DNA of 64,000 nucleotides, from assembly GCF_002210425.1 (NCBI RefSeq), contig NZ_MWQK01000001.1:372001-436000 (forward strand). Direction: 5' to 3'. The first letter of the stretch is position 1, and every line of letters begins with the position of its first letter. Below are positions 1 to 64,000 of the stretch, piece by piece. This DNA is from Fibrobacter sp. UWB2 (GTDB taxonomy: Bacteria > Fibrobacterota > Fibrobacteria > Fibrobacterales > Fibrobacteraceae). The translations under genes and the position numbers were made by a program. Below the pieces are notes generated by a model. It saw nothing but the letters and a program-made list of their open reading frames with translations. It was not told where the DNA came from and made no database searches.

Positions 1-225
1 GCAGTTACCGCCGGCGATATTTGGAAGCACATCTACAGCATCGTAAAAAACGACCTCACCGAAGTCTCGCAGAGCTTCATGGAAAAAATGCTCGAACGCG
101 GAACGCTCTCCAGCGCCCTCTACAAAGCACTCGGCGACGCCCCCACCCACGAAGCATTTGTCACCGAATACAAAAAATTAGCCGATTGCCTTGCACACAA
201 CCGGCTCTATGGAATTAGCGAATAA
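1..225 (+). CDS. C-terminal fragment, possibly a glutamate-cysteine ligase/carboxylate-amine ligase type protein
   Basis: An open frame runs from the first base of the window to a TAA at 223-225 and gives 74 residues; the start lies outside. The tail contains ERGTLSSALYKALG followed by LADCLAHNRLYG. This pattern (ERGT, ...ALG, ...ADCL..NRL) reminds me of the C-terminal end of family-2 glutamate-cysteine ligases or YbdK-like carboxylate-amine ligases, but that rests on memory of the family and too little protein is present to be sure. Codon use (many AAC, CTC, GGC) fits the neighbouring genes. It converges with the kinase-like gene, whose stop lies 6 bases away, and no strong terminator separates them. 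Confidence 0.5.
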   Translation, partial: AVTAGDIWKHIYSIVKNDLTEVSQSFMEKMLERGTLSSALYKALGDAPTHEAFVTEYKKLADCLAHNRLYGISE

Positions 226-231
226 AACCGC

Positions 232-1086
232 TTACAATCCCAAGTCTTTTCGAGCTACCTGGAAATTCATTTCCAGGTATTTTAAATTTGCATCTTCGGC
301 CATCAAATGCTCAAAGTCGAGAATCGGGAACAGCACGTACGGTTTGACGCGAGCATCCACCGCCGCCAATTTCTCCGGAGTATCTGCACCAAAATAATAC
401 TTTGCAAAAACGTCCCAGCACTTGCGCATCATCGCCGCATTCATGTAATGAGTCGCCAGCAGAAAATCATCCGGCAAATAATGGCAGAAATAGAAATAAC
501 AACCTAAATCGAAAAGCGGGTTACCGCAGGCAAACTCGCCCAAATCGATAAAGTACGCGCCATTATCATTGACAATCAAGTTGCCCGTCTGCATATCGCC
601 ATGGACGCAACGAGAAACCTTTGGCGTTTCTTTAATGAGATTTCGAGCAAATTCCTTGACATTCTCAGGGAACATCTTCGATTCCTCAATCAAACGCGAA
701 TACTTTTCCTCCGCATCTTGGAACGTGCCAGGAATGCACGACGTAGAATGCAGCTTTTTGCAATGCTCTGCAAAAACCTTGATGTATTCCTCAAGATGTT
801 CGGGATTTTCGCCCACACATTTCGAAATCGAGCGTTTCCCAACAATGCGTTCATAAATCAGACCCAAACGACCGTCCTGTTCGACAATATCGCCCACATG
901 CGGCGTCGGGATTCCAAGTGAAACCACTTTCCGGCAAATATCCTGCTCGCGAAGCAATTCCTCCTTCGTCGAGCAAAAACCCGGAAAACCCAATTTCAGC
1001 ATCCATTTGCCATCCGGACTATTGTAGTTCTCGGAATTGTGACGATTGCTGAACATCGTCCATTGTGATAAGTCAATTTTCTCCAT
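232..1086 (-). CDS. Aminoglycoside/choline-kinase-like phosphotransferase (APH fold)
   Basis: The 284-residue protein carries the APH-type catalytic motif HGDMQTGN (His, Asp and Asn of the Brenner motif) followed by FIDLGEF, the DFG-equivalent metal-binding motif. Such enzymes phosphorylate small hydroxylated substrates with ATP; the substrate cannot be read from sequence. It resembles the paralogous Fibrobacter family that I recall as TIGR02172, but I could not check this. An upstream in-frame ATG at 1158 would add 24 residues rich in Phe and Lys; I prefer 1086 because the protein then starts MEKIDLSQW and a TATTTT element at 1098-1093 lies exactly 6 bases before the ATG, as at other genes here. 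There is no Shine-Dalgarno sequence. Confidence 0.8.
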   Translation of the reverse strand: MEKIDLSQWTMFSNRHNSENYNSPDGKWMLKLGFPGFCSTKEELLREQDICRKVVSLGIPTPHVGDIVEQDGRLGLIYERIVGKRSISKCVGENPEHLEEYIKVFAEHCKKLHSTSCIPGTFQDAEEKYSRLIEESKMFPENVKEFARNLIKETPKVSRCVHGDMQTGNLIVNDNGAYFIDLGEFACGNPLFDLGCYFYFCHYLPDDFLLATHYMNAAMMRKCWDVFAKYYFGADTPEKLAAVDARVKPYVLFPILDFEHLMAEDANLKYLEMNFQVARKDLGL

Positions 1087-1092
1087 AATGGT

Positions 1093-1098
1093 AAAATA
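1093..1098 (-). promoter_or_regulatory. Probable -10 element of a leaderless promoter
   Basis: TATTTT on the minus strand lies 6 bases before the ATG at 1086, so transcription would start at or next to the start codon. The spacing equals that at 5088, 7224, 11060 and 54380. No -35 was convincing. Confidence 0.45.
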
Positions 1099-1128
1099 CA
1101 CCATTTTATTGGAGAAATCACAAAAAAA

Positions 1129-1166
1129 TTCACTTTTTTCAAAAGTGAACAAAATCACACCGTGAT
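1129..1166. promoter_or_regulatory. Two adjacent palindromes in the divergent region
   Basis: TTCACTTTT-TTC-AAAAGTGAA (1129-1149) is a perfect 9-bp inverted repeat. It is followed by ATCAC-ACC-GTGAT (1154-1166). Both share GTGA/TCAC half-sites and lie about 30-70 bases upstream of the kinase-like gene's -10 and also upstream of the small ORF's -10. They could be operators for one regulator; no T-run supports a terminator. Confidence 0.35.
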
Positions 1167-1198
1167 GGAATTCACATTAAAAAACACGCAAAACTAAA

Positions 1199-1204
1199 TA
1201 TATT
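1199..1204 (+). promoter_or_regulatory. Probable -10 element for the small ORF at 1236
   Basis: TATATT, the -10 form seen before many genes of this window, is followed 30 bases later by a strong ribosome binding site and an ATG. A start near 1211 and the terminator at 1315-1344 would define an RNA of about 135 bases. Confidence 0.4.
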
Positions 1205-1235
1205 TTCGACATCCAAAAAGGAAAGGAGGGTGTAT

Positions 1236-1295
1236 ATGGAACCGCATAATCGCAGTAACGAAGGCGATGATTATATTCCGCCATTCAAACCGTAA
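1236..1295 (+). CDS. 19-residue small ORF with a strong ribosome binding site
   Basis: ATG at 1236 is preceded by GGAGGG with 5-6 bases spacing, one of the best Shine-Dalgarno sequences in the window. It encodes a 19-residue hydrophilic peptide beginning MEPHNRSNEGDD and ending IPPFKP before a TAA at 1293. It has no membrane segment and no run of one amino acid that would mark a classical attenuation leader. A -10 (1199-1204) upstream and a hairpin terminator 20 bases downstream make a stand-alone transcription unit. I do not recognise the peptide. The coding claim rests on the ribosome binding site and the unit structure; a noncoding RNA remains possible. Confidence 0.45.
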   Translation: MEPHNRSNEGDDYIPPFKP

Positions 1296-1314
1296 CATCA
1301 TTTAGTTACAATGC

Positions 1315-1344
1315 AAAAAACGAGCCCGCAAGGACTCGTTTTTT
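1315..1344. terminator. Bidirectional intrinsic terminator
   Basis: AAAAAACGAG (1315-1324) pairs with CTCGTTTTTT (1335-1344) around a CCCGCAAGGA loop that can pair further. T-runs occur on both strands, so it can end both the small ORF transcript and purB. Confidence 0.8.
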
Positions 1345-1384
1345 TTGCATAAATGAAGCCGTATCGCGACGGCAATAAGGCAAA

Positions 1385-2827
1385 TTAAACCTTCAATTCA
1401 CCAGCATCAATGGAATCCCATGCTGGGATTGCTTCGATAGCCGGGCGGACTTCTTCGGTCACGAACTTCACGACCTGACCAGGAGCGCGACCCACGAACT
1501 TGCGGAGGTCGAGGATTTCCTTGAGCTTTTCTTCGGTGATACCGAGCTTCTGGAACTTTTCGTTCTTCAGAACGCGTTCGAGCAAGTCATTGTCCTTACC
1601 CTGTTCCTTCACGACCTTGCCAGCTTCCATGGACATCACGCGGATTTCTTCGTGGAGTTCCTGACGGTCGCCGCCGTTCTTGACGCCTTCCATGATGATG
1701 TTTTCGGTAGCCATGAACGGGAGTTCAGCCATGATGCGCTTTTCGATGACCTTCGGATAAACGACGAGGCCGTTGGTGACGTTTTCAGCGATGATGAGCA
1801 TGGCGTCCATAGCGAGGAATGCTTCAGGAATTGCCAAGCGCTTGTTCGCACTGTCATCAAGCGTACGTTCGAACCACTGCGTCGCCTGCGTAAAGGCGGT
1901 GCTGTTCACCAGGGCCATCACGAAACGAGCGAGAGAGCAAATGCGTTCGCTACGCATCGGGTTACGCTTGTAAGCCATTGCGCTGGAGCCGATCTGTGTC
2001 TTTTCGAACGGTTCTTCCACTTCCTTCACGCCCTGCATGAGGCGCATGTCAGTAGCGAACTTGTGCAAACTCTGAGCGATGGAGCTGAGCACCTGATTCA
2101 CGCGGTTGTCCCACTTACGAGTGTAAGTCTGACCGGTGATGGTAAGCACGCGCTTGAAGCCCGCCTTGGCGGTCACGCGGCGGTCGAGTTCCATAATCTT
2201 TTCTTCGTCGCCGTTGAACAAGTCCATGAAGCTAGCCTGCGTACCGGTCGTGCCCTTCACGCCACGGAACGGGAGAACTTCGATGAGGAAGTTGAGTTCT
2301 TCGAGGTCGATGAGCATGTCCTGGAGCCAGAGGCAAGCGCGTTTGCCGACAGTCGTGAGCTGGGCAGCCTGGAAGTGCGTGGCGCCGAGCTGGGCCATGT
2401 CCTTGTATTCCATCGCAAACTTGGAAAGTTTGTCCATCACGCGGCAAAGACGCTTGCGCACGAGGATCATAGCCTGCTGCATCTGGATAAGGTCGGTGTT
2501 GTCTCCCACGAAAGCAGACGTTGCACCGAGGTGGATAATGCCCTTAGCCTTCGGGCACTGCACGCCGTAAGCGTAAACGTGGCTCATCACGTCGTGACGG
2601 CGGCGCTTTTCTTCTTCTTCGGCGACTTCGAAGTTGATGTCCTTCTCGTGGGCCTTCAGTTCGTCCACCTGTTCCTGCGTAATCGGAAGGCCGAGTTCCA
2701 TTTCGGATTCGGCGAGGTAAATCCAGAGCCTCCGCCAAGTCTGAAACTTGTACTGCGGGCTGAAGATGAAACTCATTTCCTTGCTAGCATAACGCTTGAT
2801 AAGCGGGCTTTCGAATTGATCACGCAT
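1385..2827 (-). CDS. purB: Adenylosuccinate lyase
   Basis: The 480-residue protein catalyses two steps in purine synthesis: SAICAR to AICAR plus fumarate, and adenylosuccinate to AMP plus fumarate. It shows the fumarase/aspartase superfamily signature [11 protein letters not shown] (near residue 285-295) with catalytic Ser in the flexible loop, and the N-terminal [14 protein letters not shown] segment. The N-terminus ([13 protein letters not shown]) and overall length are of the type found in animal ADSL rather than the shorter Bacillus PurB. The ATG at 2827 is preceded by AAGGAT. The gene stands alone, with the terminator at 1315-1344 downstream and the nucleotidase upstream on the same strand. 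Confidence 0.95.
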
Positions 2828-2900
2828 GATTCTATCCTTTTTTAAGTTTTACAAAGGCAAAGATAAAAATTTGCAGAACACATTAAAAGGGGCATTTTTC

Positions 2901-4484
2901 TTACCGAACGTATTTCACCGCAATCCGCCCCTGTGGTTTTCGGTAAACTTCGGGGATTTCGTCGCCCAAGCTTTTCAAGAACTTCACCATCGCTTCATCA
3001 TCGGTCATCACCTTATCCATAATGATTTCACTTTCGCGGAAGGCTGTAATTTCACCGCCTTCGTATGCCACATAAGATGACAATCCGACCGTATATAAAG
3101 CCTCCTCGTCAATAGCGACAAAGCCGTTTTCAGTCTCTACCTGCACATTTTCAATGCGTACTTGCGCAGCTCCGCCACCATTTTTCGTATCAACGACAGC
3201 CGTATAGCGGAGTCCCGAGACTTGCAAAAATCCGCCGGATTCTTCCAGCAATTTCGAAGCTCCTTGAGCAAGCGCCTCCTTGATCTGACGCCCGGTCGCG
3301 CGAATCAAGCACATTCCGTTCGCAAAAGGCATCACGTTCAGAACATCTTGATATTTCACATCGCCCGCAGGAATCGTCACGCGGACACTCCCGCCATTTT
3401 CAATTCCAATTTGCGCCCCTACTGAAAAGCGCATGGCATCCGCCGCCAAATCGCCCAAGTTCGTTTCGCCTTTGCGAACCAAGCGTTTCCCATCAGCGCC
3501 ATTAATCGTCAATTCAAATTTCGTGTTCGAGACGACTTTTTGCAAATCTACTACGGCCAAAGCTCGCAAGCTATCGTGAACGGCAGCAACTTTACGGTTC
3601 ACCACAACAACGCTATCCATCGGAATCAAGCGAGAGTGGAATTTCCCATTGCGAGTAATATCTAGCACCCCGACATTCTGGAATTTCGTTCCCGTCTGCG
3701 AAATAAGAACGCTATCGCCTTTAGAATTTAAAACAAATTCTTCATTAACAACGCTATGCGAATGTCCGTCCAGCACGGCGTCAATCCCCGTCGTTTTCTG
3801 AACAACCTCAACGGAACTCACCGGCGGCACAAGCCCCAAGTGCGAAAGCAAAATCACGTAATCTGCGCCTGCTTTACGCGCATCATCAACCGCCGACTGC
3901 ACGAGATTGAAAATATCCTTTGCAGGAATGTCGTACAAAGTCTTTAGCGATTCATCCGTAAATGCGTAAGACTCCCCCACTAGAGTTTGCGGAGTCAGCA
4001 CTCCGACAAAAGCAATTTTTTTGGAGCCAACCTGCCTTAAAATGTAAGGCTTGAACAGCGGCATCGATGTCCCTTTCTGCACAAGGTTTGCGCAGACAAT
4101 TGCTGCGTTCAAGGAATCAGAAAGTTCCATCAAGCGCGGAATTTTATAATCAAATTCATGGTTACCAAGCGTCACGACATCGTAACCGACTGCATTCATG
4201 AGCGCTACAACATAGCCGCCACGAGAAATGCTCCCCATCGCACCGCCTTGCAAAAAATCGCCGGACGAGACCGTCAAGACATCCGCCGTATCCGCAATCG
4301 CATCGCGAATGCCTGCAAATTTTGCATAGCCATCCATTTGGCAATGAACATCGTTTTCGTAAACAACTACGATGCTCCGAGGCGAAGCCAAAGCATTCGA
4401 ACGCCCTTCAACTTGAGGCTGTTTCCCCGAACAAGAAAACACGCCAAAAACAACCAAAGGCAACAAGTACTTTAGCTTATTCAT
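2901..4484 (-). CDS. 5'-nucleotidase/2',3'-cyclic phosphodiesterase family lipoprotein
   Basis: The 527-residue protein starts with a lipoprotein signal (KLKYLLPLVVFGVFSCSG, likely acylated at the Cys) and so is probably periplasmic or surface-anchored. A metallophosphatase domain follows with VYENDVHCQMDG, the metal-site motif GNHEFDYKIPRL, and later LLSHLGLVPP and DGHSHS. The C-terminal substrate-binding domain of UshA-like enzymes is visible in GETNLGDLAADAMR and VLNVMPFANG. The likely role is scavenging of extracytoplasmic nucleotides. Start: ATG 4484 with AGAGGGG close upstream. The distance to purB (73 bases) leaves room for a separate purB promoter. Confidence 0.88.
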   Translation of the reverse strand: MNKLKYLLPLVVFGVFSCSGKQPQVEGRSNALASPRSIVVVYENDVHCQMDGYAKFAGIRDAIADTADVLTVSSGDFLQGGAMGSISRGGYVVALMNAVGYDVVTLGNHEFDYKIPRLMELSDSLNAAIVCANLVQKGTSMPLFKPYILRQVGSKKIAFVGVLTPQTLVGESYAFTDESLKTLYDIPAKDIFNLVQSAVDDARKAGADYVILLSHLGLVPPVSSVEVVQKTTGIDAVLDGHSHSVVNEEFVLNSKGDSVLISQTGTKFQNVGVLDITRNGKFHSRLIPMDSVVVVNRKVAAVHDSLRALAVVDLQKVVSNTKFELTINGADGKRLVRKGETNLGDLAADAMRFSVGAQIGIENGGSVRVTIPAGDVKYQDVLNVMPFANGMCLIRATGRQIKEALAQGASKLLEESGGFLQVSGLRYTAVVDTKNGGGAAQVRIENVQVETENGFVAIDEEALYTVGLSSYVAYEGGEITAFRESEIIMDKVMTDDEAMVKFLKSLGDEIPEVYRKPQGRIAVKYVR

Positions 4485-4516
4485 AACCCCTCTATAATTG
4501 CAAATTTTTGCCCGTA

Positions 4517-5038
4517 TTAAAGCTTTTCAGCAAATTCATTCATCGGCTTGCGCACGTCATGACGAGGTGACGGCACTCCGTTCTGCGGGTCGGCATAGCC
4601 AATGTCCAAAAGGCAAGCAAGCTTGATGTTTTCCGGGAAGCCGAATTCATGTTCAATGTGAGCAGCATTGAAACCGCGAGCCCAGAGCGTTGCAAGCCCA
4701 AGATCGGTTGCCTGCATCATCATCGAAGTCGCGACAATGCTAGAATCCATAATGCCGCTTTTGAAATTGTCCATGTAGGTCGTCGGAGTGTAGACCTTGT
4801 TGTCGTCGTAGCAGACCATCAGCACCACGGGAGCGTTGTACGCCATACGCGTGATGCCACGAATCTTCTTGAGCGCTTCGGGAGACTGGAGAACCTTGAT
4901 AAACACCGGTTGACCGTTTACCGCCGTCGGAGCGATACGGCCCGCTTCGAGCACCTGCATCAGTTTTTCGGGTTCAACTTCCTGTTCGCTAAAAGCACGG
5001 CAACTGAAACGATTTCTAGCCAAATCAATAAATGACAT
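4517..5038 (-). CDS. Nitroreductase-family FMN flavoprotein
   Basis: The 173-residue protein has the nitroreductase-fold features: N-terminal RNRFSCRAFSEQEV (FMN phosphate contact), GRIAPTAVNGQPV, and QATDLGLATLWARGFN in the helix that normally contacts flavin. Enzymes of this size usually form dimers and reduce nitro compounds or quinones with NAD(P)H; the natural substrate is unknown. I chose ATG 5038 (MSFIDLARNR) over ATG 5089 because AGAGGTACAT sits just ahead of it as ribosome binding site and because the longer form would run through the divergent metG promoter. It is divergent from metG and ends 32 bases before the nucleotidase gene. Confidence 0.88.
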   Translation of the reverse strand: MSFIDLARNRFSCRAFSEQEVEPEKLMQVLEAGRIAPTAVNGQPVFIKVLQSPEALKKIRGITRMAYNAPVVLMVCYDDNKVYTPTTYMDNFKSGIMDSSIVATSMMMQATDLGLATLWARGFNAAHIEHEFGFPENIKLACLLDIGYADPQNGVPSPRHDVRKPMNEFAEKL

Positions 5039-5074
5039 ATGTACCTCTTTTTTATGAAATATAAGCAATTTTAC

Positions 5075-5080
5075 TATATT
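5075..5080 (+). promoter_or_regulatory. -10 element of a probable leaderless metG promoter
   Basis: TATATT ends 7 bases before the metG ATG at 5088 and no Shine-Dalgarno sequence lies between them. Transcription would therefore begin at or within a base or two of the start codon. Confidence 0.55.
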
Positions 5081-5087
5081 TGTAGTC

Positions 5088-7160
5088 ATGAAAAAATTTT
5101 ACGTCACCACTCCGATTTATTACGTCAATGATGCCCCGCATATCGGGCATTCCTACACGACCGTTCTCGCAGATATCCTTACCCGCTTCCACAAGATCAT
5201 CGGCTACCAGACATTCTTCTTGACCGGTACCGACGAACACGGCCAAAAGGTGCAGCGCGCCGCCGCCAAGCGCAACGTGACTCCGCAGGAACACGTGGAC
5301 GAATACTACCACCGCTTCGAAGACCTCTGGAAGAAGATGAACATCCAGAACGACTTCTTCATCCGCACGACGATGCCGGAACACAAGGCTTACGTGCAGG
5401 AATGCTTGCAGAAGCTCTGGGACAAGGGTGAAATTTACTCGAAGGAATACGAAGGTTGGTACTCTGTTGGCGAAGAACGCTTCTTCAGCGAAGACGAACT
5501 CGACGAAAACAAGTGCGATCCGATCAGCCACCGCCCGGTGGAATGGCTCAAGGAAAAGAACTACTTCTTCAAGATGGGTTCTTACCAGCAGAAGTTGATT
5601 GACTTCTTGGAAAGCCACAAGGACTGGATTGTGCCGGACTACCGCTGGAACGAAATCCGCGGATTCCTCCGCCAGCCGCTGAACGACCTCTGCATCAGCC
5701 GTCCGAAGATCCGCCTCAGCTGGGGCATTCCGCTGCCGTTCGACCCGGACTACGTGACTTACGTCTGGTTTGACGCCCTCCTCAACTACGTGAGCGCCTC
5801 CACCGCCTTCCACAAGACTTATGCAGACGGCACGCCGATTTGGCCTGCCTCTTACCACCTCATCGGTAAGGACATTTTGACAACTCATAGCGTCTATTGG
5901 CCGACCATGCTCATGGCTCTCGACATTCCGCTCCCGCAGCACATCCTCGCCCACGGCTGGTGGCTCGTAAATGGTGGCGAAAAGATGAGCAAGTCCGCAG
6001 GTAACGTTGTGAACCCGATGGACTACATGGAAAAGTACGGCATCGACGCTTTCCGCTACTTCCTCGCTCGTGAAATGGTCGTCGGTCAGGACGCGAACTT
6101 CACGCATGAAGGCTTTGTCCGCCGCATCAACAGCGACCTCGCCAACGACCTCGGTAACGTCTTGAACCGCGTCCACCGCTTGGTGCTTACGAACTTCGGA
6201 GGCGTACTCCCGGCTCCGAACGCTCTCGACGATGCAGCCAACGAAGTGATTACGATTGCCAACCGCGTCCGCACAAACGTGATGGAATGGGTTCCGCAGG
6301 TCAAGCTCTCCCAGGTCGTCGAAGAAATCATGACGCTCGTTCGCAGCATCAACCGCTACCTTGAAATCAAGGCTCCGTGGAAGCTCGCCAAGGACGAATC
6401 CAAGAAGGACGAACTCGCAACCGTGCTTTACATTTCTGCTGAAGCCGTGCGTCTCTCACTCAGCATGCTGTGGCCGGTCATCCCGGGCAAGAGTGAAGAA
6501 GGTCTTGCCATGATCGGTAGCAAGTTCACCGACCAGAACGACCTCGTGTGGGGCATCCTCAAGGGTGGTGAAAAGTTCGGCGAAGGCAAGCCGCTCTTCC
6601 CGCGCATTGAAGAAGAAGTCAAGAAGGCTGAACCGCAGCAGGCCAAGCCGAAGCAGAACAAGCCGCTTATGGCAGCAGACGTTCCGGCCGCTATGGACCT
6701 CCGTGTTGCACAAATTAAGGAAGTCGCCGACCACCCGGATGCAAGTAGCTTGTACGTACTCAAGGTCGATGCAGGCGAAGGTGAACTCCGCACAATTTGC
6801 AGCGGCCTTAAGAGCAGCTACCTGGCAAACGAACTTCAGGACCGCAAGATTCTCTTGTTCGCAAACTTGAAACCGAGCGCCCTCCGTGGCATCATGAGCC
6901 AGGGCATGCTCTTTGCAGGCGACCTCGAACCGGAAACGCACAAGTGCAGACTCGTGAGCGTCCCGGAAGACGCCAAGCCGGGTGACCGCGCTTTGTTCAA
7001 GGGTGTTGCTCCGAGCGAACCCCGCGAGCTCAAGGTCAAGGACTTCGAAAAGATAGCTCTCACCGCAAAGGGTGGCGCCGTGTTCTGTGATGCGCTCGCT
7101 CTCGAAGTGAACGGCAAGCCTGTGACCTGCGACGTCGCTGACGGTGCTGGAATTCACTAG
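5088..7160 (+). CDS. metG: Methionyl-tRNA synthetase with C-terminal tRNA-binding domain
   Basis: The 690-residue class I synthetase charges tRNA-Met. The ATP-binding HIGH motif is at residues 19-22 (DAPHIGHSYTTVL) and the KMSKS loop is present as GGEKMSKSAGN near residue 300. The connective region (EYEGWYSVGEERFFSEDEL) belongs to the type without the four zinc-binding cysteines. From about residue 590 a C-terminal EMAPII/Trbp-like domain starts (DLRVAQIKEVADHPDASS) that binds tRNA and dimerises the enzyme. The start ATG is probably leaderless. An intrinsic terminator follows at 7181-7209. Confidence 0.97.
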   Translation: MKKFYVTTPIYYVNDAPHIGHSYTTVLADILTRFHKIIGYQTFFLTGTDEHGQKVQRAAAKRNVTPQEHVDEYYHRFEDLWKKMNIQNDFFIRTTMPEHKAYVQECLQKLWDKGEIYSKEYEGWYSVGEERFFSEDELDENKCDPISHRPVEWLKEKNYFFKMGSYQQKLIDFLESHKDWIVPDYRWNEIRGFLRQPLNDLCISRPKIRLSWGIPLPFDPDYVTYVWFDALLNYVSASTAFHKTYADGTPIWPASYHLIGKDILTTHSVYWPTMLMALDIPLPQHILAHGWWLVNGGEKMSKSAGNVVNPMDYMEKYGIDAFRYFLAREMVVGQDANFTHEGFVRRINSDLANDLGNVLNRVHRLVLTNFGGVLPAPNALDDAANEVITIANRVRTNVMEWVPQVKLSQVVEEIMTLVRSINRYLEIKAPWKLAKDESKKDELATVLYISAEAVRLSLSMLWPVIPGKSEEGLAMIGSKFTDQNDLVWGILKGGEKFGEGKPLFPRIEEEVKKAEPQQAKPKQNKPLMAADVPAAMDLRVAQIKEVADHPDASSLYVLKVDAGEGELRTICSGLKSSYLANELQDRKILLFANLKPSALRGIMSQGMLFAGDLEPETHKCRLVSVPEDAKPGDRALFKGVAPSEPRELKVKDFEKIALTAKGGAVFCDALALEVNGKPVTCDVADGAGIH

Positions 7161-7180
7161 TTAATAGAAAGAACGAAAGA

Positions 7181-7209
7181 GAGCCCGCCAAACGGTGGGT
7201 TCTTTTTTT
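7181..7209 (+). terminator. metG terminator overlapping the next promoter
   Basis: GAGCCCGCC-AAAC-GGTGGGTTC hairpin (7181-7202) is followed by seven T. The T-run leads directly into TG-TATATT, the next gene's -10. Confidence 0.8.
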
Positions 7210-7210
7210 G

Positions 7211-7216
7211 TATATT
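7211..7216 (+). promoter_or_regulatory. -10 element of a probable leaderless promoter
   Basis: TATATT directly follows the metG terminator T-run; the ATG at 7224 comes after a gap of 7 bases with no ribosome binding site. Confidence 0.5.
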
Positions 7217-7223
7217 GAACTAC

Positions 7224-7418
7224 ATGAAAGAAAAAATTCAGAAGATTTATCAAGACGCTCTCGTCTACCTCAAATCCTTAAATTGGATTGTCCTACTCGG
7301 CATTGCCGCATTCAGCATCGCACTCGCCATCATCAACAACATCCGCGTCGATGACGCCAAATCCGTCGATTGGATTGGCACCCAAGATGTCCTCGAAAAG
7401 CCGGCAGACATTCTTTAA
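7224..7418 (+). CDS. Small single-pass membrane protein of unknown function
   Basis: The 64-residue protein has one hydrophobic segment (LNWIVLLGIAAFSIALAII, about residues 18-36) after a charged, probably cytoplasmic N-terminus and a short acidic C-terminal tail ending VLEKPADIL. An in-frame ATG 9 bases earlier (7215) overlaps the -10, so 7224 is preferred. It is the first gene of an operon with the MauE/DoxX-like protein (9 bases downstream) and the Wzi-like barrel. I do not recognise it. The context suggests a membrane partner of the MauE-like protein. Confidence 0.65.
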   Translation: MKEKIQKIYQDALVYLKSLNWIVLLGIAAFSIALAIINNIRVDDAKSVDWIGTQDVLEKPADIL

Positions 7419-7427
7419 GGAGTTCCC

Positions 7428-8147
7428 ATGATTGCATGTTTTGAAAAAGAAAATCTCAAGAAGACCATTATCGCGGGCGTTCTCCTTCTCGTGGCGACTT
7501 TCTTCGTGACTGTCGGCGTTGCCGAAATCAGCTTCCCCGAAACGATTTTCACATTCACTGACCAAGAATGGCTCCTCGACATTTGGCCGAAGGCATACCG
7601 CTACAACATCCACGTTGGCGTTGGCGCCATCGTTCTCGCTTGCGCACTCATCTTCCCGGCCATCAAGATTCAAAAGGACTTTGCCATCCGCGCTCTTGAA
7701 ACGCTTTGCCGCATCGGCATTGGTGGCATGTTCATTTTCGCCTCCATTTTCAAGATCCAGGACCCGCACCAGTTCGCAACACTCGTTGCGCAGTACCAGT
7801 TTTTCTCGGCATTGCACCTCGACTTCGTGAACAACTTCTTTGCGCTCGTGTACCCGCAATTTGAATTCTGGTTCGGGCTTGCGATGATTGTATCGCCGTT
7901 CGTCCGCGAATCGGCATTTGCGATTTTCTGGATGTTTGTAAGCTTCATCATCGCACTCGCCTGGGCGCTGTGGAATGACCTCGGCATCACCTGCGGTTGC
8001 TTTGAACTCGAAGGCGCACAGGATAAGGCAGAAGCCTGGACTAGCCTCATCCGCGACCTCATCCTCATTTGGCCGACCCTCTGGCTCGCCTTCCGCAAGA
8101 ACAAGAGCATCATCGGCGTCTGGAAAAAAGACAAGGAAGTGAAGTAA
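7428..8147 (+). CDS. MauE/DoxX-family redox-associated membrane protein
   Basis: The 239-residue protein has about six hydrophobic segments. Residues 85-180 (RIGIGGMFIFASIFKIQDPHQFA, YPQFEFWFGLAMI) match the MauE/DoxX four-helix pattern, and GITCGCFE is the paired-cysteine motif typical of MauE-type proteins linked to disulphide or quinone redox chemistry. The N-terminal third adds two more membrane segments. AAGGAG precedes the ATG. The stop overlaps the next ATG (TAATG), so the Wzi-like gene is translationally coupled. The role is inferred to be envelope redox or disulphide handling. Confidence 0.75.
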   Translation: MIACFEKENLKKTIIAGVLLLVATFFVTVGVAEISFPETIFTFTDQEWLLDIWPKAYRYNIHVGVGAIVLACALIFPAIKIQKDFAIRALETLCRIGIGGMFIFASIFKIQDPHQFATLVAQYQFFSALHLDFVNNFFALVYPQFEFWFGLAMIVSPFVRESAFAIFWMFVSFIIALAWALWNDLGITCGCFELEGAQDKAEAWTSLIRDLILIWPTLWLAFRKNKSIIGVWKKDKEVK

Positions 8148-9577
8148 TGCAATCGTGGCACAAGACCTCGTCTATCCTTAGCATTATCTTTGGAACCGCA
8201 CTCGCCTGCTCGGCGCATCCGGTCGACATGCCACACCACATTTCCTTTGCCGATTCGGCGCATACCAAAGAGTTGAACATAAACGTCCAACTTCTGGATT
8301 CTCTCGCCATCACGAATCTCAGCAAAGCGAAAACGCATTACGACAATTCCATGTCCGTGCGTCTTTTCGCAAGCGGAAAATTCACCGACGCGTTCCTGTT
8401 TGATACCCGTGTCAAAGTCAACACGGACTACACAAACCGCTACATCAATTTCAATTACTACAATCCCGACGAAGGGCTCCCCTACAACAAGCAAAGCGAA
8501 CACAAGCGCACTTGGGACCTCTTCGCCGCAAACGTGAGCTACAATCTTGAGCCGGTCAAGTTGCTCGCCGGATTTGACTTTCTGGAATGGGGCCCCGCCC
8601 GCCGTAACCACGTGATTTTACGCGGGGAACGCAATTTTTATCGTCCGTGGCAAGATAGCACCAGCCGCATTTCCGATGCAGCCCCGACTCCTTATTTTGG
8701 CTACCAGTTCACGCTTGGCCCTATTGAATACACGCAATACGCCGCCAAACTCTACGAAAAGAAGAACTTTGGCAAGTATTTCCATGCGCACCGCCTGAAG
8801 TTGAACCTCCCAAAAGAAATCACACTTGGAATTTCTGAAACATCGCTTTACGGCACCACCACCGAAGCGGCTGGTACAAATCCGAACCCCGATAGCGATA
8901 GCACGGGCCGCGAATTTGAATGGGCATACGTCCTCCCGTTCATCCCTTACGTTTTCCAAGAACACCTGCAAGGCGATCAGGACAACATCTCGCTTGCATT
9001 TGACTTGAGCGTGAAAACACTCCCGAATTGGGAATTTTACGCCGAACTTTTGTGGGACGATATGAAGTCCCCGACAAGCATGTTTGACGATAGTTGGTGG
9101 GGCAACAAGTGGGCTACAACGCTCGGCGTCGCCCGCGACAATATTGAAGTCGGCCCCGTGAATCTCGACTGGATGTTCGAATACACGCGCATCGAACCTT
9201 GGGTTTACACGCACCACAAAGGGAACGCCTACACGTACGCGAGCTACGCCCAAAGCCTCGGTAGCGACCTCGGCCCCAACAGCCAAGAAGTCCATACCGA
9301 AGTGACCGCCACATACAACTTCATCAAGGCTACGCTCTTCTTTGGCGCAGTCGCCAAAGACACCGCCTTCGGCGGGAACATCAAGGACCTGCACACGCCC
9401 GAAAGCGCCATGGACAAAAAGTTCCTGAACGAAGAAACGACGCTTCGCTACAAGGAACTTGGATTTACATTGAGCGTAACTCCGTGGGAATGGTTCAGCT
9501 TTAGAACAAGCTACACAAGATTCTTCGGAGACTTTAAAGGCTACCGCGCTTATGCCGTCGGTAGCGTACAATGGTGA
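8147..9577 (+). CDS. Wzi-like outer-membrane beta-barrel protein
   Basis: A 476-residue protein with an N-terminal signal peptide (SILSIIFGTALACSA, cleavage probably near SAHP). The body is rich in aromatic, alternating strands typical of an outer-membrane barrel and contains the Wzi-family LLAGFDFLEWGPARRNHVIL segment, followed by FYAELLWDDMKSP and an aromatic C-terminal end (VGSVQW). Wzi proteins help attach capsule to the outer membrane. A paralogue lies at 23160-24659 within the polysaccharide locus and has the equivalent WGPGYYNN and DDMESP motifs. The start is ATG 8147 in a TAATG overlap; the longer upstream frame is a shadow of the MauE-like gene. Confidence 0.75.
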   Translation: MQSWHKTSSILSIIFGTALACSAHPVDMPHHISFADSAHTKELNINVQLLDSLAITNLSKAKTHYDNSMSVRLFASGKFTDAFLFDTRVKVNTDYTNRYINFNYYNPDEGLPYNKQSEHKRTWDLFAANVSYNLEPVKLLAGFDFLEWGPARRNHVILRGERNFYRPWQDSTSRISDAAPTPYFGYQFTLGPIEYTQYAAKLYEKKNFGKYFHAHRLKLNLPKEITLGISETSLYGTTTEAAGTNPNPDSDSTGREFEWAYVLPFIPYVFQEHLQGDQDNISLAFDLSVKTLPNWEFYAELLWDDMKSPTSMFDDSWWGNKWATTLGVARDNIEVGPVNLDWMFEYTRIEPWVYTHHKGNAYTYASYAQSLGSDLGPNSQEVHTEVTATYNFIKATLFFGAVAKDTAFGGNIKDLHTPESAMDKKFLNEETTLRYKELGFTLSVTPWEWFSFRTSYTRFFGDFKGYRAYAVGSVQW

Positions 9578-9584
9578 TGTTTTT

Positions 9585-9609
9585 GTCATGCCCGCCTTGA
9601 GCGGGCATC
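9585..9609 (+). repeat. Dispersed palindromic repeat (GTCATGCCCGC type)
   Basis: GTCATGCCCGC-CTTGA-GCGGGCATC forms an 8-9 bp hairpin just after a stop codon and just before the convergent IIA gene. It carries the GTCAT/ATGAC end shared by the other palindromes in this window. Confidence 0.7.
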
Positions 9610-9615
9610 TCCATC

Positions 9616-10038
9616 TTAAAACATTTTTTTTAGCATTTCCTCGTCGGTGGCGGCGAGGACTTTTTCTTTCCATTCGGGGTCGAGCAAGCGCTTTGCCACA
9701 TTCGCAATCGTAACCGTATGCGCCATTGCGGATTCCGCCGGAGAGAGAAGCACGCACATAAATTGCGCCTTCTCGTCATTACGAGTTTTAATCCCCGTAA
9801 TGCCTTCACGAGCGACGACAAAAGCCATCAACGGTTCCTGCAAGCCAGAAACGCGCGTATGCGGGAGCAAGAGGCCTTGCCCCATATAAATGCCCTGAGC
9901 AACACGCTCAGAAAGCCCTTTCCATGTTGACATAGCGTCGAACGGATAAGGACCTTTCACAAGCGCGTCATAAGCGTAACCCAAAGCACGATTGAACTCC
10001 ACAGGCTGCGCGTAAATACGCGTATAGATGAGAGCCAT
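9616..10038 (-). CDS. PtsN-like PTS IIA domain protein
   Basis: The 140-residue protein consists of a single IIA (type 2, mannitol/PtsN) domain. The phosphorylatable His is seen in GQGLLLPHTRV near residue 70, followed by the central strand LMAFVVAREGI. Such stand-alone IIA proteins usually act as regulators or phospho-relay components rather than transporters. ATG 10038 overlaps the TAA of the upstream kinase-like gene (TAATG), indicating translational coupling; ATG 10053 would add five residues inside that gene. A regulatory link to the sugar-kinase-like partner is inferred from the coupling only. Confidence 0.75.
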   Translation of the reverse strand: MALIYTRIYAQPVEFNRALGYAYDALVKGPYPFDAMSTWKGLSERVAQGIYMGQGLLLPHTRVSGLQEPLMAFVVAREGITGIKTRNDEKAQFMCVLLSPAESAMAHTVTIANVAKRLLDPEWKEKVLAATDEEMLKKMF

Positions 10039-11060
10039 TACTGCAGCGCCCAATCCATAAACTTGAACACTTCAGGGTCTGTAGCCTTGGCAATCTGCTT
10101 GAATTCGCCAAACAGCACACGGAGCTGAGCCTTGCCCGGTTCAATGTACTGTTCGAACTTTTCAATCTTTTTCACCTTGGAGAGGAAGCAGTAAGCGCCG
10201 AGAGCCTGCATCAAGCGCTGCAAGCTAGCGTGCACAAAGCCTTCCCAGGCATCGTCCTTCGTATAAATTCTTGTACCGCGGTACTGGCTGCGCCAATATT
10301 CAAAGAAGTCCTTGATCATCGGAAGCGGGAGACTCACGTACGGGTCCCACAAGAGCGATGCGATATCATAGAACATGGAACCGCGACGAGCACCCTGGAA
10401 ATCGACAAATGCGACTTCGGAATTCGGACGGATCATGATGTTCTGGCTCTGGAAATCGCGATGCATCAAGACCTTCGTCTGTGCTTCGACGGAGACAGCC
10501 ACGAGCGAATAGAAATTGCGGACCGATTCCGGAATTTCCGTAATGCCCTTGTGGAGCTTGAGGTAATTCTCGGTAAAGTAATCGGATTCCCACTTGAGGG
10601 CGGCAAAGTCAAAGCGGCGGAGCCAGATTTCAGTGTGATGGCTGAACAGCTGATGGCTTGCATTCTGCCACTGGATAAGAGCATCAATCACTTCCGGGTA
10701 CAGAATACGAGCGCTGCCAGAGAGCACCTTCGAATCATTCGGGAAAGCTTCGTCCAAGAGGCTGCGTTTGCCCAAGTCTTCTTGCAACACCTGGCAGGCA
10801 TTCTCGTCAACGCAATAAACGCGCGGAACCGGCAAGCCGTATTCCCTGAACGTCTTGGAATACTCGACAAAGTGCTTGAAATCTTCATTCACTTCGGCAC
10901 TCACCTGCAAGACGCTTTTACGTTCATCGCTAGCGATACGGAAATAACGCCTTCCAGAGCCTGCACCGGCAATGGGAGTCACAGTAAAGTTTTCAGTATA
11001 ACCATGAGTCAAAAGAAACTCATGAATACTCGGAGAAATGTTAATAATATCGTTTTGCAT
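10038..11060 (-). CDS. AmgK-like sugar kinase/APH-fold phosphotransferase
   Basis: The 340-residue protein has an APH fold: GAGSGRRYFRI as nucleotide loop, LMHRDFQSQNIMI as catalytic motif and FVDFQGARRGSMFYDIASL as metal site, the last being typical of AmgK-type N-acetylmuramate/N-acetylglucosamine 1-kinases in cell-wall recycling. No MurU-like nucleotidyltransferase is adjacent. ATG 11060 (MQNDIINISPSIHEF) is chosen because TATATT lies 6 bases upstream; ATG 11096 would run through that promoter. It is followed in overlap by the PtsN-like gene. Substrate assignment is tentative. Confidence 0.72.
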   Translation of the reverse strand: MQNDIINISPSIHEFLLTHGYTENFTVTPIAGAGSGRRYFRIASDERKSVLQVSAEVNEDFKHFVEYSKTFREYGLPVPRVYCVDENACQVLQEDLGKRSLLDEAFPNDSKVLSGSARILYPEVIDALIQWQNASHQLFSHHTEIWLRRFDFAALKWESDYFTENYLKLHKGITEIPESVRNFYSLVAVSVEAQTKVLMHRDFQSQNIMIRPNSEVAFVDFQGARRGSMFYDIASLLWDPYVSLPLPMIKDFFEYWRSQYRGTRIYTKDDAWEGFVHASLQRLMQALGAYCFLSKVKKIEKFEQYIEPGKAQLRVLFGEFKQIAKATDPEVFKFMDWALQ

Positions 11061-11066
11061 ACTTTT

Positions 11067-11072
11067 AATATA
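11067..11072 (-). promoter_or_regulatory. -10 element of a probable leaderless promoter
   Basis: TATATT on the minus strand is followed by AAAAGT and the ATG at 11060, with no ribosome binding site. Confidence 0.5.
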
Positions 11073-11135
11073 CTTAAAGAAATATGAAAATGACAAATAA
11101 AATTAGCGATTTTGCGCTCCAATTCACAACAAAAA

Positions 11136-11157
11136 AAGACTGCCGCTAAGCAGTCTT
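11136..11157 (-). terminator. Terminator of the V-type ATPase operon
   Basis: AAGACTGC (11136-11143) pairs with GCAGTCTT (11150-11157). On the minus strand the hairpin is followed by a run of seven T. Confidence 0.85.
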
Positions 11158-11201
11158 CTTTTGTAATCAAAGATCCTTCGACTACGAGGCTCGTAGCTCC
11201 A

Positions 11202-11657
11202 CTACGACACAAGCATCATCGAGAACACCATGACAAACAGTGCGACCGTTTCGCCGACACCGAGCACCATGAGGTAATTCACGAGGCCCTTGCCAGTTTC
11301 GCCAAGAGCGTTGCAAGCGTCAGCAGCGGACTTACCCACGTACCAGGCGCTAGCCATCATACCAATGCCACCGAAGATGCCTACGCCAAGGTAAGCAGCC
11401 CAGTTGCCCGGAGCAGCCTGCGACTTGTTCAAGATGTACATCATCAGGAGCATGCCGTAAATCGTCTGCGCAATCGGCGCACCCACGAAGATGAGCAGCG
11501 TAAAGAGCGCGTTCTTACCCTTGAGATACGCCTTTTTCCAGGCACCGATGGCCGCCATGCCGGCAGTCCCGCAGCCCAGCGCAGAACCCACTGCAGCAAG
11601 GCCAAGAGCCGCCACCGCACCGAGCTTTGCGAGCGTTAAAAGTTGTGATTGATCCAT
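11202..11657 (-). CDS. V-type ATPase subunit K (second copy)
   Basis: A 151-residue proteolipid with four hydrophobic helices made of two hairpins. It forms the rotor ring that carries ions across the membrane. APIAQTIYG in helix 2 and GVGETVAL in helix 4 contain the Gln and Glu positions that bind Na+ in NtpK-type rings, so sodium coupling is possible. It is closely similar to the K gene just upstream (18-base gap), clearly a tandem duplication. It is the last gene of the operon, before the terminator at 11136-11157. CTTTCG...AGAGGTTGCACTT-ATG supplies a ribosome binding site. Confidence 0.92.
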   Translation of the reverse strand: MDQSQLLTLAKLGAVAALGLAAVGSALGCGTAGMAAIGAWKKAYLKGKNALFTLLIFVGAPIAQTIYGMLLMMYILNKSQAAPGNWAAYLGVGIFGGIGMMASAWYVGKSAADACNALGETGKGLVNYLMVLGVGETVALFVMVFSMMLVS

Positions 11658-11675
11658 AAGTGCAACCTCTTTCGA

Positions 11676-12131
11676 TTAAAGCACCATCATGGAGAACACG
11701 AGCACGAACAAAGCGACGGTTTCGACGATACCGAGAACCATCAAGTAGTTCACCATGCCCTTGCCGGTTTCACCGAGAGCATCGCAAGCCACTGCAGCAG
11801 ACTTGCCCTGGTACCAAGCAGAAGCCATCATGCCGAGGCCACCGAAGATACCAGCACCGAGGCAGCCGCCCCAGTTCGTAAAGCCCTGTTCAGCAGCCTT
11901 GCTCAAGATGAAGTTCATGAGCAACATGCCGTAAATCGTCTGGGAAATCGGAGCACCGACGAACACGAGAAGCGTGAAGAGAGCAGACTTACCCTGAGCG
12001 TAAGCCTTCTTCCACATCGTGATAGCAGACATACCGGCCGTTCCGCAACCAAGGGCAGAGCCCATAGCCGCAATGCCAAGCGCAGCTGCAGCACCCATTT
12101 TAGCGAGAGTCACCATTGTATTCGGTTCCAT
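11676..12131 (-). CDS. V-type ATPase subunit K (first copy)
   Basis: A 151-residue four-helix rotor proteolipid. Helix 2 has APISQTIYG and helix 4 GIVETVALF, keeping the ion-binding Gln and Glu. It differs from the second copy mostly in the loop between the two hairpins (EQGFTNWGG versus APGNWAA). Two different K genes allow a mixed rotor ring or a choice under different conditions; which happens cannot be told from sequence. It lies between subunit I and the second K gene. Confidence 0.92.
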   Translation of the reverse strand: MEPNTMVTLAKMGAAAALGIAAMGSALGCGTAGMSAITMWKKAYAQGKSALFTLLVFVGAPISQTIYGMLLMNFILSKAAEQGFTNWGGCLGAGIFGGLGMMASAWYQGKSAAVACDALGETGKGMVNYLMVLGIVETVALFVLVFSMMVL

Positions 12132-12170
12132 TATATTATCCTCATTAAGTAGCGGGATTTAACCCTTGGT

Positions 12171-14102
12171 TTAATTTTTTTGCTTGGCGAAGGGGCTGAA
12201 TGCAAATCCGCTCCATTCAAGACCAAGTCCATTTGAAAATTCGAGTGTGTTAAGACGTACGGCATGCACTGCAACGCCCATCACGGCAAGTGCAATGTTC
12301 AGGCCATGAACGCCCAAAAGAACTAGAGCTGCACCGGCAACACCCACGGCAGAGCCAAACAGCGGCGAGAGCATTCCATTGAACGCTTCGGCGATTGCGG
12401 CACCAGACATACCCACAGCAAAGAGACGGATATAGCTGATAACGTCGGTGAAGCTGTTCACGATGTCGAGCACGAGCATCGGGATGCTGATGAAGTCCTG
12501 CTTGAGGCGGCTAGGCGGCACCGTAAAGAGCACGAGAAGCACGACTTCCACGATAAACATCGGGATGACGAACTTCGGCATGTCGATTCCAAGCACCATG
12601 TTGCATGCGAGGAAGAACATGACCCAAGCGCCCATGAGCCAGCCCACCTGCGCCATGAACGTCGAAGACTTGCGCTTGAGGCGCACAACGACATTCCACG
12701 CATGAGCAATGCTCAGATGCACAACGGCAATGCAGAAGCAGAACAGCTGGATATGCTGCATCTGGGATGCCCCTGCGGCCTTCGGCACAAAGCTAGCGGG
12801 CAAGAACGTAAACGTCTCGCAGAACTGCTTGTATGCTTCGAAGCGCGTCGGATCCGTCGGAGCAGAGCTGCGAATCCAGTAGAGCACGTTGCGCACGCCT
12901 TCCGGGATAAAGTTGTAGTTAGCGATATCAAGGTAGTAGCTCCACCCTGCAAGTTCCGGCGTAAGGCCAAGGAAGTTTGCATTGATGGCGCCCCAGATGA
13001 TAGTCGCCCAGCTCATCAAATACACAAAGCGGAATCCGGCACTGTTTGCCTTCGGCATTTTCGAGCGAGCAAAAATAGCAATACCGAGGAACAACAGGCC
13101 ATAAGCCATATCGCCCACAATCATCGCAAAGAAAAGGCTAAAGAAGCAGAGGAACACGGAGCTCACGTCAACTTCGTTGTAGCCCGGCGAAATGCCAATG
13201 ATGTCATAGAGGCACTGCATCGGGCGTGAAAGCTTGTTGTAGCCGAGAAGCGTCGGGATGCTATCTTCGTCCGTCGGATCTTCAACGCGGATGCCCCAGC
13301 CGTTTGCCTTGGCGGCCGCACTGATTTCTGCAACGCGCGGTTCCGGGCAGAATCCCTGAAGTGCAGCAAGTCCCTTGTTCTGGAGCATGCTTGCAGAAGC
13401 TTCCACGAGATTGTAACGGTCCGTCACTTCCAAAAGGCGGTCTTCGAGATCGTCCTTCACGGAAGCAAGCTGGGCAAAGCGTTCGTCCACAGCAGAAATC
13501 GTCGTGTTCGATTCCTCTTCAATCATTCGATATTCTTCGAGCGACTTGAGAGGCATGGCGAGTTCCGTAAACGCACCCTTCACAGATGCAGGAGCATCGC
13601 CCTTTGTGAACACGGCAATGTACGTGCCATTTTCATCCTTGCCAAAAACATGCTTGTAAGCGTTATCGCCTTCGACTTCAAAAGGATCCTTGGAAAGGTC
13701 GACGAGATAAAGGCGAACAAAGATGCCCTTTGCGGCAAGTTCCTTGACCGTACGCGGATCGAGATTTCCAAAAGCGTGGAGCTTTTCAAGTTCTTCCTTG
13801 GCTTGCTCCAGCTGGATTTCGGCATTTTTCTTGTCCGAAATGAGCGTCTGGATTTCTTCGACGAGCGTTACACCGCTTGCACCTTTTGCAGCAGGCGTCA
13901 CACCCTTGCGAAGCTTATCCGGAACGACTTCCATAGCCTTCTGCACGCGGGCCACAGCACCCTTTGCACCGTTCACAGAAGCACCAACGGCATTCTGGAG
14001 CGGAGTCAAATGGATAATTTCCATTTCGCGCAGAGCCTTAAGGGTTTCTTCCTTATGGCTTGCAAGCGTAAGAATGGTCACCTTCTTCATAGGAGTAATC
14101 AT
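12171..14102 (-). CDS. V-type ATPase subunit I
   Basis: The 643-residue stator/membrane subunit corresponds to subunit a of V-ATPases. The N-terminal half (residues 1-300) is soluble, with coiled-coil stretches (IQTLISDKKNAEIQLEQAKE); the C-terminal half has about seven membrane helices. SYIRLFAVGMSGAAIAEAFN carries the conserved Arg needed for ion translocation, and GVHGLNIALAVMGVAVHAVRLN is the usual C-terminal signature. Its ATG overlaps the stop of subunit D (ATGA), so translation is coupled. The K subunits follow. Confidence 0.93.
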   Translation of the reverse strand: MITPMKKVTILTLASHKEETLKALREMEIIHLTPLQNAVGASVNGAKGAVARVQKAMEVVPDKLRKGVTPAAKGASGVTLVEEIQTLISDKKNAEIQLEQAKEELEKLHAFGNLDPRTVKELAAKGIFVRLYLVDLSKDPFEVEGDNAYKHVFGKDENGTYIAVFTKGDAPASVKGAFTELAMPLKSLEEYRMIEEESNTTISAVDERFAQLASVKDDLEDRLLEVTDRYNLVEASASMLQNKGLAALQGFCPEPRVAEISAAAKANGWGIRVEDPTDEDSIPTLLGYNKLSRPMQCLYDIIGISPGYNEVDVSSVFLCFFSLFFAMIVGDMAYGLLFLGIAIFARSKMPKANSAGFRFVYLMSWATIIWGAINANFLGLTPELAGWSYYLDIANYNFIPEGVRNVLYWIRSSAPTDPTRFEAYKQFCETFTFLPASFVPKAAGASQMQHIQLFCFCIAVVHLSIAHAWNVVVRLKRKSSTFMAQVGWLMGAWVMFFLACNMVLGIDMPKFVIPMFIVEVVLLVLFTVPPSRLKQDFISIPMLVLDIVNSFTDVISYIRLFAVGMSGAAIAEAFNGMLSPLFGSAVGVAGAALVLLGVHGLNIALAVMGVAVHAVRLNTLEFSNGLGLEWSGFAFSPFAKQKN

Positions 14103-14731
14103 GCGGCAACCTCCTTACTCTGGGCGTCAAGTGCAAGCGCCTTAGCCGTAGCCTTGCCCTTGGCAAGCTTACTACGGGCCACACCGCTTGTCTGCTGGTC
14201 ACCCAAGAAGATATTGATTTTGCGGATGTTATCCTTAGACTCGGGAATTTTCACCTTTTCGAACAGGTTCACACGCTGGCTCGTGGTACGCAGTTCCTTC
14301 GAAAGGAGTTCGTACTGCTTTTCGAGCACGCGGCGTTCCAGGCGCAAGGAAATCAAACCTTGCAAACTGCGGATACCATCGTCGAGCCACACCGGAGTCG
14401 TAAAGAAGTCCGGAATGTTCACGTTGAATTCCACGCCGCTAAACGTCGGAATCTTCACGCCGGCAATGTTACCCTCGCCCTGTTCGACACTCTTCACCGA
14501 GAGATATTTTTTCCACTCAATGGGTTCGGCAAAAAGCGAAATCCACGAAGCCATACTCTTGCGGAGCTTATCCTCTTCTTCGCGTTTCGCCATCACCTTC
14601 TCCTGGAGCGTACGCATTTCCATCTGCAGCTGCTGCTTTTTCAGAAGCAACGTCGGCAGATAGCGCTGGAAGCGCTTCAGTGCGTCACGTTCCGCCTTGA
14701 GGGCGTTTTTAGTTAACTTGACCTTAGCCAT
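14099..14731 (-). CDS. V-type ATPase subunit D (central stalk)
   Basis: The 210-residue protein is the rotor shaft inside the A3B3 head. It opens with KVKLTKNALKAERDALKRFQRYLPTLLLKKQQLQ, a long coiled coil typical of the family (only the middle region departs), and closes with a second helical stretch around KQYELLSKELRTTSQRVNLF. It starts one base after the stop of subunit B and overlaps subunit I by four bases. Confidence 0.92.
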   Translation of the reverse strand: MAKVKLTKNALKAERDALKRFQRYLPTLLLKKQQLQMEMRTLQEKVMAKREEEDKLRKSMASWISLFAEPIEWKKYLSVKSVEQGEGNIAGVKIPTFSGVEFNVNIPDFFTTPVWLDDGIRSLQGLISLRLERRVLEKQYELLSKELRTTSQRVNLFEKVKIPESKDNIRKINIFLGDQQTSGVARSKLAKGKATAKALALDAQSKEVAA

Positions 14732-14732
14732 A

Positions 14733-16034
14733 TTACCACTTCTTCGGCCAGTACTGATTGATCATCTTGGTGGGGATACCGGTTTCTTCAGGAGTGAAGC
14801 AATCGGCGAGGATTTCCCATCCGAGATCCAAAGCCTTTTCAAGAGGGATGTTCACAGAAAGGTCCATCATTTCCTTTTCGAAGCGTACACCGTACTTCAA
14901 CAGCTTCTGGTCCCAGTTGCTCATGTTGAAGCCCATGGATTGCTTTTCCAAGGTTTCCTTGTAGCTTGCGTACAGCTGAATCATGGTGTTCATGATGGTA
15001 CGGTGGTCGCTACGGGTCTTGCCGTTCACCTGCTGCTTAAGGCGGCTCAAAGAACCGAACGGTTCGATACGGCCCTTGCGCAAGTAGAACTGACCTTCGG
15101 TAATGTAACCCGTGTTGTCCGGAACCGGGTGCGTCACGTCGTCGCCCGGCATGGTGGTCACAGCCAAAATCGTGATAGAACCAGCATCGCTAAAGTCCAC
15201 AGCCTTTTCGTAACGGCTTGCGAGCTGAGAGTAAAGGTCGCCAGGATAACCACGGTTCGACGGAATCTGTTCCATCGTAATAGCAATTTCCTTCATGGCG
15301 TCGGCAAAGTTCGTCATGTCCGTGAGGAGCACGAGCACGTTCTTACCTTCGGTTGCAAACTTTTCAGCCACAGCCAAAGATGCATCCGGAACAAGCAAGC
15401 ATTCCACAATCGGGTCAGATGCGGTATGCATGAACATCACCGTACGGGAAAGAGCACCGTTCTTTTCGAGGTAATCCTTGAGATAGAGGTAGTCATCGTG
15501 CTTGAGGCCCATGCCACCGAGAATAATCACGTCGACTTCAGCCTGCAAGGCGATACGTGCCAAAAGTTCGTTGTAGGGTTCACCTGCAATCGAGAAAATC
15601 GGGAGCTTCTGCGAAACGACGAGCGTGTTGAACACGTCAATCATCGGGATACCCGTACGCACCATCGTCTTCGGGATGATACGCTTAGCAGGGTTCACAG
15701 AAGGGCCGCCAATCGTGATGCGTTCGCCATCGACTTCCGGGCCGTTGTCACGCGGCTTGCCGGCACCGTTAAACACGCGGCCAAGCAAAGCTTCGCTGTA
15801 CGGGACCTTCATCGGTTCACCAAGGAATCGCACTTCGGAATCCGTAGAAATACCACGAGCACCCGCAAAAACCTGCAAGTCCACGAGGTCACCGTCAATG
15901 CGGATCACACGGGCAAGAGAAGTACCGAAAGAGCTCGTTACCTGAGCCAGTTCCTGGTTTGCAACGCCTTCGGCTCTCAAAGTAATCACAGAACCGGCAA
16001 TGCGTTCAATACGATGGTAAGCAACATTATGCAT
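14733..16034 (-). CDS. V-type ATPase subunit B
   Basis: The 433-residue regulatory head subunit resembles the catalytic A subunit but lacks a Walker A loop, as usual for B; the equivalent place reads [15 protein letters not shown]. Also visible are [16 protein letters not shown] near the N-terminus and [11 protein letters not shown] and [11 protein letters not shown] toward the C-terminus. The family contributes an arginine finger to the A-subunit sites. It overlaps the end of the A gene by eight bases. Confidence 0.94.
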
Positions 16035-17805
16035 TAGCAGAAACCTCCTTTACGGAAGCAAAAATACTGGATTCGAGATCCTTGAATTCCTGAGAGTCAA
16101 ACGCCACGCGGTTCCAGTCCTTGGTGGCCTGCGTGAGCTTGAGGAAGAACGTACGGGCGACATCCTTTTCGGTAAACGTCATCGGCGTCATGAGGATGGT
16201 GTAAATCTTGTCGAACACGTACTTCTGGCGTTCTGCAGAGCAAGCGGCGTCAATTTCGTTATAGGCGTCCTGCTGCAGATAAACGGCATCAAGATATTCA
16301 GATTTCAGATAAACAATGAAGTCTTCGATCGAAGTACCTTCTTCGCCCACAACCTTCATCATGTTGTTCACATCCACACCGTTAGCGAGGATAGAACGGG
16401 CCTGAGCGACCTTCTTGGAATCGATAATGCCTTTGTACTTAGACCAGGAATCGAGCGGATGGATTGCCGGGAAGCGGCGCTGGTCAGAACGTTCACGGGA
16501 AAGGCCAAGGAATGCACCCACCACCTTCAAGGTAGCCTGGGTCACCGGTTCTTCGAAGTTACCACCTGCCGGAGACACGGAACCGCAAATCGTCACGGAG
16601 CCGGTCGAACCGTCCTTGAGGCGGACAACGCCACCGCGTTCGTAGAAGGATGCAATCACCGATTCGAGGTAAGCCGGGAATGCTTCTTCGCCCGGAATTT
16701 CTTCCAAACGGCCACTCATTTCACGGAGAGCCTGAGCCCAACGAGAAGTAGAGTCTGCGAGGAGGAGCACGTTGAGGCCCATCTGACGGTAGTATTCAGC
16801 GAGCGTCACGCCGGTATAAACGGAAGCTTCACGAGCAGCCACCGGCATCGAAGACGTGTTACAAATGATAAGCGTACGTTCCATCAAGGACTTACCCGTA
16901 CGCGGGTCAATCAATTCCGGGAATTCGCGAAGGGTTTCCACCACTTCACCAGCACGTTCACCGCAAGCGGCCAAAATCACGATGTCCACATCGGCATAAC
17001 GGCTCATGAGCTGCTGGAGCACGGTCTTGCCGGCACCGAACGGGCCCGGCGTACAGAACGTACCGCCCTGCATCACAGGGAAGAACGTATCGATAATGCG
17101 CTGCTGCATAGTGAGCGGCTTGGACGGGCGGAGGCGTTCTTCAAATGCCTTGATCGGCATCTTGACCGGCCAGGTCTGCACCATCGTCACGTCAACAGAT
17201 TCGCCCTTATCGTTCTTGAGCTTTGCGACAACATCTTCGACAACGCGGTCACCGGCAGTCGTAATGTAATCTACAGTCCACTTGCCGAGGAGCTTGAACG
17301 GCACCATGATGCGGTGCGAGAAAACACCTTCCGGAACCGTACCGAGCGTATCACCAGCGACAACAACATCGCCAGCCTTAGCGACCGGAGTAAAAGCCCA
17401 CTTCTTGTCGCGCGGGAGAGCCTTCAAGTACTTACCGCGCTGGAGGAAGAAGCCGCATTCGTCAGCGAGCTTCGGCAGCGGGTTCTGAAGACCATCAAAA
17501 ACTTGAGTAAGGAGACCCGGACCAAGTTCAACAGAAAGAAGTTCACCCGTAAATTCGACTTCGTCGCCAGCCTTGAGGCCAGTCGTATCTTCGAACACCT
17601 GGAGTTCAGCGTAATCACCACGGATACGAATCACTTCGCTCTTAAGGGGGATGATTTCTGTCTTACCTGCTTCGTTCTTCGAAATGAGCTTTGCATAAGC
17701 CACTTCGTTCTGGGAAACGGCGCTTTCAAACTTGACACGAATCAGGTTTCCGTTCACGCCGGTTATTTTTCCGATACTAGCCATTGAAAATGGACCTCCA
17801 CTCAT
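16027..17805 (-). CDS. V-type ATPase catalytic subunit A
   Basis: The 592-residue catalytic subunit has the Walker A loop [13 protein letters not shown], the non-homologous insert of A subunits (residues about 100-200), the [13 protein letters not shown] segment and the [20 protein letters not shown] signature. It hydrolyses or makes ATP. ATG 17805 overlaps the TGA of the upstream DUF2764 gene (ATGA), supporting coupling. ATG 17784 (MASIGKITG) has a GGAGG ten bases upstream and gives the more usual family N-terminus, so the true start could be either. Confidence 0.95.
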
Positions 17806-18338
17806 TCCTGCCTGTATGCAGGATCGTTTTCATTAATAATATTGATGACGGCCTTGTCGCCTGCGATATCGTTCAAACGAGCCCAACGCTCGCAGATTCT
17901 AAGCTTAATCGCATAGGCGTAGACGTGCTTGATGGTCCCCTCGCCTACACCGGCAAGGCTATCCACAAGCCAAAAACGGGCGCGGTCGATATCCTGTTCC
18001 TTTTCAAGCGGATTTGACTTCATGAACGCGTCCTGGATCATCTTCGCAAAGGTGACGTCATAACCAGAGAATGAACGTTCCGCAAAACGCACTTCAGGGC
18101 CCCACGCCTGGGCGCGGAGCCTTCCTGAAACATTTCTCATCTGGGTTTCGCGGGACTGGTATTCCCGAACAAATTCATCATCGCTCTCTTCGCCCGCTAA
18201 GAGGGCGTCGAGCGCTTCGAGTTCTGGGGCATCCAGCACACCTTCGCAACGGCCACGGAACTCGGCCATGCTAAGGGGCGGAACGTCGCCCAGTTCTAGC
18301 ATCGGAAGCGATGCCATCAAATATGCTGGACTGCTCAT
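17802..18338 (-). CDS. DUF2764 family protein of bacterial V-ATPase operons
   Basis: A 178-residue protein starting SSPAYLMASLPMLELGDVPPLSMAEF, the typical opening of the DUF2764 family. Genes of this family sit between E and A in V-ATPase operons of Chlamydiae and Bacteroidetes, as here. No biochemical role is established to my knowledge; because those operons lack an obvious subunit C, it may replace part of the stator/stalk connection. The N-terminal YLMASLPML resembles the start of AC39-type subunits. It is 9 bases downstream of E and overlaps A by four bases. Confidence 0.85.
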   Translation of the reverse strand: MSSPAYLMASLPMLELGDVPPLSMAEFRGRCEGVLDAPELEALDALLAGEESDDEFVREYQSRETQMRNVSGRLRAQAWGPEVRFAERSFSGYDVTFAKMIQDAFMKSNPLEKEQDIDRARFWLVDSLAGVGEGTIKHVYAYAIKLRICERWARLNDIAGDKAVINIINENDPAYRQE

Positions 18339-18347
18339 TGGACCGCC

Positions 18348-18950
18348 TTATTTGCCCTGGGCGGCCTTGTTTACAATCTTTGCAAGTTGCGGTCTGAGCA
18401 AGGCAGAAAGAGATTCCGCCATTGCCTGTTCTGTAAATTCGTGGCTGACCTTGCCGCCATCAAGCTTAACGCGGAAACCAAACTTGACGCCCTTGTCGCT
18501 TTCGACCTTGACGCCAGCCTTGAGCTGCTTGGCAAACTCGCCCATCACAAAGCTCGTGAGGGCCTTGGCATCGGCTTCGGAGAAGTTGATTTCGATGTCG
18601 GAGGTGTAGCTCTTTGCAACCGTAAGGAGCATGTTCTTCACGGTCGATTCATCAAGTGACTTGTCAATCTGGAGGCTGAGAAGATCAAGAATCATCTTTT
18701 CGAGGTTCTTGCCCACCGAGAGGAGCAAATCGCGAGCGGACTGTTCCAAAGTGCGTTCGCTGCGTTCTGTAAATGCTTGTGCTTCCTTATCGGCGTTTTC
18801 GAGTTTTGCTTTGGCTTCGTCTTCGGCAGCCCTGACAATTTCGGCCGCCTTGTCCTTTGCCTTAGAAATAATATCTGCTGCTGCGAGTTCTGCCTTTTCG
18901 ACAGCATCCTTCTGGATGCGTTCCATAAGGGCTTGCAAATCTTCTGCCAT
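18348..18950 (-). CDS. V-type ATPase subunit E (peripheral stalk)
   Basis: The 200-residue protein has a long N-terminal helix with heptads (QALMERIQKDAVEKAELAAA, then KAKDKAAEIVRAAEDEAKAK), the peripheral-stalk part, and a globular C-terminal domain that binds the head. It is the first gene of the operon; GGAGATTTAA precedes the ATG. The operon contains no recognisable separate G, C or F gene. Confidence 0.9.
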   Translation of the reverse strand: MAEDLQALMERIQKDAVEKAELAAADIISKAKDKAAEIVRAAEDEAKAKLENADKEAQAFTERSERTLEQSARDLLLSVGKNLEKMILDLLSLQIDKSLDESTVKNMLLTVAKSYTSDIEINFSEADAKALTSFVMGEFAKQLKAGVKVESDKGVKFGFRVKLDGGKVSHEFTEQAMAESLSALLRPQLAKIVNKAAQGK

Positions 18951-19232
18951 TTAAATCTCCAAATTGAACCAAAACACCCCTTTCAAGGGCATTTTTATTA
19001 AACACAGAAAAGAATATACTAGGAAAATTTGGAAAAAGACAAGAAAATCGACAAAAAATTGCGAAAATATTGTTTACTTACACAAATGGAGGATAAAAAG
19101 ACCAAAAGGAGCGACAAAAGGCGTAAAACATCGACAGAAAATGGAAAGCGCTTTACAAAATTGGAAAGAAACGATAAATCTATTCAAAAAGACTTTTTCA
19201 AAAACAAGCAATTAACAACTAGGAAGTTTTTC

Positions 19233-19238
19233 TATATT
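19233..19238 (+). promoter_or_regulatory. Probable aspS -10 in the divergent ATPase/aspS region
   Basis: The 321-base gap 18951-19271 separates the divergent V-ATPase and aspS genes. TATATT at 19233-19238 would start an aspS transcript near 19245 with a short leader that includes AAGGA before the ATG. The rest of the gap is A-rich; the open frame covering it upstream of aspS has atypical Lys-rich content and I do not consider it coding. Confidence 0.45.
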
Positions 19239-19271
19239 TCACCGCGAAAAATTATCTTCAAGGATACAACC

Positions 19272-21065
19272 ATGAAACGTACACATAACTGCGGCCAGCT
19301 TCGCAAGGAAGATGTTGGCCAGACCGTAACACTCGCCGGTTGGGTGGATCGCCGCCGTGACCATGGTGGTGTGATTTTCGTTGACCTCCGCGACAAGTAT
19401 GGCAAGACCCAGATCGTTTTCAATCCGGATTACAATGCCGATGTTTTGAAGACTGCCGAACAGCTCCGTAACGAATACGTTATTTACGTGACTGGTAAGG
19501 TCTACGCCCGCGAAGAAGGCAACACGAACGAAAAGCTCGCTACGGGTGAAATCGAAGTCAAGGCCGACAAGCTCGAAATCTTGAACGCCGCCCTCACTTC
19601 TCCGCTCGCCATTAACGACCCGAACGAAGAATGCAAGGAAAACGACGACCTTCGCTTGCAGTACCGCTATTTGGACCTCCGCCGTCCGTGGATCCAGAAG
19701 AAGCTCCTCCTCAAGAGCCGCTTCCTCAAGGCCGTGTACGACTTCTTCTATTCTAACGGTTTTGAAAACATTGAAACTCCGTGCCTTTGCAAGTCCACTC
19801 CGGAAGGCGCACGTGACTACCTCGTGCCGTCCCGCGTGAACCCGGGCAAGTTCTACGCCCTTCCGCAGTCTCCGCAGCAGTACAAGCAGCTCTTGATGAT
19901 TGCAGGCATGGACCGCTACTTCCAGATCGCCAAGTGCTTCCGCGACGAAGACCTCCGCGCTGACCGTCAGCCGGAATTCACACAGATCGACGTTGAAATG
20001 TCCTTCGTCAACCAGGACGAAGTCATGGAAATGTTCGACAAGTTCGTGACTGAAGTTTTGGGCAAGGTTTGGAACTTCGAGCCGCCGCGCCACATCCGCC
20101 GTATGAAGTGGGCAGAAGCTATGCTCAAGTACGGTTCCGACAAGCCGGACCTCCGCTTCGACCTCGAAATCCACGATGTGTCTGAAATCGGTGCAAAGTC
20201 CAACTTTGGCGTGTTCAAGAACTGCGTTGCCGCTGGTGGCAAGATCCGCGGTATCGCTGCTAAGGGTTGCGTTGACTTTACTCGTAAGCAGATTGACGAA
20301 CTCACCGCTTACGTTGCCAAGTACGGTTCCAAGGGCCTCGTGTGGATGCGCGTCAAGGAAAATGACGAAGTTGAAACTCAGGTCGGCAAGTTCTTTACGA
20401 CCGAACAACTTAACGAACTCCGCGACGCTGTTGGCGCCAAGTGCGGCGACATGATGTTCTTCATCGCCGGTCCGGAAAAGATTGCAGCTACGGCTATGGG
20501 TCAGCTCCGCTTGGAAGTTGCCCGTATCAAGGGTCTCCGCGATCCGAAGAAGCGTGAATTTGTGTGGATCACCGAATTCCCGATGTTCGAATACAGCGAC
20601 ACCGAAGGCCGCTACATGGCTATGCACCACCCGTTCACGAACCCGCTTCCGGAACATTTGGACATGATGCTCGGTGGCAACCTCAAGGATTGCAACGCTG
20701 AAGCTTATGACCTTGTTCTTAACGGTGTGGAAATCGGCGGTGGTTCTATCCGTATTCACAACCCGGAAGTTCAGGAAAAGGTGTTCCGCTTGCTCGGTCT
20801 CTCCGAAGAACAGGTGAAGACCAAGTTCGGCTTCTTCGTCGATGCATTCAAGTACGGCGCTCCTCCGCACGGTGGTCTCGCCTTCGGTCTCGACCGCGTT
20901 GTCGCTACCATGGAAGGTGAAGAATCTATCCGTGACTACATCGCGTTCCCGAAGAACACGAGCGCTTCTAGCCCGATGGACCAGTGCCCGAGTGAAGTGG
21001 ACCTCCAGCAGTTGCAGGACATCCACATCTCCGTGCAGATGCCTAAGGGTGTAGATAAGAAGTAA
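19272..21065 (+). CDS. aspS: Aspartyl-tRNA synthetase
   Basis: The 597-residue class II synthetase has the N-terminal OB-fold anticodon-binding domain (TVTLAGWVDRRRDHGGVIFV), motif 2 in FRDEDLRADRQPEFTQID, the bacterial GAD insertion domain (about residues 300-420), and motif 3 in GLAFGLDRVVATM. The length and insertion indicate the bacterial type. The start is ATG 19272 (MKRTHNCGQL), which aligns with the family and has AAGGA upstream; an in-frame ATG at 19029 would prepend 81 Lys-rich residues and is rejected. It ends before a palindromic repeat and a terminator. Confidence 0.96.
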   Translation: MKRTHNCGQLRKEDVGQTVTLAGWVDRRRDHGGVIFVDLRDKYGKTQIVFNPDYNADVLKTAEQLRNEYVIYVTGKVYAREEGNTNEKLATGEIEVKADKLEILNAALTSPLAINDPNEECKENDDLRLQYRYLDLRRPWIQKKLLLKSRFLKAVYDFFYSNGFENIETPCLCKSTPEGARDYLVPSRVNPGKFYALPQSPQQYKQLLMIAGMDRYFQIAKCFRDEDLRADRQPEFTQIDVEMSFVNQDEVMEMFDKFVTEVLGKVWNFEPPRHIRRMKWAEAMLKYGSDKPDLRFDLEIHDVSEIGAKSNFGVFKNCVAAGGKIRGIAAKGCVDFTRKQIDELTAYVAKYGSKGLVWMRVKENDEVETQVGKFFTTEQLNELRDAVGAKCGDMMFFIAGPEKIAATAMGQLRLEVARIKGLRDPKKREFVWITEFPMFEYSDTEGRYMAMHHPFTNPLPEHLDMMLGGNLKDCNAEAYDLVLNGVEIGGGSIRIHNPEVQEKVFRLLGLSEEQVKTKFGFFVDAFKYGAPPHGGLAFGLDRVVATMEGEESIRDYIAFPKNTSASSPMDQCPSEVDLQQLQDIHISVQMPKGVDKK

Positions 21066-21070
21066 AAGGT

Positions 21071-21096
21071 GATTCCCGGTCAAGCCGGGAATGACA
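21071..21096 (+). repeat. Dispersed palindromic repeat
   Basis: GATTCCCGG-TCAA-GCCGGGAATGACA starts six bases after the aspS stop. It ends in ATGACA like the other palindromes in this window. Confidence 0.7.
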
Positions 21097-21110
21097 CGTT
21101 CGCGACTTTA

Positions 21111-21138
21111 AAAAGGACGGGTTGAAGCCCGTCCTTTT
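21111..21138. terminator. Terminator between convergent aspS and the polysaccharide locus
   Basis: AAAAGGACGGG (21111-21121) pairs with CCCGTCCTTTT (21128-21138), followed by further T. Both strands can form a T-tailed hairpin. Confidence 0.85.
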
Positions 21139-21149
21139 TTTATATACTG

Positions 21150-21174
21150 ATTCCGGCACGGAGGCCGGAATGAC
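21150..21174 (+). repeat. Dispersed palindromic repeat
   Basis: TTCCGG-CACGGAGG-CCGGAATGACA is a second unit 50 bases after the first, and a partial copy (GGCGGGAATGACA) follows at 21194-21206. Confidence 0.65.
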
Positions 21175-21208
21175 AATGGCACAATGGCACTATGGCGGGA
21201 ATGACATT

Positions 21209-23149
21209 TTACTTAGACTTTAAGACTGTCTTGTTGAAGGCTTCGGGGGTGGTGAATGTCGGCACGATTTTGTGCAATGCGGCAATGGCCTTCTGGTCGT
21301 CATTGGCCTGCGCGGCATTCTTGAGGTCCCACAGCTGGTTGATGAAAGAGCTCAAGTCAATCTGGATTTGCTTGCCGATGTAGATGAGCTTGTTCTTAGT
21401 CTTTTGCAAGCCTTCCTCGCCCATCAAAAGTTCCTCGAGCAGCTTTTCACCCGGGCGGAGCCCCGTAAACTTGATTTCGACATCCTTATACGGCACCTTG
21501 CCGTACATGCGGATGAGGTTTTCGGCCAAAGTAACAATCTTGACCGGCTGGCCCATGTCAAGCACAAAGATTTCACCGCCATGGGCAAAGCTTGCTGCCT
21601 CAAGCACAAGGTTCACCGCTTCCGGAATCGTCATGAAGTAGCGGATAATGTCCGGGTGCGTCACGGTCACGGGCTTGCCCTGTTCGATTTGGCGTTTGAA
21701 CAGCGGAATCACGGAGCCATTTGAACCGAGGACATTACCAAAGCGCGTCGTTACAAATTCAGTCTTGCAATCCTTCTGTTGTGCAAAGAACTGCACAATC
21801 ATTTCGCAGCAACGCTTTGATGCGCCCATGACGTTTGTCGGGTTCACAGCCTTGTCGGTACTGATCATCACGAACTTGTTCACTCCGTTAATAAGCGAAA
21901 GCGTTGCCATGTTGAACGTTCCGATGACGTTGTTCTTGATGGCTTCCATCGGGTTGCTTTCCATCAAGGGGACGTGCTTGTGCGCGGCAGCATGGAACAC
22001 AACATTCGGCTTGTACTTCTTGAAAATCTGGTTCATGCGGAAGTAGTCACGAACGCTTGCAATAATCGTCACCAGATTCAGGTCCTTGCCGTACTCCATC
22101 ACAAGTTCTTGCTGGATATCGTAGGCGTTGTTTTCGTAAATATCGACAATGATGACCTGGGCGGGCTTGTATTTTGCAATCTGGCGGACAAGTTCACTAC
22201 CGATAGAGCCGCCACCACCCGAAACCAAGCAGACCTTATTTTCGATAAACTCACGAATTTCGGTGTTATCAAACTTGATCGGGTCACGGCCCAAAAGGTC
22301 TTCGACCTTAATGTCACGGATTTGCGAAATGTAGTTCGACTTCTGCGTTTCAGAGACATCTTGCAGGCTACCCACAAACGGCAAAACCTTCACCGGGAGC
22401 CGAGTCTTTCCGCACAGGTCAAGAATCGTCGCACGGTCTTTGGGCGGGCAACTCGGGATGGCAAAAATAATCTGCTCGATGCGTTCGAGGCGCGCAATTT
22501 TTTCGATATCGCTTGTACCGCCAGCGACAAGCACATCATGGAAATACTTGCCAATCTTGTAGCGGTCATCATCGATCAAGCAAACCGGGTAAATATTGAA
22601 CGTTTCGGCAGCGCCAACGGCACCATGTTCTTTGGGGGACTGCAGGCGCTTAATTTCTTCGAGCAAAACGCGTGTAGCCTCGCCTGCGCCAATAATCATG
22701 GTACGGACCATTTTACCTTCACGGAGACCCGTATTCACAAGGGAGATAAACGTCCCCTTGAACAGGTAGCGGAACATGCACACGCCAATTACGGCCACCA
22801 CAGCGGTCACAATGGTAAAGCCTATGTACAGGCTACCCTGGATGATGTAAAAGAGCCATGCCGCGATGATAAATCCACCAAGGACGCCCTTGATGCAGCA
22901 CAGATAATCACGCACGTTAAAATAGCGCCACAGCTTATTGTACGCGCCAAAAAAGAGGAGGCTTGCAAAGCACGAAAAAGTGCTGAGTATCAAGAACGAA
23001 ATCAGGACTCCCCTATCGATACGGTCTGCAAACACGGGCAACGGGACATTGACGATGAGCCCCGCCACAAAGACGATGAACGCGTCTACCAAAGCAAGCA
23101 AGCGCTTGCGGAGTCTAAAGTTGACAAACAGCTGTTTGTAGTTAACCAT
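21209..23149 (-). CDS. PglF/CapD-like membrane-bound UDP-sugar 4,6-dehydratase
   Basis: A 646-residue protein with four N-terminal membrane helices (LLALVDAFIVFVAGLIV onward), a first Rossmann-like domain, and a C-terminal SDR domain with VCLVSGGGGSIGSELVRQI and STDKAVNPTNVMGASKR; the Met in place of the usual Tyr is characteristic of this dehydratase family. The probable reaction is UDP-GlcNAc to UDP-4-keto-6-deoxy sugar, the first step toward bacillosamine-type amino sugars, which the PglE- and PglD-like genes at 39197-41740 would continue. ATG 23149 (MVNYKQLF) is chosen because GGGGTGG precedes it. It is the last gene of the leftward locus. Confidence 0.88.
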   Translation of the reverse strand: MVNYKQLFVNFRLRKRLLALVDAFIVFVAGLIVNVPLPVFADRIDRGVLISFLILSTFSCFASLLFFGAYNKLWRYFNVRDYLCCIKGVLGGFIIAAWLFYIIQGSLYIGFTIVTAVVAVIGVCMFRYLFKGTFISLVNTGLREGKMVRTMIIGAGEATRVLLEEIKRLQSPKEHGAVGAAETFNIYPVCLIDDDRYKIGKYFHDVLVAGGTSDIEKIARLERIEQIIFAIPSCPPKDRATILDLCGKTRLPVKVLPFVGSLQDVSETQKSNYISQIRDIKVEDLLGRDPIKFDNTEIREFIENKVCLVSGGGGSIGSELVRQIAKYKPAQVIIVDIYENNAYDIQQELVMEYGKDLNLVTIIASVRDYFRMNQIFKKYKPNVVFHAAAHKHVPLMESNPMEAIKNNVIGTFNMATLSLINGVNKFVMISTDKAVNPTNVMGASKRCCEMIVQFFAQQKDCKTEFVTTRFGNVLGSNGSVIPLFKRQIEQGKPVTVTHPDIIRYFMTIPEAVNLVLEAASFAHGGEIFVLDMGQPVKIVTLAENLIRMYGKVPYKDVEIKFTGLRPGEKLLEELLMGEEGLQKTKNKLIYIGKQIQIDLSSFINQLWDLKNAAQANDDQKAIAALHKIVPTFTTPEAFNKTVLKSK

Positions 23150-23159
23150 AATTCCACCC

Positions 23160-24659
23160 CTACATAACAAATGAAATCCGGACATTCGCATACGGATTGT
23201 CAAAGAACCCGTATTCACCCATGAATGCTACCCGTGAACCTCTATAACTGATTAGCAACGCCAAGGAGTACTGGAGAGGCGCTCCGTGAACGAATTTTTT
23301 GCGCACCGTCTTGTACGGATCATCGATGTCGCTACCTTTATCGATACCTTTCCAAAGCCACTTGTTGTGAATGCCCAGGAATATGTTGGACACCCCGCCC
23401 ATATCGAGCTCGCCGTAAACCGTCCAGTCAATCGCTAGACTGTTCGGGCCGTTCGGATTGCCGAGAGGCTTGCCCAGGTGCGCCATCTGCGCCTGAGCGG
23501 TATCGTAATGGCAATAGGTATAAGGTTCCACGCGTGCAATTTCTGCGATGGAGCCCAGTTGCAACAGGCGCTTGCCGACGTACATATCGTAAGCGAACTG
23601 GGTACCAAACATGGCTGCCCAGCGGTTGTTGCTGTACTCGTTTTCGTAAACGGCCATTGGCGATTCCATATCGTCCAAGAAGAATTCGCCGTAAAAGCGC
23701 ACCTTGCTAAACAGGCGGTAATTGAGGTCCAGCGCAAGAGCCCCGTTGTTGACGCGTTCGGAATAATTCCCCTTTTCAATAAACAGAGGCACAATAGGCG
23801 TAAAAAGCCAGGGTTTGTTCTCGTTATAAAGAATCTGGATTTCGCTCATGCCGATGGTCAAGTTCCCAAGAGCGAGCTCGTAGCGGTGAGCGTAAAGGTT
23901 TCTGTCGTTCAGGTTTTCCTTGCTGTAGCTCCAGCTGTTCACGCGCAAGTCCGCATAAGCGCTAAACACGCGGAACGGGCCAAAAGAGAACTCCAGATTG
24001 AGCATGTTGTAGGGCAAGGCAAACTGGTTTAGCGATAAGTTGTTGTAATAGCCCGGGCCCCAATGCAAAACATCACGGGCAAGAGAAAGACGCATCCAGG
24101 AATAATTAAAGCCGATATGCGCACGGTAACGGGCATAGCTGACGTAATCAGCACCGGCGTTGCCGCTTTCGGTCTGCACGTCAAAGACTTCACCGTCAAA
24201 GCTTTTGGGCTTCTTGGCCGAATGGCGTTCGGCGTAAATCCTAGCATCCAAATCAAAATCGACGGAATCGGCGTAACCGCGCAAATAAAGGCCACCATCA
24301 ACGCCCGGCCAGATTGTATCGCCAAGAGCGCGACCTCCGCGGTAATCTAACCCAAGAACAATCGATGTCGCCAGAGCAAAACGATGGGCGTCTTTGCCCG
24401 AGCCAATAGAATCGGCGTAGTAAATAAGCGCATTACCTTCTTTATCCGCAAAATCACGAACAAAGTTGTAATTGCGGTGCGGGTAGGTAAAGAACTGACG
24501 ATTTTCGCCAACCGTCTGACGGTGGTATTCCATCAACATCGGGGCGTAGTCCAGCTGGCGTAAGTTGCGGTTGCGTTCGGCGCCTACGACAGATTGAGCA
24601 AGCGCGGACTGCGCTACAACCAAAACCGCAAGCAAAGCCAAATACAAATACCGAACCAT
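23160..24659 (-). CDS. Wzi-like capsule assembly outer-membrane protein
   Basis: The 499-residue protein begins with a signal peptide (YLYLALLAVLVVAQSALAQS). The mature part is barrel-like and includes the Wzi-family segment LARDVLHWGPGYYNNLSLNQ, then FYGEFFLDDMESP and a C-terminal strand ending in aromatic/hydrophobic residues (NVRISFVM). It lies between the Wzc-like kinase and the PglF-like gene, a natural place for a protein that anchors the exported polysaccharide on the cell surface. It is a distant paralogue of the protein at 8147-9577. Confidence 0.82.
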   Translation of the reverse strand: MVRYLYLALLAVLVVAQSALAQSVVGAERNRNLRQLDYAPMLMEYHRQTVGENRQFFTYPHRNYNFVRDFADKEGNALIYYADSIGSGKDAHRFALATSIVLGLDYRGGRALGDTIWPGVDGGLYLRGYADSVDFDLDARIYAERHSAKKPKSFDGEVFDVQTESGNAGADYVSYARYRAHIGFNYSWMRLSLARDVLHWGPGYYNNLSLNQFALPYNMLNLEFSFGPFRVFSAYADLRVNSWSYSKENLNDRNLYAHRYELALGNLTIGMSEIQILYNENKPWLFTPIVPLFIEKGNYSERVNNGALALDLNYRLFSKVRFYGEFFLDDMESPMAVYENEYSNNRWAAMFGTQFAYDMYVGKRLLQLGSIAEIARVEPYTYCHYDTAQAQMAHLGKPLGNPNGPNSLAIDWTVYGELDMGGVSNIFLGIHNKWLWKGIDKGSDIDDPYKTVRKKFVHGAPLQYSLALLISYRGSRVAFMGEYGFFDNPYANVRISFVM

Positions 24660-24674
24660 AAAACCAACTCACCC

Positions 24675-26813
24675 TTATTTGCTGTAGTAGCCCTTGCCGT
24701 AATAGCCACCACCATAGTATCCATAACCATAGTAATGACCCGGTTCATATTCGCAATGGTTCATTACAAATGCGCAAGGCTTATCGGCATAGCGGCGCAA
24801 GTTTGCGAGGCTTTCCTTGACCTGGGCGAGCGAGTCCGTACCGTAGTGGACCACCATCAAGGTAAAGTCGACCAGCGGGAATATCAGCTCGGCATCGGTC
24901 ACCATGCTCACCGGAGGCGTATCCACCAGAATCATGTCGAATTCAGACTTCATCTCCTCGAGCAGGTTCTTGAAGGTGTCGCGGCGCAAAAGTTCACTCG
25001 GCGACATCAGGCGCTTGCCCCCGCCCATCACAAAAAGGTTCTGGCAGCGGTTGTCGGACACGGCTTCGTGCCAATCGACCTTCCCGGAAAGCACTTCCGT
25101 CAGCCCCACGTGCTTGGAACTGTGGATCACGCCCTTGCGCATGTCGGCGTCAATCAAGAGCACGCGCTTACCATTCATGGCATAAACGGCGGCAAGGTTC
25201 TTGGAAACAAAAGACTTGCCCACACCCGGCACAAGGCCGCAAATCATGATAACCTTCTGACCTTCGGAAAGCGAGAAGTCAATAGCCGTCTGCAACGTAC
25301 GGAAGGCTTCGCTCGCGGGTTCGTTCGGGGACGATTCCACCAAGGTCATGGCGTTGTGCTTGTTACGCACCACCTTGTTCTTGGATACCGGGATTTTTGC
25401 AAAGACACTCACGTCGGTCGCGTGTTCGAGTTCCTGCGAGCTGCGGACACCGTTTTTCATCATGCGGAGCAAGAAGACGAGGAGCACGCCAAGCATAAAG
25501 GATGCCGCCATCGAGCAGATGAGGATGTTGAGCTTTTTCGGCTTGCTCTGGATAGGTTCGATCTGCGCAAAGTCGACAATGCGCACATTGCCCACCTCGC
25601 CCGCACGCACCACGCGCAACTGCTGGATGTTGTTGAGCATGCTTGTGTACTGCGCATTGTTCACGGCCACATCTTCTTGCAGGCGCAAGACCTCTTGCTG
25701 CGTAATCGGCATCGATTCCGCATTCTTCTTAAGGCGGGAAAGTTCCCTACGCAACTTGGCCTCTTGCTTTACAATCGTAACAACCGCCGGGTGCTCTTCT
25801 TTAAACAGGCGCGTTGCCTCCTGGCGCTGCTGTTCCAACTGGAGCAACTGGCGCTGCAAATCCATCTCTTTGCTCAAGTGGGCCTGCGTCTCCCCCGTCA
25901 TGTCCACCGAACCAATTTGGTGGCGGTAATCGGCAAGGACCTTTTCGGCACTGTCGAGCTTGGACTTGACGCCCGGCAACTGCGATTCCAAAAACTCGAG
26001 AGTCTTTTCGGCCTCGGCGCTACGCATTTCTACATTCTGGCGCACGTAAGTATTGGCAATGGTGTTGAGGATGGAGGCTGCGCGATCTGCATAGCGGTGG
26101 GAATAGGACACACCTATAATGCCGGTCTGCTTGCCTTTTTCGGCCACCTTGAGCGCACTTGCTAGACCACGCACGGCAAGGAGCGTATTCGATTGACCAA
26201 TTGCAAAGCGTTCGCCAACGGTAGCACGCATCAGGTTCACGCGGATGCACAAGGTATCACCCGCATAAGGGGCCTTGAGCAAGTCACCCACCTTACCACC
26301 GACAAGCTTGGTCTCTTCGGGAGTATAGACATCATAGGTATCCGCCCCCGTCACCACGGCAATCCAGCGTTCGGCACGGGCAAGTTCCGGGATTTCGAGG
26401 TAATCGATATCCATACGTCCTTCTTTGTGCAGAAGGCGGTTCATCGCGCTCAGCGGGGCTGCAGAATAGTCCAAGTGTTCCTGGGACACCACGTAACTCA
26501 GCACCATACGGCTCTTGATGAGTTCAATTTCGGCATCGGCTGGGCTTGCGACTTCCAAAAGGGCACCCATCTCGCCCATAGCCTTGCCTGCCTTGTTACC
26601 CTTGACATCGATCTGCAGCAAAGCATCGCTTGTAAACTGCGGACGGATCCACATACCAATCAAAACACCAACGATTGCACCAAAGGCAAGGAAAAGAAGC
26701 AGTAAAAAGCGCCTTTTCCACAGAATAAACAGAGCTTCTAGCAGCGTAATAGTATTTTCCGCCTGCATCTGCTGTGCCCCGACCACAATTGTCTGCTGTT
26801 CGCTTTCGGCCAT
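24675..26813 (-). CDS. Wzc-like polysaccharide co-polymerase with BY-kinase domain
   Basis: A 712-residue inner-membrane protein. Helix 1 (FLLLLFLAFGAIVGVLIGMW) is followed by a Wzz domain, a long periplasmic coiled coil (about residues 260-390), helix 2 (LNILICSMAASFMLGVLLVF) and a cytoplasmic kinase domain with Walker A GLVPGVGKSFVSKNL, Walker A' VLLIDADMRKG and Walker B ILVDTPP. The end is a tyrosine cluster (GHYYGYGYYGGGYYGKGYYSK, 21 residues with many Tyr) that such kinases autophosphorylate to control chain length. ATG 26813 (MAESEQQ) is preferred over 26825, as GGAGACATTC precedes it. No Wza-type exporter gene is in the window. Confidence 0.9.
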   Translation of the reverse strand: MAESEQQTIVVGAQQMQAENTITLLEALFILWKRRFLLLLFLAFGAIVGVLIGMWIRPQFTSDALLQIDVKGNKAGKAMGEMGALLEVASPADAEIELIKSRMVLSYVVSQEHLDYSAAPLSAMNRLLHKEGRMDIDYLEIPELARAERWIAVVTGADTYDVYTPEETKLVGGKVGDLLKAPYAGDTLCIRVNLMRATVGERFAIGQSNTLLAVRGLASALKVAEKGKQTGIIGVSYSHRYADRAASILNTIANTYVRQNVEMRSAEAEKTLEFLESQLPGVKSKLDSAEKVLADYRHQIGSVDMTGETQAHLSKEMDLQRQLLQLEQQRQEATRLFKEEHPAVVTIVKQEAKLRRELSRLKKNAESMPITQQEVLRLQEDVAVNNAQYTSMLNNIQQLRVVRAGEVGNVRIVDFAQIEPIQSKPKKLNILICSMAASFMLGVLLVFLLRMMKNGVRSSQELEHATDVSVFAKIPVSKNKVVRNKHNAMTLVESSPNEPASEAFRTLQTAIDFSLSEGQKVIMICGLVPGVGKSFVSKNLAAVYAMNGKRVLLIDADMRKGVIHSSKHVGLTEVLSGKVDWHEAVSDNRCQNLFVMGGGKRLMSPSELLRRDTFKNLLEEMKSEFDMILVDTPPVSMVTDAELIFPLVDFTLMVVHYGTDSLAQVKESLANLRRYADKPCAFVMNHCEYEPGHYYGYGYYGGGYYGKGYYSK

Positions 26814-26920
26814 GAATGTCTCCAAAAATTTGCAAAACCAATTTGTAAAAAAATATAGTAAAAATTATTTAAAACTTACGGAGAATGTAAGAAATGAGGA
26901 TAATTGGGATAGTGTGGAGA

Positions 26921-26950
26921 AAAAAATGTCCTGCGGGTAGCAGGACATTT
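26921..26950 (-). terminator. Terminator downstream of rhuM
   Basis: AAATGTCCTG (26924-26933) and CAGGACATTT (26941-26950) form a perfect 10-bp stem. On the minus strand it ends in a T-run, separating rhuM from the Wzc-like gene. Confidence 0.8.
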
Positions 26951-26981
26951 CACTTTCATTTTTCGCTTTTCAGAAACGATT

Positions 26982-27043
26982 CTAGAACTTTCGCCAGACC
27001 ATCTTGTTGACGATGCCGGTGTAGCTCTCGCGGCACGAAGTTT
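26982..27043 (-). pseudogene. Possible 3' remnant of an interrupted gene
   Basis: Directly after the rhuM stop, another minus-strand frame reads TSCRESYTGIVNKMVWRKF and then TAG at 26984-26982. The composition is protein-like and the frame differs from rhuM. It could be the tail of a polysaccharide gene displaced when rhuM arrived. I cannot identify a family, and 20 codons is too short to be certain. Confidence 0.2.
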
Positions 27044-28108
27044 TCACTTCTTTTCTTCAACCGCTTTCGCTTCATTCAGGAACTTGTCAAAATCGCTCTT
27101 GAACAGTTTGTCCTGGACAACGCGGTATTTTTCGAATTCACTTTCGGCAAAAGCCTTTGCAATTTCAGCCGACACCCGACCCTTGTCTGTCAGAATCTCC
27201 ACCTCGTTGAAATCCAGGAACTTGTTGAGGCGAAGCGCCCAATCTTCCATCGTCATGGGAATCTGCCGTTTCGCCTGAAATTCCGCATAGTCAAGGTACA
27301 TTGTCACGAATCGTTCCAGTTGATGCAATTCATCCTTTGAAAGGTTGTTCTTCGCAATGCTGACATCCGACTTCTCGATTTTCCCGTCAGGCGCCTTGCG
27401 CCAGGTCGTCAAGCCCATGTGCGTTTTTTTCGCATCGGCGCGTTCCATAATGAGTTCGGCAGCCGTATGCCGGTGGATAGCCCAGTGCAACTTGTTCTGC
27501 ACATTTGCGAAAAAATCCCTTGTCGTGACGGCATCCCGGCTGTAATCGACACTCGTCGCGTAGATATCGGTAATCTTCTGGTAGAATTTCCGCTCCGACA
27601 TCCGGATTTCCCGGATTTCTTCGAGCAGGTTTTCAAAGTATTCTTCGTCAAAAATCTGGCCGTTTTCCAGGCGTTGTTTGTCGAGAACATAACCCTTTAT
27701 CGCGAAATTGCGCAAAACGTTGGTCGCCCATTGCCTGAATTGCGTTGCGCGGATAGAATTCACGCGGTATCCCACCGAAATTATCGCATCGAGATTGTAG
27801 AATTTGGTATTGTAAGTCTTGCCGTCGGCGGCAGTATGTGCAAATTTTGCACATACTGAAATTTCTTCCAACTCGTTGGTCTCAAAAACGTTCTTTAAGT
27901 GCTTGGTGACTACGGACCTATCGACATCGAACAGCCTTGAAATTCCGTCCTGCGTGAGCCACACATTTTCGTCCTGGACGCGCACTTCTATCGAATCCTG
28001 AGAATTCTGCTTGGTAAACACCAAGAAATCGATGGTACTATTGCGAATCTGCAACATTTTGCTCATTTCTACCTCAGAATTCAACACAACAGGCTCTTTT
28101 TTGTTCAT
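27044..28108 (-). CDS. rhuM: RhuM family (virulence RhuM-like) protein
   Basis: The 354-residue protein matches the RhuM family: VWLTQDGISRLFDVDRSVVTKHLKNVF at residues about 40-66 (only part of this is needed to recognise it), then YNLDAIISVGYRVNS and RATQFRQWATNVLR, which form a winged-helix-like region also found in phage anti-repressor-type proteins. The function is unknown; relatives occur on pathogenicity islands and near mobile elements. ATG 28108 has AAGGAG seven bases upstream. The reading frame continues openly far upstream, but there it is antisense to the transposase. It splits the polysaccharide locus and so was probably acquired. Confidence 0.8.
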   Translation of the reverse strand: MNKKEPVVLNSEVEMSKMLQIRNSTIDFLVFTKQNSQDSIEVRVQDENVWLTQDGISRLFDVDRSVVTKHLKNVFETNELEEISVCAKFAHTAADGKTYNTKFYNLDAIISVGYRVNSIRATQFRQWATNVLRNFAIKGYVLDKQRLENGQIFDEEYFENLLEEIREIRMSERKFYQKITDIYATSVDYSRDAVTTRDFFANVQNKLHWAIHRHTAAELIMERADAKKTHMGLTTWRKAPDGKIEKSDVSIAKNNLSKDELHQLERFVTMYLDYAEFQAKRQIPMTMEDWALRLNKFLDFNEVEILTDKGRVSAEIAKAFAESEFEKYRVVQDKLFKSDFDKFLNEAKAVEEKK

Positions 28109-28120
28109 TTTCAACTCCTT

Positions 28121-28147
28121 CCTTGCGGACAAGCAAAAACCGCAAGG
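28121..28147 (-). promoter_or_regulatory. Hairpin in the rhuM leader next to the ribosome binding site
   Basis: CCTTGCGG and CCGCAAGG (8 bp) face each other across an 11-base loop in the rhuM 5' leader, and the 3' arm abuts AAGGAG. A TATATT at about 28178-28183 on the minus strand could be the promoter. The hairpin may hide or present the ribosome binding site. Confidence 0.35.
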
Positions 28148-28189
28148 CACAAAGATACACATTTGTTCACTATTAAATATACACAAACA

Positions 28190-29340
28190 CGAGACAGTTG
28201 TCAATAGGTCCGCCCCGTTTTTTGCTGGAATTTTCTGTACCGCAGCGGTCATTACCACCGCAAGCTTCTGACTTCCGCCGGAGAGGTCGACCTGTCCGTA
28301 CCCAAGCTGCGCCTGGCCCCGTTCGAGACCGCCATCATCGAGCGCTACCGACGCAGGGAATCGTCCGTGGAGGAGTCTCTCATCGAGATGTACCTGGCGG
28401 GGGTATCCGTGCGTCGCGTGGAGGACGTCACCGAGCTCCTGTGGGGCTCTCGCGTGAGTGCTTCGACGGTGAGCAACCTGAACCAGAAGGTATACGGCAA
28501 GATCGAGGAATGGCGAAACAGGGCCATAGGCGGGGAATACCCCTACGTGTTCGTTGACGGCATCTACCTGAAGCGCAGCTGGGGCGGCGAAATGACCAGC
28601 GTCTCGGTACTTGTCGCGATAGGGGTGTCCGAAGACGGCTACCGGGAAATACTCGGCGCAAGCGAGGGTGCAAGCGAAAGTAAGGAATGCTGGCGGAACT
28701 TCCTCGTAAGTCTCAGGGAACGCGGTCTGAAGGGCGTGAGGCTGTTCACTTCGGACAAGCACCTGGGCTTCCTGGAATCGGCCTCGGAAGTGTTCCCTGA
28801 TGCGAAATGGCAACGCTGCACGGTTCATTTTTTCAGGAACCTGATGACAAAGATCCCACGCAACAAGCTTGCTTCGGCCATACCCCTGCTAAAGGCAACA
28901 TACGCCCAGGAAGACAAGGAGGCAACGCTGAAAAAGGCAGCAGATGTAGAACAGAAACTGCGTGATATGGGGCTGAAGTCTGCCGCCGAGCTTTACCACA
29001 AGGGTGTGACGGAAACGCTGACTTATCTCGACTTCCCACATGAACACTGGCGTAGCATAAGGACGAACAACATCCTTGAACGCCTGAACCGGGAGATACG
29101 CAGAAGGACGAGGGTTGTGGGCTGTTTTCCTGATGGCGAATCGGCACTGATGCTTGTATGCGCTAGATTGAGATATGTAGCGACGAAGGAATGGGGTACC
29201 AAGAGGTACCTGAACATGAAGCACCTTTACGAGATGGAAAAGGAGAACGAGCTGAAACGGGAACAGGAAAAGGACGGAAATGTAGCCTAAATCTGGTGTT
29301 GGAACAAACTATTTTTGCGAAAAACCCTTGACACTACCAC
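28190..29340 (+). mobile_element. Truncated IS256-family insertion sequence
   Basis: A 3'-complete mutator-type transposase is flanked on the right by TTGACACTACC, which read backwards (GGTAGTGTCAAGGGTTTTT) resembles IS256-family ends. On the left GTTGTCAATAGG is followed by GTTTTTTGC, a weaker match to the same end, and transposase homology starts only about 40 bases later, so the N-terminal coding part is deleted. No target-site duplication is evident. Boundaries are estimates. Confidence 0.6.
28238..29290 (+). pseudogene. IS256-family (mutator) transposase, N-terminus missing
   Basis: Homology begins at YRSGHYHRKLLTSAGEVDL (28238) and continues in one frame through YLAGVSVRRVEDVTELLWG, the catalytic Asp region FVDGIYLKRSWGG, LFTSDKHLGF, the C/H motif CTVHFFRNL and the region RTNNILERLNREIRRRT with the catalytic Glu. 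About 60-70 N-terminal residues usual for the family are absent. A TAG at 28205 blocks the frame upstream and the first ATG is 28367, giving only 307 residues. It is probably inactive, although the DDE residues seem intact. Confidence 0.75.
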
Positions 29341-29414
29341 ATCGAGTACATCGACAAGTCGGTTGACAAGTCCATGAGGGAAGTGTATGGGTTGAACCCT
29401 TCGGAAGCCCAGTA
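29332..29414 (+). pseudogene. Possible 3' remnant of a gene cut by the IS element
   Basis: Just right of the IS end a plus-strand frame reads HIEYIDKSVDKSMREVYGL then NPSEAQ and TAG. It looks like the tail of a soluble protein and has normal genome-like codons, unlike the AT-rich genes to its right. I do not recognise the family. The remaining stretch to 29561 holds short GC-rich inverted repeats (GGCGGCTCCGCCGC near 29472) and nothing else clear. Confidence 0.25.
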
Positions 29415-29561
29415 GGGCAAAAAACAGGTGGCTCCGTCAGGCCGGACTTGTGGCTCTCACTTCTCCGGACTGGCGGCTCCGCCGCTCCGGAATAATCAAA
29501 GGAAATAAAATTGTAAATGCAGGCTTATGCGTGGATGAAGTTGTAACTTAAATAAATATGG

Positions 29562-30959
29562 CTATGAAACTTTTTTTAATTTCTTAACGCAGCCAATTTT
29601 CTTTACATAAGGTGTTAAATACACAAACAAGCATCCTAGATAAATACAAAAGCCTATTTGTGGCTCAAAAAAGTTCGCACTTACTAAAAAAGCAACCACA
29701 AGAATAAATTCCTTTATAAAGAAACATGTCAACCTTTTATTTATCAATCTACCGACAATTACCTCAGAAACGATAGATCTCGTCGCGACAAAAAAAACGG
29801 CCAATAATAAGGTAAGTTTAAGATTGTTCAAAATAAAAGTTGATATTCCCACACAAATCATTGATAAAACAAGCATTGTTACATTGATAACTAGCAAATA
29901 TTTTTCTTTTCTATAGGCTTTCAAATAGTTATTGGTTAGCAAAGTAACCTTCGAAGTATAAACGATTATAGGTAAAATTAGTGCCAAATATATGAGACTC
30001 GGCTCATATTTAGGAATCCATTTTTTTAATATAAAAAAGATTGGATAATAAAAAACTAAAGCAGAGAATAACACTGGCGAGAGATAATTCCGTATTTTTA
30101 AATACATATTCGGAAGTTCCGTAACAGCCATTCTTTTCAAAGATGGAAATAATACAATACTAACAGCTGTAACAAAACTTAAAAACAACGAAGTTAAACT
30201 AAACGCAAAAGAGATCTTTCCAAAGAGTATTTCATCCCAATTCTTTTGAATGAACATTTTTGTACTACCAAGCAGAAGCATAGAAGACCACGTCGCAATG
30301 AGTAAAATAAAGCCACAGGAAATATTCTCTTTAAATTCAGAGATGAAAACCTTAAAAGGAATAAATTTTCCAAAATATAAGCCTTTATTGTATTTACAAA
30401 AAACAAAACAGGAAAAGATGCCACAGAAAATGTCTATTAAGCACAAAAAAATATAATTGTTTACAGAAAGAAGTAGGAATAAAGCGGTCAACAACATACA
30501 TATCAAATTACTTACAATTATAAAGGCCGCATATTTTTTTATTCGATTTGTTATTTGAAATATGTAAAAATTATACGTAAACAAATGTTTTGAGATAATA
30601 GAAATAGCAACTAATAATGCAATATATTTATACTCTCCCGAGAAACGGAGATAAGAAAAAACTGCAATAATAAAAGCAAAAAGTAAGTCTGCAAAGAACA
30701 ATGCCTGATATTGTGATCTTACTAAAGGCTTGTCTAGTTGATCATAATCGAGCCCTGCATAACGAAGTCCGATTCCATCCAAAATACCAAAATGCAGTAT
30801 TCCAACAAAACTTGAATATAGTATATATACTTGCCAATATGCATATTGAGTTTCATCAATAAACTTAGGTACAACTATATTCAAAAGAAAAGCTACACAA
30901 ATGGTTATCACCTGAGCAACTATTGAATACGATATATTTCTTTTTATAGAATTAGACAC
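29562..30959 (-). CDS. Wzx-like polysaccharide flippase
   Basis: The 465-residue protein has about 12-14 hydrophobic segments along its length and the N-terminal pattern of Wzx/RfbX proteins (SIKRNISYSIVAQVITICVA, VVPKFIDETQYAYWQVYIL). It would flip lipid-linked repeat units across the inner membrane. The gene is strikingly AT-rich, like its three upstream neighbours, unlike the rest of the window. It is seven bases downstream of the Wzy-like gene and is the last gene before the IS/rhuM interruption. Confidence 0.82.
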   Translation of the reverse strand: MSNSIKRNISYSIVAQVITICVAFLLNIVVPKFIDETQYAYWQVYILYSSFVGILHFGILDGIGLRYAGLDYDQLDKPLVRSQYQALFFADLLFAFIIAVFSYLRFSGEYKYIALLVAISIISKHLFTYNFYIFQITNRIKKYAAFIIVSNLICMLLTALFLLLSVNNYIFLCLIDIFCGIFSCFVFCKYNKGLYFGKFIPFKVFISEFKENISCGFILLIATWSSMLLLGSTKMFIQKNWDEILFGKISFAFSLTSLFLSFVTAVSIVLFPSLKRMAVTELPNMYLKIRNYLSPVLFSALVFYYPIFFILKKWIPKYEPSLIYLALILPIIVYTSKVTLLTNNYLKAYRKEKYLLVINVTMLVLSMICVGISTFILNNLKLTLLLAVFFVATRSIVSEVIVGRLINKRLTCFFIKEFILVVAFLVSANFFEPQIGFCIYLGCLFVYLTPYVKKIGCVKKLKKVS

Positions 30960-30966
30960 TATACAT

Positions 30967-32307
30967 TTAATCTTTTGTAGGTGTGATTAACAAAAATATT
31001 TTTGCAACAGTTAACATTATTATCAAAGTCCACAATTCACGACTGATATCACCTACGCGAACGATATCATAAATAAATGTTGCTAAAATCGTAAAAAATG
31101 TAACACTAGCAACATTTTTTGCTACAGAAAAAAAACTTTCCAAATACCTTAACATAAAGCCAAAGAAAATACTTCCGATTATTAAACCGATATATGAAAA
31201 ATTCAAATAAAAACTACCAAACAAAGTCACTGGTATTCCGCCATGAAAAGCCTCATTAAAAACCAAACGAGTTAATTCGTGATCAAATGTGGGGATTGCT
31301 AAGCCTGGGATTGGCATTGTGAAAAAGGAAAGATAATTAAAGCCATAAAAATAATCCATCCCAAATTCTGAAAAAAACTTCAAAGAAACAACGAGCATAT
31401 CAAACATACAAAACTCATTGAGTAATTCAAAAACAAATGAAAAAGAAGGGGTTCCACCAAGTAATGTAAGTCGAATTATGCCATATAACCAAACTACAAT
31501 AAAAAGAACAGCAACCATCACCCCAATCTTCTTCATATTTTTTTTTCGATTAAACTCAACACTATATAGTGGGATTATGTAACAAATTAGCAAATTAGTT
31601 ATATACTGTCTTTTACCAACGAAAGAAAAAAGATAAACACTTAATATAATTAAAAAATAAACAAACAAATTTGGTGTTTTTTTTTCATAAATAATATAAA
31701 TAATAATGACGGAAAAAAGATACACCCATACAACATCAAACATATGAATTGGAAGGCCCCTCATTATCTGAGACGCATACGAAAAAATCGATAATAAAGA
31801 CAAAAGAAAAACAAAAGTCAATATATATATTTGATTCTTTGTAAGACTCCTTGGGAAATAATCCTTGGAAATTTTTTTAAAAAAAAACGTATTGCGTATA
31901 GGAGAAAAAAGAAACGATAAGTTAAGAACACCTATTCCCAAAAGACCAATAAAAGAAGCCTTCGCAACAGGCATTTCTGAAAAGAAATACGATTGCGTGT
32001 ATGTATTGTATAACCAAAACACATAAAAACTATTTTCTTGATTTTGTGTAAAAAAAATTTGAATTGGCCTTATAAAAAAAACAAAAAACAAAAAAAAGTC
32101 TGCAATATTTATCAAGGAAAAGAAATTTCTTTTATTTATATTATTTACAATCACACATGAAAGAATAACACCATTAAAAAGAACAAGCGCCCAGCTTAAA
32201 GATAAAGATGATTCGTCATTGAACGCTATATACAAAACAGCTCCAACAAGAAGTGATAAAATCACAACAATTTTACAAACATTATCATCAACAAGTACTT
32301 GTTTCAT
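30967..32307 (-). CDS. Wzy-like O-antigen/capsule polymerase
   Basis: The 446-residue protein has about 12 membrane segments and a larger loop in the second half (FGMDYFYGFNYLSFFTMPIPG, 21 residues marking the loop; the conserved core is a GFNYL/PIPG stretch), the arrangement expected of Wzy polymerases, which have little conserved sequence. The call rests on topology and the position between glycosyltransferase and flippase. It is AT-rich. It starts 10 bases downstream of the GT2 gene. Confidence 0.75.
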   Translation of the reverse strand: MKQVLVDDNVCKIVVILSLLVGAVLYIAFNDESSLSLSWALVLFNGVILSCVIVNNINKRNFFSLINIADFFLFFVFFIRPIQIFFTQNQENSFYVFWLYNTYTQSYFFSEMPVAKASFIGLLGIGVLNLSFLFSPIRNTFFFKKISKDYFPRSLTKNQIYILTFVFLLSLLSIFSYASQIMRGLPIHMFDVVWVYLFSVIIIYIIYEKKTPNLFVYFLIILSVYLFSFVGKRQYITNLLICYIIPLYSVEFNRKKNMKKIGVMVAVLFIVVWLYGIIRLTLLGGTPSFSFVFELLNEFCMFDMLVVSLKFFSEFGMDYFYGFNYLSFFTMPIPGLAIPTFDHELTRLVFNEAFHGGIPVTLFGSFYLNFSYIGLIIGSIFFGFMLRYLESFFSVAKNVASVTFFTILATFIYDIVRVGDISRELWTLIIMLTVAKIFLLITPTKD

Positions 32308-32317
32308 AAAAATCTAT

Positions 32318-33250
32318 TTAAAATCTATTGAAAAGAATCATTATTATTAAACCAAAGTTTTCAACAAGCCCATACTGATAAATTTTTTTACTAAAAAGAA
32401 GTTTAATTTTAAACTTCAGCGATTTATCATAATTTGAGCAAAGCCATAAAAAAGAAAATTTTTCGGTAGCAATTGAATTCGAATATAATTCTAACAAATA
32501 GCAACAGCACCTACTTTTAGCTTTTGTTTTATTAAAAATATATCTTTTTATTCTATTTTTCATCAACTGTATTCTGCTACCTCCCGCCCCAACAACGTTT
32601 TTTGAATGCTGACGATAATATATCAGAGGTTTTTCAAAGAAAAAAACTTCACCATCTAAAGCATACGTCATACGGAGAACCCAACTATCATGCATTGGGA
32701 AAAATTTATACACAGATATCATCGACCAAATTTTCGCAGCCTGTTCTAGCACAACATAATTAAAAACCTGAGTACAACCTAATGAGTGTGGTGAGATAAT
32801 ATTTGCATACATGTTATTAACTACACGAATTGGGGATTTATCTTCTATTGGATTTAAATTTGAATCAACTATTTTAGCAGCAGAAAAAAACAACTGTGGC
32901 TTTTTCGATTCCGGTTTAAAAAACGAAATCGATTGTTCAAGTTTATTCTCATACCATACATCATCTTGATCACAAAAAGCATAAAAATCATACTTTGACA
33001 TTTCGGATACAGCATAATCCATTAGTCGATAAAAACTTTTTGCTGCACCAATGTTTTTTTCTGTTAATATAGTCATGCCACCATATTGATTTTTATACTT
33101 GTTCAAAATAGATACAGTTTCGTCAGAAGAACCATCATCACGAGCAAGTATATGTACATTAACATTTTTTTGAGCAAACAAACTATCTAATTGTTGCGCT
33201 AAAAAAAGTTCGCCATTATAAGTGGAAAGCATAACTAATACGGAAGCCAT
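32318..33250 (-). CDS. Family 2 glycosyltransferase
   Basis: The 310-residue enzyme opens with VLVMLSTYNGELFLAQQLDSL, the GT-A start of rhamnosyltransferase-like family 2 enzymes, followed by ARDDGSSDETV (nucleotide contact) and YAFCDQDDVWYENKL, whose DQDD supplies the metal-binding DXD. It would add one sugar to the repeat unit on the cytoplasmic face of the membrane. It is AT-rich and Lys-rich at its C-terminus. It lies 53 bases downstream of the GT4 gene. Confidence 0.85.
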   Translation of the reverse strand: MASVLVMLSTYNGELFLAQQLDSLFAQKNVNVHILARDDGSSDETVSILNKYKNQYGGMTILTEKNIGAAKSFYRLMDYAVSEMSKYDFYAFCDQDDVWYENKLEQSISFFKPESKKPQLFFSAAKIVDSNLNPIEDKSPIRVVNNMYANIISPHSLGCTQVFNYVVLEQAAKIWSMISVYKFFPMHDSWVLRMTYALDGEVFFFEKPLIYYRQHSKNVVGAGGSRIQLMKNRIKRYIFNKTKAKSRCCCYLLELYSNSIATEKFSFLWLCSNYDKSLKFKIKLLFSKKIYQYGLVENFGLIIMILFNRF

Positions 33251-33303
33251 AATAAAACCCTTAAGATTTCAACATATTTTAAACTAGAATCAAAAACGAC
33301 ATT

Positions 33304-34422
33304 TTACGTAGCCCCGTTACAACAATCTTTGTAAATTTGCTTCATCATACCACAGATTTTTTTTACATCGAAATTTTTTATTGTATTTTGATTTATCTTT
33401 CGCATTTCCGAGGAACTTTTTAACACAACATCCATTATTCCTCTGGCAAATCCATCAACATCCTGGCAGCCATATAAGAAGCCTCCTTTACCATGTTCAA
33501 TCAAGTCAACATTACCTCTAATTTTACTGCAAACAATAGGTAGTCCTACAGCCATAGCTTCCATCAATGCAACAGGAAGTCCTTCATGCAGAGACGGAAG
33601 AACCGATATATCGGCCGATTTATTCAACGCAATGACATCGGTTCGAAAACCAAGTAAATGGAAATTAGATTCAATTCTTAATGACTTCGCTAGATACCTT
33701 AAATCATTTTCTAATTTTCCTGAACCGGCAACAGCATAATGGATTTTAGGATTATCTAATTTCGCTAAAGCACGCATTACAACTTGATGATTTTTTCTTA
33801 CACTTAATTCCCCTACAGAGAGAAGCAAAATGCAATCTTCGGGAACCCCCATCGACAGTCGGACAACATTTCTGTCGCATTGTATATTCTGAATTTTAGA
33901 AAGGTCTATTCCGACTCCTGGCACATAGCAAATCTTCTTTGCAGGCATTTTATTCTGAGCCAAGGTAAAGTCTTCTTTATTGATGGTTATAAGGACATCT
34001 GTAAAATGGGCGCAAAACTTTTCGATTGGGTAATAAATAAACCAATTTTTAAGCGGGGCTCCCCTAAAAAAATGAAATCCGTGAGCTGTATAAATTACAC
34101 GAGTTCCCTGTTTACGGACTCTACGGCATGCCAATCGCACAATCATAGATGCATTGGGTGTATGTGTATGCACAATGTCGTAATGCTCTGATTCGACAAG
34201 TTGTTTAAGCATTTTGTAAGCTATAAGATTATTCTTGCTGAATGGCGAACGAGAAAAAGGAATATCGTGAACTTTACAGCCGAGTGTGTTGTAAATCTCT
34301 GGCACAGGCTTTTCGCAATTTGTCGCAATTTCTACAGAATGACCTTCGCTCAAGAGCATTTTTACATGCTCTGGAAAAAAGCCCATCGTTGCAGAAATTG
34401 TTGTGACGTACAATACTTTCAT
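33304..34422 (-). CDS. Family 4 glycosyltransferase
   Basis: The 372-residue GT-B enzyme has an N-terminal domain beginning VLYVTTISATMGFF and HYDIVHTHTPNASMI, and a C-terminal donor domain with LLSVGELSVRKNHQVVMRAL and the EX7E region HEGLPVALMEAMAVGLPIV. It is of the type that builds capsule or O-antigen repeat units. The gene begins 41 bases after the last SDR gene, marking the boundary between the acyl-making genes and the assembly genes. Confidence 0.87.
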   Translation of the reverse strand: MKVLYVTTISATMGFFPEHVKMLLSEGHSVEIATNCEKPVPEIYNTLGCKVHDIPFSRSPFSKNNLIAYKMLKQLVESEHYDIVHTHTPNASMIVRLACRRVRKQGTRVIYTAHGFHFFRGAPLKNWFIYYPIEKFCAHFTDVLITINKEDFTLAQNKMPAKKICYVPGVGIDLSKIQNIQCDRNVVRLSMGVPEDCILLLSVGELSVRKNHQVVMRALAKLDNPKIHYAVAGSGKLENDLRYLAKSLRIESNFHLLGFRTDVIALNKSADISVLPSLHEGLPVALMEAMAVGLPIVCSKIRGNVDLIEHGKGGFLYGCQDVDGFARGIMDVVLKSSSEMRKINQNTIKNFDVKKICGMMKQIYKDCCNGAT

Positions 34423-34463
34423 ATAAAATCACAATTAAAAATTTAAAAGATTCATTAGAGAAC

Positions 34464-35228
34464 TTACCTTACTGTATAGCCACCATCAACAACTAAGTTC
34501 TGTCCAGTTACCCAGCGGCTTGCATCTGATAGCAAATAAATACACGCATTAGAGATATCCGAACATTGCCCAAGTCCAAGCAAAAAGCCATCAACACGTT
34601 TTTCGTATTGTTCTGGGGTAAGCTCACTTAAAAAGTTTTGCATCATAGGAGTAAGAATCGTTCCTGGAGAAACACAATTAATGCATATATTTCTTTTGGA
34701 TAGCTCCATTGCCATGGGTCTAATTGCACTAACGACAGCCCCCTTAGAGGCTGAATATGCAGAAACCCCAATTCTGCCAATTATTGCTGTAATCGAAGCT
34801 ATCAGGACAAAGTGCGCAGCATCATTTGAAATCTTTTTGCTACTCAGCTGACGAATAAATTCAAATCCACTCAAAGCATTTGTTTTCATTACTGATTCGT
34901 AATCGTCTGTAGAAATCAATTTCAAAGGTGCTGTTTTTTCGATTCCCGCCGAATGAACGAACCCATCGATCTTTCCATTTTCTTCTACAATTTTCTTCAC
35001 CAAATCTGCAATGCCATCTGTATTCTGCAGGTCAAATACATAGTTTTTTTGCGATTCAGCTTTGTCACACAATTGAATTGTTTCATTCAAACGATCTTCA
35101 TTACGAGCAATGGCAATAACTGTTGCACCCATTTTAGTGCAGTCAATCGCTATTTGACGACCTATTCCGCTAGAGGCTCCTGTTACGACAATAGTTTTAT
35201 TTTCTAATGAAAAAGGATTAAAAGACAT
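34464..35228 (-). CDS. SDR-family reductase, 3-oxoacyl-ACP reductase-like (copy 3)
   Basis: The 254-residue classical SDR has TGASSGIGRQIA as cofactor loop, and active-site Ser/Tyr/Lys in IASITAIIG and YSASK. The N-terminus MSFNPFSLENKT is shared with the two SDRs at 36355-37856, so the three arose by duplication. FabG-like reduction of a 3-oxoacyl thioester is the likely reaction, given the KAS III gene it overlaps by one base (TGATG). The C-terminus WVTGQNLVVDGGYTVR is normal. The apparent start one codon earlier is a TTG. Confidence 0.85.
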   Translation of the reverse strand: MSFNPFSLENKTIVVTGASSGIGRQIAIDCTKMGATVIAIARNEDRLNETIQLCDKAESQKNYVFDLQNTDGIADLVKKIVEENGKIDGFVHSAGIEKTAPLKLISTDDYESVMKTNALSGFEFIRQLSSKKISNDAAHFVLIASITAIIGRIGVSAYSASKGAVVSAIRPMAMELSKRNICINCVSPGTILTPMMQNFLSELTPEQYEKRVDGFLLGLGQCSDISNACIYLLSDASRWVTGQNLVVDGGYTVR

Positions 35229-36334
35229 CAAGCCTCCAAAAAATCATTTGGGGAATTAATTATACCCTCTTCAAAAACATCATCACTTTCGATGACTGGG
35301 TAAATGTCGGATACATTGATACTTGCCGAGCAAACACCCCAAGAAAGCCCGACTCCAAATCCACACATCAAAAAATGAACAAGCCGCGATCCAGACTCTG
35401 AACCGTACTTGTCACATATTGTTAGAGGAATTGCAGGTGCGGAAGTGTTTCCGAATCTATCAAGGCATATCGGGAATTTTCCCATATCGACTTTCAATTT
35501 TTTTGCAAGCATTCCTGTAATAAACTTATTTGCCTGATGGAATGCAAAACATTCATAGTCATCAACGGTCGTTTCTGTTTTGGTCAAAAACTCCTTAATT
35601 GTCCGAGGCACCGCAGAAATTGTGAACGAGAAAACATTATCGCCTCGCATTACCGTATTATAAAGGTTACGAGTGTTTCCATCTTTCCAAACAAAATCTT
35701 CATGGGTGGCGTTCATATTACGATATCCACCCGCTGGAGCAATAATATCTTGATAACCGTTTCCATCTGTTTTTAAAACGCCCTGTATGCAAGAATTATC
35801 AGTAGATTTTTCAAGCAATACTGCAGAGCCTCCATCACCAAAAATCATAGAAACCGAAGAATCTTTCGGATTTGTCATTTTGGTCAGCGTTTCTCCAACA
35901 AGCAATAGAGCTTTATCAATGTCAGAATTCTGCATTAAAGAGCAAATTATTTGAAGTCCATACACAAAAGCAGAGCAACCTAAATTCACATCAAAAGAAA
36001 CACAGTCTTTATTTAGCCCCAATCGTTTATGTAATACACACGCTGTTGCTGGACGACGATAATCTGTAGAATGAGCTACAAATATCAGAGCTTTTACTTC
36101 CGACCTATCAACATTTTTTTCAGTTAGTATTTTCTCTGCAGATGCAAAACATAAATCTGAAGCAGTCTGATGATCTCTTGTCTTTCTGTACTGTTTAACA
36201 CCAGTAGACTCTTTAAACTTTTCAACATATTCTTTCCCAAATGATTCGGCAAAGGAATCTACATTTACGACTGTTTTGGGAACGCATGCTGCAACAGCAG
36301 ATATTTTAATATTATTGAATTTAAAAAAAGCCAT
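35228..36334 (-). CDS. KAS III-like 3-oxoacyl-ACP synthase (copy 2)
   Basis: The 368-residue FabH-like thiolase-fold enzyme keeps the full Cys-His-Asn triad: NLGCSAFVYGL, FAFHQANKFI and RFGNTSAPAIPL. FGDGGSAVLLE is normal for the family. Such enzymes condense an acyl starter (often acetyl-CoA) with malonyl-ACP, or transfer acyl groups. A location inside a polysaccharide locus argues against housekeeping lipid synthesis. ATG 36334 (MAFFKFNNIKIS) aligns with the paralogue at 38937 (MAFLSFPNVRIA) and is preferred over 36349. Confidence 0.88.
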   Translation of the reverse strand: MAFFKFNNIKISAVAACVPKTVVNVDSFAESFGKEYVEKFKESTGVKQYRKTRDHQTASDLCFASAEKILTEKNVDRSEVKALIFVAHSTDYRRPATACVLHKRLGLNKDCVSFDVNLGCSAFVYGLQIICSLMQNSDIDKALLLVGETLTKMTNPKDSSVSMIFGDGGSAVLLEKSTDNSCIQGVLKTDGNGYQDIIAPAGGYRNMNATHEDFVWKDGNTRNLYNTVMRGDNVFSFTISAVPRTIKEFLTKTETTVDDYECFAFHQANKFITGMLAKKLKVDMGKFPICLDRFGNTSAPAIPLTICDKYGSESGSRLVHFLMCGFGVGLSWGVCSASINVSDIYPVIESDDVFEEGIINSPNDFLEA

Positions 36335-36354
36335 ATACTGTATTTCCAAAAGAT

Positions 36355-37101
36355 TTATGTAAGAGAGATTCCACCATCAACAACTAGAGAAGTCCCTGTA
36401 GTCCAAGACGATGCATCGGACAACAAATAAACGATTGCGTTTGCAATTTCTTCAGGTTCGCCAAAGCGTTTCAAAGGGTATTTGGCAGCATCTGCAGCTA
36501 GTTGTTCAGCCGTTAGTATATCAGGTGAATTAAATGGCGTTTTGACCATTCCCGGATTAACGCTGTTAACACGAATTTTCTTCGGAGCAAGTTCCAGCGC
36601 ACAAAACTTCATCCAAGAATTTAGCGCAGCTTTAGAAGTTCCGTAGATACAATTCCCTTCTGTAATATCAAATACGCCACCAACAGAGGAAACGATAACG
36701 ACAGAGCCCATTTTTTTTACTTTTTTCTTTTTAACAAGTTGCCTCAAAAATTCAACTGTTGCAAAGAAATTCAAGTTAAACACCCTGTCAAAATCCTCGC
36801 GAGAGCAAAAAAGCAGCGGTTTCATCGCCCCAATGCCTGCAGAAAAAACGACACCATCAAAATCAGGAAATTCTAATATCGCATCTTCTACACTTTTTTT
36901 ATCAGTTATATCAAGTGATAAAAAGGAATGTGTATCGCCAAGCATTTCTTCTTGTGTGGCCTTGAGATGCTCTGCTCTCCGTCCAACAACATAACATGTT
37001 GCCTCCATTTGGGAACATAGACGAGAAGTCGCGCGTCCAATGCCAGAACTACCGCCAACAATGAGAATTCTTTTTCCCTGAAGTGAGAATGGATTCATCA
37101 T
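36355..37101 (-). CDS. SDR-family reductase (copy 2)
   Basis: A 248-residue classical SDR with VGGSSGIGRATS, catalytic Ser in VSSVGGVFD and YGTSK. It shares the NPFSLQGKRIL start with its two neighbours. The KKKKVKKMGSV insertion near residue 118 is Lys-rich as in copy 1. The ATGATGA junction overlaps the stop of copy 1, so coupling is likely; either of two adjacent ATGs may serve. Roles could be a second 3-oxoacyl reduction or oxidation/epimerisation of a sugar, but the gene's sister status favours acyl chemistry. Confidence 0.82.
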   Translation of the reverse strand: MMNPFSLQGKRILIVGGSSGIGRATSRLCSQMEATCYVVGRRAEHLKATQEEMLGDTHSFLSLDITDKKSVEDAILEFPDFDGVVFSAGIGAMKPLLFCSREDFDRVFNLNFFATVEFLRQLVKKKKVKKMGSVVIVSSVGGVFDITEGNCIYGTSKAALNSWMKFCALELAPKKIRVNSVNPGMVKTPFNSPDILTAEQLAADAAKYPLKRFGEPEEIANAIVYLLSDASSWTTGTSLVVDGGISLT

Positions 37102-37856
37102 TTAAGGATTACCCCACCATCAACAACTAGAGTGTGACCCGTAACCCAAGACGACGCATCAGATAACAAATAAATAATCGCATGAGCGATGTCTTCCGGC
37201 TTACCGAGCCTTCCCAATGGATACTTAGACACATTTTCTTTGAGTTGATCGTCAGAAATGGTTCCTGCAGCCAATATATTCGTGGACACAAGCCCCGGAT
37301 TGACGCTATTCCCTCTTATCCCACTTTTTGCCATTTCAAGAGCGAACCCCTTCATAAAAGCGTTAAGGCCACCCTTAGAGATTCCATACATCGTATTACC
37401 GATTGTAGAAATCATCACTCCACCAATAGATGAAGTAAACACAACCGAACTTCCCTTTGAAAGTTTTTTCTTTTTCAAAAGTCGCTGAGTTAACAAAACC
37501 GGCCCGATCATATTTACATTTAAGACTTCCGATAAATCATCATTATTGATAAATTTCACAGGAAGAGTCTTTACAATGCCAGCATTAAGGGAAACGCCTT
37601 CCAGTGCGGGCAAAGCATCTACTAAAGCGGCAATACCATTCTCATTGGACAATTCAGCAAGGATCATCTGATGATCCTGAGCAAAAGAACGATCAAGAGA
37701 ATCAAAAGTCTCTTTCAATCGAGCTTCATTACGAGCAGTAATATAAACAGTAGCACCCATTTTTGAGCACTCAATAGCCGTAGTACGCCCAATCCCAGAC
37801 GACGCACCAGTAACAAGAATCTTCTTGCCCTCTAGTGAAAATGGATTATACGACAT
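37098..37856 (-). CDS. SDR-family reductase (copy 1)
   Basis: The 252-residue SDR has VTGASSGIGRTTA, Ser in TSSIGGVMIS and YGISK. It begins MSYNPFSLEGKK like the other two copies. Within the operon it overlaps the upstream KAS III gene by 11 bases and the next SDR by four. ATG 37856 is chosen because it aligns with the paralogues; ATG 37877 would add seven residues inside the KAS III gene. Confidence 0.84.
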   Translation of the reverse strand: MSYNPFSLEGKKILVTGASSGIGRTTAIECSKMGATVYITARNEARLKETFDSLDRSFAQDHQMILAELSNENGIAALVDALPALEGVSLNAGIVKTLPVKFINNDDLSEVLNVNMIGPVLLTQRLLKKKKLSKGSSVVFTSSIGGVMISTIGNTMYGISKGGLNAFMKGFALEMAKSGIRGNSVNPGLVSTNILAAGTISDDQLKENVSKYPLGRLGKPEDIAHAIIYLLSDASSWVTGHTLVVDGGVILK

Positions 37857-38937
37857 GTACCTTATCCACCTCCTCATCTGACACTTCTACAAGGTCTGAT
37901 ATTACAAGATTTTCAGTTTCAAAATAAGTTGTTCCCCAAGAAAGACCTACACCAAATCCGCAACAAAGGAATTTTGCCGGTTTATTTTCAGCTTTATTTT
38001 TAAGTTCTGCAACGATAGTCATTGGAATACTTGCGCCATTCGTATTGCCAAACTTATACATGCTAGAAGGAACTTTCTCCATTGGCAATTTCAACTTCTT
38101 TGCAATCATGTTATTCATCTTGGTATTTGCCTGATGGAATACAAACCAATCAGCTTGCAAATAATCAAAATTATAGTGAGCAGCAAGAGATTTAACAGAC
38201 TTTGGAGCAGCGGTTATGCCAAAAGAGAATACATCCATCCCTTTCATACGAGATTGAAGCCTGTATGTTTCCTTTCCTTCAATAATTTCAGTATCAAAAC
38301 TAGATGTAGTAACAGGGTTACGCGCACCGCCTTCTGGCGTAATAATAGCATCAAAGCCACTACCATCAGTCCCAAAATGGAACATGATTTCAGAATGACC
38401 TTCACAGAATTCCACTGCAGTAACAGTACCGCAGCAGCCAAATAAAGGATTTCTACGACGACGAGGCCCTCTAAACCTTGCTTTTGCTTCACCGCACATT
38501 ACTAAAGCTTTTTTAATAGTCCCTCTGCCAAGAATCGATGCAGCGGAGCTTAAGCCATATACCCATCCAGAGCAGCCTAAAGAGATGTCTTCTGCAAAAC
38601 ATTCTTTAGATAAGCCCAAACGATCTTGTAAAATGCAAGCGGTAGCAGGCAAAATATAGTCCGGAGACTGAGAAACAAAGAATATCGCACCGACATCCTC
38701 TTTATTCCAGTTTAAATCGGCTATGAGTTTTTCTGCCGCCGCATAGCACAAATCTGACGTTGTTAAGGTGTAACTAACCCGACGTTCCTTTACACCCGTT
38801 GTTTTGACAAAGTCCTCGGGAGAATACTCCGTTGAGACTGCGTCATCTTCTGTGGGGTGCAGATTGTCGGCAATATTTTGGGGAACTCCGGCTGATATGC
38901 CGGCAATTCGAACATTCGGGAAAGATAAAAACGCCAT
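37846..38937 (-). CDS. KAS III-like 3-oxoacyl-ACP synthase (copy 1)
   Basis: The 363-residue FabH-like enzyme has the Cys-His-Asn triad in DISLGCSGWVYGL, FVFHQANTKM and KFGNTNGASIPM. Where FabH normally reads FGDG or FGDAG it has FGCCGTVTAVE, preceded by an unusual RGPRRRRNP stretch; the reading frame there is intact. This may alter the substrate tunnel or ACP docking surface. It starts right at the end of the acyl carrier protein gene (TAATG-type overlap at 38937), strongly suggesting they work together. Confidence 0.88.
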   Translation of the reverse strand: MAFLSFPNVRIAGISAGVPQNIADNLHPTEDDAVSTEYSPEDFVKTTGVKERRVSYTLTTSDLCYAAAEKLIADLNWNKEDVGAIFFVSQSPDYILPATACILQDRLGLSKECFAEDISLGCSGWVYGLSSAASILGRGTIKKALVMCGEAKARFRGPRRRRNPLFGCCGTVTAVEFCEGHSEIMFHFGTDGSGFDAIITPEGGARNPVTTSSFDTEIIEGKETYRLQSRMKGMDVFSFGITAAPKSVKSLAAHYNFDYLQADWFVFHQANTKMNNMIAKKLKLPMEKVPSSMYKFGNTNGASIPMTIVAELKNKAENKPAKFLCCGFGVGLSWGTTYFETENLVISDLVEVSDEEVDKVHVV

Positions 38938-39167
38938 TACTTTTTGCTCTTTACAGTGTTAAACAAATCTTCAATAGTTGCAGAGTTTTCAATATCAGCG
39001 CCCTTGAGCGTAATATCGTATTCTTCATCGACCATTGCAATGATGTTGAGAGCCATTAAAGAAGACCATTCGTCCAAGTCATGGAACTTGGTATCAGCCT
39101 TAAATTCGGCAGCATCAGTTTCTTCGAACTGCTCGGCAAAATGTTCAATGAATTCGTTGATATCCAT
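38937..39167 (-). CDS. Acyl carrier protein of the polysaccharide locus
   Basis: The 76-residue acidic protein (MDINEFIEHFAEQFEET...) has the ACP fold pattern and DEWSSLMALNII, in which the second Ser is the likely 4'-phosphopantetheine site, replacing the usual DSL with a SSL form. It is not the fatty-acid ACP, which normally has GADSLDTVELVM. It is the first of six consecutive acyl-making genes and would hold the growing acyl chain between the KAS III and SDR enzymes. AGGAGATAAAC precedes the ATG. Confidence 0.88.
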   Translation of the reverse strand: MDINEFIEHFAEQFEETDAAEFKADTKFHDLDEWSSLMALNIIAMVDEEYDITLKGADIENSATIEDLFNTVKSKK

Positions 39168-39196
39168 GTTTATCTCCTATGTTTAGGGGTTTATTG

Positions 39197-39850
39197 TTAA
39201 ATTTTTTCACGCTTGGCAGGGACGCCAATGTAAAGGCTATTTTCCTTTGGTTTTGTCATTAAAACACTGCCAGCAGCAAGTCTTACGCCATTCTTTATTT
39301 TCAACAATTGAAGTACAATGGAGTTGACTCCGAAAAAGTTGCAATCTCCCATTGTTACTTCACCAGATATACGAACAGCGGGCATAAAGGAATTGTAATC
39401 ACCAATTTTAACATCGTGTCCAAGAACGACAGATCCGTTAAAAACATTGAAATTACCAATGGTCACATCACAAGAAAAAGCACAACCACCCTGAATTATG
39501 TTTCCCTTGCCTATAGTAAACGACTCCTTATCGGAGTAATAGGTATTAGGGTAAATCAGGTTCGGGAATTCAACATTCGCATTAGTAATCTTTTCGACTA
39601 CTTTTTTGACTGTATTAGGGTTCCCAATGGCCACAATCACATTGATTTTACCTTGCCAAGCGTTCAATTCTTGCATGCCACCAAGGATAGGGCCAAAATG
39701 TGAGACCATCTTGCCTTTTTCCACGCCATCGTCAAAAAAACCGAGCAGATTCCATGTTGGTTCTTTTTCGTTAATCTTGTTGATGGAACATGCTACTTCG
39801 CGACCAAAGCCGCCTGCACCGTAAATTGCAATATTCTTAAGTTCAGCCAT
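39197..39850 (-). CDS. PglD/NeuD-like sugar N-acyltransferase
   Basis: The 217-residue protein has the PglD-type N-terminal Rossmann-like domain (IAIYGAGGFGREVACSI) and a left-handed beta-helix with hexapeptide repeats. His in SVVLGHDVKIGDYN is the catalytic base position. PglD acetylates the 4-amino group of UDP-4-amino-sugars using acetyl-CoA; here an ACP gene follows after 29 bases, so an acyl-ACP donor is possible. It overlaps the PglC-like gene by 8 bases. Confidence 0.85.
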   Translation of the reverse strand: MAELKNIAIYGAGGFGREVACSINKINEKEPTWNLLGFFDDGVEKGKMVSHFGPILGGMQELNAWQGKINVIVAIGNPNTVKKVVEKITNANVEFPNLIYPNTYYSDKESFTIGKGNIIQGGCAFSCDVTIGNFNVFNGSVVLGHDVKIGDYNSFMPAVRISGEVTMGDCNFFGVNSIVLQLLKIKNGVRLAAGSVLMTKPKENSLYIGVPAKREKI

Positions 39851-40478
39851 TTGCAACCTTCTGTTCTGGTTCCGGAGTTCCCATAAATGCGGTCATGGTA
39901 GCTTCACCATTGGCTCCGCTGATTCCTTCACGTTTTACAGCCTTTTTGAGCGTGGTGAGGATAATCTTTACATCGCCGAAGAAGGTCACGTTGTTCACGT
40001 ATTCTACATCGTACTTAAATTTCTGTTCCCAGGTAATGGCGTTGCGACCGTTTACCTGCGCAAGGCCGCTGAGCCCCGGGCGCACATCATGGCGATGTTT
40101 TTGCTCGGAATTGTAACGCGGCAGGTATTCCACCAAAAGCGGTCTCGGCCCGATTACAGCCATGTCACCCTTGAGGATGTTGAATAGCTCCGGAAGTTCG
40201 TCGAGGCTTGTGCTGCGTAGGAACTTGCCGTAGGCATTCAGGCGAACATCGTCTGGGAGTAGGTTGCCGTTGGCGTCCTTTTCGTTCGTCATGGTGCGGA
40301 ACTTGATGAGCTTGAAGATTTTTTCGTTAAGGCCCGGGCGCGGCTGCGTAAAGAACGGGTTGCCCTTCATCTTGATGGCGCCGAGAATCGTGAGTACGAC
40401 GAGGACCGGGCTCAGGCAGATGATGGCAGCCAAAGCACAGAAGAAGTCGAGAGGGCGCTTGAAAAACCGGGCGTACAT
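39843..40478 (-). CDS. PglC-like initiating sugar-phosphate transferase
   Basis: The 211-residue monotopic phosphoglycosyl transferase has one N-terminal re-entrant hydrophobic segment (FFCALAAIICLSPVLVVLTI) and the family motifs KLIKFRTM, RSTSLDELPEL with the catalytic Asp-Glu, GPRPLL and RPGLSGLAQVNGR. It starts repeat-unit assembly by moving a sugar-1-phosphate onto undecaprenyl phosphate. ATG 40478 overlaps the TAA of the aminotransferase gene (TAATG). Confidence 0.93.
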   Translation of the reverse strand: MYARFFKRPLDFFCALAAIICLSPVLVVLTILGAIKMKGNPFFTQPRPGLNEKIFKLIKFRTMTNEKDANGNLLPDDVRLNAYGKFLRSTSLDELPELFNILKGDMAVIGPRPLLVEYLPRYNSEQKHRHDVRPGLSGLAQVNGRNAITWEQKFKYDVEYVNNVTFFGDVKIILTTLKKAVKREGISGANGEATMTAFMGTPEPEQKVANG

Positions 40479-41740
40479 TACTCGAAGCATTCCTTGATGG
40501 TCTGGATGATGGCGTCCTGCTGTTCGGGGGTCATCTTGTTGTCGCTCGGGAGGCAGAGTCCGCGGGCAAAGATGTCGGCACCCACGTCTCGGGTTTCGCC
40601 GGCAATGTAGGCGTTCGTGCGGGCGCGTCCGTTGCCGTTCGCGGTGATGAAGGCGCGGCTCATGTACATGGGCTGCATGTGCATCGGTTTCCAGATGGGG
40701 CGGCCTTCGGCGTTCATGGCGGCGATGCGCTCGAGGATTTCCGTCGGGCAGCTCTTGCCTTTTTCGTGGATGTAAAGGGCCTCGGTTTCGCCGCGCACCT
40801 GCTTACACATGGCACTCTTGTCGATAATCAGGCAGCTGAGCCAAAAATTCGGTTCGCTGTTCTCTGCGTCGTAGGGGTTCATCTGCACCGGGAGTCCCTT
40901 CAGGCCTTCCTTGTAGCGCATGTAGATGGCCTTTTTCTGGGCGATGTGCTCTTCGAGATAGGGCATCTGGCCGCGCACCACGCCGGCGATCACATTGCTC
41001 ATGCGGTAGTTGTAGCCGATTTCTTCGTGCTGGTACCACGGGGCAGCCTCGCGGCTCTGGGTGCTCCACTTGCGCACCTTCTCGGCGTCTTCCTTGCTGT
41101 CGGTAAGGAACATGCCGCCGCTAGAGCCGGTGATAATCTTGTTTCCGTTGAAGCTGATGGCGCTGTAGTCGCCGAAGTTGCCGGTCTGCTTGCCCTTGTA
41201 GCTTGCACCGAAGCTTTCGGCGGCGTCTTCGATGAGGAGGGCGTTGTGTTTTTGGCAGATGGCACGGATTTCGTCAACCCTGGCCGGGGTTCCGTAGAGG
41301 TGTACGAGTACCACCAGGCGCACGTCCGGGTAAATTTCAAAAGCCTTTTCGAGGGCGACCGGGTCCATGTTCCACGTCTTGTATTCGGTGTCGATGAACA
41401 CTGCCTCGCCGTTCTCGTAGGCGATGGGGTTCACGGTGGCGTCGAACGTCATGTCGCTGCAGAACACCTTGTGGTTTTGGAGCGCCCCGGTGCCGGCCTT
41501 GGGCATGCCGTAAAGCGCTTCGCCAGCGAGCTTTGTGCAGAGGTGGAGTGCGGCCGTGCCTGCGGAGAGCGCGACGGCGTACTTGCAGCCGACCTTCTCG
41601 GCGGCGAGCCTTTCGAGCTCGTTGATGTTCGCGCCGACGGTGCTCATCCAGTTGGTTTCGTAAGCCTCGGTGACGTACTTGATTTCGTCGCCGTGCATCG
41701 TTGGGCTAGAGAGCCAGACCTTCTTCTCGAAACGCATCAT
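40478..41740 (-). CDS. PglE-like UDP-4-keto-6-deoxy-sugar aminotransferase (DegT/DnrJ family)
   Basis: The 420-residue PLP enzyme has ALSAGTAALHL, IEDAAESFGASYKG and the cofactor lysine in SFNGNKIITGSSGG. With the PglF-like dehydratase (21209-23149) and the PglD-like acyltransferase it would make a UDP-diacylamino-trideoxy sugar of bacillosamine type. It is the first gene of the leftward locus; the GC-rich leader of about 90 bases follows a possible TATATT near 41835. Two adjacent ATGs (41740, 41737) are possible starts. Confidence 0.9.
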   Translation of the reverse strand: MMRFEKKVWLSSPTMHGDEIKYVTEAYETNWMSTVGANINELERLAAEKVGCKYAVALSAGTAALHLCTKLAGEALYGMPKAGTGALQNHKVFCSDMTFDATVNPIAYENGEAVFIDTEYKTWNMDPVALEKAFEIYPDVRLVVLVHLYGTPARVDEIRAICQKHNALLIEDAAESFGASYKGKQTGNFGDYSAISFNGNKIITGSSGGMFLTDSKEDAEKVRKWSTQSREAAPWYQHEEIGYNYRMSNVIAGVVRGQMPYLEEHIAQKKAIYMRYKEGLKGLPVQMNPYDAENSEPNFWLSCLIIDKSAMCKQVRGETEALYIHEKGKSCPTEILERIAAMNAEGRPIWKPMHMQPMYMSRAFITANGNGRARTNAYIAGETRDVGADIFARGLCLPSDNKMTPEQQDAIIQTIKECFE

Positions 41741-41859
41741 GGATTACCGCAACCTCGGGGTTACTCCGGCGCATATAAGGTAAGGCGACCTCCGCCCCGA
41801 CCTGCATTGCCGGATGTTAAACAATTCTTACCAAATATAAGTAATTAATCTTATTATTT

Positions 41860-41895
41860 GTAAGTTTTCTGCCCTTATAATGACAGAAAACTTAC
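41860..41895. promoter_or_regulatory. Large palindrome with a TATAAT core
   Basis: GTAAGTTTTCTG (41860-41871) and CAGAAAACTTAC (41884-41895) are perfect 12-base arms around CCCTTATAATGA. TTTTTT follows on the plus strand, but no plus-strand gene ends here. It lies upstream of the polysaccharide locus, so an operator or a repeat is as likely as a terminator. The remainder of the gap 41741-41944 holds the probable pglE promoter and leader. Confidence 0.4.
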
Positions 41896-41944
41896 TTTTT
41901 TGAGTTGAGGATGGGCAAAAGAATCTTTTTGAGCTGCAGAAGTA

Positions 41945-42883
41945 CTACTTCATAGCTAGCATAGCCGCAATCACACTATCCGGCACATTCTGCGAACGCA
42001 GAAAATCTGCACGTTTTGATGTCAGAACATCATTTTTCTTGCGCTCACTATCCCTGCCTCTAGCCTGGCCCTTAAGGAAGGCTTCTGCTTCAATTGCTTC
42101 ATATTCATGATGGTCAAACATGTTAGCCTCCAATGCTTTCAAAAGTTCTGGTTTCATGCGGCTTATGCGCAAACGTTCACGAGCATTCACAAAAATCGGG
42201 TCTTCCGTTTCGGGAACCTGGAGCGGGCCTCGAGAAATAAGCCGGAGCCAAAAATCCTCGCGGGTTTTAACGCCCTTACGCAACCGCAAGAAGTTGGGCA
42301 AGTCAACTACAATATACCTATTTTTCCGCGAAATAGGGAGCGCATTCCCCGACTTGACCTCATATTCGCTATAAGTAGTCCAAACGTCCTTATAGATATC
42401 CTTTGATTGAAGAATCGAACTATTGCAGAGCCAAATAGACACCGTTTCCGGGAGCTCATAATAGCGATACTTTCGGTCCTGTTCCGACAGACCCTGAAAA
42501 TATGGCGAACGATTGTATTCATACTTGCCACGCAGCGTGAGGTACGAATTATAAAGGTGCATGCGATCAAAGAAGAATGAGTGGACCTTGTTTTGCATTT
42601 CCACATTCAAATATCGGTTGTCCTTGGTTCGCACCCATACATCGAGACGCGCAGGGTCGTTTTCCGGCATAAAAATGTCGATGGGCTTTTCGAATTCGTA
42701 TTCGAGGTCTACTATTCCGTGGTCGGGATCCAGTTGAAGCAAGCTATTGAGGACGTCGCGAATGGTGTCCTTGTCGTCCATCAGTATGCGAAAAATCGCC
42801 GCGTATTTGGGCAGCAAGAATTCCTCGCCTTGTTCATCCCTGACAATGTACGTTTTTGTTGATTGATTATCGTTACTAGACAT
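41945..42883 (-). CDS. Rpn-family PD-(D/E)XK nuclease/putative transposase
   Basis: The 312-residue protein matches the recombination-promoting nuclease (Rpn, formerly transposase_31/TIGR01784-type) family: KYAAIFRILMDDKDTIRDVL near the N-terminus, nuclease core ARLDVWVRTKDNRYLNVEMQ (Asp and Glu-X-Gln), and a charged C-terminal tail (FLKGQARGRDSERKKN). Members of this family are many in Fibrobacter and Bacteroidetes genomes and are linked to RecA-independent recombination in E. coli. ATG 42883 (MSSNDNQ) has GGAATAT upstream; ATG 42919 would also be in frame. The function here is unknown. Confidence 0.72.
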   Translation of the reverse strand: MSSNDNQSTKTYIVRDEQGEEFLLPKYAAIFRILMDDKDTIRDVLNSLLQLDPDHGIVDLEYEFEKPIDIFMPENDPARLDVWVRTKDNRYLNVEMQNKVHSFFFDRMHLYNSYLTLRGKYEYNRSPYFQGLSEQDRKYRYYELPETVSIWLCNSSILQSKDIYKDVWTTYSEYEVKSGNALPISRKNRYIVVDLPNFLRLRKGVKTREDFWLRLISRGPLQVPETEDPIFVNARERLRISRMKPELLKALEANMFDHHEYEAIEAEAFLKGQARGRDSERKKNDVLTSKRADFLRSQNVPDSVIAAMLAMK

Positions 42884-43013
42884 ATATTCCGGGCTTACGC
42901 TTGCGTAATTTTGGACCATACATGCTAATAATCGCCGCAAAAAAGCGCACATCTATAGCAGCCGTCCTCAGTGAACTCACCCAAAATAAAGAATCCTAAT
43001 CCAGGAGGCATCA

Positions 43014-43052
43014 ATGAGCAACGATTCCCTGATGCTTTATCATGGAACGTAA
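43014..43052 (+). CDS. 12-residue mini-ORF with strong ribosome binding site
   Basis: AGGAGG at 43003-43008 lies five bases before ATG 43014. The peptide would be MSNDSLMLYHGT. Seven bases after the TAA a hairpin terminator begins. The unit resembles the one at 1236-1344: a very short ORF with an excellent ribosome binding site directly followed by a terminator. Start of transcription is unclear. It may be a leader remnant or a real micropeptide. Confidence 0.3.
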   Translation: MSNDSLMLYHGT

Positions 43053-43058
43053 ACTAGA

Positions 43059-43092
43059 AAAGAGCCGTCGGTATTGCTACCGGCGGTTCTTT
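43059..43092. terminator. Bidirectional terminator between mini-ORF and acetolactate synthase
   Basis: AAAGAGCCGTCGGTA pairs with TACCGGCGGTTCTTT (15 bp with two G-U pairs) around TTGC. Short T-runs on both sides; it lies 37 bases past the acetolactate synthase stop. Confidence 0.7.
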
Positions 43093-43129
43093 GATTGTTG
43101 GATGGAGGAGGAGTCTTTTTTATAAGCTT

Positions 43130-44770
43130 TTATATTTTCAAGTTCTTCAGGTATTGCGAAAGTTCCATGTTCGCGGAGTAGTCCACCGGGCACTCGATGA
43201 TGCTCGGCACGTCTTGGCGGAAAGCTTCGCGCAAGGTGCTCGGCAAGTCTTCGGTGCGTTCAATGCGGTAGCCCTTCAGATGCAAGGATTCGGCGTACTT
43301 GACGTAATCCGGATTCGTGAATTCGACCGCATAGCTGTCGCCATAGCGTTCTTCCTGTTTCCACTTGATGAGGCCGTAGCCGCCATCGGTAAAAATCAGC
43401 GTCACGAACGGGATGTGTTCGCGGTAAGCCGTCTCGAGTTCCTGGCTGTTCATCATAAAGCCGCCATCACCTGTGACCGCCAAGACCTTTTTCTTGGGGT
43501 TCAAAAGCTTTGCCGCAATCGCGCCAGGCACCGCAATACCCATGGTCGCAAAACCGTTAGAAATAATGCAGGTGTTCGGGTGGTCGCAATTGTACTGGCG
43601 GGCAATCCACATCTTGTGCGCACCCACGTCCGAAATCAGGATGTCTTCTTCATCCAGAACGAGGCGGATGTCGTGCAGCACCTTCTGCGGTGTCGGCGGG
43701 AAGCTCGTGTCGTGATCGTAACGCGAATGCTCGGCCACCATCATCGCACGGATTTGCATAGCCCATTCCGGTTCCCAGGAGTTTGGACAAACGCTGCAGA
43801 GCGCGTCGAGAGATGCGGAGATGTCGCCAATGATTTCTTCGTCGGGCTGATAGAATTTGTTCACATGGTTCGGCGTTTCGTCGATGTGAATAATCATCTT
43901 GTCGCCATTCGGGTTCCACTTGGCAGGCGCATATTCCACGACATCATAGCCCACGGCAATCACGAGGTCCGCCTGTTCCATGACAATGTTCGGATAATCC
44001 CTTTGCGGTAGTCCGATGCAGCCCATGAAATACTTTTCGCAAGTCGGGATCACACCCTTTGCCATCATGGTGCAGACCACGGGAATCTTGGACGAGGACA
44101 CAAACGCACGCAATGCCTCGGAAGCGTGGTTACGCACTGCGGAATGGCCCACAAGAACCACCGGGCGCTTTGCATTCGCAAATACCCCTCCCGCCGCAAG
44201 AATCGCATCGGTGCTTGCGTACACGGTATTTTCGCGATGGTGCTTCAGCGGAGTTTGAGCGACCTCGCCTTCCACTTCCATAGCGGCAATGTTGCACGGC
44301 AAGTCGATGTGGCATGCACCGGGCTTTTCCATTTCGGCATACTTGAACGCAATACGGACAATCTCGTTCACCGTGTCCGGACGAACAACCTGCTTACTGC
44401 GCTTGGTAATCGGCGTAAACATGTTCACCAAGTCCAAATATTGATGGCTCGTCAAGTGCATACGCTCTGTACCCACCTGCCCCGTAATGGCAATCAGCGG
44501 AGCGCCATCGGAGTTTGCGTCGGCAACGCCCGTAACAAGGTTTGTAGCGCCAGGGCCAAGGGTCGAAAGGCAGACGCCCGCCTTCCCTGTCAAACGGCCG
44601 TAGACATCGGCCATAAAAGCGGCACCCTGTTCGTGACGCACCGTAATGAACTTGATGGACGACTTCTTAATCGCTTCCATCAGTTCGAGAGTTTCTTCAC
44701 CAGGGATTCCAAAAATGTACTTGACGCCTTCACTTTCTAAGGACTTAATCAAAACTTCAGCAGTGTTCAT
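43130..44770 (-). CDS. Acetolactate synthase, stand-alone large subunit
   Basis: The 546-residue thiamine diphosphate enzyme has FGIPGEETLELMEA, the catalytic Glu in TVRHEQGAAFMADVYGR, and the cofactor-binding motif GDGGFMMNSQELETA. It joins two pyruvates to 2-acetolactate. No small regulatory subunit gene is adjacent, and the sequence resembles AlsS-type catabolic enzymes as much as IlvB; the role (acetoin/butanediol overflow or branched-chain amino acids) is open. It is transcribed divergently from the ATP-grasp cluster with a shared 265-base region. Confidence 0.85.
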   Translation of the reverse strand: MNTAEVLIKSLESEGVKYIFGIPGEETLELMEAIKKSSIKFITVRHEQGAAFMADVYGRLTGKAGVCLSTLGPGATNLVTGVADANSDGAPLIAITGQVGTERMHLTSHQYLDLVNMFTPITKRSKQVVRPDTVNEIVRIAFKYAEMEKPGACHIDLPCNIAAMEVEGEVAQTPLKHHRENTVYASTDAILAAGGVFANAKRPVVLVGHSAVRNHASEALRAFVSSSKIPVVCTMMAKGVIPTCEKYFMGCIGLPQRDYPNIVMEQADLVIAVGYDVVEYAPAKWNPNGDKMIIHIDETPNHVNKFYQPDEEIIGDISASLDALCSVCPNSWEPEWAMQIRAMMVAEHSRYDHDTSFPPTPQKVLHDIRLVLDEEDILISDVGAHKMWIARQYNCDHPNTCIISNGFATMGIAVPGAIAAKLLNPKKKVLAVTGDGGFMMNSQELETAYREHIPFVTLIFTDGGYGLIKWKQEERYGDSYAVEFTNPDYVKYAESLHLKGYRIERTEDLPSTLREAFRQDVPSIIECPVDYSANMELSQYLKNLKI

Positions 44771-44880
44771 AATTCTAAAGGTCTTTTAAATGTCTCCGCG
44801 GAGTGTTTTGCAAAAATCGTGCCAAAATGCGAAATTGCGGTAAAAAACGGGGAAATGCGCCGGTTTTAGGGGGAATTCGG

Positions 44881-44920
44881 TGAAATGCGGTGAAATGTGT
44901 TGAAATGCGGTGAAATGCGC
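44881..44920 (+). repeat. Four tandem 10-bp repeats, possible enhancer site
   Basis: TGAAATGCGG, TGAAATGTGT, TGAAATGCGG, TGAAATGCGC follow each other exactly, and related pieces (GGAAATGCGC, AATTCGG) lie at 44850-44880. The 10-base period puts every unit on the same helix face. The block lies about 115-155 bases before the ATG at 45036, typical for activator sites of sigma-54 promoters, and 110-150 bases before the divergent acetolactate synthase. Confidence 0.6.
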
Positions 44921-45007
44921 CGCTCCTTTACACAACAAAATCTGTAAAAAATTCAATAAATGTAAAATACGGATTATAAAAATACGCGATTTTAAGCCAT
45001 ATAAGCC

Positions 45008-45023
45008 TTGGCACATTTTTTGC
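45008..45023 (+). promoter_or_regulatory. Sigma-54 (-24/-12) promoter of the ATP-grasp cluster
   Basis: TTGGCACATTTTTTGC matches the sigma-54 consensus TTGGCAC-N5-TTGC, with GG (45010-45011) and GC (45022-45023) separated by exactly ten bases. The expected start lies about 12 bases after the GC, that is, at or just before the ATG at 45036. Confidence 0.65.
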
Positions 45024-45035
45024 GACAAAACGAGC

Positions 45036-47438
45036 ATGGAATGTGTAGAGACAGAAGATACTTTTATCCGGTCCATTTCGGCATTGTCGAAAGTGGAATT
45101 CGAGCACCGCTGCAGGCGTTTGCATAACGTTCTTGACGAGAACGATCTTTCGTCGAGTATGGGAGGCAACCACAAGGGCACAGACCCCATCCCTCTCGTG
45201 ATTACGGCCGAAGAATGGAAAACGCTAGAAGCGGGCGTTGCGCAAAGGGCTAGGCTTTTTAACGCGCTCGCGAAAGACGTTTATGGCGAACAAAGTCTTT
45301 GGAAAAAAGGCAAGTTGCCCGCCGCGCTGTTGTTTGCGAACCCGGATTTTTTGCAGGTTGTATGGAAAGTGCACCCGGTTGGCGATGTTTTTGTGAACTT
45401 GACATCCACCGATGTGGCAAGACTCAAAGACGGAACTTTCGTGGCGGTATCGGACCATTTGCAAGTACCCGATGGATTGGGGCGTGCACTGGAGAACCGC
45501 ATTGGCGTGAGCCGTGCATTCCCGGAACTTTTCCGCAGCATGCAAACGGAACGATTGGCAGGATTTTTCAAGAAGCTGATGAATGGCCTAGACGCCATGC
45601 ACAAGAACATAGGAGGTGAAGGTGAAACCAGCAAGGTGGTACTTTTGGCATCGAGTCCGGACAATCCGCGGCGAGCAGAAGACGCCGTAATTGCCCGTTA
45701 CCTCGGGATCCCACTTGTCGAAAACGATGACCTCGCGATTCGCAATATGCAAGTGTACATGAAGACGCTTATGGGGCTCAAGAAGATTGGGACCATATTC
45801 CGCCGAGTGGAAGACGGCATGTGCGACCCGCTGGAATTGCGAATTGACAGCGGCGAAGGAGCTGTTGGCTTAATCAGTTCCGTCCGTGCAGGGAATGTCG
45901 CAATAGCAAACTTTCTCGGGACTGGCGTTCTGGAGACGCCCGTATTCAAGCCGTTTTTGCCTGAGATTTGCCGCGAGCTTTTGAGCGAAGAACTGCTGTT
46001 GCGCGATGTGGAAACGCTTTGGCTCGGGAATGCAGATGATACGGAACGCGTTTTGGCAGAGCCCGAAAAATGGATTTTCAAGAAAGCTTTCCGCGACGAA
46101 GGAAGCTTCAAGGAGGCAGAACCCAAGACTTATGCGACCATGACAACAACGGCACAGCTTGCGTTGTTGCAAGCGGTCGAAAATGCACCCGAGCAATGGG
46201 TGGCCGAAAGATCGATGGAGATTTCGACGGTTTACGCTTACCGAGGAGAATTCACGCTGACGGTTTCGCTGATGCGATTCTTTGCGGTGAATACCGCGAA
46301 CGGAACTTCGGTAATGCCGGGCGGCCTCGGGATTTTGGACAATGGACTTGGAGAAAAAGACATTTGGGTGCTTTCGGAAAATCCTGTGGCGAACTTTTCT
46401 TTGCTCGCTCCAGCAAGTCAGGCAATTACGCCGTCGAGAGCTGGAGGCGACCTGCCTAGCCGTGCGGCCGAGAACTTGTTCCGGCTGGGGCGAGCATTGT
46501 CGGCTTCGAACATGATGGCCCGTATTGCAAGAGGAATCGCGGTGAGGCTCTCGGACGAATCCTGGATGGACATGCCGGAACTGCCGTGGATACTGAAGGC
46601 AGGGCTTACAGACGAATCGCAGTCGAGGCTCGCGCAAGATCCCGAAAACGCACTCCGTTACTTTATTTTGCGCAAAGACAACAAGAACGGCATGCAATGC
46701 GTGCTGACGGAAATTCGAGAACTCGGCATGCAGTTGCGAGACCGCATTTCGGAGGATTTATGGCTTTACTTGAACGGATTTGGCATTGCAGAAGTGCCGG
46801 CAGGCACAGGTGCGGCAGCGCTGTTGCCATACCTAAAGGAGGTCCTGTCGGACAGCGCTGCAGTGGCCGGGCTAGCGGCAGATTCCATGACACGCGGCCA
46901 CGAATGGCGCTTTTTGGAACTCGGTCGTGAAATCGAGTGCGCCATCCGCACCTTGCAACTTGTCAAAAGTCTGTTGTACACCGCCCCCACTGACGAGATG
47001 ACGAACTTGCGCTTGTTGCAAGCGGTTCTTGAAATCGGCGACGGACTCATGACTTACCACCGCCGCTACGGAGGCCGTTTGCAAGTTGTCCCCGTCATCG
47101 ACTTGCTATTGTCGGACGAATCCAACCCGCGAAGTGTCGCCTACCAGGTGGCAAAACTGCGGAAAGCGGCAAAGCACTTGCCCGGGAATGACCAGAGCGA
47201 AGCAACATTCTCGCCACTGGACCGCGAACTGATGCGCGTGCTCGCCGAGCTCCGCCTCGCAAACATTGAACAACTTGCAGAAACAGTTGATAACAAAAGG
47301 GAGAACCTCATAAAACTCGTAGAAACACAGATAAATTCTATTGAACGGATTGCCGAAATCGTAAACAGGCTCTACTTAAGCCACGCACCGCGCGCCGATG
47401 TTTTCCATGCGACAACTACTGACGTATCGGAGGTTTAA
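45036..47438 (+). CDS. Circularly permuted ATP-grasp protein fused to an alpha-E domain
   Basis: The 800-residue protein joins two modules. Residues about 60-470 form a circularly permuted type 2 ATP-grasp (ITAEEWKTLEAGVAQRARL, then KIGTIFRRVEDGMCDPLEL and KAFRDEGSFKEAEP); residues about 480-800 form an alpha-E helical domain (NLFRLGRALSASNMMARIAR; MTYHRRYGGRLQVVPVIDLL). ATP-grasp proteins of this type are predicted peptide ligases; the partner role of alpha-E is unknown. ATG 45036 (MECVETEDTF) is chosen because the sigma-54 start point falls there; ATG 44910 would overlap the promoter. Confidence 0.82.
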   Translation: MECVETEDTFIRSISALSKVEFEHRCRRLHNVLDENDLSSSMGGNHKGTDPIPLVITAEEWKTLEAGVAQRARLFNALAKDVYGEQSLWKKGKLPAALLFANPDFLQVVWKVHPVGDVFVNLTSTDVARLKDGTFVAVSDHLQVPDGLGRALENRIGVSRAFPELFRSMQTERLAGFFKKLMNGLDAMHKNIGGEGETSKVVLLASSPDNPRRAEDAVIARYLGIPLVENDDLAIRNMQVYMKTLMGLKKIGTIFRRVEDGMCDPLELRIDSGEGAVGLISSVRAGNVAIANFLGTGVLETPVFKPFLPEICRELLSEELLLRDVETLWLGNADDTERVLAEPEKWIFKKAFRDEGSFKEAEPKTYATMTTTAQLALLQAVENAPEQWVAERSMEISTVYAYRGEFTLTVSLMRFFAVNTANGTSVMPGGLGILDNGLGEKDIWVLSENPVANFSLLAPASQAITPSRAGGDLPSRAAENLFRLGRALSASNMMARIARGIAVRLSDESWMDMPELPWILKAGLTDESQSRLAQDPENALRYFILRKDNKNGMQCVLTEIRELGMQLRDRISEDLWLYLNGFGIAEVPAGTGAAALLPYLKEVLSDSAAVAGLAADSMTRGHEWRFLELGREIECAIRTLQLVKSLLYTAPTDEMTNLRLLQAVLEIGDGLMTYHRRYGGRLQVVPVIDLLLSDESNPRSVAYQVAKLRKAAKHLPGNDQSEATFSPLDRELMRVLAELRLANIEQLAETVDNKRENLIKLVETQINSIERIAEIVNRLYLSHAPRADVFHATTTDVSEV

Positions 47439-47439
47439 G

Positions 47440-48318
47440 ATGCCCATTTATCAAGTTGATCACGAGACCGTCTACGACTACCGACTCCCCGTTCTTTACA
47501 GTAACCACCTCGCCCACATGCTCCCGCGAGAAGTCCGCCGACAAAACTGGATTAGCCACAGCATCGAAGTGGAACCAAACCCGACAATTCGGCAGGAACG
47601 CATCGACATTTTCGGGAACAAAGTGTTGGCATTCAGCATCGAGCAGGAACACACGCACTTTAGATTCAAGACAACCGGCATCGTAGATGTTCAGGGAGAA
47701 GAACCGCCAAAACAAGGTGAAACAATGAAATGGGAAGATGCCACAAAGCTTTTGGAACGCCCGACAAGCGACGAGACGTTAGACGCCGCGATGTACGCCT
47801 ACGCCTCCCCTTTCGCCAAGTTTGACGAATCCGTCCGCAATTACGCGCTCGAAAGCTTTGAGCCAGGCCGCCCCATTTTTGATGCCGCCTACGAGCTCAT
47901 GAAGCGAATCTACACGGATTGCAAGTACACGCCGGGAGCCACAAGAATCGGGGCGCAGCCGCAAGAAATCTTGCGCGGGCGAAAAGGCGTCTGCCAAGAC
48001 TTTGCGCACTTGATGATAGGCTGCTTGCGTTCACTGCATTTGCCCTGCCGTTACGTGAGCGGCTACCTCCGCACGCACCCCTGCGAAGGGCAACCTAAAC
48101 TTGTCGGAGCCGACGCGACCCACGCCTGGGTCAGCACCTACATTCCCGGCCACGGCTGGGTAGAACTGGACCCCACCAACAATGTGCTTGGAGGTAACGA
48201 GCACATTATACTCGCCTGGGGCAGAGACTTCGGAGATGTGAGCCCGTTAAAGGGAGTCATCACCGGAGGTGGCGAGCATACCTTGAAAGTGTCCGTGAAC
48301 GTGGACATGAAGGAATAA
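47440..48318 (+). CDS. Transglutaminase-like cysteine protease-fold protein
   Basis: The 292-residue protein has an N-terminal beta domain (YQVDHETVYDYRLPVLYSNH) and a transglutaminase core with catalytic Cys in GRKGVCQDFAHLMIGCL, His in GADATHAWVSTYIPG and Asp in GWVELDPTNN. It could cut or form amide bonds in the product of the ATP-grasp enzymes. The ATG follows the ATP-grasp stop by one base, with GGAGG upstream inside that gene, so translation is coupled. Confidence 0.87.
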   Translation: MPIYQVDHETVYDYRLPVLYSNHLAHMLPREVRRQNWISHSIEVEPNPTIRQERIDIFGNKVLAFSIEQEHTHFRFKTTGIVDVQGEEPPKQGETMKWEDATKLLERPTSDETLDAAMYAYASPFAKFDESVRNYALESFEPGRPIFDAAYELMKRIYTDCKYTPGATRIGAQPQEILRGRKGVCQDFAHLMIGCLRSLHLPCRYVSGYLRTHPCEGQPKLVGADATHAWVSTYIPGHGWVELDPTNNVLGGNEHIILAWGRDFGDVSPLKGVITGGGEHTLKVSVNVDMKE

Positions 48319-48338
48319 GTGAGACTACAAGAAACAAT

Positions 48339-48422
48339 GGATCCTATCGTCAAATGCTATTCAAGAAATAATGGTTTCTATCGGCACTCCGTGCCTCCAG
48401 AATGACAGGTTCCAGGATGACT
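48339..48422 (+). repeat. Degenerate dispersed palindromic repeats
   Basis: GGATCCTATCG (48339-48349), a unit CTATCGGCACTCCGTGCC...CCAGAATGACA (48378-48407) and CCAGGATGAC (48412-48421) belong to the palindrome family seen at 56583 and 63236. They fill the gap between the transglutaminase and the second ATP-grasp gene. Confidence 0.55.
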
Positions 48423-48462
48423 GTAAAGGAACATTTAACATAAAAGCATAAGGAAACAAAAC

Positions 48463-49953
48463 ATGCGATTTGGAAATTACGATACCGAAGGCTTTTACGA
48501 TGAGCTTTGCTTACCGGATGGGACTCCCCGCCCGGCCGCAGAGCCGTTGTTTACGAAAATCAACGAGCTTCCCGAAGGAGAACTGCAACGCCGCCAAACC
48601 ATTGCAGAATCCGCATTTTACGATAACGGAATTACATTCGCGGTTTACGGCAACAAGGACGGCAAGGACAAAATCATCCCCTTTGACGTCATCCCGCGTA
48701 TTGTAAGCGCAGCCGACTGGAAGCACCTCGAAGCGGGCCTCAAACAGCGTACAGAAGCGCTGAACTGCTTTTTGACGGACATCTACAACGACCGCAAGAT
48801 TTTGCGTGACAAGGTCGTCCCCGAAAGCCTCATCAACACCTGCACCGCTTACAGAGCGCAGATGGAAGGCTTTGTGCCGCCCAAGGGAATCTGGGCGCAC
48901 ATTACAGGCACGGACCTTGTGCGCGATACCGACGGTACATTCTATGTACTTGAAGACAACATGCGTTGCCCGAGTGGAGTCTCGTACGTGTTGCAGAACC
49001 GCCAGATTCTCAAGAGGACCTTCCCGCAGGTATTCTCCAACTGTTCCATTCGCCCCGTAGACGAATACTGCACCCGTCTGCGCCACGCCCTGGAATACTT
49101 GGCAGATTCTACAGCATCGCCTAAGGTCGTGGTGTTGACTCCCGGCATCTACAATTCGGCGTACTACGAACATTCCTATTTGGCACAGCAGATGGGCGTG
49201 GACCTCGTGACTGGCGATGACCTCGTTGTGCAAGACAAGAAAGTCTACGCACGCACAACGCGCGGCCTCAAGCAGGTTCATGTGATTTACCGCCGTGTCG
49301 ATGACGAATTCTTGGATCCGAAGGTTTTCCGCCCGGATTCTTGTCTCGGCGTGCCTGGACTGATTGAAGCCTACAAGGCGGGGAACGTAGCGCTTGCGAA
49401 TGCGCCCGGTTGCGGTGTTGCCGACGACAAGGCGATTTACACCTACGTACCGCAGATTATCAAGTACTACCTCGGCGAAGAGGCGATCATCCCGAACGTG
49501 CCGACATTTGTCTGCGAGAACCCGAAGCACATGCAGCATGTGTTGGACCACATCGAAAATATGGTCGTTAAGGCCGCCAGCGAATCCGGAGGCTACGGCA
49601 TGCTCGTGGGTCCAAAATCTACCAAGGAGGAATGCGAAGCGTTTAAGAGCAAGATCATCGCAAACCCGCGTAACTACATTGCGCAGCCCATGATTTCGCT
49701 CAGCCGCGTGCCATGCATTGTCGACGGCGGTTTCGAAGGTCGCCATGTGGATTTGCGCCCCTACATTGTGCAAGGGCGAGAGACTTACATCCTCCCCGGC
49801 GGCCTCACTCGTGTGGCGCTCCGCAAGGGTTCCATCGTGGTGAACAGTTCGCAGGGCGGCGGATGCAAGGACACTTGGGTCATCGCCGAAAACGAGAAAG
49901 CCCCCGAACTTGGCCAAGCTAAACTTTGGATGGAACAGCAGCAACAACAATAG
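48463..49953 (+). CDS. Circularly permuted type 2 ATP-grasp protein
   Basis: The 496-residue stand-alone ATP-grasp has the family features SAADWKHLEAGLKQRTEALN near residue 80, DLVRDTDGTFYVLEDNMRCP, HVIYRRVDDEFLDPKVF and, near the end, a nucleotide/metal site with GLTRVALRKGSIVVNSSQGGG, part of which is diagnostic. It is a paralogue of the ATP-grasp half of the 45036 gene. TAAGGA precedes the ATG. The cluster arrangement ATP-grasp/alpha-E/transglutaminase is predicted to make a short peptide-like compound; the product is unknown. Confidence 0.88.
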   Translation: MRFGNYDTEGFYDELCLPDGTPRPAAEPLFTKINELPEGELQRRQTIAESAFYDNGITFAVYGNKDGKDKIIPFDVIPRIVSAADWKHLEAGLKQRTEALNCFLTDIYNDRKILRDKVVPESLINTCTAYRAQMEGFVPPKGIWAHITGTDLVRDTDGTFYVLEDNMRCPSGVSYVLQNRQILKRTFPQVFSNCSIRPVDEYCTRLRHALEYLADSTASPKVVVLTPGIYNSAYYEHSYLAQQMGVDLVTGDDLVVQDKKVYARTTRGLKQVHVIYRRVDDEFLDPKVFRPDSCLGVPGLIEAYKAGNVALANAPGCGVADDKAIYTYVPQIIKYYLGEEAIIPNVPTFVCENPKHMQHVLDHIENMVVKAASESGGYGMLVGPKSTKEECEAFKSKIIANPRNYIAQPMISLSRVPCIVDGGFEGRHVDLRPYIVQGRETYILPGGLTRVALRKGSIVVNSSQGGGCKDTWVIAENEKAPELGQAKLWMEQQQQQ

Positions 49954-49977
49954 GAATTTAGAAGTAGGTAGTGTATT

Positions 49978-50907
49978 ATGTTAAGTAGAGTCGCAAATTC
50001 CATTTATTGGCTCGCCCGCTATATTGAACGCGCCGAGAACGTCGCGCGAAGCATCGACGTGAACCTCCAACTTCAATTGGACTTGCCTGGCGAAGAACGC
50101 CCTTGGGAACCGGTGATTCAAATTGCCGGCAATGCCGATGACTTCTTCAAAAAATACGCGCACGTTTCCATTGAAAACGCGCTCATGTTCCTGACGTTCG
50201 ATAAGGAAAATCCGAACAGCATCATTTCGTGCGTCGGGGCCGCCCGTGAAAACGCCCGCTGCGTCCGCGAAAGAATTTCTTCGGAACTGTGGATTGCCAT
50301 CAACCAGTTTTACTTGAAACTAAACGACCCCGAAATGCCGAAGGAAGCGTTGGCAGGTCCACACGCCTTTTACAACAGCGTCAAGGAATTCAGCCAGCTC
50401 ACCGCAGGCATCATCCAGGGCACGATGAACCACGATGTCGCTTGGAACTTCACGCATCTCGGCACATTGCTCGAACGCGCCGACCAGACTTCGCGTATTT
50501 TGGATGTCAAGTACTACATCTTGCTTCCGGATGTGAGCATGGTGGGCATGGCGCTCGATACCGTGCAGTGGAACGCCGTTCTCAAGAGCGTCGGTGCATA
50601 CGAAATGTTCCATCGTCGCAATTCGAATGTGACACCGCACAACGTCGCGGAATTTCTTCTGCTTTCCGAAGACTTTCCGCGTTCCTTGCGCTACTGCTTG
50701 GAAAAAGCGGAGCAGTGCCTTAAGAACATCGCCTACCCTGTCAAGAGCAAGGCGGAATCCATCCGCCTCTTGGGAAAGCTGCGTTCCGACATCGCGTTCA
50801 CGACCATCGAAGAAATCATCGACGAAGGGCTTCACGAACAAATTGAAAAAGTCCAGATTCGCCTAAACGAACTCGGCAATCAAATCTGGAAAGATTTCTT
50901 CTGCTAA
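49978..50907 (+). CDS. Alpha-E domain protein
   Basis: The 309-residue all-helical protein starts MLSRVANSIYWLARYIERAE, the family hallmark, and contains ERADQTSRILDVKYYILLP and SSELWIAINQFYLKL-type segments. Alpha-E proteins nearly always occur beside circularly permuted ATP-grasp proteins, as here; a role as partner or product carrier is inferred in the literature, not shown. It begins 24 bases after the ATP-grasp stop and is the last gene of the sigma-54 unit. Confidence 0.87.
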   Translation: MLSRVANSIYWLARYIERAENVARSIDVNLQLQLDLPGEERPWEPVIQIAGNADDFFKKYAHVSIENALMFLTFDKENPNSIISCVGAARENARCVRERISSELWIAINQFYLKLNDPEMPKEALAGPHAFYNSVKEFSQLTAGIIQGTMNHDVAWNFTHLGTLLERADQTSRILDVKYYILLPDVSMVGMALDTVQWNAVLKSVGAYEMFHRRNSNVTPHNVAEFLLLSEDFPRSLRYCLEKAEQCLKNIAYPVKSKAESIRLLGKLRSDIAFTTIEEIIDEGLHEQIEKVQIRLNELGNQIWKDFFC

Positions 50908-50932
50908 AAGCACCTTCACGCCATTTCTTTTG

Positions 50933-50976
50933 TATATTAAGATTGCATTTACAAAGCGAGCCACCGAGCTCGCTTT
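50933..50976 (+). promoter_or_regulatory. Promoter -10 and leader hairpin of the methyltransferase gene
   Basis: TATATT (50933-50938) would start RNA near 50945. The leader then contains AAAGCGAGC-CACCGA-GCTCGCTTT (50953-50976), a perfect 9-bp hairpin followed by TTGGAGC. It lacks a long T-run. It could be a leaky terminator for the upstream unit, an attenuator or an RNA-stabilising element. Confidence 0.4.
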
Positions 50977-50986
50977 TGGAGCTTTT

Positions 50987-51823
50987 ATGAAAACTTGCAG
51001 AATTTGTGGCGAAACATCCGAAGCGAAATCATACTTTGCAAAGGAAATGATGTACTTAAACGCAGGGCATTTTGAATACTTTGAATGCCCGCACTGCAAG
51101 TGTTTGCAAATCGATAGCGTTCCCGAAAACTTGAGCGAATACTACGGCCCCAATTACTACAGTTACAACAAGCCCGCCGACACCGTCACCCGCGCAAAGA
51201 CGCAGTACAACAAACGCGTACTCGACGTGGGTTGTGGCGCAGGCGCATTGCTCTGTAGCATGGCGGCAACATCAGGCATCGAGAGCCTTACCGGTTGCGA
51301 CCCGTTCATCGAGAAAGATATCTCGTACGAAAACGGCGTTCAAATTTTCAAGAAGACAGTCCACGAAATGACGGGCGAATTCGACGTCATCATGCTCAAC
51401 GATTCGTTCGAACACATGACCGACCCGCACGAGACCATGGACAGCCTCAAGCGCCTTTTGGCAAATGGCGGAACCATCAAGATGACACTCCCCATCTACC
51501 CGAACATTGCGTTTGAAAAATACAAAGAGAACTGGTACCAGCTCGACGCCCCGCGCCATATCATTTTGCACTCCATCAACAGCCTAAAACTACTCGCCAA
51601 CCAGCACGGCTTCAAGATTGTGCAGATGATTTTCGACTCCAACAACTCTGCCATTTTGAGGAGCTACCTGTACACCAAGGGCATCACGTTCTGGAAGCAG
51701 GACCCGAAGGAAATTTTCAAGTATTTCACTAAAAGCGAAATCATCGACATCGATAAAAAAATGGCTGAAGCAAATAAGAAAGGTTACGGCGACCACGCCA
51801 CAGTCTTCTTCATGCATAAGTAA
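50987..51823 (+). CDS. SAM-dependent methyltransferase with N-terminal zinc ribbon
   Basis: The 278-residue protein has four N-terminal cysteines in CRICG and CPHCKC (a zinc ribbon seen in some sugar/antibiotic methyltransferases), then the SAM-binding motif VLDVGCGAGALLCSM, IMLNDSFEHMTDPHETM and a C-terminal extension. It resembles class I Methyltransf_23-type enzymes that act on sugars or lipids. ATG 50987 follows GGAGC. The promoter just upstream makes it separate from the alpha-E gene; a functional link to the ATP-grasp cluster is uncertain. Confidence 0.8.
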   Translation: MKTCRICGETSEAKSYFAKEMMYLNAGHFEYFECPHCKCLQIDSVPENLSEYYGPNYYSYNKPADTVTRAKTQYNKRVLDVGCGAGALLCSMAATSGIESLTGCDPFIEKDISYENGVQIFKKTVHEMTGEFDVIMLNDSFEHMTDPHETMDSLKRLLANGGTIKMTLPIYPNIAFEKYKENWYQLDAPRHIILHSINSLKLLANQHGFKIVQMIFDSNNSAILRSYLYTKGITFWKQDPKEIFKYFTKSEIIDIDKKMAEANKKGYGDHATVFFMHK

Positions 51824-51940
51824 TTGACAGAAAAATAACAGCACAAATTAGTCACAAATTCCTTTTTTTTGTGCCATTTCACCCCATTCCCCTAAAAAAC
51901 TTCTCAACGTTTACAACAGTAAATAAAAAAAACAAATAAA

Positions 51941-51966
51941 AGCGGTCTATTATATAGAAAACCGCT
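51941..51966 (+). promoter_or_regulatory. Inverted repeat upstream of the CotH lipoprotein gene
   Basis: AGCGGT and ACCGCT face each other across a symmetric AT-rich centre containing CTATTATATAG. It lies 55-80 bases before the ATG at 52021 and may be an operator or the promoter region itself. Confidence 0.3.
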
Positions 51967-52020
51967 ATATATTCCATTATAGAACGTGTGGGTTTAGTTT
52001 TTTCAAGGGATGAGATAATA

Positions 52021-54318
52021 ATGAAAAAACTGTTGGTTTGGTCACTCGCTATTGCGGGTACATGTTTTTATGGGTGTGCAGACGACAATTCGGCTGCATT
52101 TGATTCTATTGCGCCTGAAATCGGCGAAGAAGAGTCTTCTACGGAAGAGTCTTCTTCATCTGTCGAGTCTGAAGAATCTTCTTCATCTGCAAAACAAGAA
52201 GCGCCCGCTTCGGGCAGCGCGGATTCCAATGCGAATTCTAGCGCGGACAAAGCCGCAAATTCGAGTGCCGACACGAGCGCAGACTCCAACACAGGCGATT
52301 CCGAAAGTTCCTCCTCGCCCGCTCCGCTTTCGAGCTCTGCGGTAGCACCGGCAAGCAGTTCGACACCTGCCCAAATTCCGACACTTTCATCGAGCGCTAT
52401 CGCTATTTCGAGCTCCACCATCTCGACAAGTTTTTCTTCGTCTAGCGGGCTTGCTGAATACGATGACAACCACAAGGCAAAAGCCACATTCCTCCCGAAA
52501 GCGGGCTTCTACAGAAGTTTAACGATTGAACCGCTCACACCGCAAAAAGGTGGTGAAATCCGTTGCACATTTGACGGATCTTTCCCGACGGCAACATCCG
52601 AACAAATCACAGTGGCAAAGCAAATCACCGAGAACTCGGTTGTACGTTGTTCTGAATTTGTAAACGGAGTCGCCGCAGATACGACAACGCAAACGTATTT
52701 CATCAATGAAAGTGTTTCGATGCCGGTGGTAGCCCTCACGGTAAATCACCACGATATGTTCGATTCTACCGATGGTCTCTACGCTACCGGAAACCTCACT
52801 GGCGGTGGCATGGGTGGCGGCATGTGGGACTTTGGCGGCGGCGCAAACGTTACCGACAACAACAACCCGAAATGCACCGAGCCTTGCAAGCAGGCGAATT
52901 TTTGGAAAGATACAGAGCTCCCCGTCCATGTGGAATACTTCGAAAAAGGAAGTTCCACCACAGAAAAGACTTGGGAAATCGATGCAGGCATTTCGATTAT
53001 CGGTAATTACAGCCGTTACAAGCCCAAGAAGAGCGTTGCCATCAAGATGGACAACGACAATTACGGCGACAAGACTCTCAAATATTCTTTGTTCAAAACG
53101 CGCCCCGAAGCCAAGAAATTCAAGAGCTTCAACTTGCGCAACAACGGAAACCGTTTCTGGACGGACTATGTTGGCGATGCCATGATGACAGCACTCATGG
53201 AAGGCACAGAAGTCGATTACCAGCGCAGCCGCCAGGTCGTCGTGTTCTACAACGGCGAATACTTCGGCATCCACGATATGCGCGAACGCTTGAACAGGAG
53301 CTATGTCGAAACGAATTACGGCATTGATTCCAAGTCCATCAACATGATTAAAATCACCGGTTCCAGCTACGAAGCTAGCGGTACAAACGGCGCATCGACG
53401 GAAGATTACAAACAACTTGTAAATAGCATTTCTAGCGCCAATTTTGCAGGCGAAAACAACGCACAGTACGAACAGATTAAGAGCAAAATCAACGTCAACA
53501 GTTTTGCGCAATACATGTTCGCCGAAATGTACTACCACAATGGCGACTGGCCGAACAACAACGTGCGCGCCTGGGGCGGTAACGGCCATCCGTTCAAGTT
53601 TGTCGCATTCGATACCGACCACGGCTTTGGATTCACGCCGGGCATCAGCGGCTTTGACGAAGAAAATGAAAACATGTTCACCTGGGTGCTTGGCGCAAAG
53701 CAGACGAGCAATCAGGGCGGAAACAATGGTGGCATGTGGGGCGGCTTCGGCGGAGGCTTTGGAGGCGGTTTTGGCGGAACTTCTGTTGACAGCAGGGCTC
53801 CGGGCGGAATGCTCAAGAAACTCCTCGAAAATCCGGACTTCAAGCGACTCTTCATCAACAACGCTTGCATTCTCCTCAACAGCTACTTGACCTACGAAAA
53901 GGTACAGAGCACGGTCCAGTCTATGATGGCAACGATTCCGTCTTCGGAACAGCAGCGCGACGAACAGCGTTGGCCGCGCAACCAGAGTAACTTTAAATGG
54001 GATCCGACCGGTAACACGCTTATCGCTTTCGCCAAGAATCGCGGCGAAAAGCTCAAACAAGAAATGGTCGAACGCTTTGACCTCGAAAACGAAGTCTCTG
54101 TGACCATCGGCGCAAGCGGAAACGGTTCTGTTCAGGTTGACGGCATGAAGCTCCCAAGCAACAACTACCAGTGCAAATTCTTCACGAACAACGAATTGCA
54201 ATTGACGGCAGTCGCTAGCGCAGGCGCGGTATTCACGGGATGGTCCGACGGTTCGACCGAAAACCCGCACAAGGTTACGCCGACAGCGGGTATGACCATC
54301 ACGGCGCAGTTCAGATAA
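52021..54318 (+). CDS. CotH-family surface lipoprotein with Ser-rich linker
   Basis: The 765-residue protein starts with a lipoprotein-type signal (MKKLLVWSLAIAG...FYGC). Residues about 30-145 are a Ser/Ala/Glu-rich linker. A chitobiase C-terminal-like domain (QKGGEIRCTFDGSFPTATS) follows, then a CotH kinase-like domain (about 235-690; VFYNGEYFGIHDMRERLN, FKFVAFDTDHGFGF) with two Gly/Met-rich loops (GGGMGGGMWDFGGG; GGFGGGFGGGFGG). The end (about 690-765) is an InlB-type repeat (FTGWSDGSTENPHKV). CotH proteins phosphorylate protein partners in spore coats; here it may modify surface proteins or help adhesion. ATG 52021 follows AAGGGATGAG. Confidence 0.85.
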   Translation: MKKLLVWSLAIAGTCFYGCADDNSAAFDSIAPEIGEEESSTEESSSSVESEESSSSAKQEAPASGSADSNANSSADKAANSSADTSADSNTGDSESSSSPAPLSSSAVAPASSSTPAQIPTLSSSAIAISSSTISTSFSSSSGLAEYDDNHKAKATFLPKAGFYRSLTIEPLTPQKGGEIRCTFDGSFPTATSEQITVAKQITENSVVRCSEFVNGVAADTTTQTYFINESVSMPVVALTVNHHDMFDSTDGLYATGNLTGGGMGGGMWDFGGGANVTDNNNPKCTEPCKQANFWKDTELPVHVEYFEKGSSTTEKTWEIDAGISIIGNYSRYKPKKSVAIKMDNDNYGDKTLKYSLFKTRPEAKKFKSFNLRNNGNRFWTDYVGDAMMTALMEGTEVDYQRSRQVVVFYNGEYFGIHDMRERLNRSYVETNYGIDSKSINMIKITGSSYEASGTNGASTEDYKQLVNSISSANFAGENNAQYEQIKSKINVNSFAQYMFAEMYYHNGDWPNNNVRAWGGNGHPFKFVAFDTDHGFGFTPGISGFDEENENMFTWVLGAKQTSNQGGNNGGMWGGFGGGFGGGFGGTSVDSRAPGGMLKKLLENPDFKRLFINNACILLNSYLTYEKVQSTVQSMMATIPSSEQQRDEQRWPRNQSNFKWDPTGNTLIAFAKNRGEKLKQEMVERFDLENEVSVTIGASGNGSVQVDGMKLPSNNYQCKFFTNNELQLTAVASAGAVFTGWSDGSTENPHKVTPTAGMTITAQFR

Positions 54319-54342
54319 ACACTTTTTATTCTAGTCTCCTTT

Positions 54343-54368
54343 CCCCGCGGATAACGCGGGGATTTTTT
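54343..54368 (+). terminator. Terminator of the CotH gene
   Basis: CCCCGCG-GATAA-CGCGGGG is followed by ATTTTTTAT, and the same T-run flows into the next gene's TATATT. Confidence 0.85.
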
Positions 54369-54373
54369 ATATT
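54368..54373 (+). promoter_or_regulatory. -10 element of a probable leaderless promoter
   Basis: TATATT sits at the end of the CotH terminator and six bases (GGGACT) before the ATG at 54380. No ribosome binding site fits. Confidence 0.5.
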
Positions 54374-54379
54374 GGGACT

Positions 54380-55066
54380 ATGTCCAGAGCAGCCAAAAGA
54401 CGCAGAAAACTCATGATGATGGAGAGCCAAATGATGGAGAATCAACCTCTCCCACCCTCCAATGTCAAGCTGACAAGTTCTACTAAAAAGCTGTCACCAA
54501 GAAATAAGATTCTAATTATTTTATTCGTACTAGAAGTATGTTTCACTGCAATATTTTTCCTTCTAAGAGCAAAAACACATTCGTTTGATCTCGGCTATAT
54601 CATCGACGATACTTTTTTGAACAAACTCGCCGAACGTGAGCTATACAGAACATTGCTTAGAATTTCATTAGCGTTCTTTATAAGCTTTGGTTTGGGCATT
54701 ATTTTACATATCTTTAAAGTCTTGCCTCCAAGAAAAGACAACAAAGAACCATCTACAAAAAATTTTATTACTGAATTCATCCTTCTGCTAATACTCGCCA
54801 TTGGCGTTTCAATTTCAGAAGTTATCGAGCTTCCTGCAAGGTTCACAAAAAAGCCAATACTCAAAAAAGAAATCCTTATTAATAAAGATACCTGGACAAC
54901 GAAATCAGGGATGCATTACGACCTTATATTCAGTAGCAAATCGAGCATAACGGTTAGCAAGCGCACTTATTTAGCAATGGATATCGGAACTGAATATTAT
55001 ACAGTTTATCAAGGGTCGTTTCTTATTGATTTTTTCCCGATGGATAAATATTTTTTGAGAAAGTAA
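54380..55066 (+). CDS. Membrane protein of unknown function, three predicted helices
   Basis: The 228-residue protein has a basic, Met-rich N-terminus (MSRAAKRRRKLMMMESQMM), three hydrophobic segments (about residues 37-58, 95-112 and 131-152) and a C-terminal soluble part of about 75 residues, probably outside, with alternating strands (TWTTKSGMHYDLIFSSKSSI). I do not recognise a family. The gene is AT-richer than its neighbours, hinting at acquisition. It has its own promoter and no operon partner. Confidence 0.65.
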   Translation: MSRAAKRRRKLMMMESQMMENQPLPPSNVKLTSSTKKLSPRNKILIILFVLEVCFTAIFFLLRAKTHSFDLGYIIDDTFLNKLAERELYRTLLRISLAFFISFGLGIILHIFKVLPPRKDNKEPSTKNFITEFILLLILAIGVSISEVIELPARFTKKPILKKEILINKDTWTTKSGMHYDLIFSSKSSITVSKRTYLAMDIGTEYYTVYQGSFLIDFFPMDKYFLRK

Positions 55067-55147
55067 TAAAGAAACGAGACAAATACAATCAATACAGTTA
55101 TATCATTTGGTGAAGTAAAAAGTAATATTATAAAGGGGTTGAATAGT

Positions 55148-55209
55148 TATATTAGGGACATCCCCCAAACAACAAAATCTACGTAGCTATTGGCTGCGTA
55201 GATTTTTTT
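55148..55209 (+). ncRNA. Possible short RNA with terminator
   Basis: TATATT at 55148-55153 is followed about 20 bases later by AAAATCTACG (55174-55183) pairing with CGTAGATTTT (55197-55206) and a T-run. If the -10 is real, the product is an RNA of about 50 bases without an ORF. The hairpin could equally be the distant terminator of the 54380 gene. The gap 55067-55147 shows nothing else. Confidence 0.3.
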
Positions 55210-55233
55210 TATGCTGAAATGCGCGGGATGCTA

Positions 55234-55427
55234 GGGTAGCCAGATGGGCTGCGCTCTGTCATTTCAGCCTCATCACTGTCATTCCCGCCTCCGAGCGGGA
55301 ATCTCCCTTGAAATCGGGGCAGCCAGATTGCTCTCGCCCCTATTCGGCTACGCCGATGCTTACGCATCGCGGGGTAGCCAGATTGGCTGCGCTGGCTTCC
55401 CGATTGAGCATCGGGGTAGCCAGATTG
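55234..55427 (+). repeat. Four partial copies of the tRNA-Pro 3' end
   Basis: GGGTAGCCAGAT (55234-55245), TCGGGGCAGCCAGATT (55314-55329), GGGGTAGCCAGATT (55371-55384) and TCGGGGTAGCCAGATT (55411-55426) repeat in direct orientation the 16 bases that form the 3' end of the tRNA-Pro gene at 55611-55626. Between and after the copies lie small hairpins (CGGCTACGCCG, GATGC...GCATC, TTGAGCTACGCTCAA, GAACTGAC...GTCAGTTC near 55545). The region 55210-55570 has no credible protein gene. Confidence 0.7.
55277..55303 (+). repeat. Dispersed palindromic repeat
   Basis: TGTCATTCCCGC-CTCCGA-GCGGGAATC is a full unit of the TTCCCGC type, in the repeat-rich region before tRNA-Pro. Confidence 0.7.
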
Positions 55428-55572
55428 CCAAAACACTCATTTCATTTCGTGTTTTGCCCTCCGGGCTTGCTTGAGCTACGCTCAAGTCAAGGCTTAAAAC
55501 CGGCTGTGTTCGCTACGCTCTCGCCGGTTTTAATCGAACTGACTTCGTCAGTTCTCACTTGGCTCCGTTGAT

Positions 55573-55611
55573 ATATGCAAAACGACCCCACAAGGGGGTC
55601 GTTTTGCATAT
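55573..55611 (-). terminator. Hairpin terminator directly after tRNA-Pro
   Basis: ATATGCAAAACGACCCC and GGGGTCGTTTTGCATAT form a perfect 17-bp stem with a five-base loop. It begins at the last base of the tRNA gene and most likely ends its transcription. Confidence 0.75.
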
Positions 55612-55684
55612 CGGGGTAGCCAGATTCGAACTGACGACATTCTGCTCCCAAAGCAGACGCTCTACCAGGCTGAGCTACACCCCG
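55611..55684 (-). tRNA. tRNA-Pro (anticodon UGG)
   Basis: The minus-strand sequence folds as a cloverleaf: acceptor arm CGGGGTG with TACCCCG, D arm GTAGCTCAGCCTGGTAGAGC (D-loop GG present), anticodon loop CTTTGGGA with TGG, and T arm with GTTCGAATC. The discriminator base is A and CCA is not encoded. A TATATT at 55700-55695 could be its -10. Its 3' end is repeated downstream (see 55234-55427). Confidence 0.93.
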
Positions 55685-55771
55685 AAGTGCTCCAAATATA
55701 GCAAAGATTAGTGCGGAATTTGCTTGAAAACGCTAAAAATTTTCATCTATAACAAATTTTTTCATAAAAAA

Positions 55772-55785
55772 AGCACTTTTGTGCA
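55772..55785 (+). promoter_or_regulatory. Second LexA operator upstream of lexA
   Basis: AGCACTTTTGTGCA differs from the Fibrobacter LexA motif TGCNCN4GTGCA only at its first base. It lies ten bases before the -35. Confidence 0.6.
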
Positions 55786-55794
55786 CTGAAAATA

Positions 55795-55823
55795 TTGACA
55801 ATTGCCCAGTTGTGCATTATATT
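55795..55823 (+). promoter_or_regulatory. lexA promoter
   Basis: TTGACA (55795-55800) and TATATT (55818-55823) are separated by exactly 17 bases. It is the best sigma-70-type promoter seen in the window and shows that TATATT is the normal -10 form here. Confidence 0.8.
55803..55816 (+). promoter_or_regulatory. LexA operator within the lexA promoter spacer
   Basis: TGCCCAGTTGTGCA fits the Fibrobacter LexA motif TGCNCN4GTGCA completely. It fills the gap between -35 and -10, so bound LexA would block RNA polymerase: autoregulation. Confidence 0.85.
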
Positions 55824-55867
55824 TATATTGTATAAATTCCAGCACCCTTTATGACGAGAGGCATACC

Positions 55868-56521
55868 ATGGAAATCAATAACGAAAAACGCAAAGAAATG
55901 ACGGCAAGGCAAGAAGAAATCTACGAATACATCAAGAAGTATTCCAAGGAAAACCACATGCCGCCAACCGTTCGCGAAATCGGTAACCACTTCGACATTT
56001 CTTCTACGAACGGCGTGCGTTCTATCCTCGCCGCCCTCATCAAGAAAGGCTACATCAACCGCTCTCCGCGCCTCAGCCGCGGCATCGAAATCTTGAGCGA
56101 CGACAAAGAATCCAACAAGGAAGTTGCAAGCAACACCATAGAAATTCCTATTGTCGGCCGCGTTGCCGCTGGTACACCGATTCTCGCCGTGCAGAACCTC
56201 GAAGGCACCGTCACCATCGACAGAGACTTCCTCGCCTGCCGTAGCGATGTGTTTGCTCTCCGCGTCAAGGGCGATTCCATGATCAACGCAGGCATTTTCG
56301 ATGGCGACTTGATTTTCGCTCGTCAGCAAAAGACGGCCGACCTCGGCGAAATCGTCGTTGCACAAATCGACAACGAAGCAACGGTCAAGTACTACCACCC
56401 GAGCGCAGACCATGTGGAACTCCGCCCGGCAAACCCGAAGTACAAGCCGATTATTGTGAACAACAGAAAAGACTTCTCGATTGCAGGCCGCGTCATCGGC
56501 GTCATGAGAAAAGTCAATTAA
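55868..56521 (+). CDS. lexA: LexA repressor
   Basis: The 217-residue SOS repressor has an N-terminal winged helix ([37 protein letters not shown]), the self-cleavage Ala-Gly in GRVAAGTPI, and catalytic Ser in [16 protein letters not shown] and Lys in EATVKYY. ATG 55868 ([11 protein letters not shown]) has GAGAGG upstream; an earlier in-frame alternative start at 55802 would overlap the promoter. A terminator follows, so the gene is monocistronic. Confidence 0.96.
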
Positions 56522-56544
56522 TTTATTTTCAAGACAAAACAAAA

Positions 56545-56573
56545 AACCGAGGTTCAACGCCTCGGCTTTTTTT
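56545..56573 (+). terminator. lexA terminator
   Basis: CCGAGG-TTCAACG-CCTCGG with flanking A and T runs (56547-56573). Confidence 0.85.
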
Positions 56574-56582
56574 CAATTTAAT

Positions 56583-56657
56583 GGATCCTATCGCTTCGCT
56601 CCAGGATGACATTATTAGTCGCTCCAGGATGACATTATTCGTCGGTCGAGGATGACA
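56583..56657 (+). repeat. Dispersed palindrome with two shortened tandem copies
   Basis: GGATCCTATCG-CTTCG-CTCCAGGATGACA (56583-56611) is followed by TCGCTCCAGGATGACATTATT and GTCGGTCGAGGATGACA, giving a period of about 30 bases. It lies between convergent lexA and the zinc-finger gene. Confidence 0.65.
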
Positions 56658-56671
56658 ATTTCATCGACAAA

Positions 56672-57730
56672 TTAATCGTCGAAATCGGCGAGTTCTTCTT
56701 CAGCTTCCTTGAGGTCTGCTGCGTCCGGTCCTTCGATATCATCGTCCTCCACTTCGTCCAGAGAGTCACCCCCCATGGCGCCCAGCTGGTATTCCACCTT
56801 GCGGGCTTCCTTGGACTGACCCAAGTGCAAAATAGCGGCACATTCTTCGCAGTAACCGAGGTGCTTGTCGACCCAGAATTCCGGAGAAACAAGATTCTTG
56901 TTGCAGCGCGTGCAAATCTGCGTTGCGGCTTCACGCGTGAAGGCGGCGTTCTGTTCTTCGAGTTCCTTCAAAATGCGTTCCGTCAATTCTTCCTGTGTTT
57001 CTTCAGCAAGAGAAATCTTGTGGCGTATTGCAGAAGTCGGCTTCTTTTCGAGGTTCTTCATTTCAGAAGTCACCTTCTTCTTGTTGGCGCGTTCTTCCTG
57101 CTCGTCAATTTCGACAAACATAATGAACTTGCAAGGCTTCTTGCCGCCTTCAAGCAAAACAGCATACGGATAATCAGACTTCACGGTAGACTTTTTCGAT
57201 TCAGATTTTTCAACGACTTCGACTTTTTCGGCAGGCTTTTCAGCGGCCTTTTCAACAACCTTTTCAGGAGCCTTGGCGGCAACTTCCTTGGCCGGTTCCT
57301 TTACAGCCTTCTTTTCGACTTCCTTTTCAACTTCTTTTTCGGAAGCCTTTTTTGCAGGAGCCTTGGCCACGACTGCCGGTTCAACCTTCTTAGCCGGAGT
57401 GGGCTTCTTGGCCTGTACCGGAGCGGCCTTTACGGACTTGGCTGGTTCCTTCTTTGCTGGTTCTTCTTTTTTGGCGACAGGCTTCTTAGCCGGAGCGGGC
57501 TTTGCAGCTGCCTTAGCAGGAGCGACCTTCTTTGCAGGTGCCGGAGCAACCTTTGCAGCAGGCTTCTTGGCCGGAGCGGGCTTTGCTGCAGCCTTGGCAG
57601 GAGCGGCCTTCTTTGCAGGTGCCGGAGCAGCCTTTGCGGCGGGCTTTTTGGCCGGTGCCGGTTTTGCAGATTTCTTTTCAGAAGTACTAGCCTTTGCAGG
57701 CGCCTTAGATGTCGTTTTTTTGGAACTCAT
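56672..57730 (-). CDS. Lys/Ala/Pro-rich (histone H1-like) protein with a zinc-finger C-terminal domain
   Basis: A 352-residue protein with three parts. Residues 1-190 are low-complexity and basic, with a 27-residue unit (PAPAKKPAAK..., ending APAKAAAK) repeated about 2.5 times, then Glu/Lys/Val-rich repeats. Residues 195-300 form a folded part with CTRCNK and CEEC, a four-cysteine zinc site remotely like DksA/TraR fingers. The last 35 residues are strongly acidic (DEVEDDDIEGPD). The basic tail suggests binding to DNA or RNA as in AlgP-like proteins. It is four bases downstream... of the cyclophilin gene's end region (3-base gap), so they may be cotranscribed with cyclophilin first being unlikely to terminate between them. 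Confidence 0.7.
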   Translation of the reverse strand: MSSKKTTSKAPAKASTSEKKSAKPAPAKKPAAKAAPAPAKKAAPAKAAAKPAPAKKPAAKVAPAPAKKVAPAKAAAKPAPAKKPVAKKEEPAKKEPAKSVKAAPVQAKKPTPAKKVEPAVVAKAPAKKASEKEVEKEVEKKAVKEPAKEVAAKAPEKVVEKAAEKPAEKVEVVEKSESKKSTVKSDYPYAVLLEGGKKPCKFIMFVEIDEQEERANKKKVTSEMKNLEKKPTSAIRHKISLAEETQEELTERILKELEEQNAAFTREAATQICTRCNKNLVSPEFWVDKHLGYCEECAAILHLGQSKEARKVEYQLGAMGGDSLDEVEDDDIEGPDAADLKEAEEELADFDD

Positions 57731-57732
57731 AT

Positions 57733-58257
57733 TTACTTCTTTTCCACAATTTTAATGTTCAAAATCGGATCGTTCGGGTCGATGCGGCACACGACGTCGT
57801 GTCCTTCGATGACCTTGCCAAACACCGTATGCTTGCCATCCAAGTGCGGTTGCGGAAGGTGCGTAATGAAGAACTGCGAGCCACCCGTATTCGGGCCTCT
57901 GTTCGCCATAGAAATCACGCCCGTCTCATGCTTGAGGTCGTTCGGCTCGTCATCGATGGTGTAACCGGGACCACCTGTTCCATCGCCATTCGGGTCGCCA
58001 CCCTGGATCATGAAGCCGGGGATAACGCGATGAAAGAGAAGTCCATTGTAGAACCCAGAATTTGCGAGCTCGACAAAGTTCGCAACCGTATTCGGGGCAG
58101 CCTTGAAGTTCAAGTCCACAACGATTTTCCCCTCGTGGGTGTTTATCTCGGCAAGAATCTGGGTCGTTCCCGTGTAATCCTTGTTAAAAACTTTTCCTGC
58201 GGCAAAGACGTTTGCGGCAAGGCAGAAGGCACTGCAAAAAATAAGCTTTTTAAACAA
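57733..58257 (-). CDS. Secreted cyclophilin-type peptidyl-prolyl isomerase
   Basis: The 174-residue protein has a signal peptide ([19 protein letters not shown]) and the cyclophilin core: [49 protein letters not shown] and [10 protein letters not shown]. It would speed proline isomerisation during folding in the periplasm. The start codon is TTG (58257), preceded by GGAAG; no ATG is available in frame upstream. It ends 2 bases before the start of the Lys/Ala/Pro-rich gene on the same strand... the latter's start being at 57730, so the two probably form one transcription unit with cyclophilin first. Confidence 0.9.
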
Positions 58258-58280
58258 ATCGTAACTTCCGTAGTTATATC

Positions 58281-58334
58281 GTTCTCAAAGAATATATCGT
58301 TCCTAAAGAACAAATTGTTCACCTAGAATATAGT
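58281..58334 (+). repeat. Three 18-bp direct repeats between cyclophilin and lepA
   Basis: GTTCTCAAAGAATATATC (58281), GTTCCTAAAGAACAAATT (58299) and GTTCACCTAGAATATAGT (58317) follow each other at exactly 18-base intervals; the shared pattern is GTTCNNNNAGAANNNANN. They lie in the divergent promoter region, within 80 bases of the cyclophilin start, and may be operator sites. Confidence 0.55.
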
Positions 58335-58417
58335 TTTTTTTTAAAGGGTTCACAGCGAATACCAATAAACAGGCACAAGATTTCTATATTTACGCAAAAA
58401 CTCTTCAACATCTTAAT

Positions 58418-60238
58418 ATGCCGCAAAACAACAATATCCGCAATTTCAGCATTATCGCCCACATCGATCACGGCAAATCCACCTTGGCCGACAGAATGAT
58501 TGAACTGACCAAGACCGTTTCCAAGAACGAAATGATGAACCAGCTCCTGGACGACATGGACCTGGAACGCGAACGCGGCATTACGATCAAGGCTCACGCC
58601 ATCCGCATGGTCTACGAAAAAGACGGTGAAGAATACATTTTGAACATGATCGACACCCCGGGGCACGTGGACTTCACTTACGAAGTCAGCCGTTCCCTCG
58701 CCGCTTGCGAAGGAGCCATCCTCGTCGTGGATGCAAGCCAGGGCATCGAAGCCCAGACGCTTTCGAACCTCTACCTTGCGATTGAAAACGACCTGACCAT
58801 CATCCCGGTTTTGAACAAAGTAGACCTTCCGGGTGCACAGCCCGATCACGTGGCACAGCTCGTCGGTGACTTGCTCGGTTACGATCCGGACAAGATTCCT
58901 CGCATTTCGGCCAAGACCGGCCTCAACGTGGAACAGGTGCTCGACAAGATTGTCGACGAAATCCCGGCCCCGAAGGGTGATGCAGGCAAGCCGCTCAAGG
59001 CCCTCATTTTTGACTCCGTTTACGATTCTTACCGCGGCGTGATCAACTACATCCGCATTGTCGAAGGCACGCTCAAGGCGGGCATGAAAATCCGCATGAT
59101 GAAGACGGGCGGTGAATACGTGGTGACCGAAGTCGGTACGTTCAGCATGCGCCGCGACCCGCGCCCGGAACTCACCGAAGGCATGGTCGGTTACGTGCTC
59201 GCGAACGTCAAGACGATTAGCGATGTGAAAATCGGTGACACGCTTACCGATGCCGCCAATCCGGCAGAAGAACCGCTCCCGGGCTACAAGGACGTGCTCC
59301 CGATGATTTACTCGGGTATCTACCCCATCGATCCGGAAGACTACAAGGATTTGCGCGAAGCCCTCGAAAAGCTCCGCCTCAACGACTCCGCCCTTTGCTG
59401 GGAACCGGAAACTTCCGAAGCGCTCGGCTTTGGTTTCCGCACGGGCTTCCTCGGACTTTTGCACATGGAAATCGTGCAGGAACGCCTGGACCGCGAATTC
59501 AACGTGGACATCATCACGACCGTGCCGAACGTGGAATACCACGTTTACATGAGCGACGGCTCCATGGTGAAAATCGAAAGCCCGTCCAAGCTCCCCGACG
59601 CTAGCCGCTACGACTACATCGAAGAGCCGTACGTGAAGGCACAGATTTTTACGCCTAAGGAATACGTGGGCGCCATGATGACGCTTTGCGAAGAAAAGCG
59701 CGGCACGTTCGAAACGATGGAATACATCGACGAGACGAAGGTCATTCTCAAGTACGACCTTCCGCTTGCCGAAATCATGTTCGACTTCTACGACCGTCTC
59801 AAATCCCTGAGCCGCGGTTATGCCGGCCTCGACTACACACCGAGCGAATACAAGCGCAACAACCTCGTCAAACTCGACATTCTCTTGAATGGCGACCCGG
59901 TCGACGCCTTCTCCGTGATTATCCACCGCGACAAGGCCAACACCTACGCTAACGCCATCTGCGTCAAACTCAAGGACCTCATTCCGCGCCAGCAGTTCGA
60001 CGTCGCCATCCAGGGCGCTATCGGCGGAAAGATTATCAGCCGCTCTACCGTGAAGGCCGTGCGTAAGGACGTGCTTGCCAAATGCTACGGCGGTGACATC
60101 ACCCGTAAGCGTAAGCTCCTCGAAAAGCAGAAGGAAGGTAAGAAGCGCATGAAGAGCATCGGCTCTGTGGAAGTGCCGCAGAAGGCATTCCTTGCGGTGC
60201 TCTCGCTCAGCGACGATTCTACCGGCGGCAACGATTAA
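58418..60238 (+). CDS. lepA: Elongation factor 4
   Basis: The 606-residue GTPase has G1 [11 protein letters not shown]2/G3 [11 protein letters not shown] and DTPGHVDF, G4 NKVDLPGA, and the EF4-specific C-terminal domain ([40 protein letters not shown]). It promotes back-translocation or rescue of stalled ribosomes at the membrane. TATATT at 58385-58390 gives a leader of about 20 bases without a clear ribosome binding site. The signal-peptidase-like gene follows after 16 bases, the classical lepA-lepB order. Confidence 0.96.
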
Positions 60239-60254
60239 TTGTAGTTTATAGGCA

Positions 60255-61241
60255 ATGTCAGCACTCGATCGTAAAGTCAGGTCATTACAACGGCGCCATT
60301 CCAGGACGCATGTGTTTTTCCTCGTCTTTATATTGGGTGTTGTGCTAGCCATCATGATTGGCGTCCGCTATTACGTGCTCGAACCGGTGCGCATGCAGGA
60401 CAACTCGCTCCACCCCAGATTCAAGAAGAACAGCATCCTTTGGATGTGCAAGCTCCCCCGCTGCACCGAAAGCATTGTAGATGGGGACTTTGTCTGGGGC
60501 ATCATGCGCAACCAGGACAACATGGTTCGCAGGGTTCTCGGCGTCCCGGGCGATTCCATCACGATTACAAACAACGGAAAGGTCTACACGCAGCACCGCA
60601 ATTTCAAGTGGAACGGCGAAGACGCCTTTATCGAGACCCGCAGCTTTTATGTACCGCGCAAGGGCGACACGCTCCATTTCGACAAGCTTAACGATGTGGA
60701 ACAGGACTACCTGATTTCGCTCATGCACGAACAGAACGAAAAGTTCTACGTCAAGTCGAGCCTCTGGCAAGGCAAGCGCGAAATGCCTCTGGAACGCATC
60801 GGCTCTACAAAGCTCGGGAACCGCCTTGTGAGCTTGCAAGAAATCGACTACATGCCCTGGCAGGACAGATTCCTGGTCGAGCTCCAGATTTTCCTTGCAG
60901 AGCCGGGCAACACGCCTATCCACATCAAGCGTGAACTTTACAGCGCGAAGGATTCCTCTAAAATTTCTTATTACGTTGTTCCGGAAGACTGCTACTACCT
61001 GATTTGCGAAAAGTCAAATCACTGCGCCGACTCTAGAGAAATCGGTTACTTTACCAAGAATCGACTCCTCGGGCGCGCCAACAAGGCTGCAAACAAGATT
61101 CAAAAGCAAATTGACGACCGCATTTCCCGCGCCCAGAACGCCATAAAAAAGCTTTTGAAAGGGACACTGCAAAAAGCAGACAAAAAGCCATCCAAGAAGC
61201 CCCAACGGGGCAGATCCAAAAAAGAAACTACCAAAACTTAA
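60255..61241 (+). CDS. Signal peptidase I-like (S26) protein with altered catalytic Lys
   Basis: The 328-residue protein has one N-terminal membrane helix (THVFFLVFILGVVLAIMIGV), the box with nucleophile Ser (RMQDNSLHPRF) and the box usually IKRAVGLPGD, here MVRRVLGVPGD, where the catalytic Lys position is Arg. The C-terminal box (NHCADSREIGY) still resembles the GDNR/S..DSR motif. A basic tail of about 60 residues ends KKETTKT. By position it is lepB, but activity is doubtful; it may be a second, non-catalytic copy or use another lysine. Confidence 0.78.
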   Translation: MSALDRKVRSLQRRHSRTHVFFLVFILGVVLAIMIGVRYYVLEPVRMQDNSLHPRFKKNSILWMCKLPRCTESIVDGDFVWGIMRNQDNMVRRVLGVPGDSITITNNGKVYTQHRNFKWNGEDAFIETRSFYVPRKGDTLHFDKLNDVEQDYLISLMHEQNEKFYVKSSLWQGKREMPLERIGSTKLGNRLVSLQEIDYMPWQDRFLVELQIFLAEPGNTPIHIKRELYSAKDSSKISYYVVPEDCYYLICEKSNHCADSREIGYFTKNRLLGRANKAANKIQKQIDDRISRAQNAIKKLLKGTLQKADKKPSKKPQRGRSKKETTKT

Positions 61242-61468
61242 AGTTTCGGAGTTTCCATAAAGCAGCCAAACGCAATAGACACAATAATTTTATCCATTTT
61301 ACCCGTCGTTTTTGCTCCATTTACCACACATCCATAACAAAAACACACCAACGTGGCATAATTTAAAAATCTAGTTCTTGAAAAACGGACGGGAGCTTGA
61401 TTTGGCAAACTACCGTTTGCAAAATCACAAAAAAGAAAGGTTTGCGAAAGAAACCAGCCTACAGACAA

Positions 61469-61502
61469 AAAAAGCCCCCGGCTTTTGACCGGAGACTTTT
61501 TT
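61469..61502. terminator. Bidirectional terminator after the signal-peptidase-like gene
   Basis: AAAAAGCCCCCGG pairs with CCGGAGACTTTTT (13 bp with two G-U pairs) across CTTTTGA, with A and T runs on both sides. The rest of 61242-61609 shows no gene; a palindromic AGGGAGGGCGAAGCCTTCCCT lies at about 61551-61571 downstream of gdhA. Confidence 0.75.
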
Positions 61503-61609
61503 AATGTTTTTCGCAATTAGCATTTAGCCATTGGAAAAGGAGGGTCTTAGGGAGGGCGAAGCCTTCCCTAGTCTAAAAGCGAGGACTTACGTTAAGTAAG
61601 CCCGAGCAA

Positions 61610-62980
<1,371 letters not shown>

Positions 62981-63062
62981 TTAGATTGTTAGTGTTTTAA
63001 CGGTTGTAAAGATAGTAAAGGGTGTTAGGAAAAAGTGAAAAAGGAGTAAAAATCTTCAATTT

Positions 63063-63160
63063 CTTACATTTTTGTAAGTTAGTTTTTCAGCAGTTTTACC
63101 GATTGCTTTTTTTCGCTAAAAATCGAGGGTCAAGAGAGCAAACACTTACATTTTTGTAAG
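63063..63160. promoter_or_regulatory. Two identical 16-bp palindromes upstream of gdhA
   Basis: CTTACATTTTTGTAAG occurs at 63063-63078 and 63145-63160, 82 bases apart, and a degenerate form (TTGTAAGGAAAATTTTACAT) follows at 63181-63200. The arrangement, centred about 110, 190 and 230 bases before the gdhA ATG, looks like operator sites of a dimeric regulator. The rest of 62960-63235 is AT-rich without ORFs. Confidence 0.55.
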
Positions 63161-63235
63161 TTGCAACATCTCCTAAAAGTTTGTAAGGAAAATTTTACAT
63201 TCAATGCAATGTTTTTTCTTTTTACGAGAAGGCGG

Positions 63236-63373
63236 TGCCCGCTCGGAGGCGGGCATGACATAGCAAAAAAGTCCGCGCGGAGGCGGACATGACAAGGTAA
63301 AAAATAATGGATCCTATCGCTGCGCTCCAGGATGACAGCAAAAAAATTGCCCGGCACGGTGGCCGGGGTGACA
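63236..63373 (+). repeat. Cluster of four dispersed palindromic repeats
   Basis: TGCCCGCTCGGAGGCGGGCA-TGACA (63236-63260), GTCCGCGCGGAGGCGGAC-ATGACA (63271-63294), ATGGATCCTATCG...CAGGATGACA (63307-63337) and TTGCCCGGCACGGTGGCCGGGGTGACA (63347-63373) lie one after another just downstream of the patatin-like gene. Each is a hairpin ending in TGACA. Confidence 0.75.
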
Positions 63374-63381
63374 ATGTGAAA

Positions 63382-64000
63382 CTAGATTTCCATGAAGGCT
63401 TTGAGGTCGCCCATGCGGCGCTTGGCGTATTCAAGCCCCATGTTGTAGGATTCGTCGAGCTCGTTACGATCCGTTGCAAAGAGGTCGCAGACTTCTTTTT
63501 CCGGGCGGAAAATCAAGAGCTTGCCTGATTTTTCGAGCTTTTCCATCTCAGCAAACATCTTCTCGTAACGCTTGTAACGCAACATGAGCGCACGGAAGAA
63601 ATCCGGATACTTGCGCTTGAACATCGGATTCAAAATCACGCGATACTTGCGGAAGTCCGTCACGATTTCGCCAGGGTAATGCGTCGAAACTACAACGACC
63701 TTGTCGCAGCCCTTCTCGAATGCACGCTGGTACGGAATCGGAGAGGTCACGCAGCCGTCTGCATAATGCTTGCCGTCAATCTGCGCAATCGGGAATAACA
63801 TCGGGAGGGCACTGCTCGCGTTCACGATATCGAGCAAACGCTTTTCGCTCATGTATTCCTGGAAGAATTCCGAGCGACCCGTTTCGAGGCACGTCAGGCC
63901 AAATTCGCATTCCACGCCCGAACCAAAGAACAGGTGGAAATCGAACGGCATATCGCCATACGCAGCATTGTAATGGAGCGCATAGCATTCCTTCTGGATT
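63382..64000 (-). CDS. Patatin-like phospholipase, C-terminal part
   Basis: The frame is open to the window edge, giving 205 residues of C-terminal protein; the start and the GXSXG nucleophile motif lie outside. NASSALPMLFPIAQIDG and HYADGCVTSPIPYQRA contain the family's conserved substrate-loop and the catalytic Asp-Gly. LEYAKRRMGDLKAFMEI ends the protein. It is related to RssA/YjjU-type bacterial patatins, which hydrolyse acyl groups of phospholipids. Confidence 0.82.
   Translation of the reverse strand, partial: IQKECYALHYNAAYGDMPFDFHLFFGSGVECEFGLTCLETGRSEFFQEYMSEKRLLDIVNASSALPMLFPIAQIDGKHYADGCVTSPIPYQRAFEKGCDKVVVVSTHYPGEIVTDFRKYRVILNPMFKRKYPDFFRALMLRYKRYEKMFAEMEKLEKSGKLLIFRPEKEVCDLFATDRNELDESYNMGLEYAKRRMGDLKAFMEI

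Follow-up and report, generated by a model that had tools for sequence, protein, structure and literature searches.

So far, the RtT repeats have counted as an oddity of tRNA-Tyr in E. coli, and the rrnB T1-T2 segment of the same species has been copied into many cloning vectors; we found no paper in the open-licence literature that links the two. The 178-bp tandem repeats of tyrT-tyrV (RF00391, rttR) carry an inverted end copy (GCGGGGAAGGAT) followed by GA, a hairpin similar to the one termed H1 below, with the end AAGGTTCGA, and a T-loop insert with a c(GCA)g hairpin and CCCGAAGGGC, after which comes ATCCTTCCCCCACCACCA. All of these features have counterparts in the Fibrobacter array described here. 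PMC4986893, citing Bosl and Kersten (1991), presents the E. coli RtT as an RNA that affects the stringent response, so that an RNA role is the main rival to the explanation developed below.

The array lies in a window of 64 kb from Fibrobacter sp. UWB2, where copies of a tRNA 3' end are arranged in series behind the gene for tRNA-Pro(TGG). On balance, we read it as a set of RtT-like units, in which a small non-coding element of about 60–110 nt (hairpins A to D) sits at the fixed point TTCGA^ATC of a truncated and partly inverted duplicate of a stable-RNA 3' end.

Anatomy of the array at tRNA-Pro(TGG)

The tRNA-Pro(TGG) gene, the origin of the copied 3' end, occupies positions 55610..55685 (ARAGORN; Rfam RF00005, 63.7 bits). 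It is encoded, as are all features of the array, on the minus strand, and the copies therefore lie downstream of it; the whole array is found beyond the terminator of the tRNA, a hairpin with a perfect 17-bp stem (55573..55611) that marks the boundary between tRNA and unit. Read on the plus strand, the gene is closed by TCGGGGTAGCCAGATT at 55611–55626. The initial annotation had described four direct copies of this end, one of them perfect, and all four are present in the same orientation, with starts at 55411, 55369, 55314, and 55231. A search of the 64 kb for TCGGGGTAGCCAGATT with up to three mismatches returned five matches against 0.37 expected. Across the 3.53-Mb genome, the exact 14-mer GGGGTAGCCAGATT is confined to the tRNA and two of the array copies, and allowing one mismatch adds only three further places, none of them exact.

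On the tRNA strand, the order of elements is tRNA, terminator, T', H1 (GAACTGAC-GAA-GTCAGTTCGA), a four-hairpin insert, and AATCTGGCTACCCCGA. T' (55545..55574) is an inverted partial copy of the tRNA 3' end, 30 nt long and 73% complementary to 55608–55637, which overlaps the 5' arm of H1. The H1 feature itself (55534..55554) comprises the hairpin GAACTGAC-GAA-GTCAGTTC and a following GA. Its 3' arm plus TTCGA corresponds to the 5' strand of the tRNA T-stem and the start of the T-loop, so that the 5' half of the T-stem with TTCGA is copied at 55534–55543; in the homologues listed, this segment is likewise cognate. The insert, supported by covariation in 150 homologues, spans 108 nt (55426..55533) and folds into hairpins A (55494–55533), B (55470–55486), C (55456–55466), and D (55430–55455). 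Directly after it, AATCTGGCTACCCCGA supplies the remainder of the T-arm and the acceptor, and the perfect 3'-end copy (55411..55426), which has one ambiguous base in common with the insert, ends the complete unit. Taking the insert out restores GTCAGTTCGAATCTGGCTACCCCGA, with one junction base ambiguous, which places the insert exactly in the T-loop, at positions 58/59 (TTCGA^ATC), of a truncated tRNA copy.

Three smaller modules follow the complete unit, each closed by a copy of the tRNA end. Module 1 (55385..55410) leads to a copy with one mismatch (55369..55384), and module 2 (55330..55368), which contains the hairpins GATGCGTAAGCATC and CGGCGTAGCCG, leads to another with one mismatch (55314..55329). 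Module 3 (55247..55313) contains the palindrome GATTCCCGCTCGGAGGCGGGAATGAC and ends in the degenerate copy CTAGGGTAGCCAGATG (55231..55246; four mismatches). The alternative raised in the initial annotation, a hairpin-rich repeat element that had copied the tRNA end, is borne out.

Rfam searches of the window and its relatives gave nothing but tRNA above threshold. Outside the array, the window lacks c(GNA)g hairpins with stems of at least 7 bp, and we therefore rejected a general abundance of such hairpins in the genome. The palindrome GATTCCCGC...GCGGGAATGAC within module 3 (55281–55302) resembles the dispersed palindromes of other bacteria, and similar ones follow tRNA-Leu(GAG) genes (C2:228820, 229128). 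Elsewhere in the window, positions 28000–40000 have a GC content of 0.37, compared with about 0.51 over most of the remainder, and are possibly acquired DNA; positions 51988–54318 encode a CotH-kinase-domain protein with a long serine-rich stretch.

Cognate units across Fibrobacter and interrupted tRNA genes

DNA searches detected related sequences in 79 of 80 congeneric genomes. The covariance model R1 located units in 78 of these 80; a genome has at most 13 of them, and a tandem array at most six. Copy number varies widely between genomes, and at the loci inspected a unit carries between one and five end copies, with varying modules. A tRNA gene on the same strand lies upstream of 129 of 150 R1 matches, the first unit mostly 52–68 nt away, and the units usually stand behind the terminator of the stable-RNA gene. 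The tRNAs concerned are Pro-CGG (65 matches), Ser-CGA (44), Pro-TGG (14), Gly-GCC (4), and nominally Lys (2), the latter two being interrupted and decayed tRNA-Pro copies. Most of the remaining matches fall at contig edges or in interrupted tRNA genes. The termini of the units spell the letters of the cognate tRNA. The same units are present in other genera of the Fibrobacteraceae, one of them at tRNA-Ala(GGC), and the named genome records that contain them are Fibrobacter species, F. succinogenes among them.

Copies of the T-stem follow seven tRNAs of the window genome at +56 to +78. Units at tRNA-Gly(GCC) (G000:C6:225749–226633; L030, L031) recur in tandem about every 330 bp, with the terminator as part of each period. 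At G000:C1:10022–10095 (L071), tRNA-Arg(ACG) is followed by a perfect 28-nt 3'-end copy and a second terminator; the interior is different there, and the T-loop insert is absent. Three tRNA-Lys(CTT) and three tRNA-Glu(TTC) genes are arranged in tandem at G000:C1:74226–74747 and C7:5858–6382, with periods of 224 and 226 bp.

As tRNA letters form part of R1, we built a second model, R2, from the insert only. It yielded 55 matches in 12 genomes. All six in the window genome lie in tRNA arrays, and the unfamiliar places inspected in the other genomes all proved to contain tRNA-Gly or tRNA-Pro, with the exception of one match at a contig end. The initial annotation had named identical repeats throughout the genome, at sites unrelated to tRNA genes or integrases, as the finding that would refute its proposal; the genome-wide search and the insert-only model were both negative in this respect. 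A tRNA-independent, genome-wide repeat was accordingly rejected, as the R2 matches fall in tRNA arrays and the core 14-mer is not dispersed.

Several genomes also contain full-length tRNA copies that carry the insert at the same point of the T-loop, just upstream of the intact gene, and the interrupted tRNA body is sometimes identical to that gene. Such interrupted genes include Pro-TGG (L132, about 1224–1405, and L067), Pro-CGG (L131), and Ser-CGA (L187, L189), decayed examples (L107, L115, L191), and further cases interrupted at position 58/59 (L303, L307, L321). Since these full-length genes are interrupted at the same spot, they pin down the insertion point. They are also relevant to the annotation of tRNA genes.

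Change of the arrays and maintenance of their stems

Comparison with the closest relative (G045) revealed how an array can differ between genomes: the complete unit is nearly identical in the two, and the window array has an extra block of modules between two end copies. Together with positions 55372–55392, the degenerate copy at 55231..55246 forms a 21–22-bp direct repeat flanking the block that G045 lacks. As this difference demonstrates, the 3'-end copies act as exchange points. The nearest relative of a unit is found at the same tRNA in another genome for 143 of 150 units, with a mean identity of 0.87 versus 0.52 to units at other tRNAs of the same genome; recent hopping between tRNAs within a genome was rejected because the units are locus-specific. 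In genomes with the minor allele of tRNA-Ser, the unit ends track the local variant at 10 of 10 positions, and they track the Pro-TGG variant less completely. Locus-specific units whose ends follow the local allele are explained by recombination and gene conversion between end copies, and not by integrases. We infer that, through these processes, units increase in number, become smaller, and keep their match to the tRNA.

The initial annotation had favored a scar of successive integrase-driven integration and excision at the tRNA. Two features are in keeping with this proposal: the copies span the T-loop to the end of the tRNA, as many att cores do, and modules are exchanged between 3'-end copies. 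However, in eight well-assembled genomes the Pro and Ser arrays have no tyrosine recombinase closer than about 27 kb, neither the integrase neighborhood nor the list of window ORFs revealed an integrase gene or island content beside or between the copies, and no island separates the copies. Nor did the unit match viral contigs (searched with two patterns) or phages and plasmids (blastn). A single hairpin insert that is common to many tRNAs and to a 5S rRNA flank, in an array kept in nearly every Fibrobacter species, further renders integrase scars very improbable. The unit ends, GTTCGAY, do not fit the integron attC core, GTTRRRY.

The stems of the unit evolve in a compensatory manner. Among the 150 homologues, 31 of 33 stem pairs have changed on both sides, and the covariation score is 0.537 compared with 0.151 for shuffled data (0 of 500 shuffles). 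G-T pairs make up 7 of 1059 in unit stems versus 48 of 1233 in tRNA terminators found by a procedure similar to that used for the units (P = 1.4e-7); for the GT:AC ratio alone, the same comparison gives P = 0.08. H1 shows some wobble excess (27 GT, 7 AC). The triloops have the form c(GNA)g in 104 of 153 cases, whereas terminators prefer longer loops, such as GNRA. Loops of the c(GNA)g type are unusually stable in single-stranded DNA. The stems covary strongly, but the scarcity of G-T pairs and these loops suggest maintenance at the DNA level, which we favor, given also that template switching is able both to create and to mend stems (PMC8794818). Near-identical unit pairs do carry single-sided changes, which leaves room for ordinary compensatory selection. 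By GC skew, the tRNA strand looks leading at the array, which would make the hairpin strand the template of lagging-strand synthesis; the evidence from this placement is weak.

If the units were instead genes for structured small RNAs of the RtT type, co-transcribed with the tRNA or expressed behind it, the tRNA-like end might guide processing or let the RNA act in tRNA metabolism. The covariation and the position of the loops on the sense strand agree with such a role, as does the fact that R1, trained on Fibrobacter, finds the E. coli unit; loops on the sense strand fit RNA as well as single-stranded DNA. The E. coli RtT RNA is, moreover, described in PMC4986893 as released from the tyrT transcript. 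Yet in Fibrobacter a terminator separates tRNA and unit, G-T pairs are nearly absent, triloops take the place of GNRA loops, and copy number differs widely among genomes, and we consider both the RNA genes and the functions proposed for their tRNA-like ends unlikely.

Perfect stems with few wobble pairs and the inverted copies of the tRNA end would also be expected of functionless palindromes, made and corrected by template switching during replication at stable-RNA genes, a process able to create and mend stems (PMC8794818). Against this, a recognizable insert (YWAAA..., CCCGNAGGGC) occurs at unrelated tRNAs across phyla, a recurrence that random template switching would not give, and units are kept in 78 of 80 species; we regard this explanation as improbable.

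Under the preferred reading, that of RtT-like units carrying an inserted element, a unit would arise when the element enters a duplicated 3' end of a tRNA (or 5S rRNA). Its stems would then be kept perfect as DNA, through single-stranded hairpins, template-switch repair, or selection for DNA hairpins, and not as RNA. The hairpin cluster would accordingly be a mobile or once-mobile element. We saw no insertion event in action, nor a transposase or integrase linked to the units. This raises the question of what introduces the hairpin cluster at the T-loop when a tRNA end is duplicated, and what then preserves its match to the gene.

Relation to RtT, rrnB T1-T2, and REP elements

Both RtT and the Fibrobacter units duplicate the adjacent tRNA's 3' end from the T-loop onward, and both contain an outer inverted end copy, H1, and a CCCGNAGGG hairpin in the same order. 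R1, although trained on Fibrobacter only, matches the unit in the tyrT-tyrV spacer at 27.5 bits. Conversely, RF00391 scores Fibrobacter units at 21–23 bits (best 22.8, with the window unit not among the matches listed), below its gathering threshold of 45, which leaves them outside the formal RtT family despite the common anatomy. They also differ from RtT in that they occur at Pro, Ser, and Gly tRNAs, stand behind a terminator, and have longer A and D stems.

With a broader model, R3, we detected units in 35 of 369 Gammaproteobacteria at E up to 1e-3, and in 11 of 398 Pseudomonadota at E up to 1e-4. In a check of 30 loci, 23 lie 51–135 nt behind a tRNA and several others are interrupted tRNA genes; a further 15 of 15 Pseudomonadota loci lie after a tRNA. 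The Pseudomonadota units are found at Gln, Tyr, Ser, Arg, Glu, Lys, Trp, and Pro tRNAs, and at the 23 loci the ends have a median of 0 mismatches to the cognate tRNA versus 6 to non-cognate ones. The H1 and T' matches are weaker in Gammaproteobacteria. In a first pattern scan, six of the eight matches outside Fibrobacter had no tRNA and are probably due to chance.

A similarity search extended the comparison into the region behind 5S rRNA and reached rrnB T1-T2. The K-12 unit (L332, 335–415; about 4171834–4171914) has the same four hairpins, CAAATCCGCCGGGAGCGGATTTG, GTTGCGAAGCAAC, CCCGGAGGG, and GGCGGGCAGGACGCCCGCC, after the first terminator, and then AACTGCCAGGCATCAAAT, which repeats 18 nt of the 5S end (at most 10 in shuffles). 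R3, which was not trained on rrnB, matches this unit at 22 bits. Unlike in Fibrobacter, the copied end is that of 5S rRNA instead of a tRNA, and no clear inverted copy is visible by eye. At rrnH, which lacks the unit, the 5S gene runs straight into CAAATTAAGCAG, the sequence that comes after the unit in rrnB; this is a unit-free arrangement. Units of the rrnB type are present in 3915 of 5426 E. coli genomes, at 1 to 9 places each.

REP/BIME elements resemble the units in being short intergenic hairpins with strand-specific loops. In contrast to them, the units stay beside their cognate stable-RNA genes and are not dispersed (one contig-end match apart). A RAYT/Y1 transposase as the driver was rejected: we found no Y1 transposase in the window genome, and it is absent from 53 of 80 genomes of the genus.

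We found no description of such an element class in open-licence papers. Tentatively, the data may be read as a cross-phylum group of tiny DNA hairpin elements with a single insertion point in the 3' part of stable-RNA genes, be it the T-loop of a tRNA or the 3' end of 5S rRNA, which adopt the end of their target, with RtT and rrnB T1-T2 as unrecognized members. If true, the group would represent a minimal mobile element, or a companion of stable RNAs, of a new kind. Because RtT and rrnB T1-T2 have their anatomy in common with arrays found at many tRNAs of two phyla, what seemed a local peculiarity becomes a class whose target is defined, and allows testable predictions of where the next copies lie and which letters their ends carry. 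The Fibrobacter array is, in our view, a new and informative RtT-type variant, and RtT now looks to be part of a wider class at stable-RNA 3' ends, in which the tyrT repeats and the rrnB region, two unexplained oddities of E. coli, appear to belong together.
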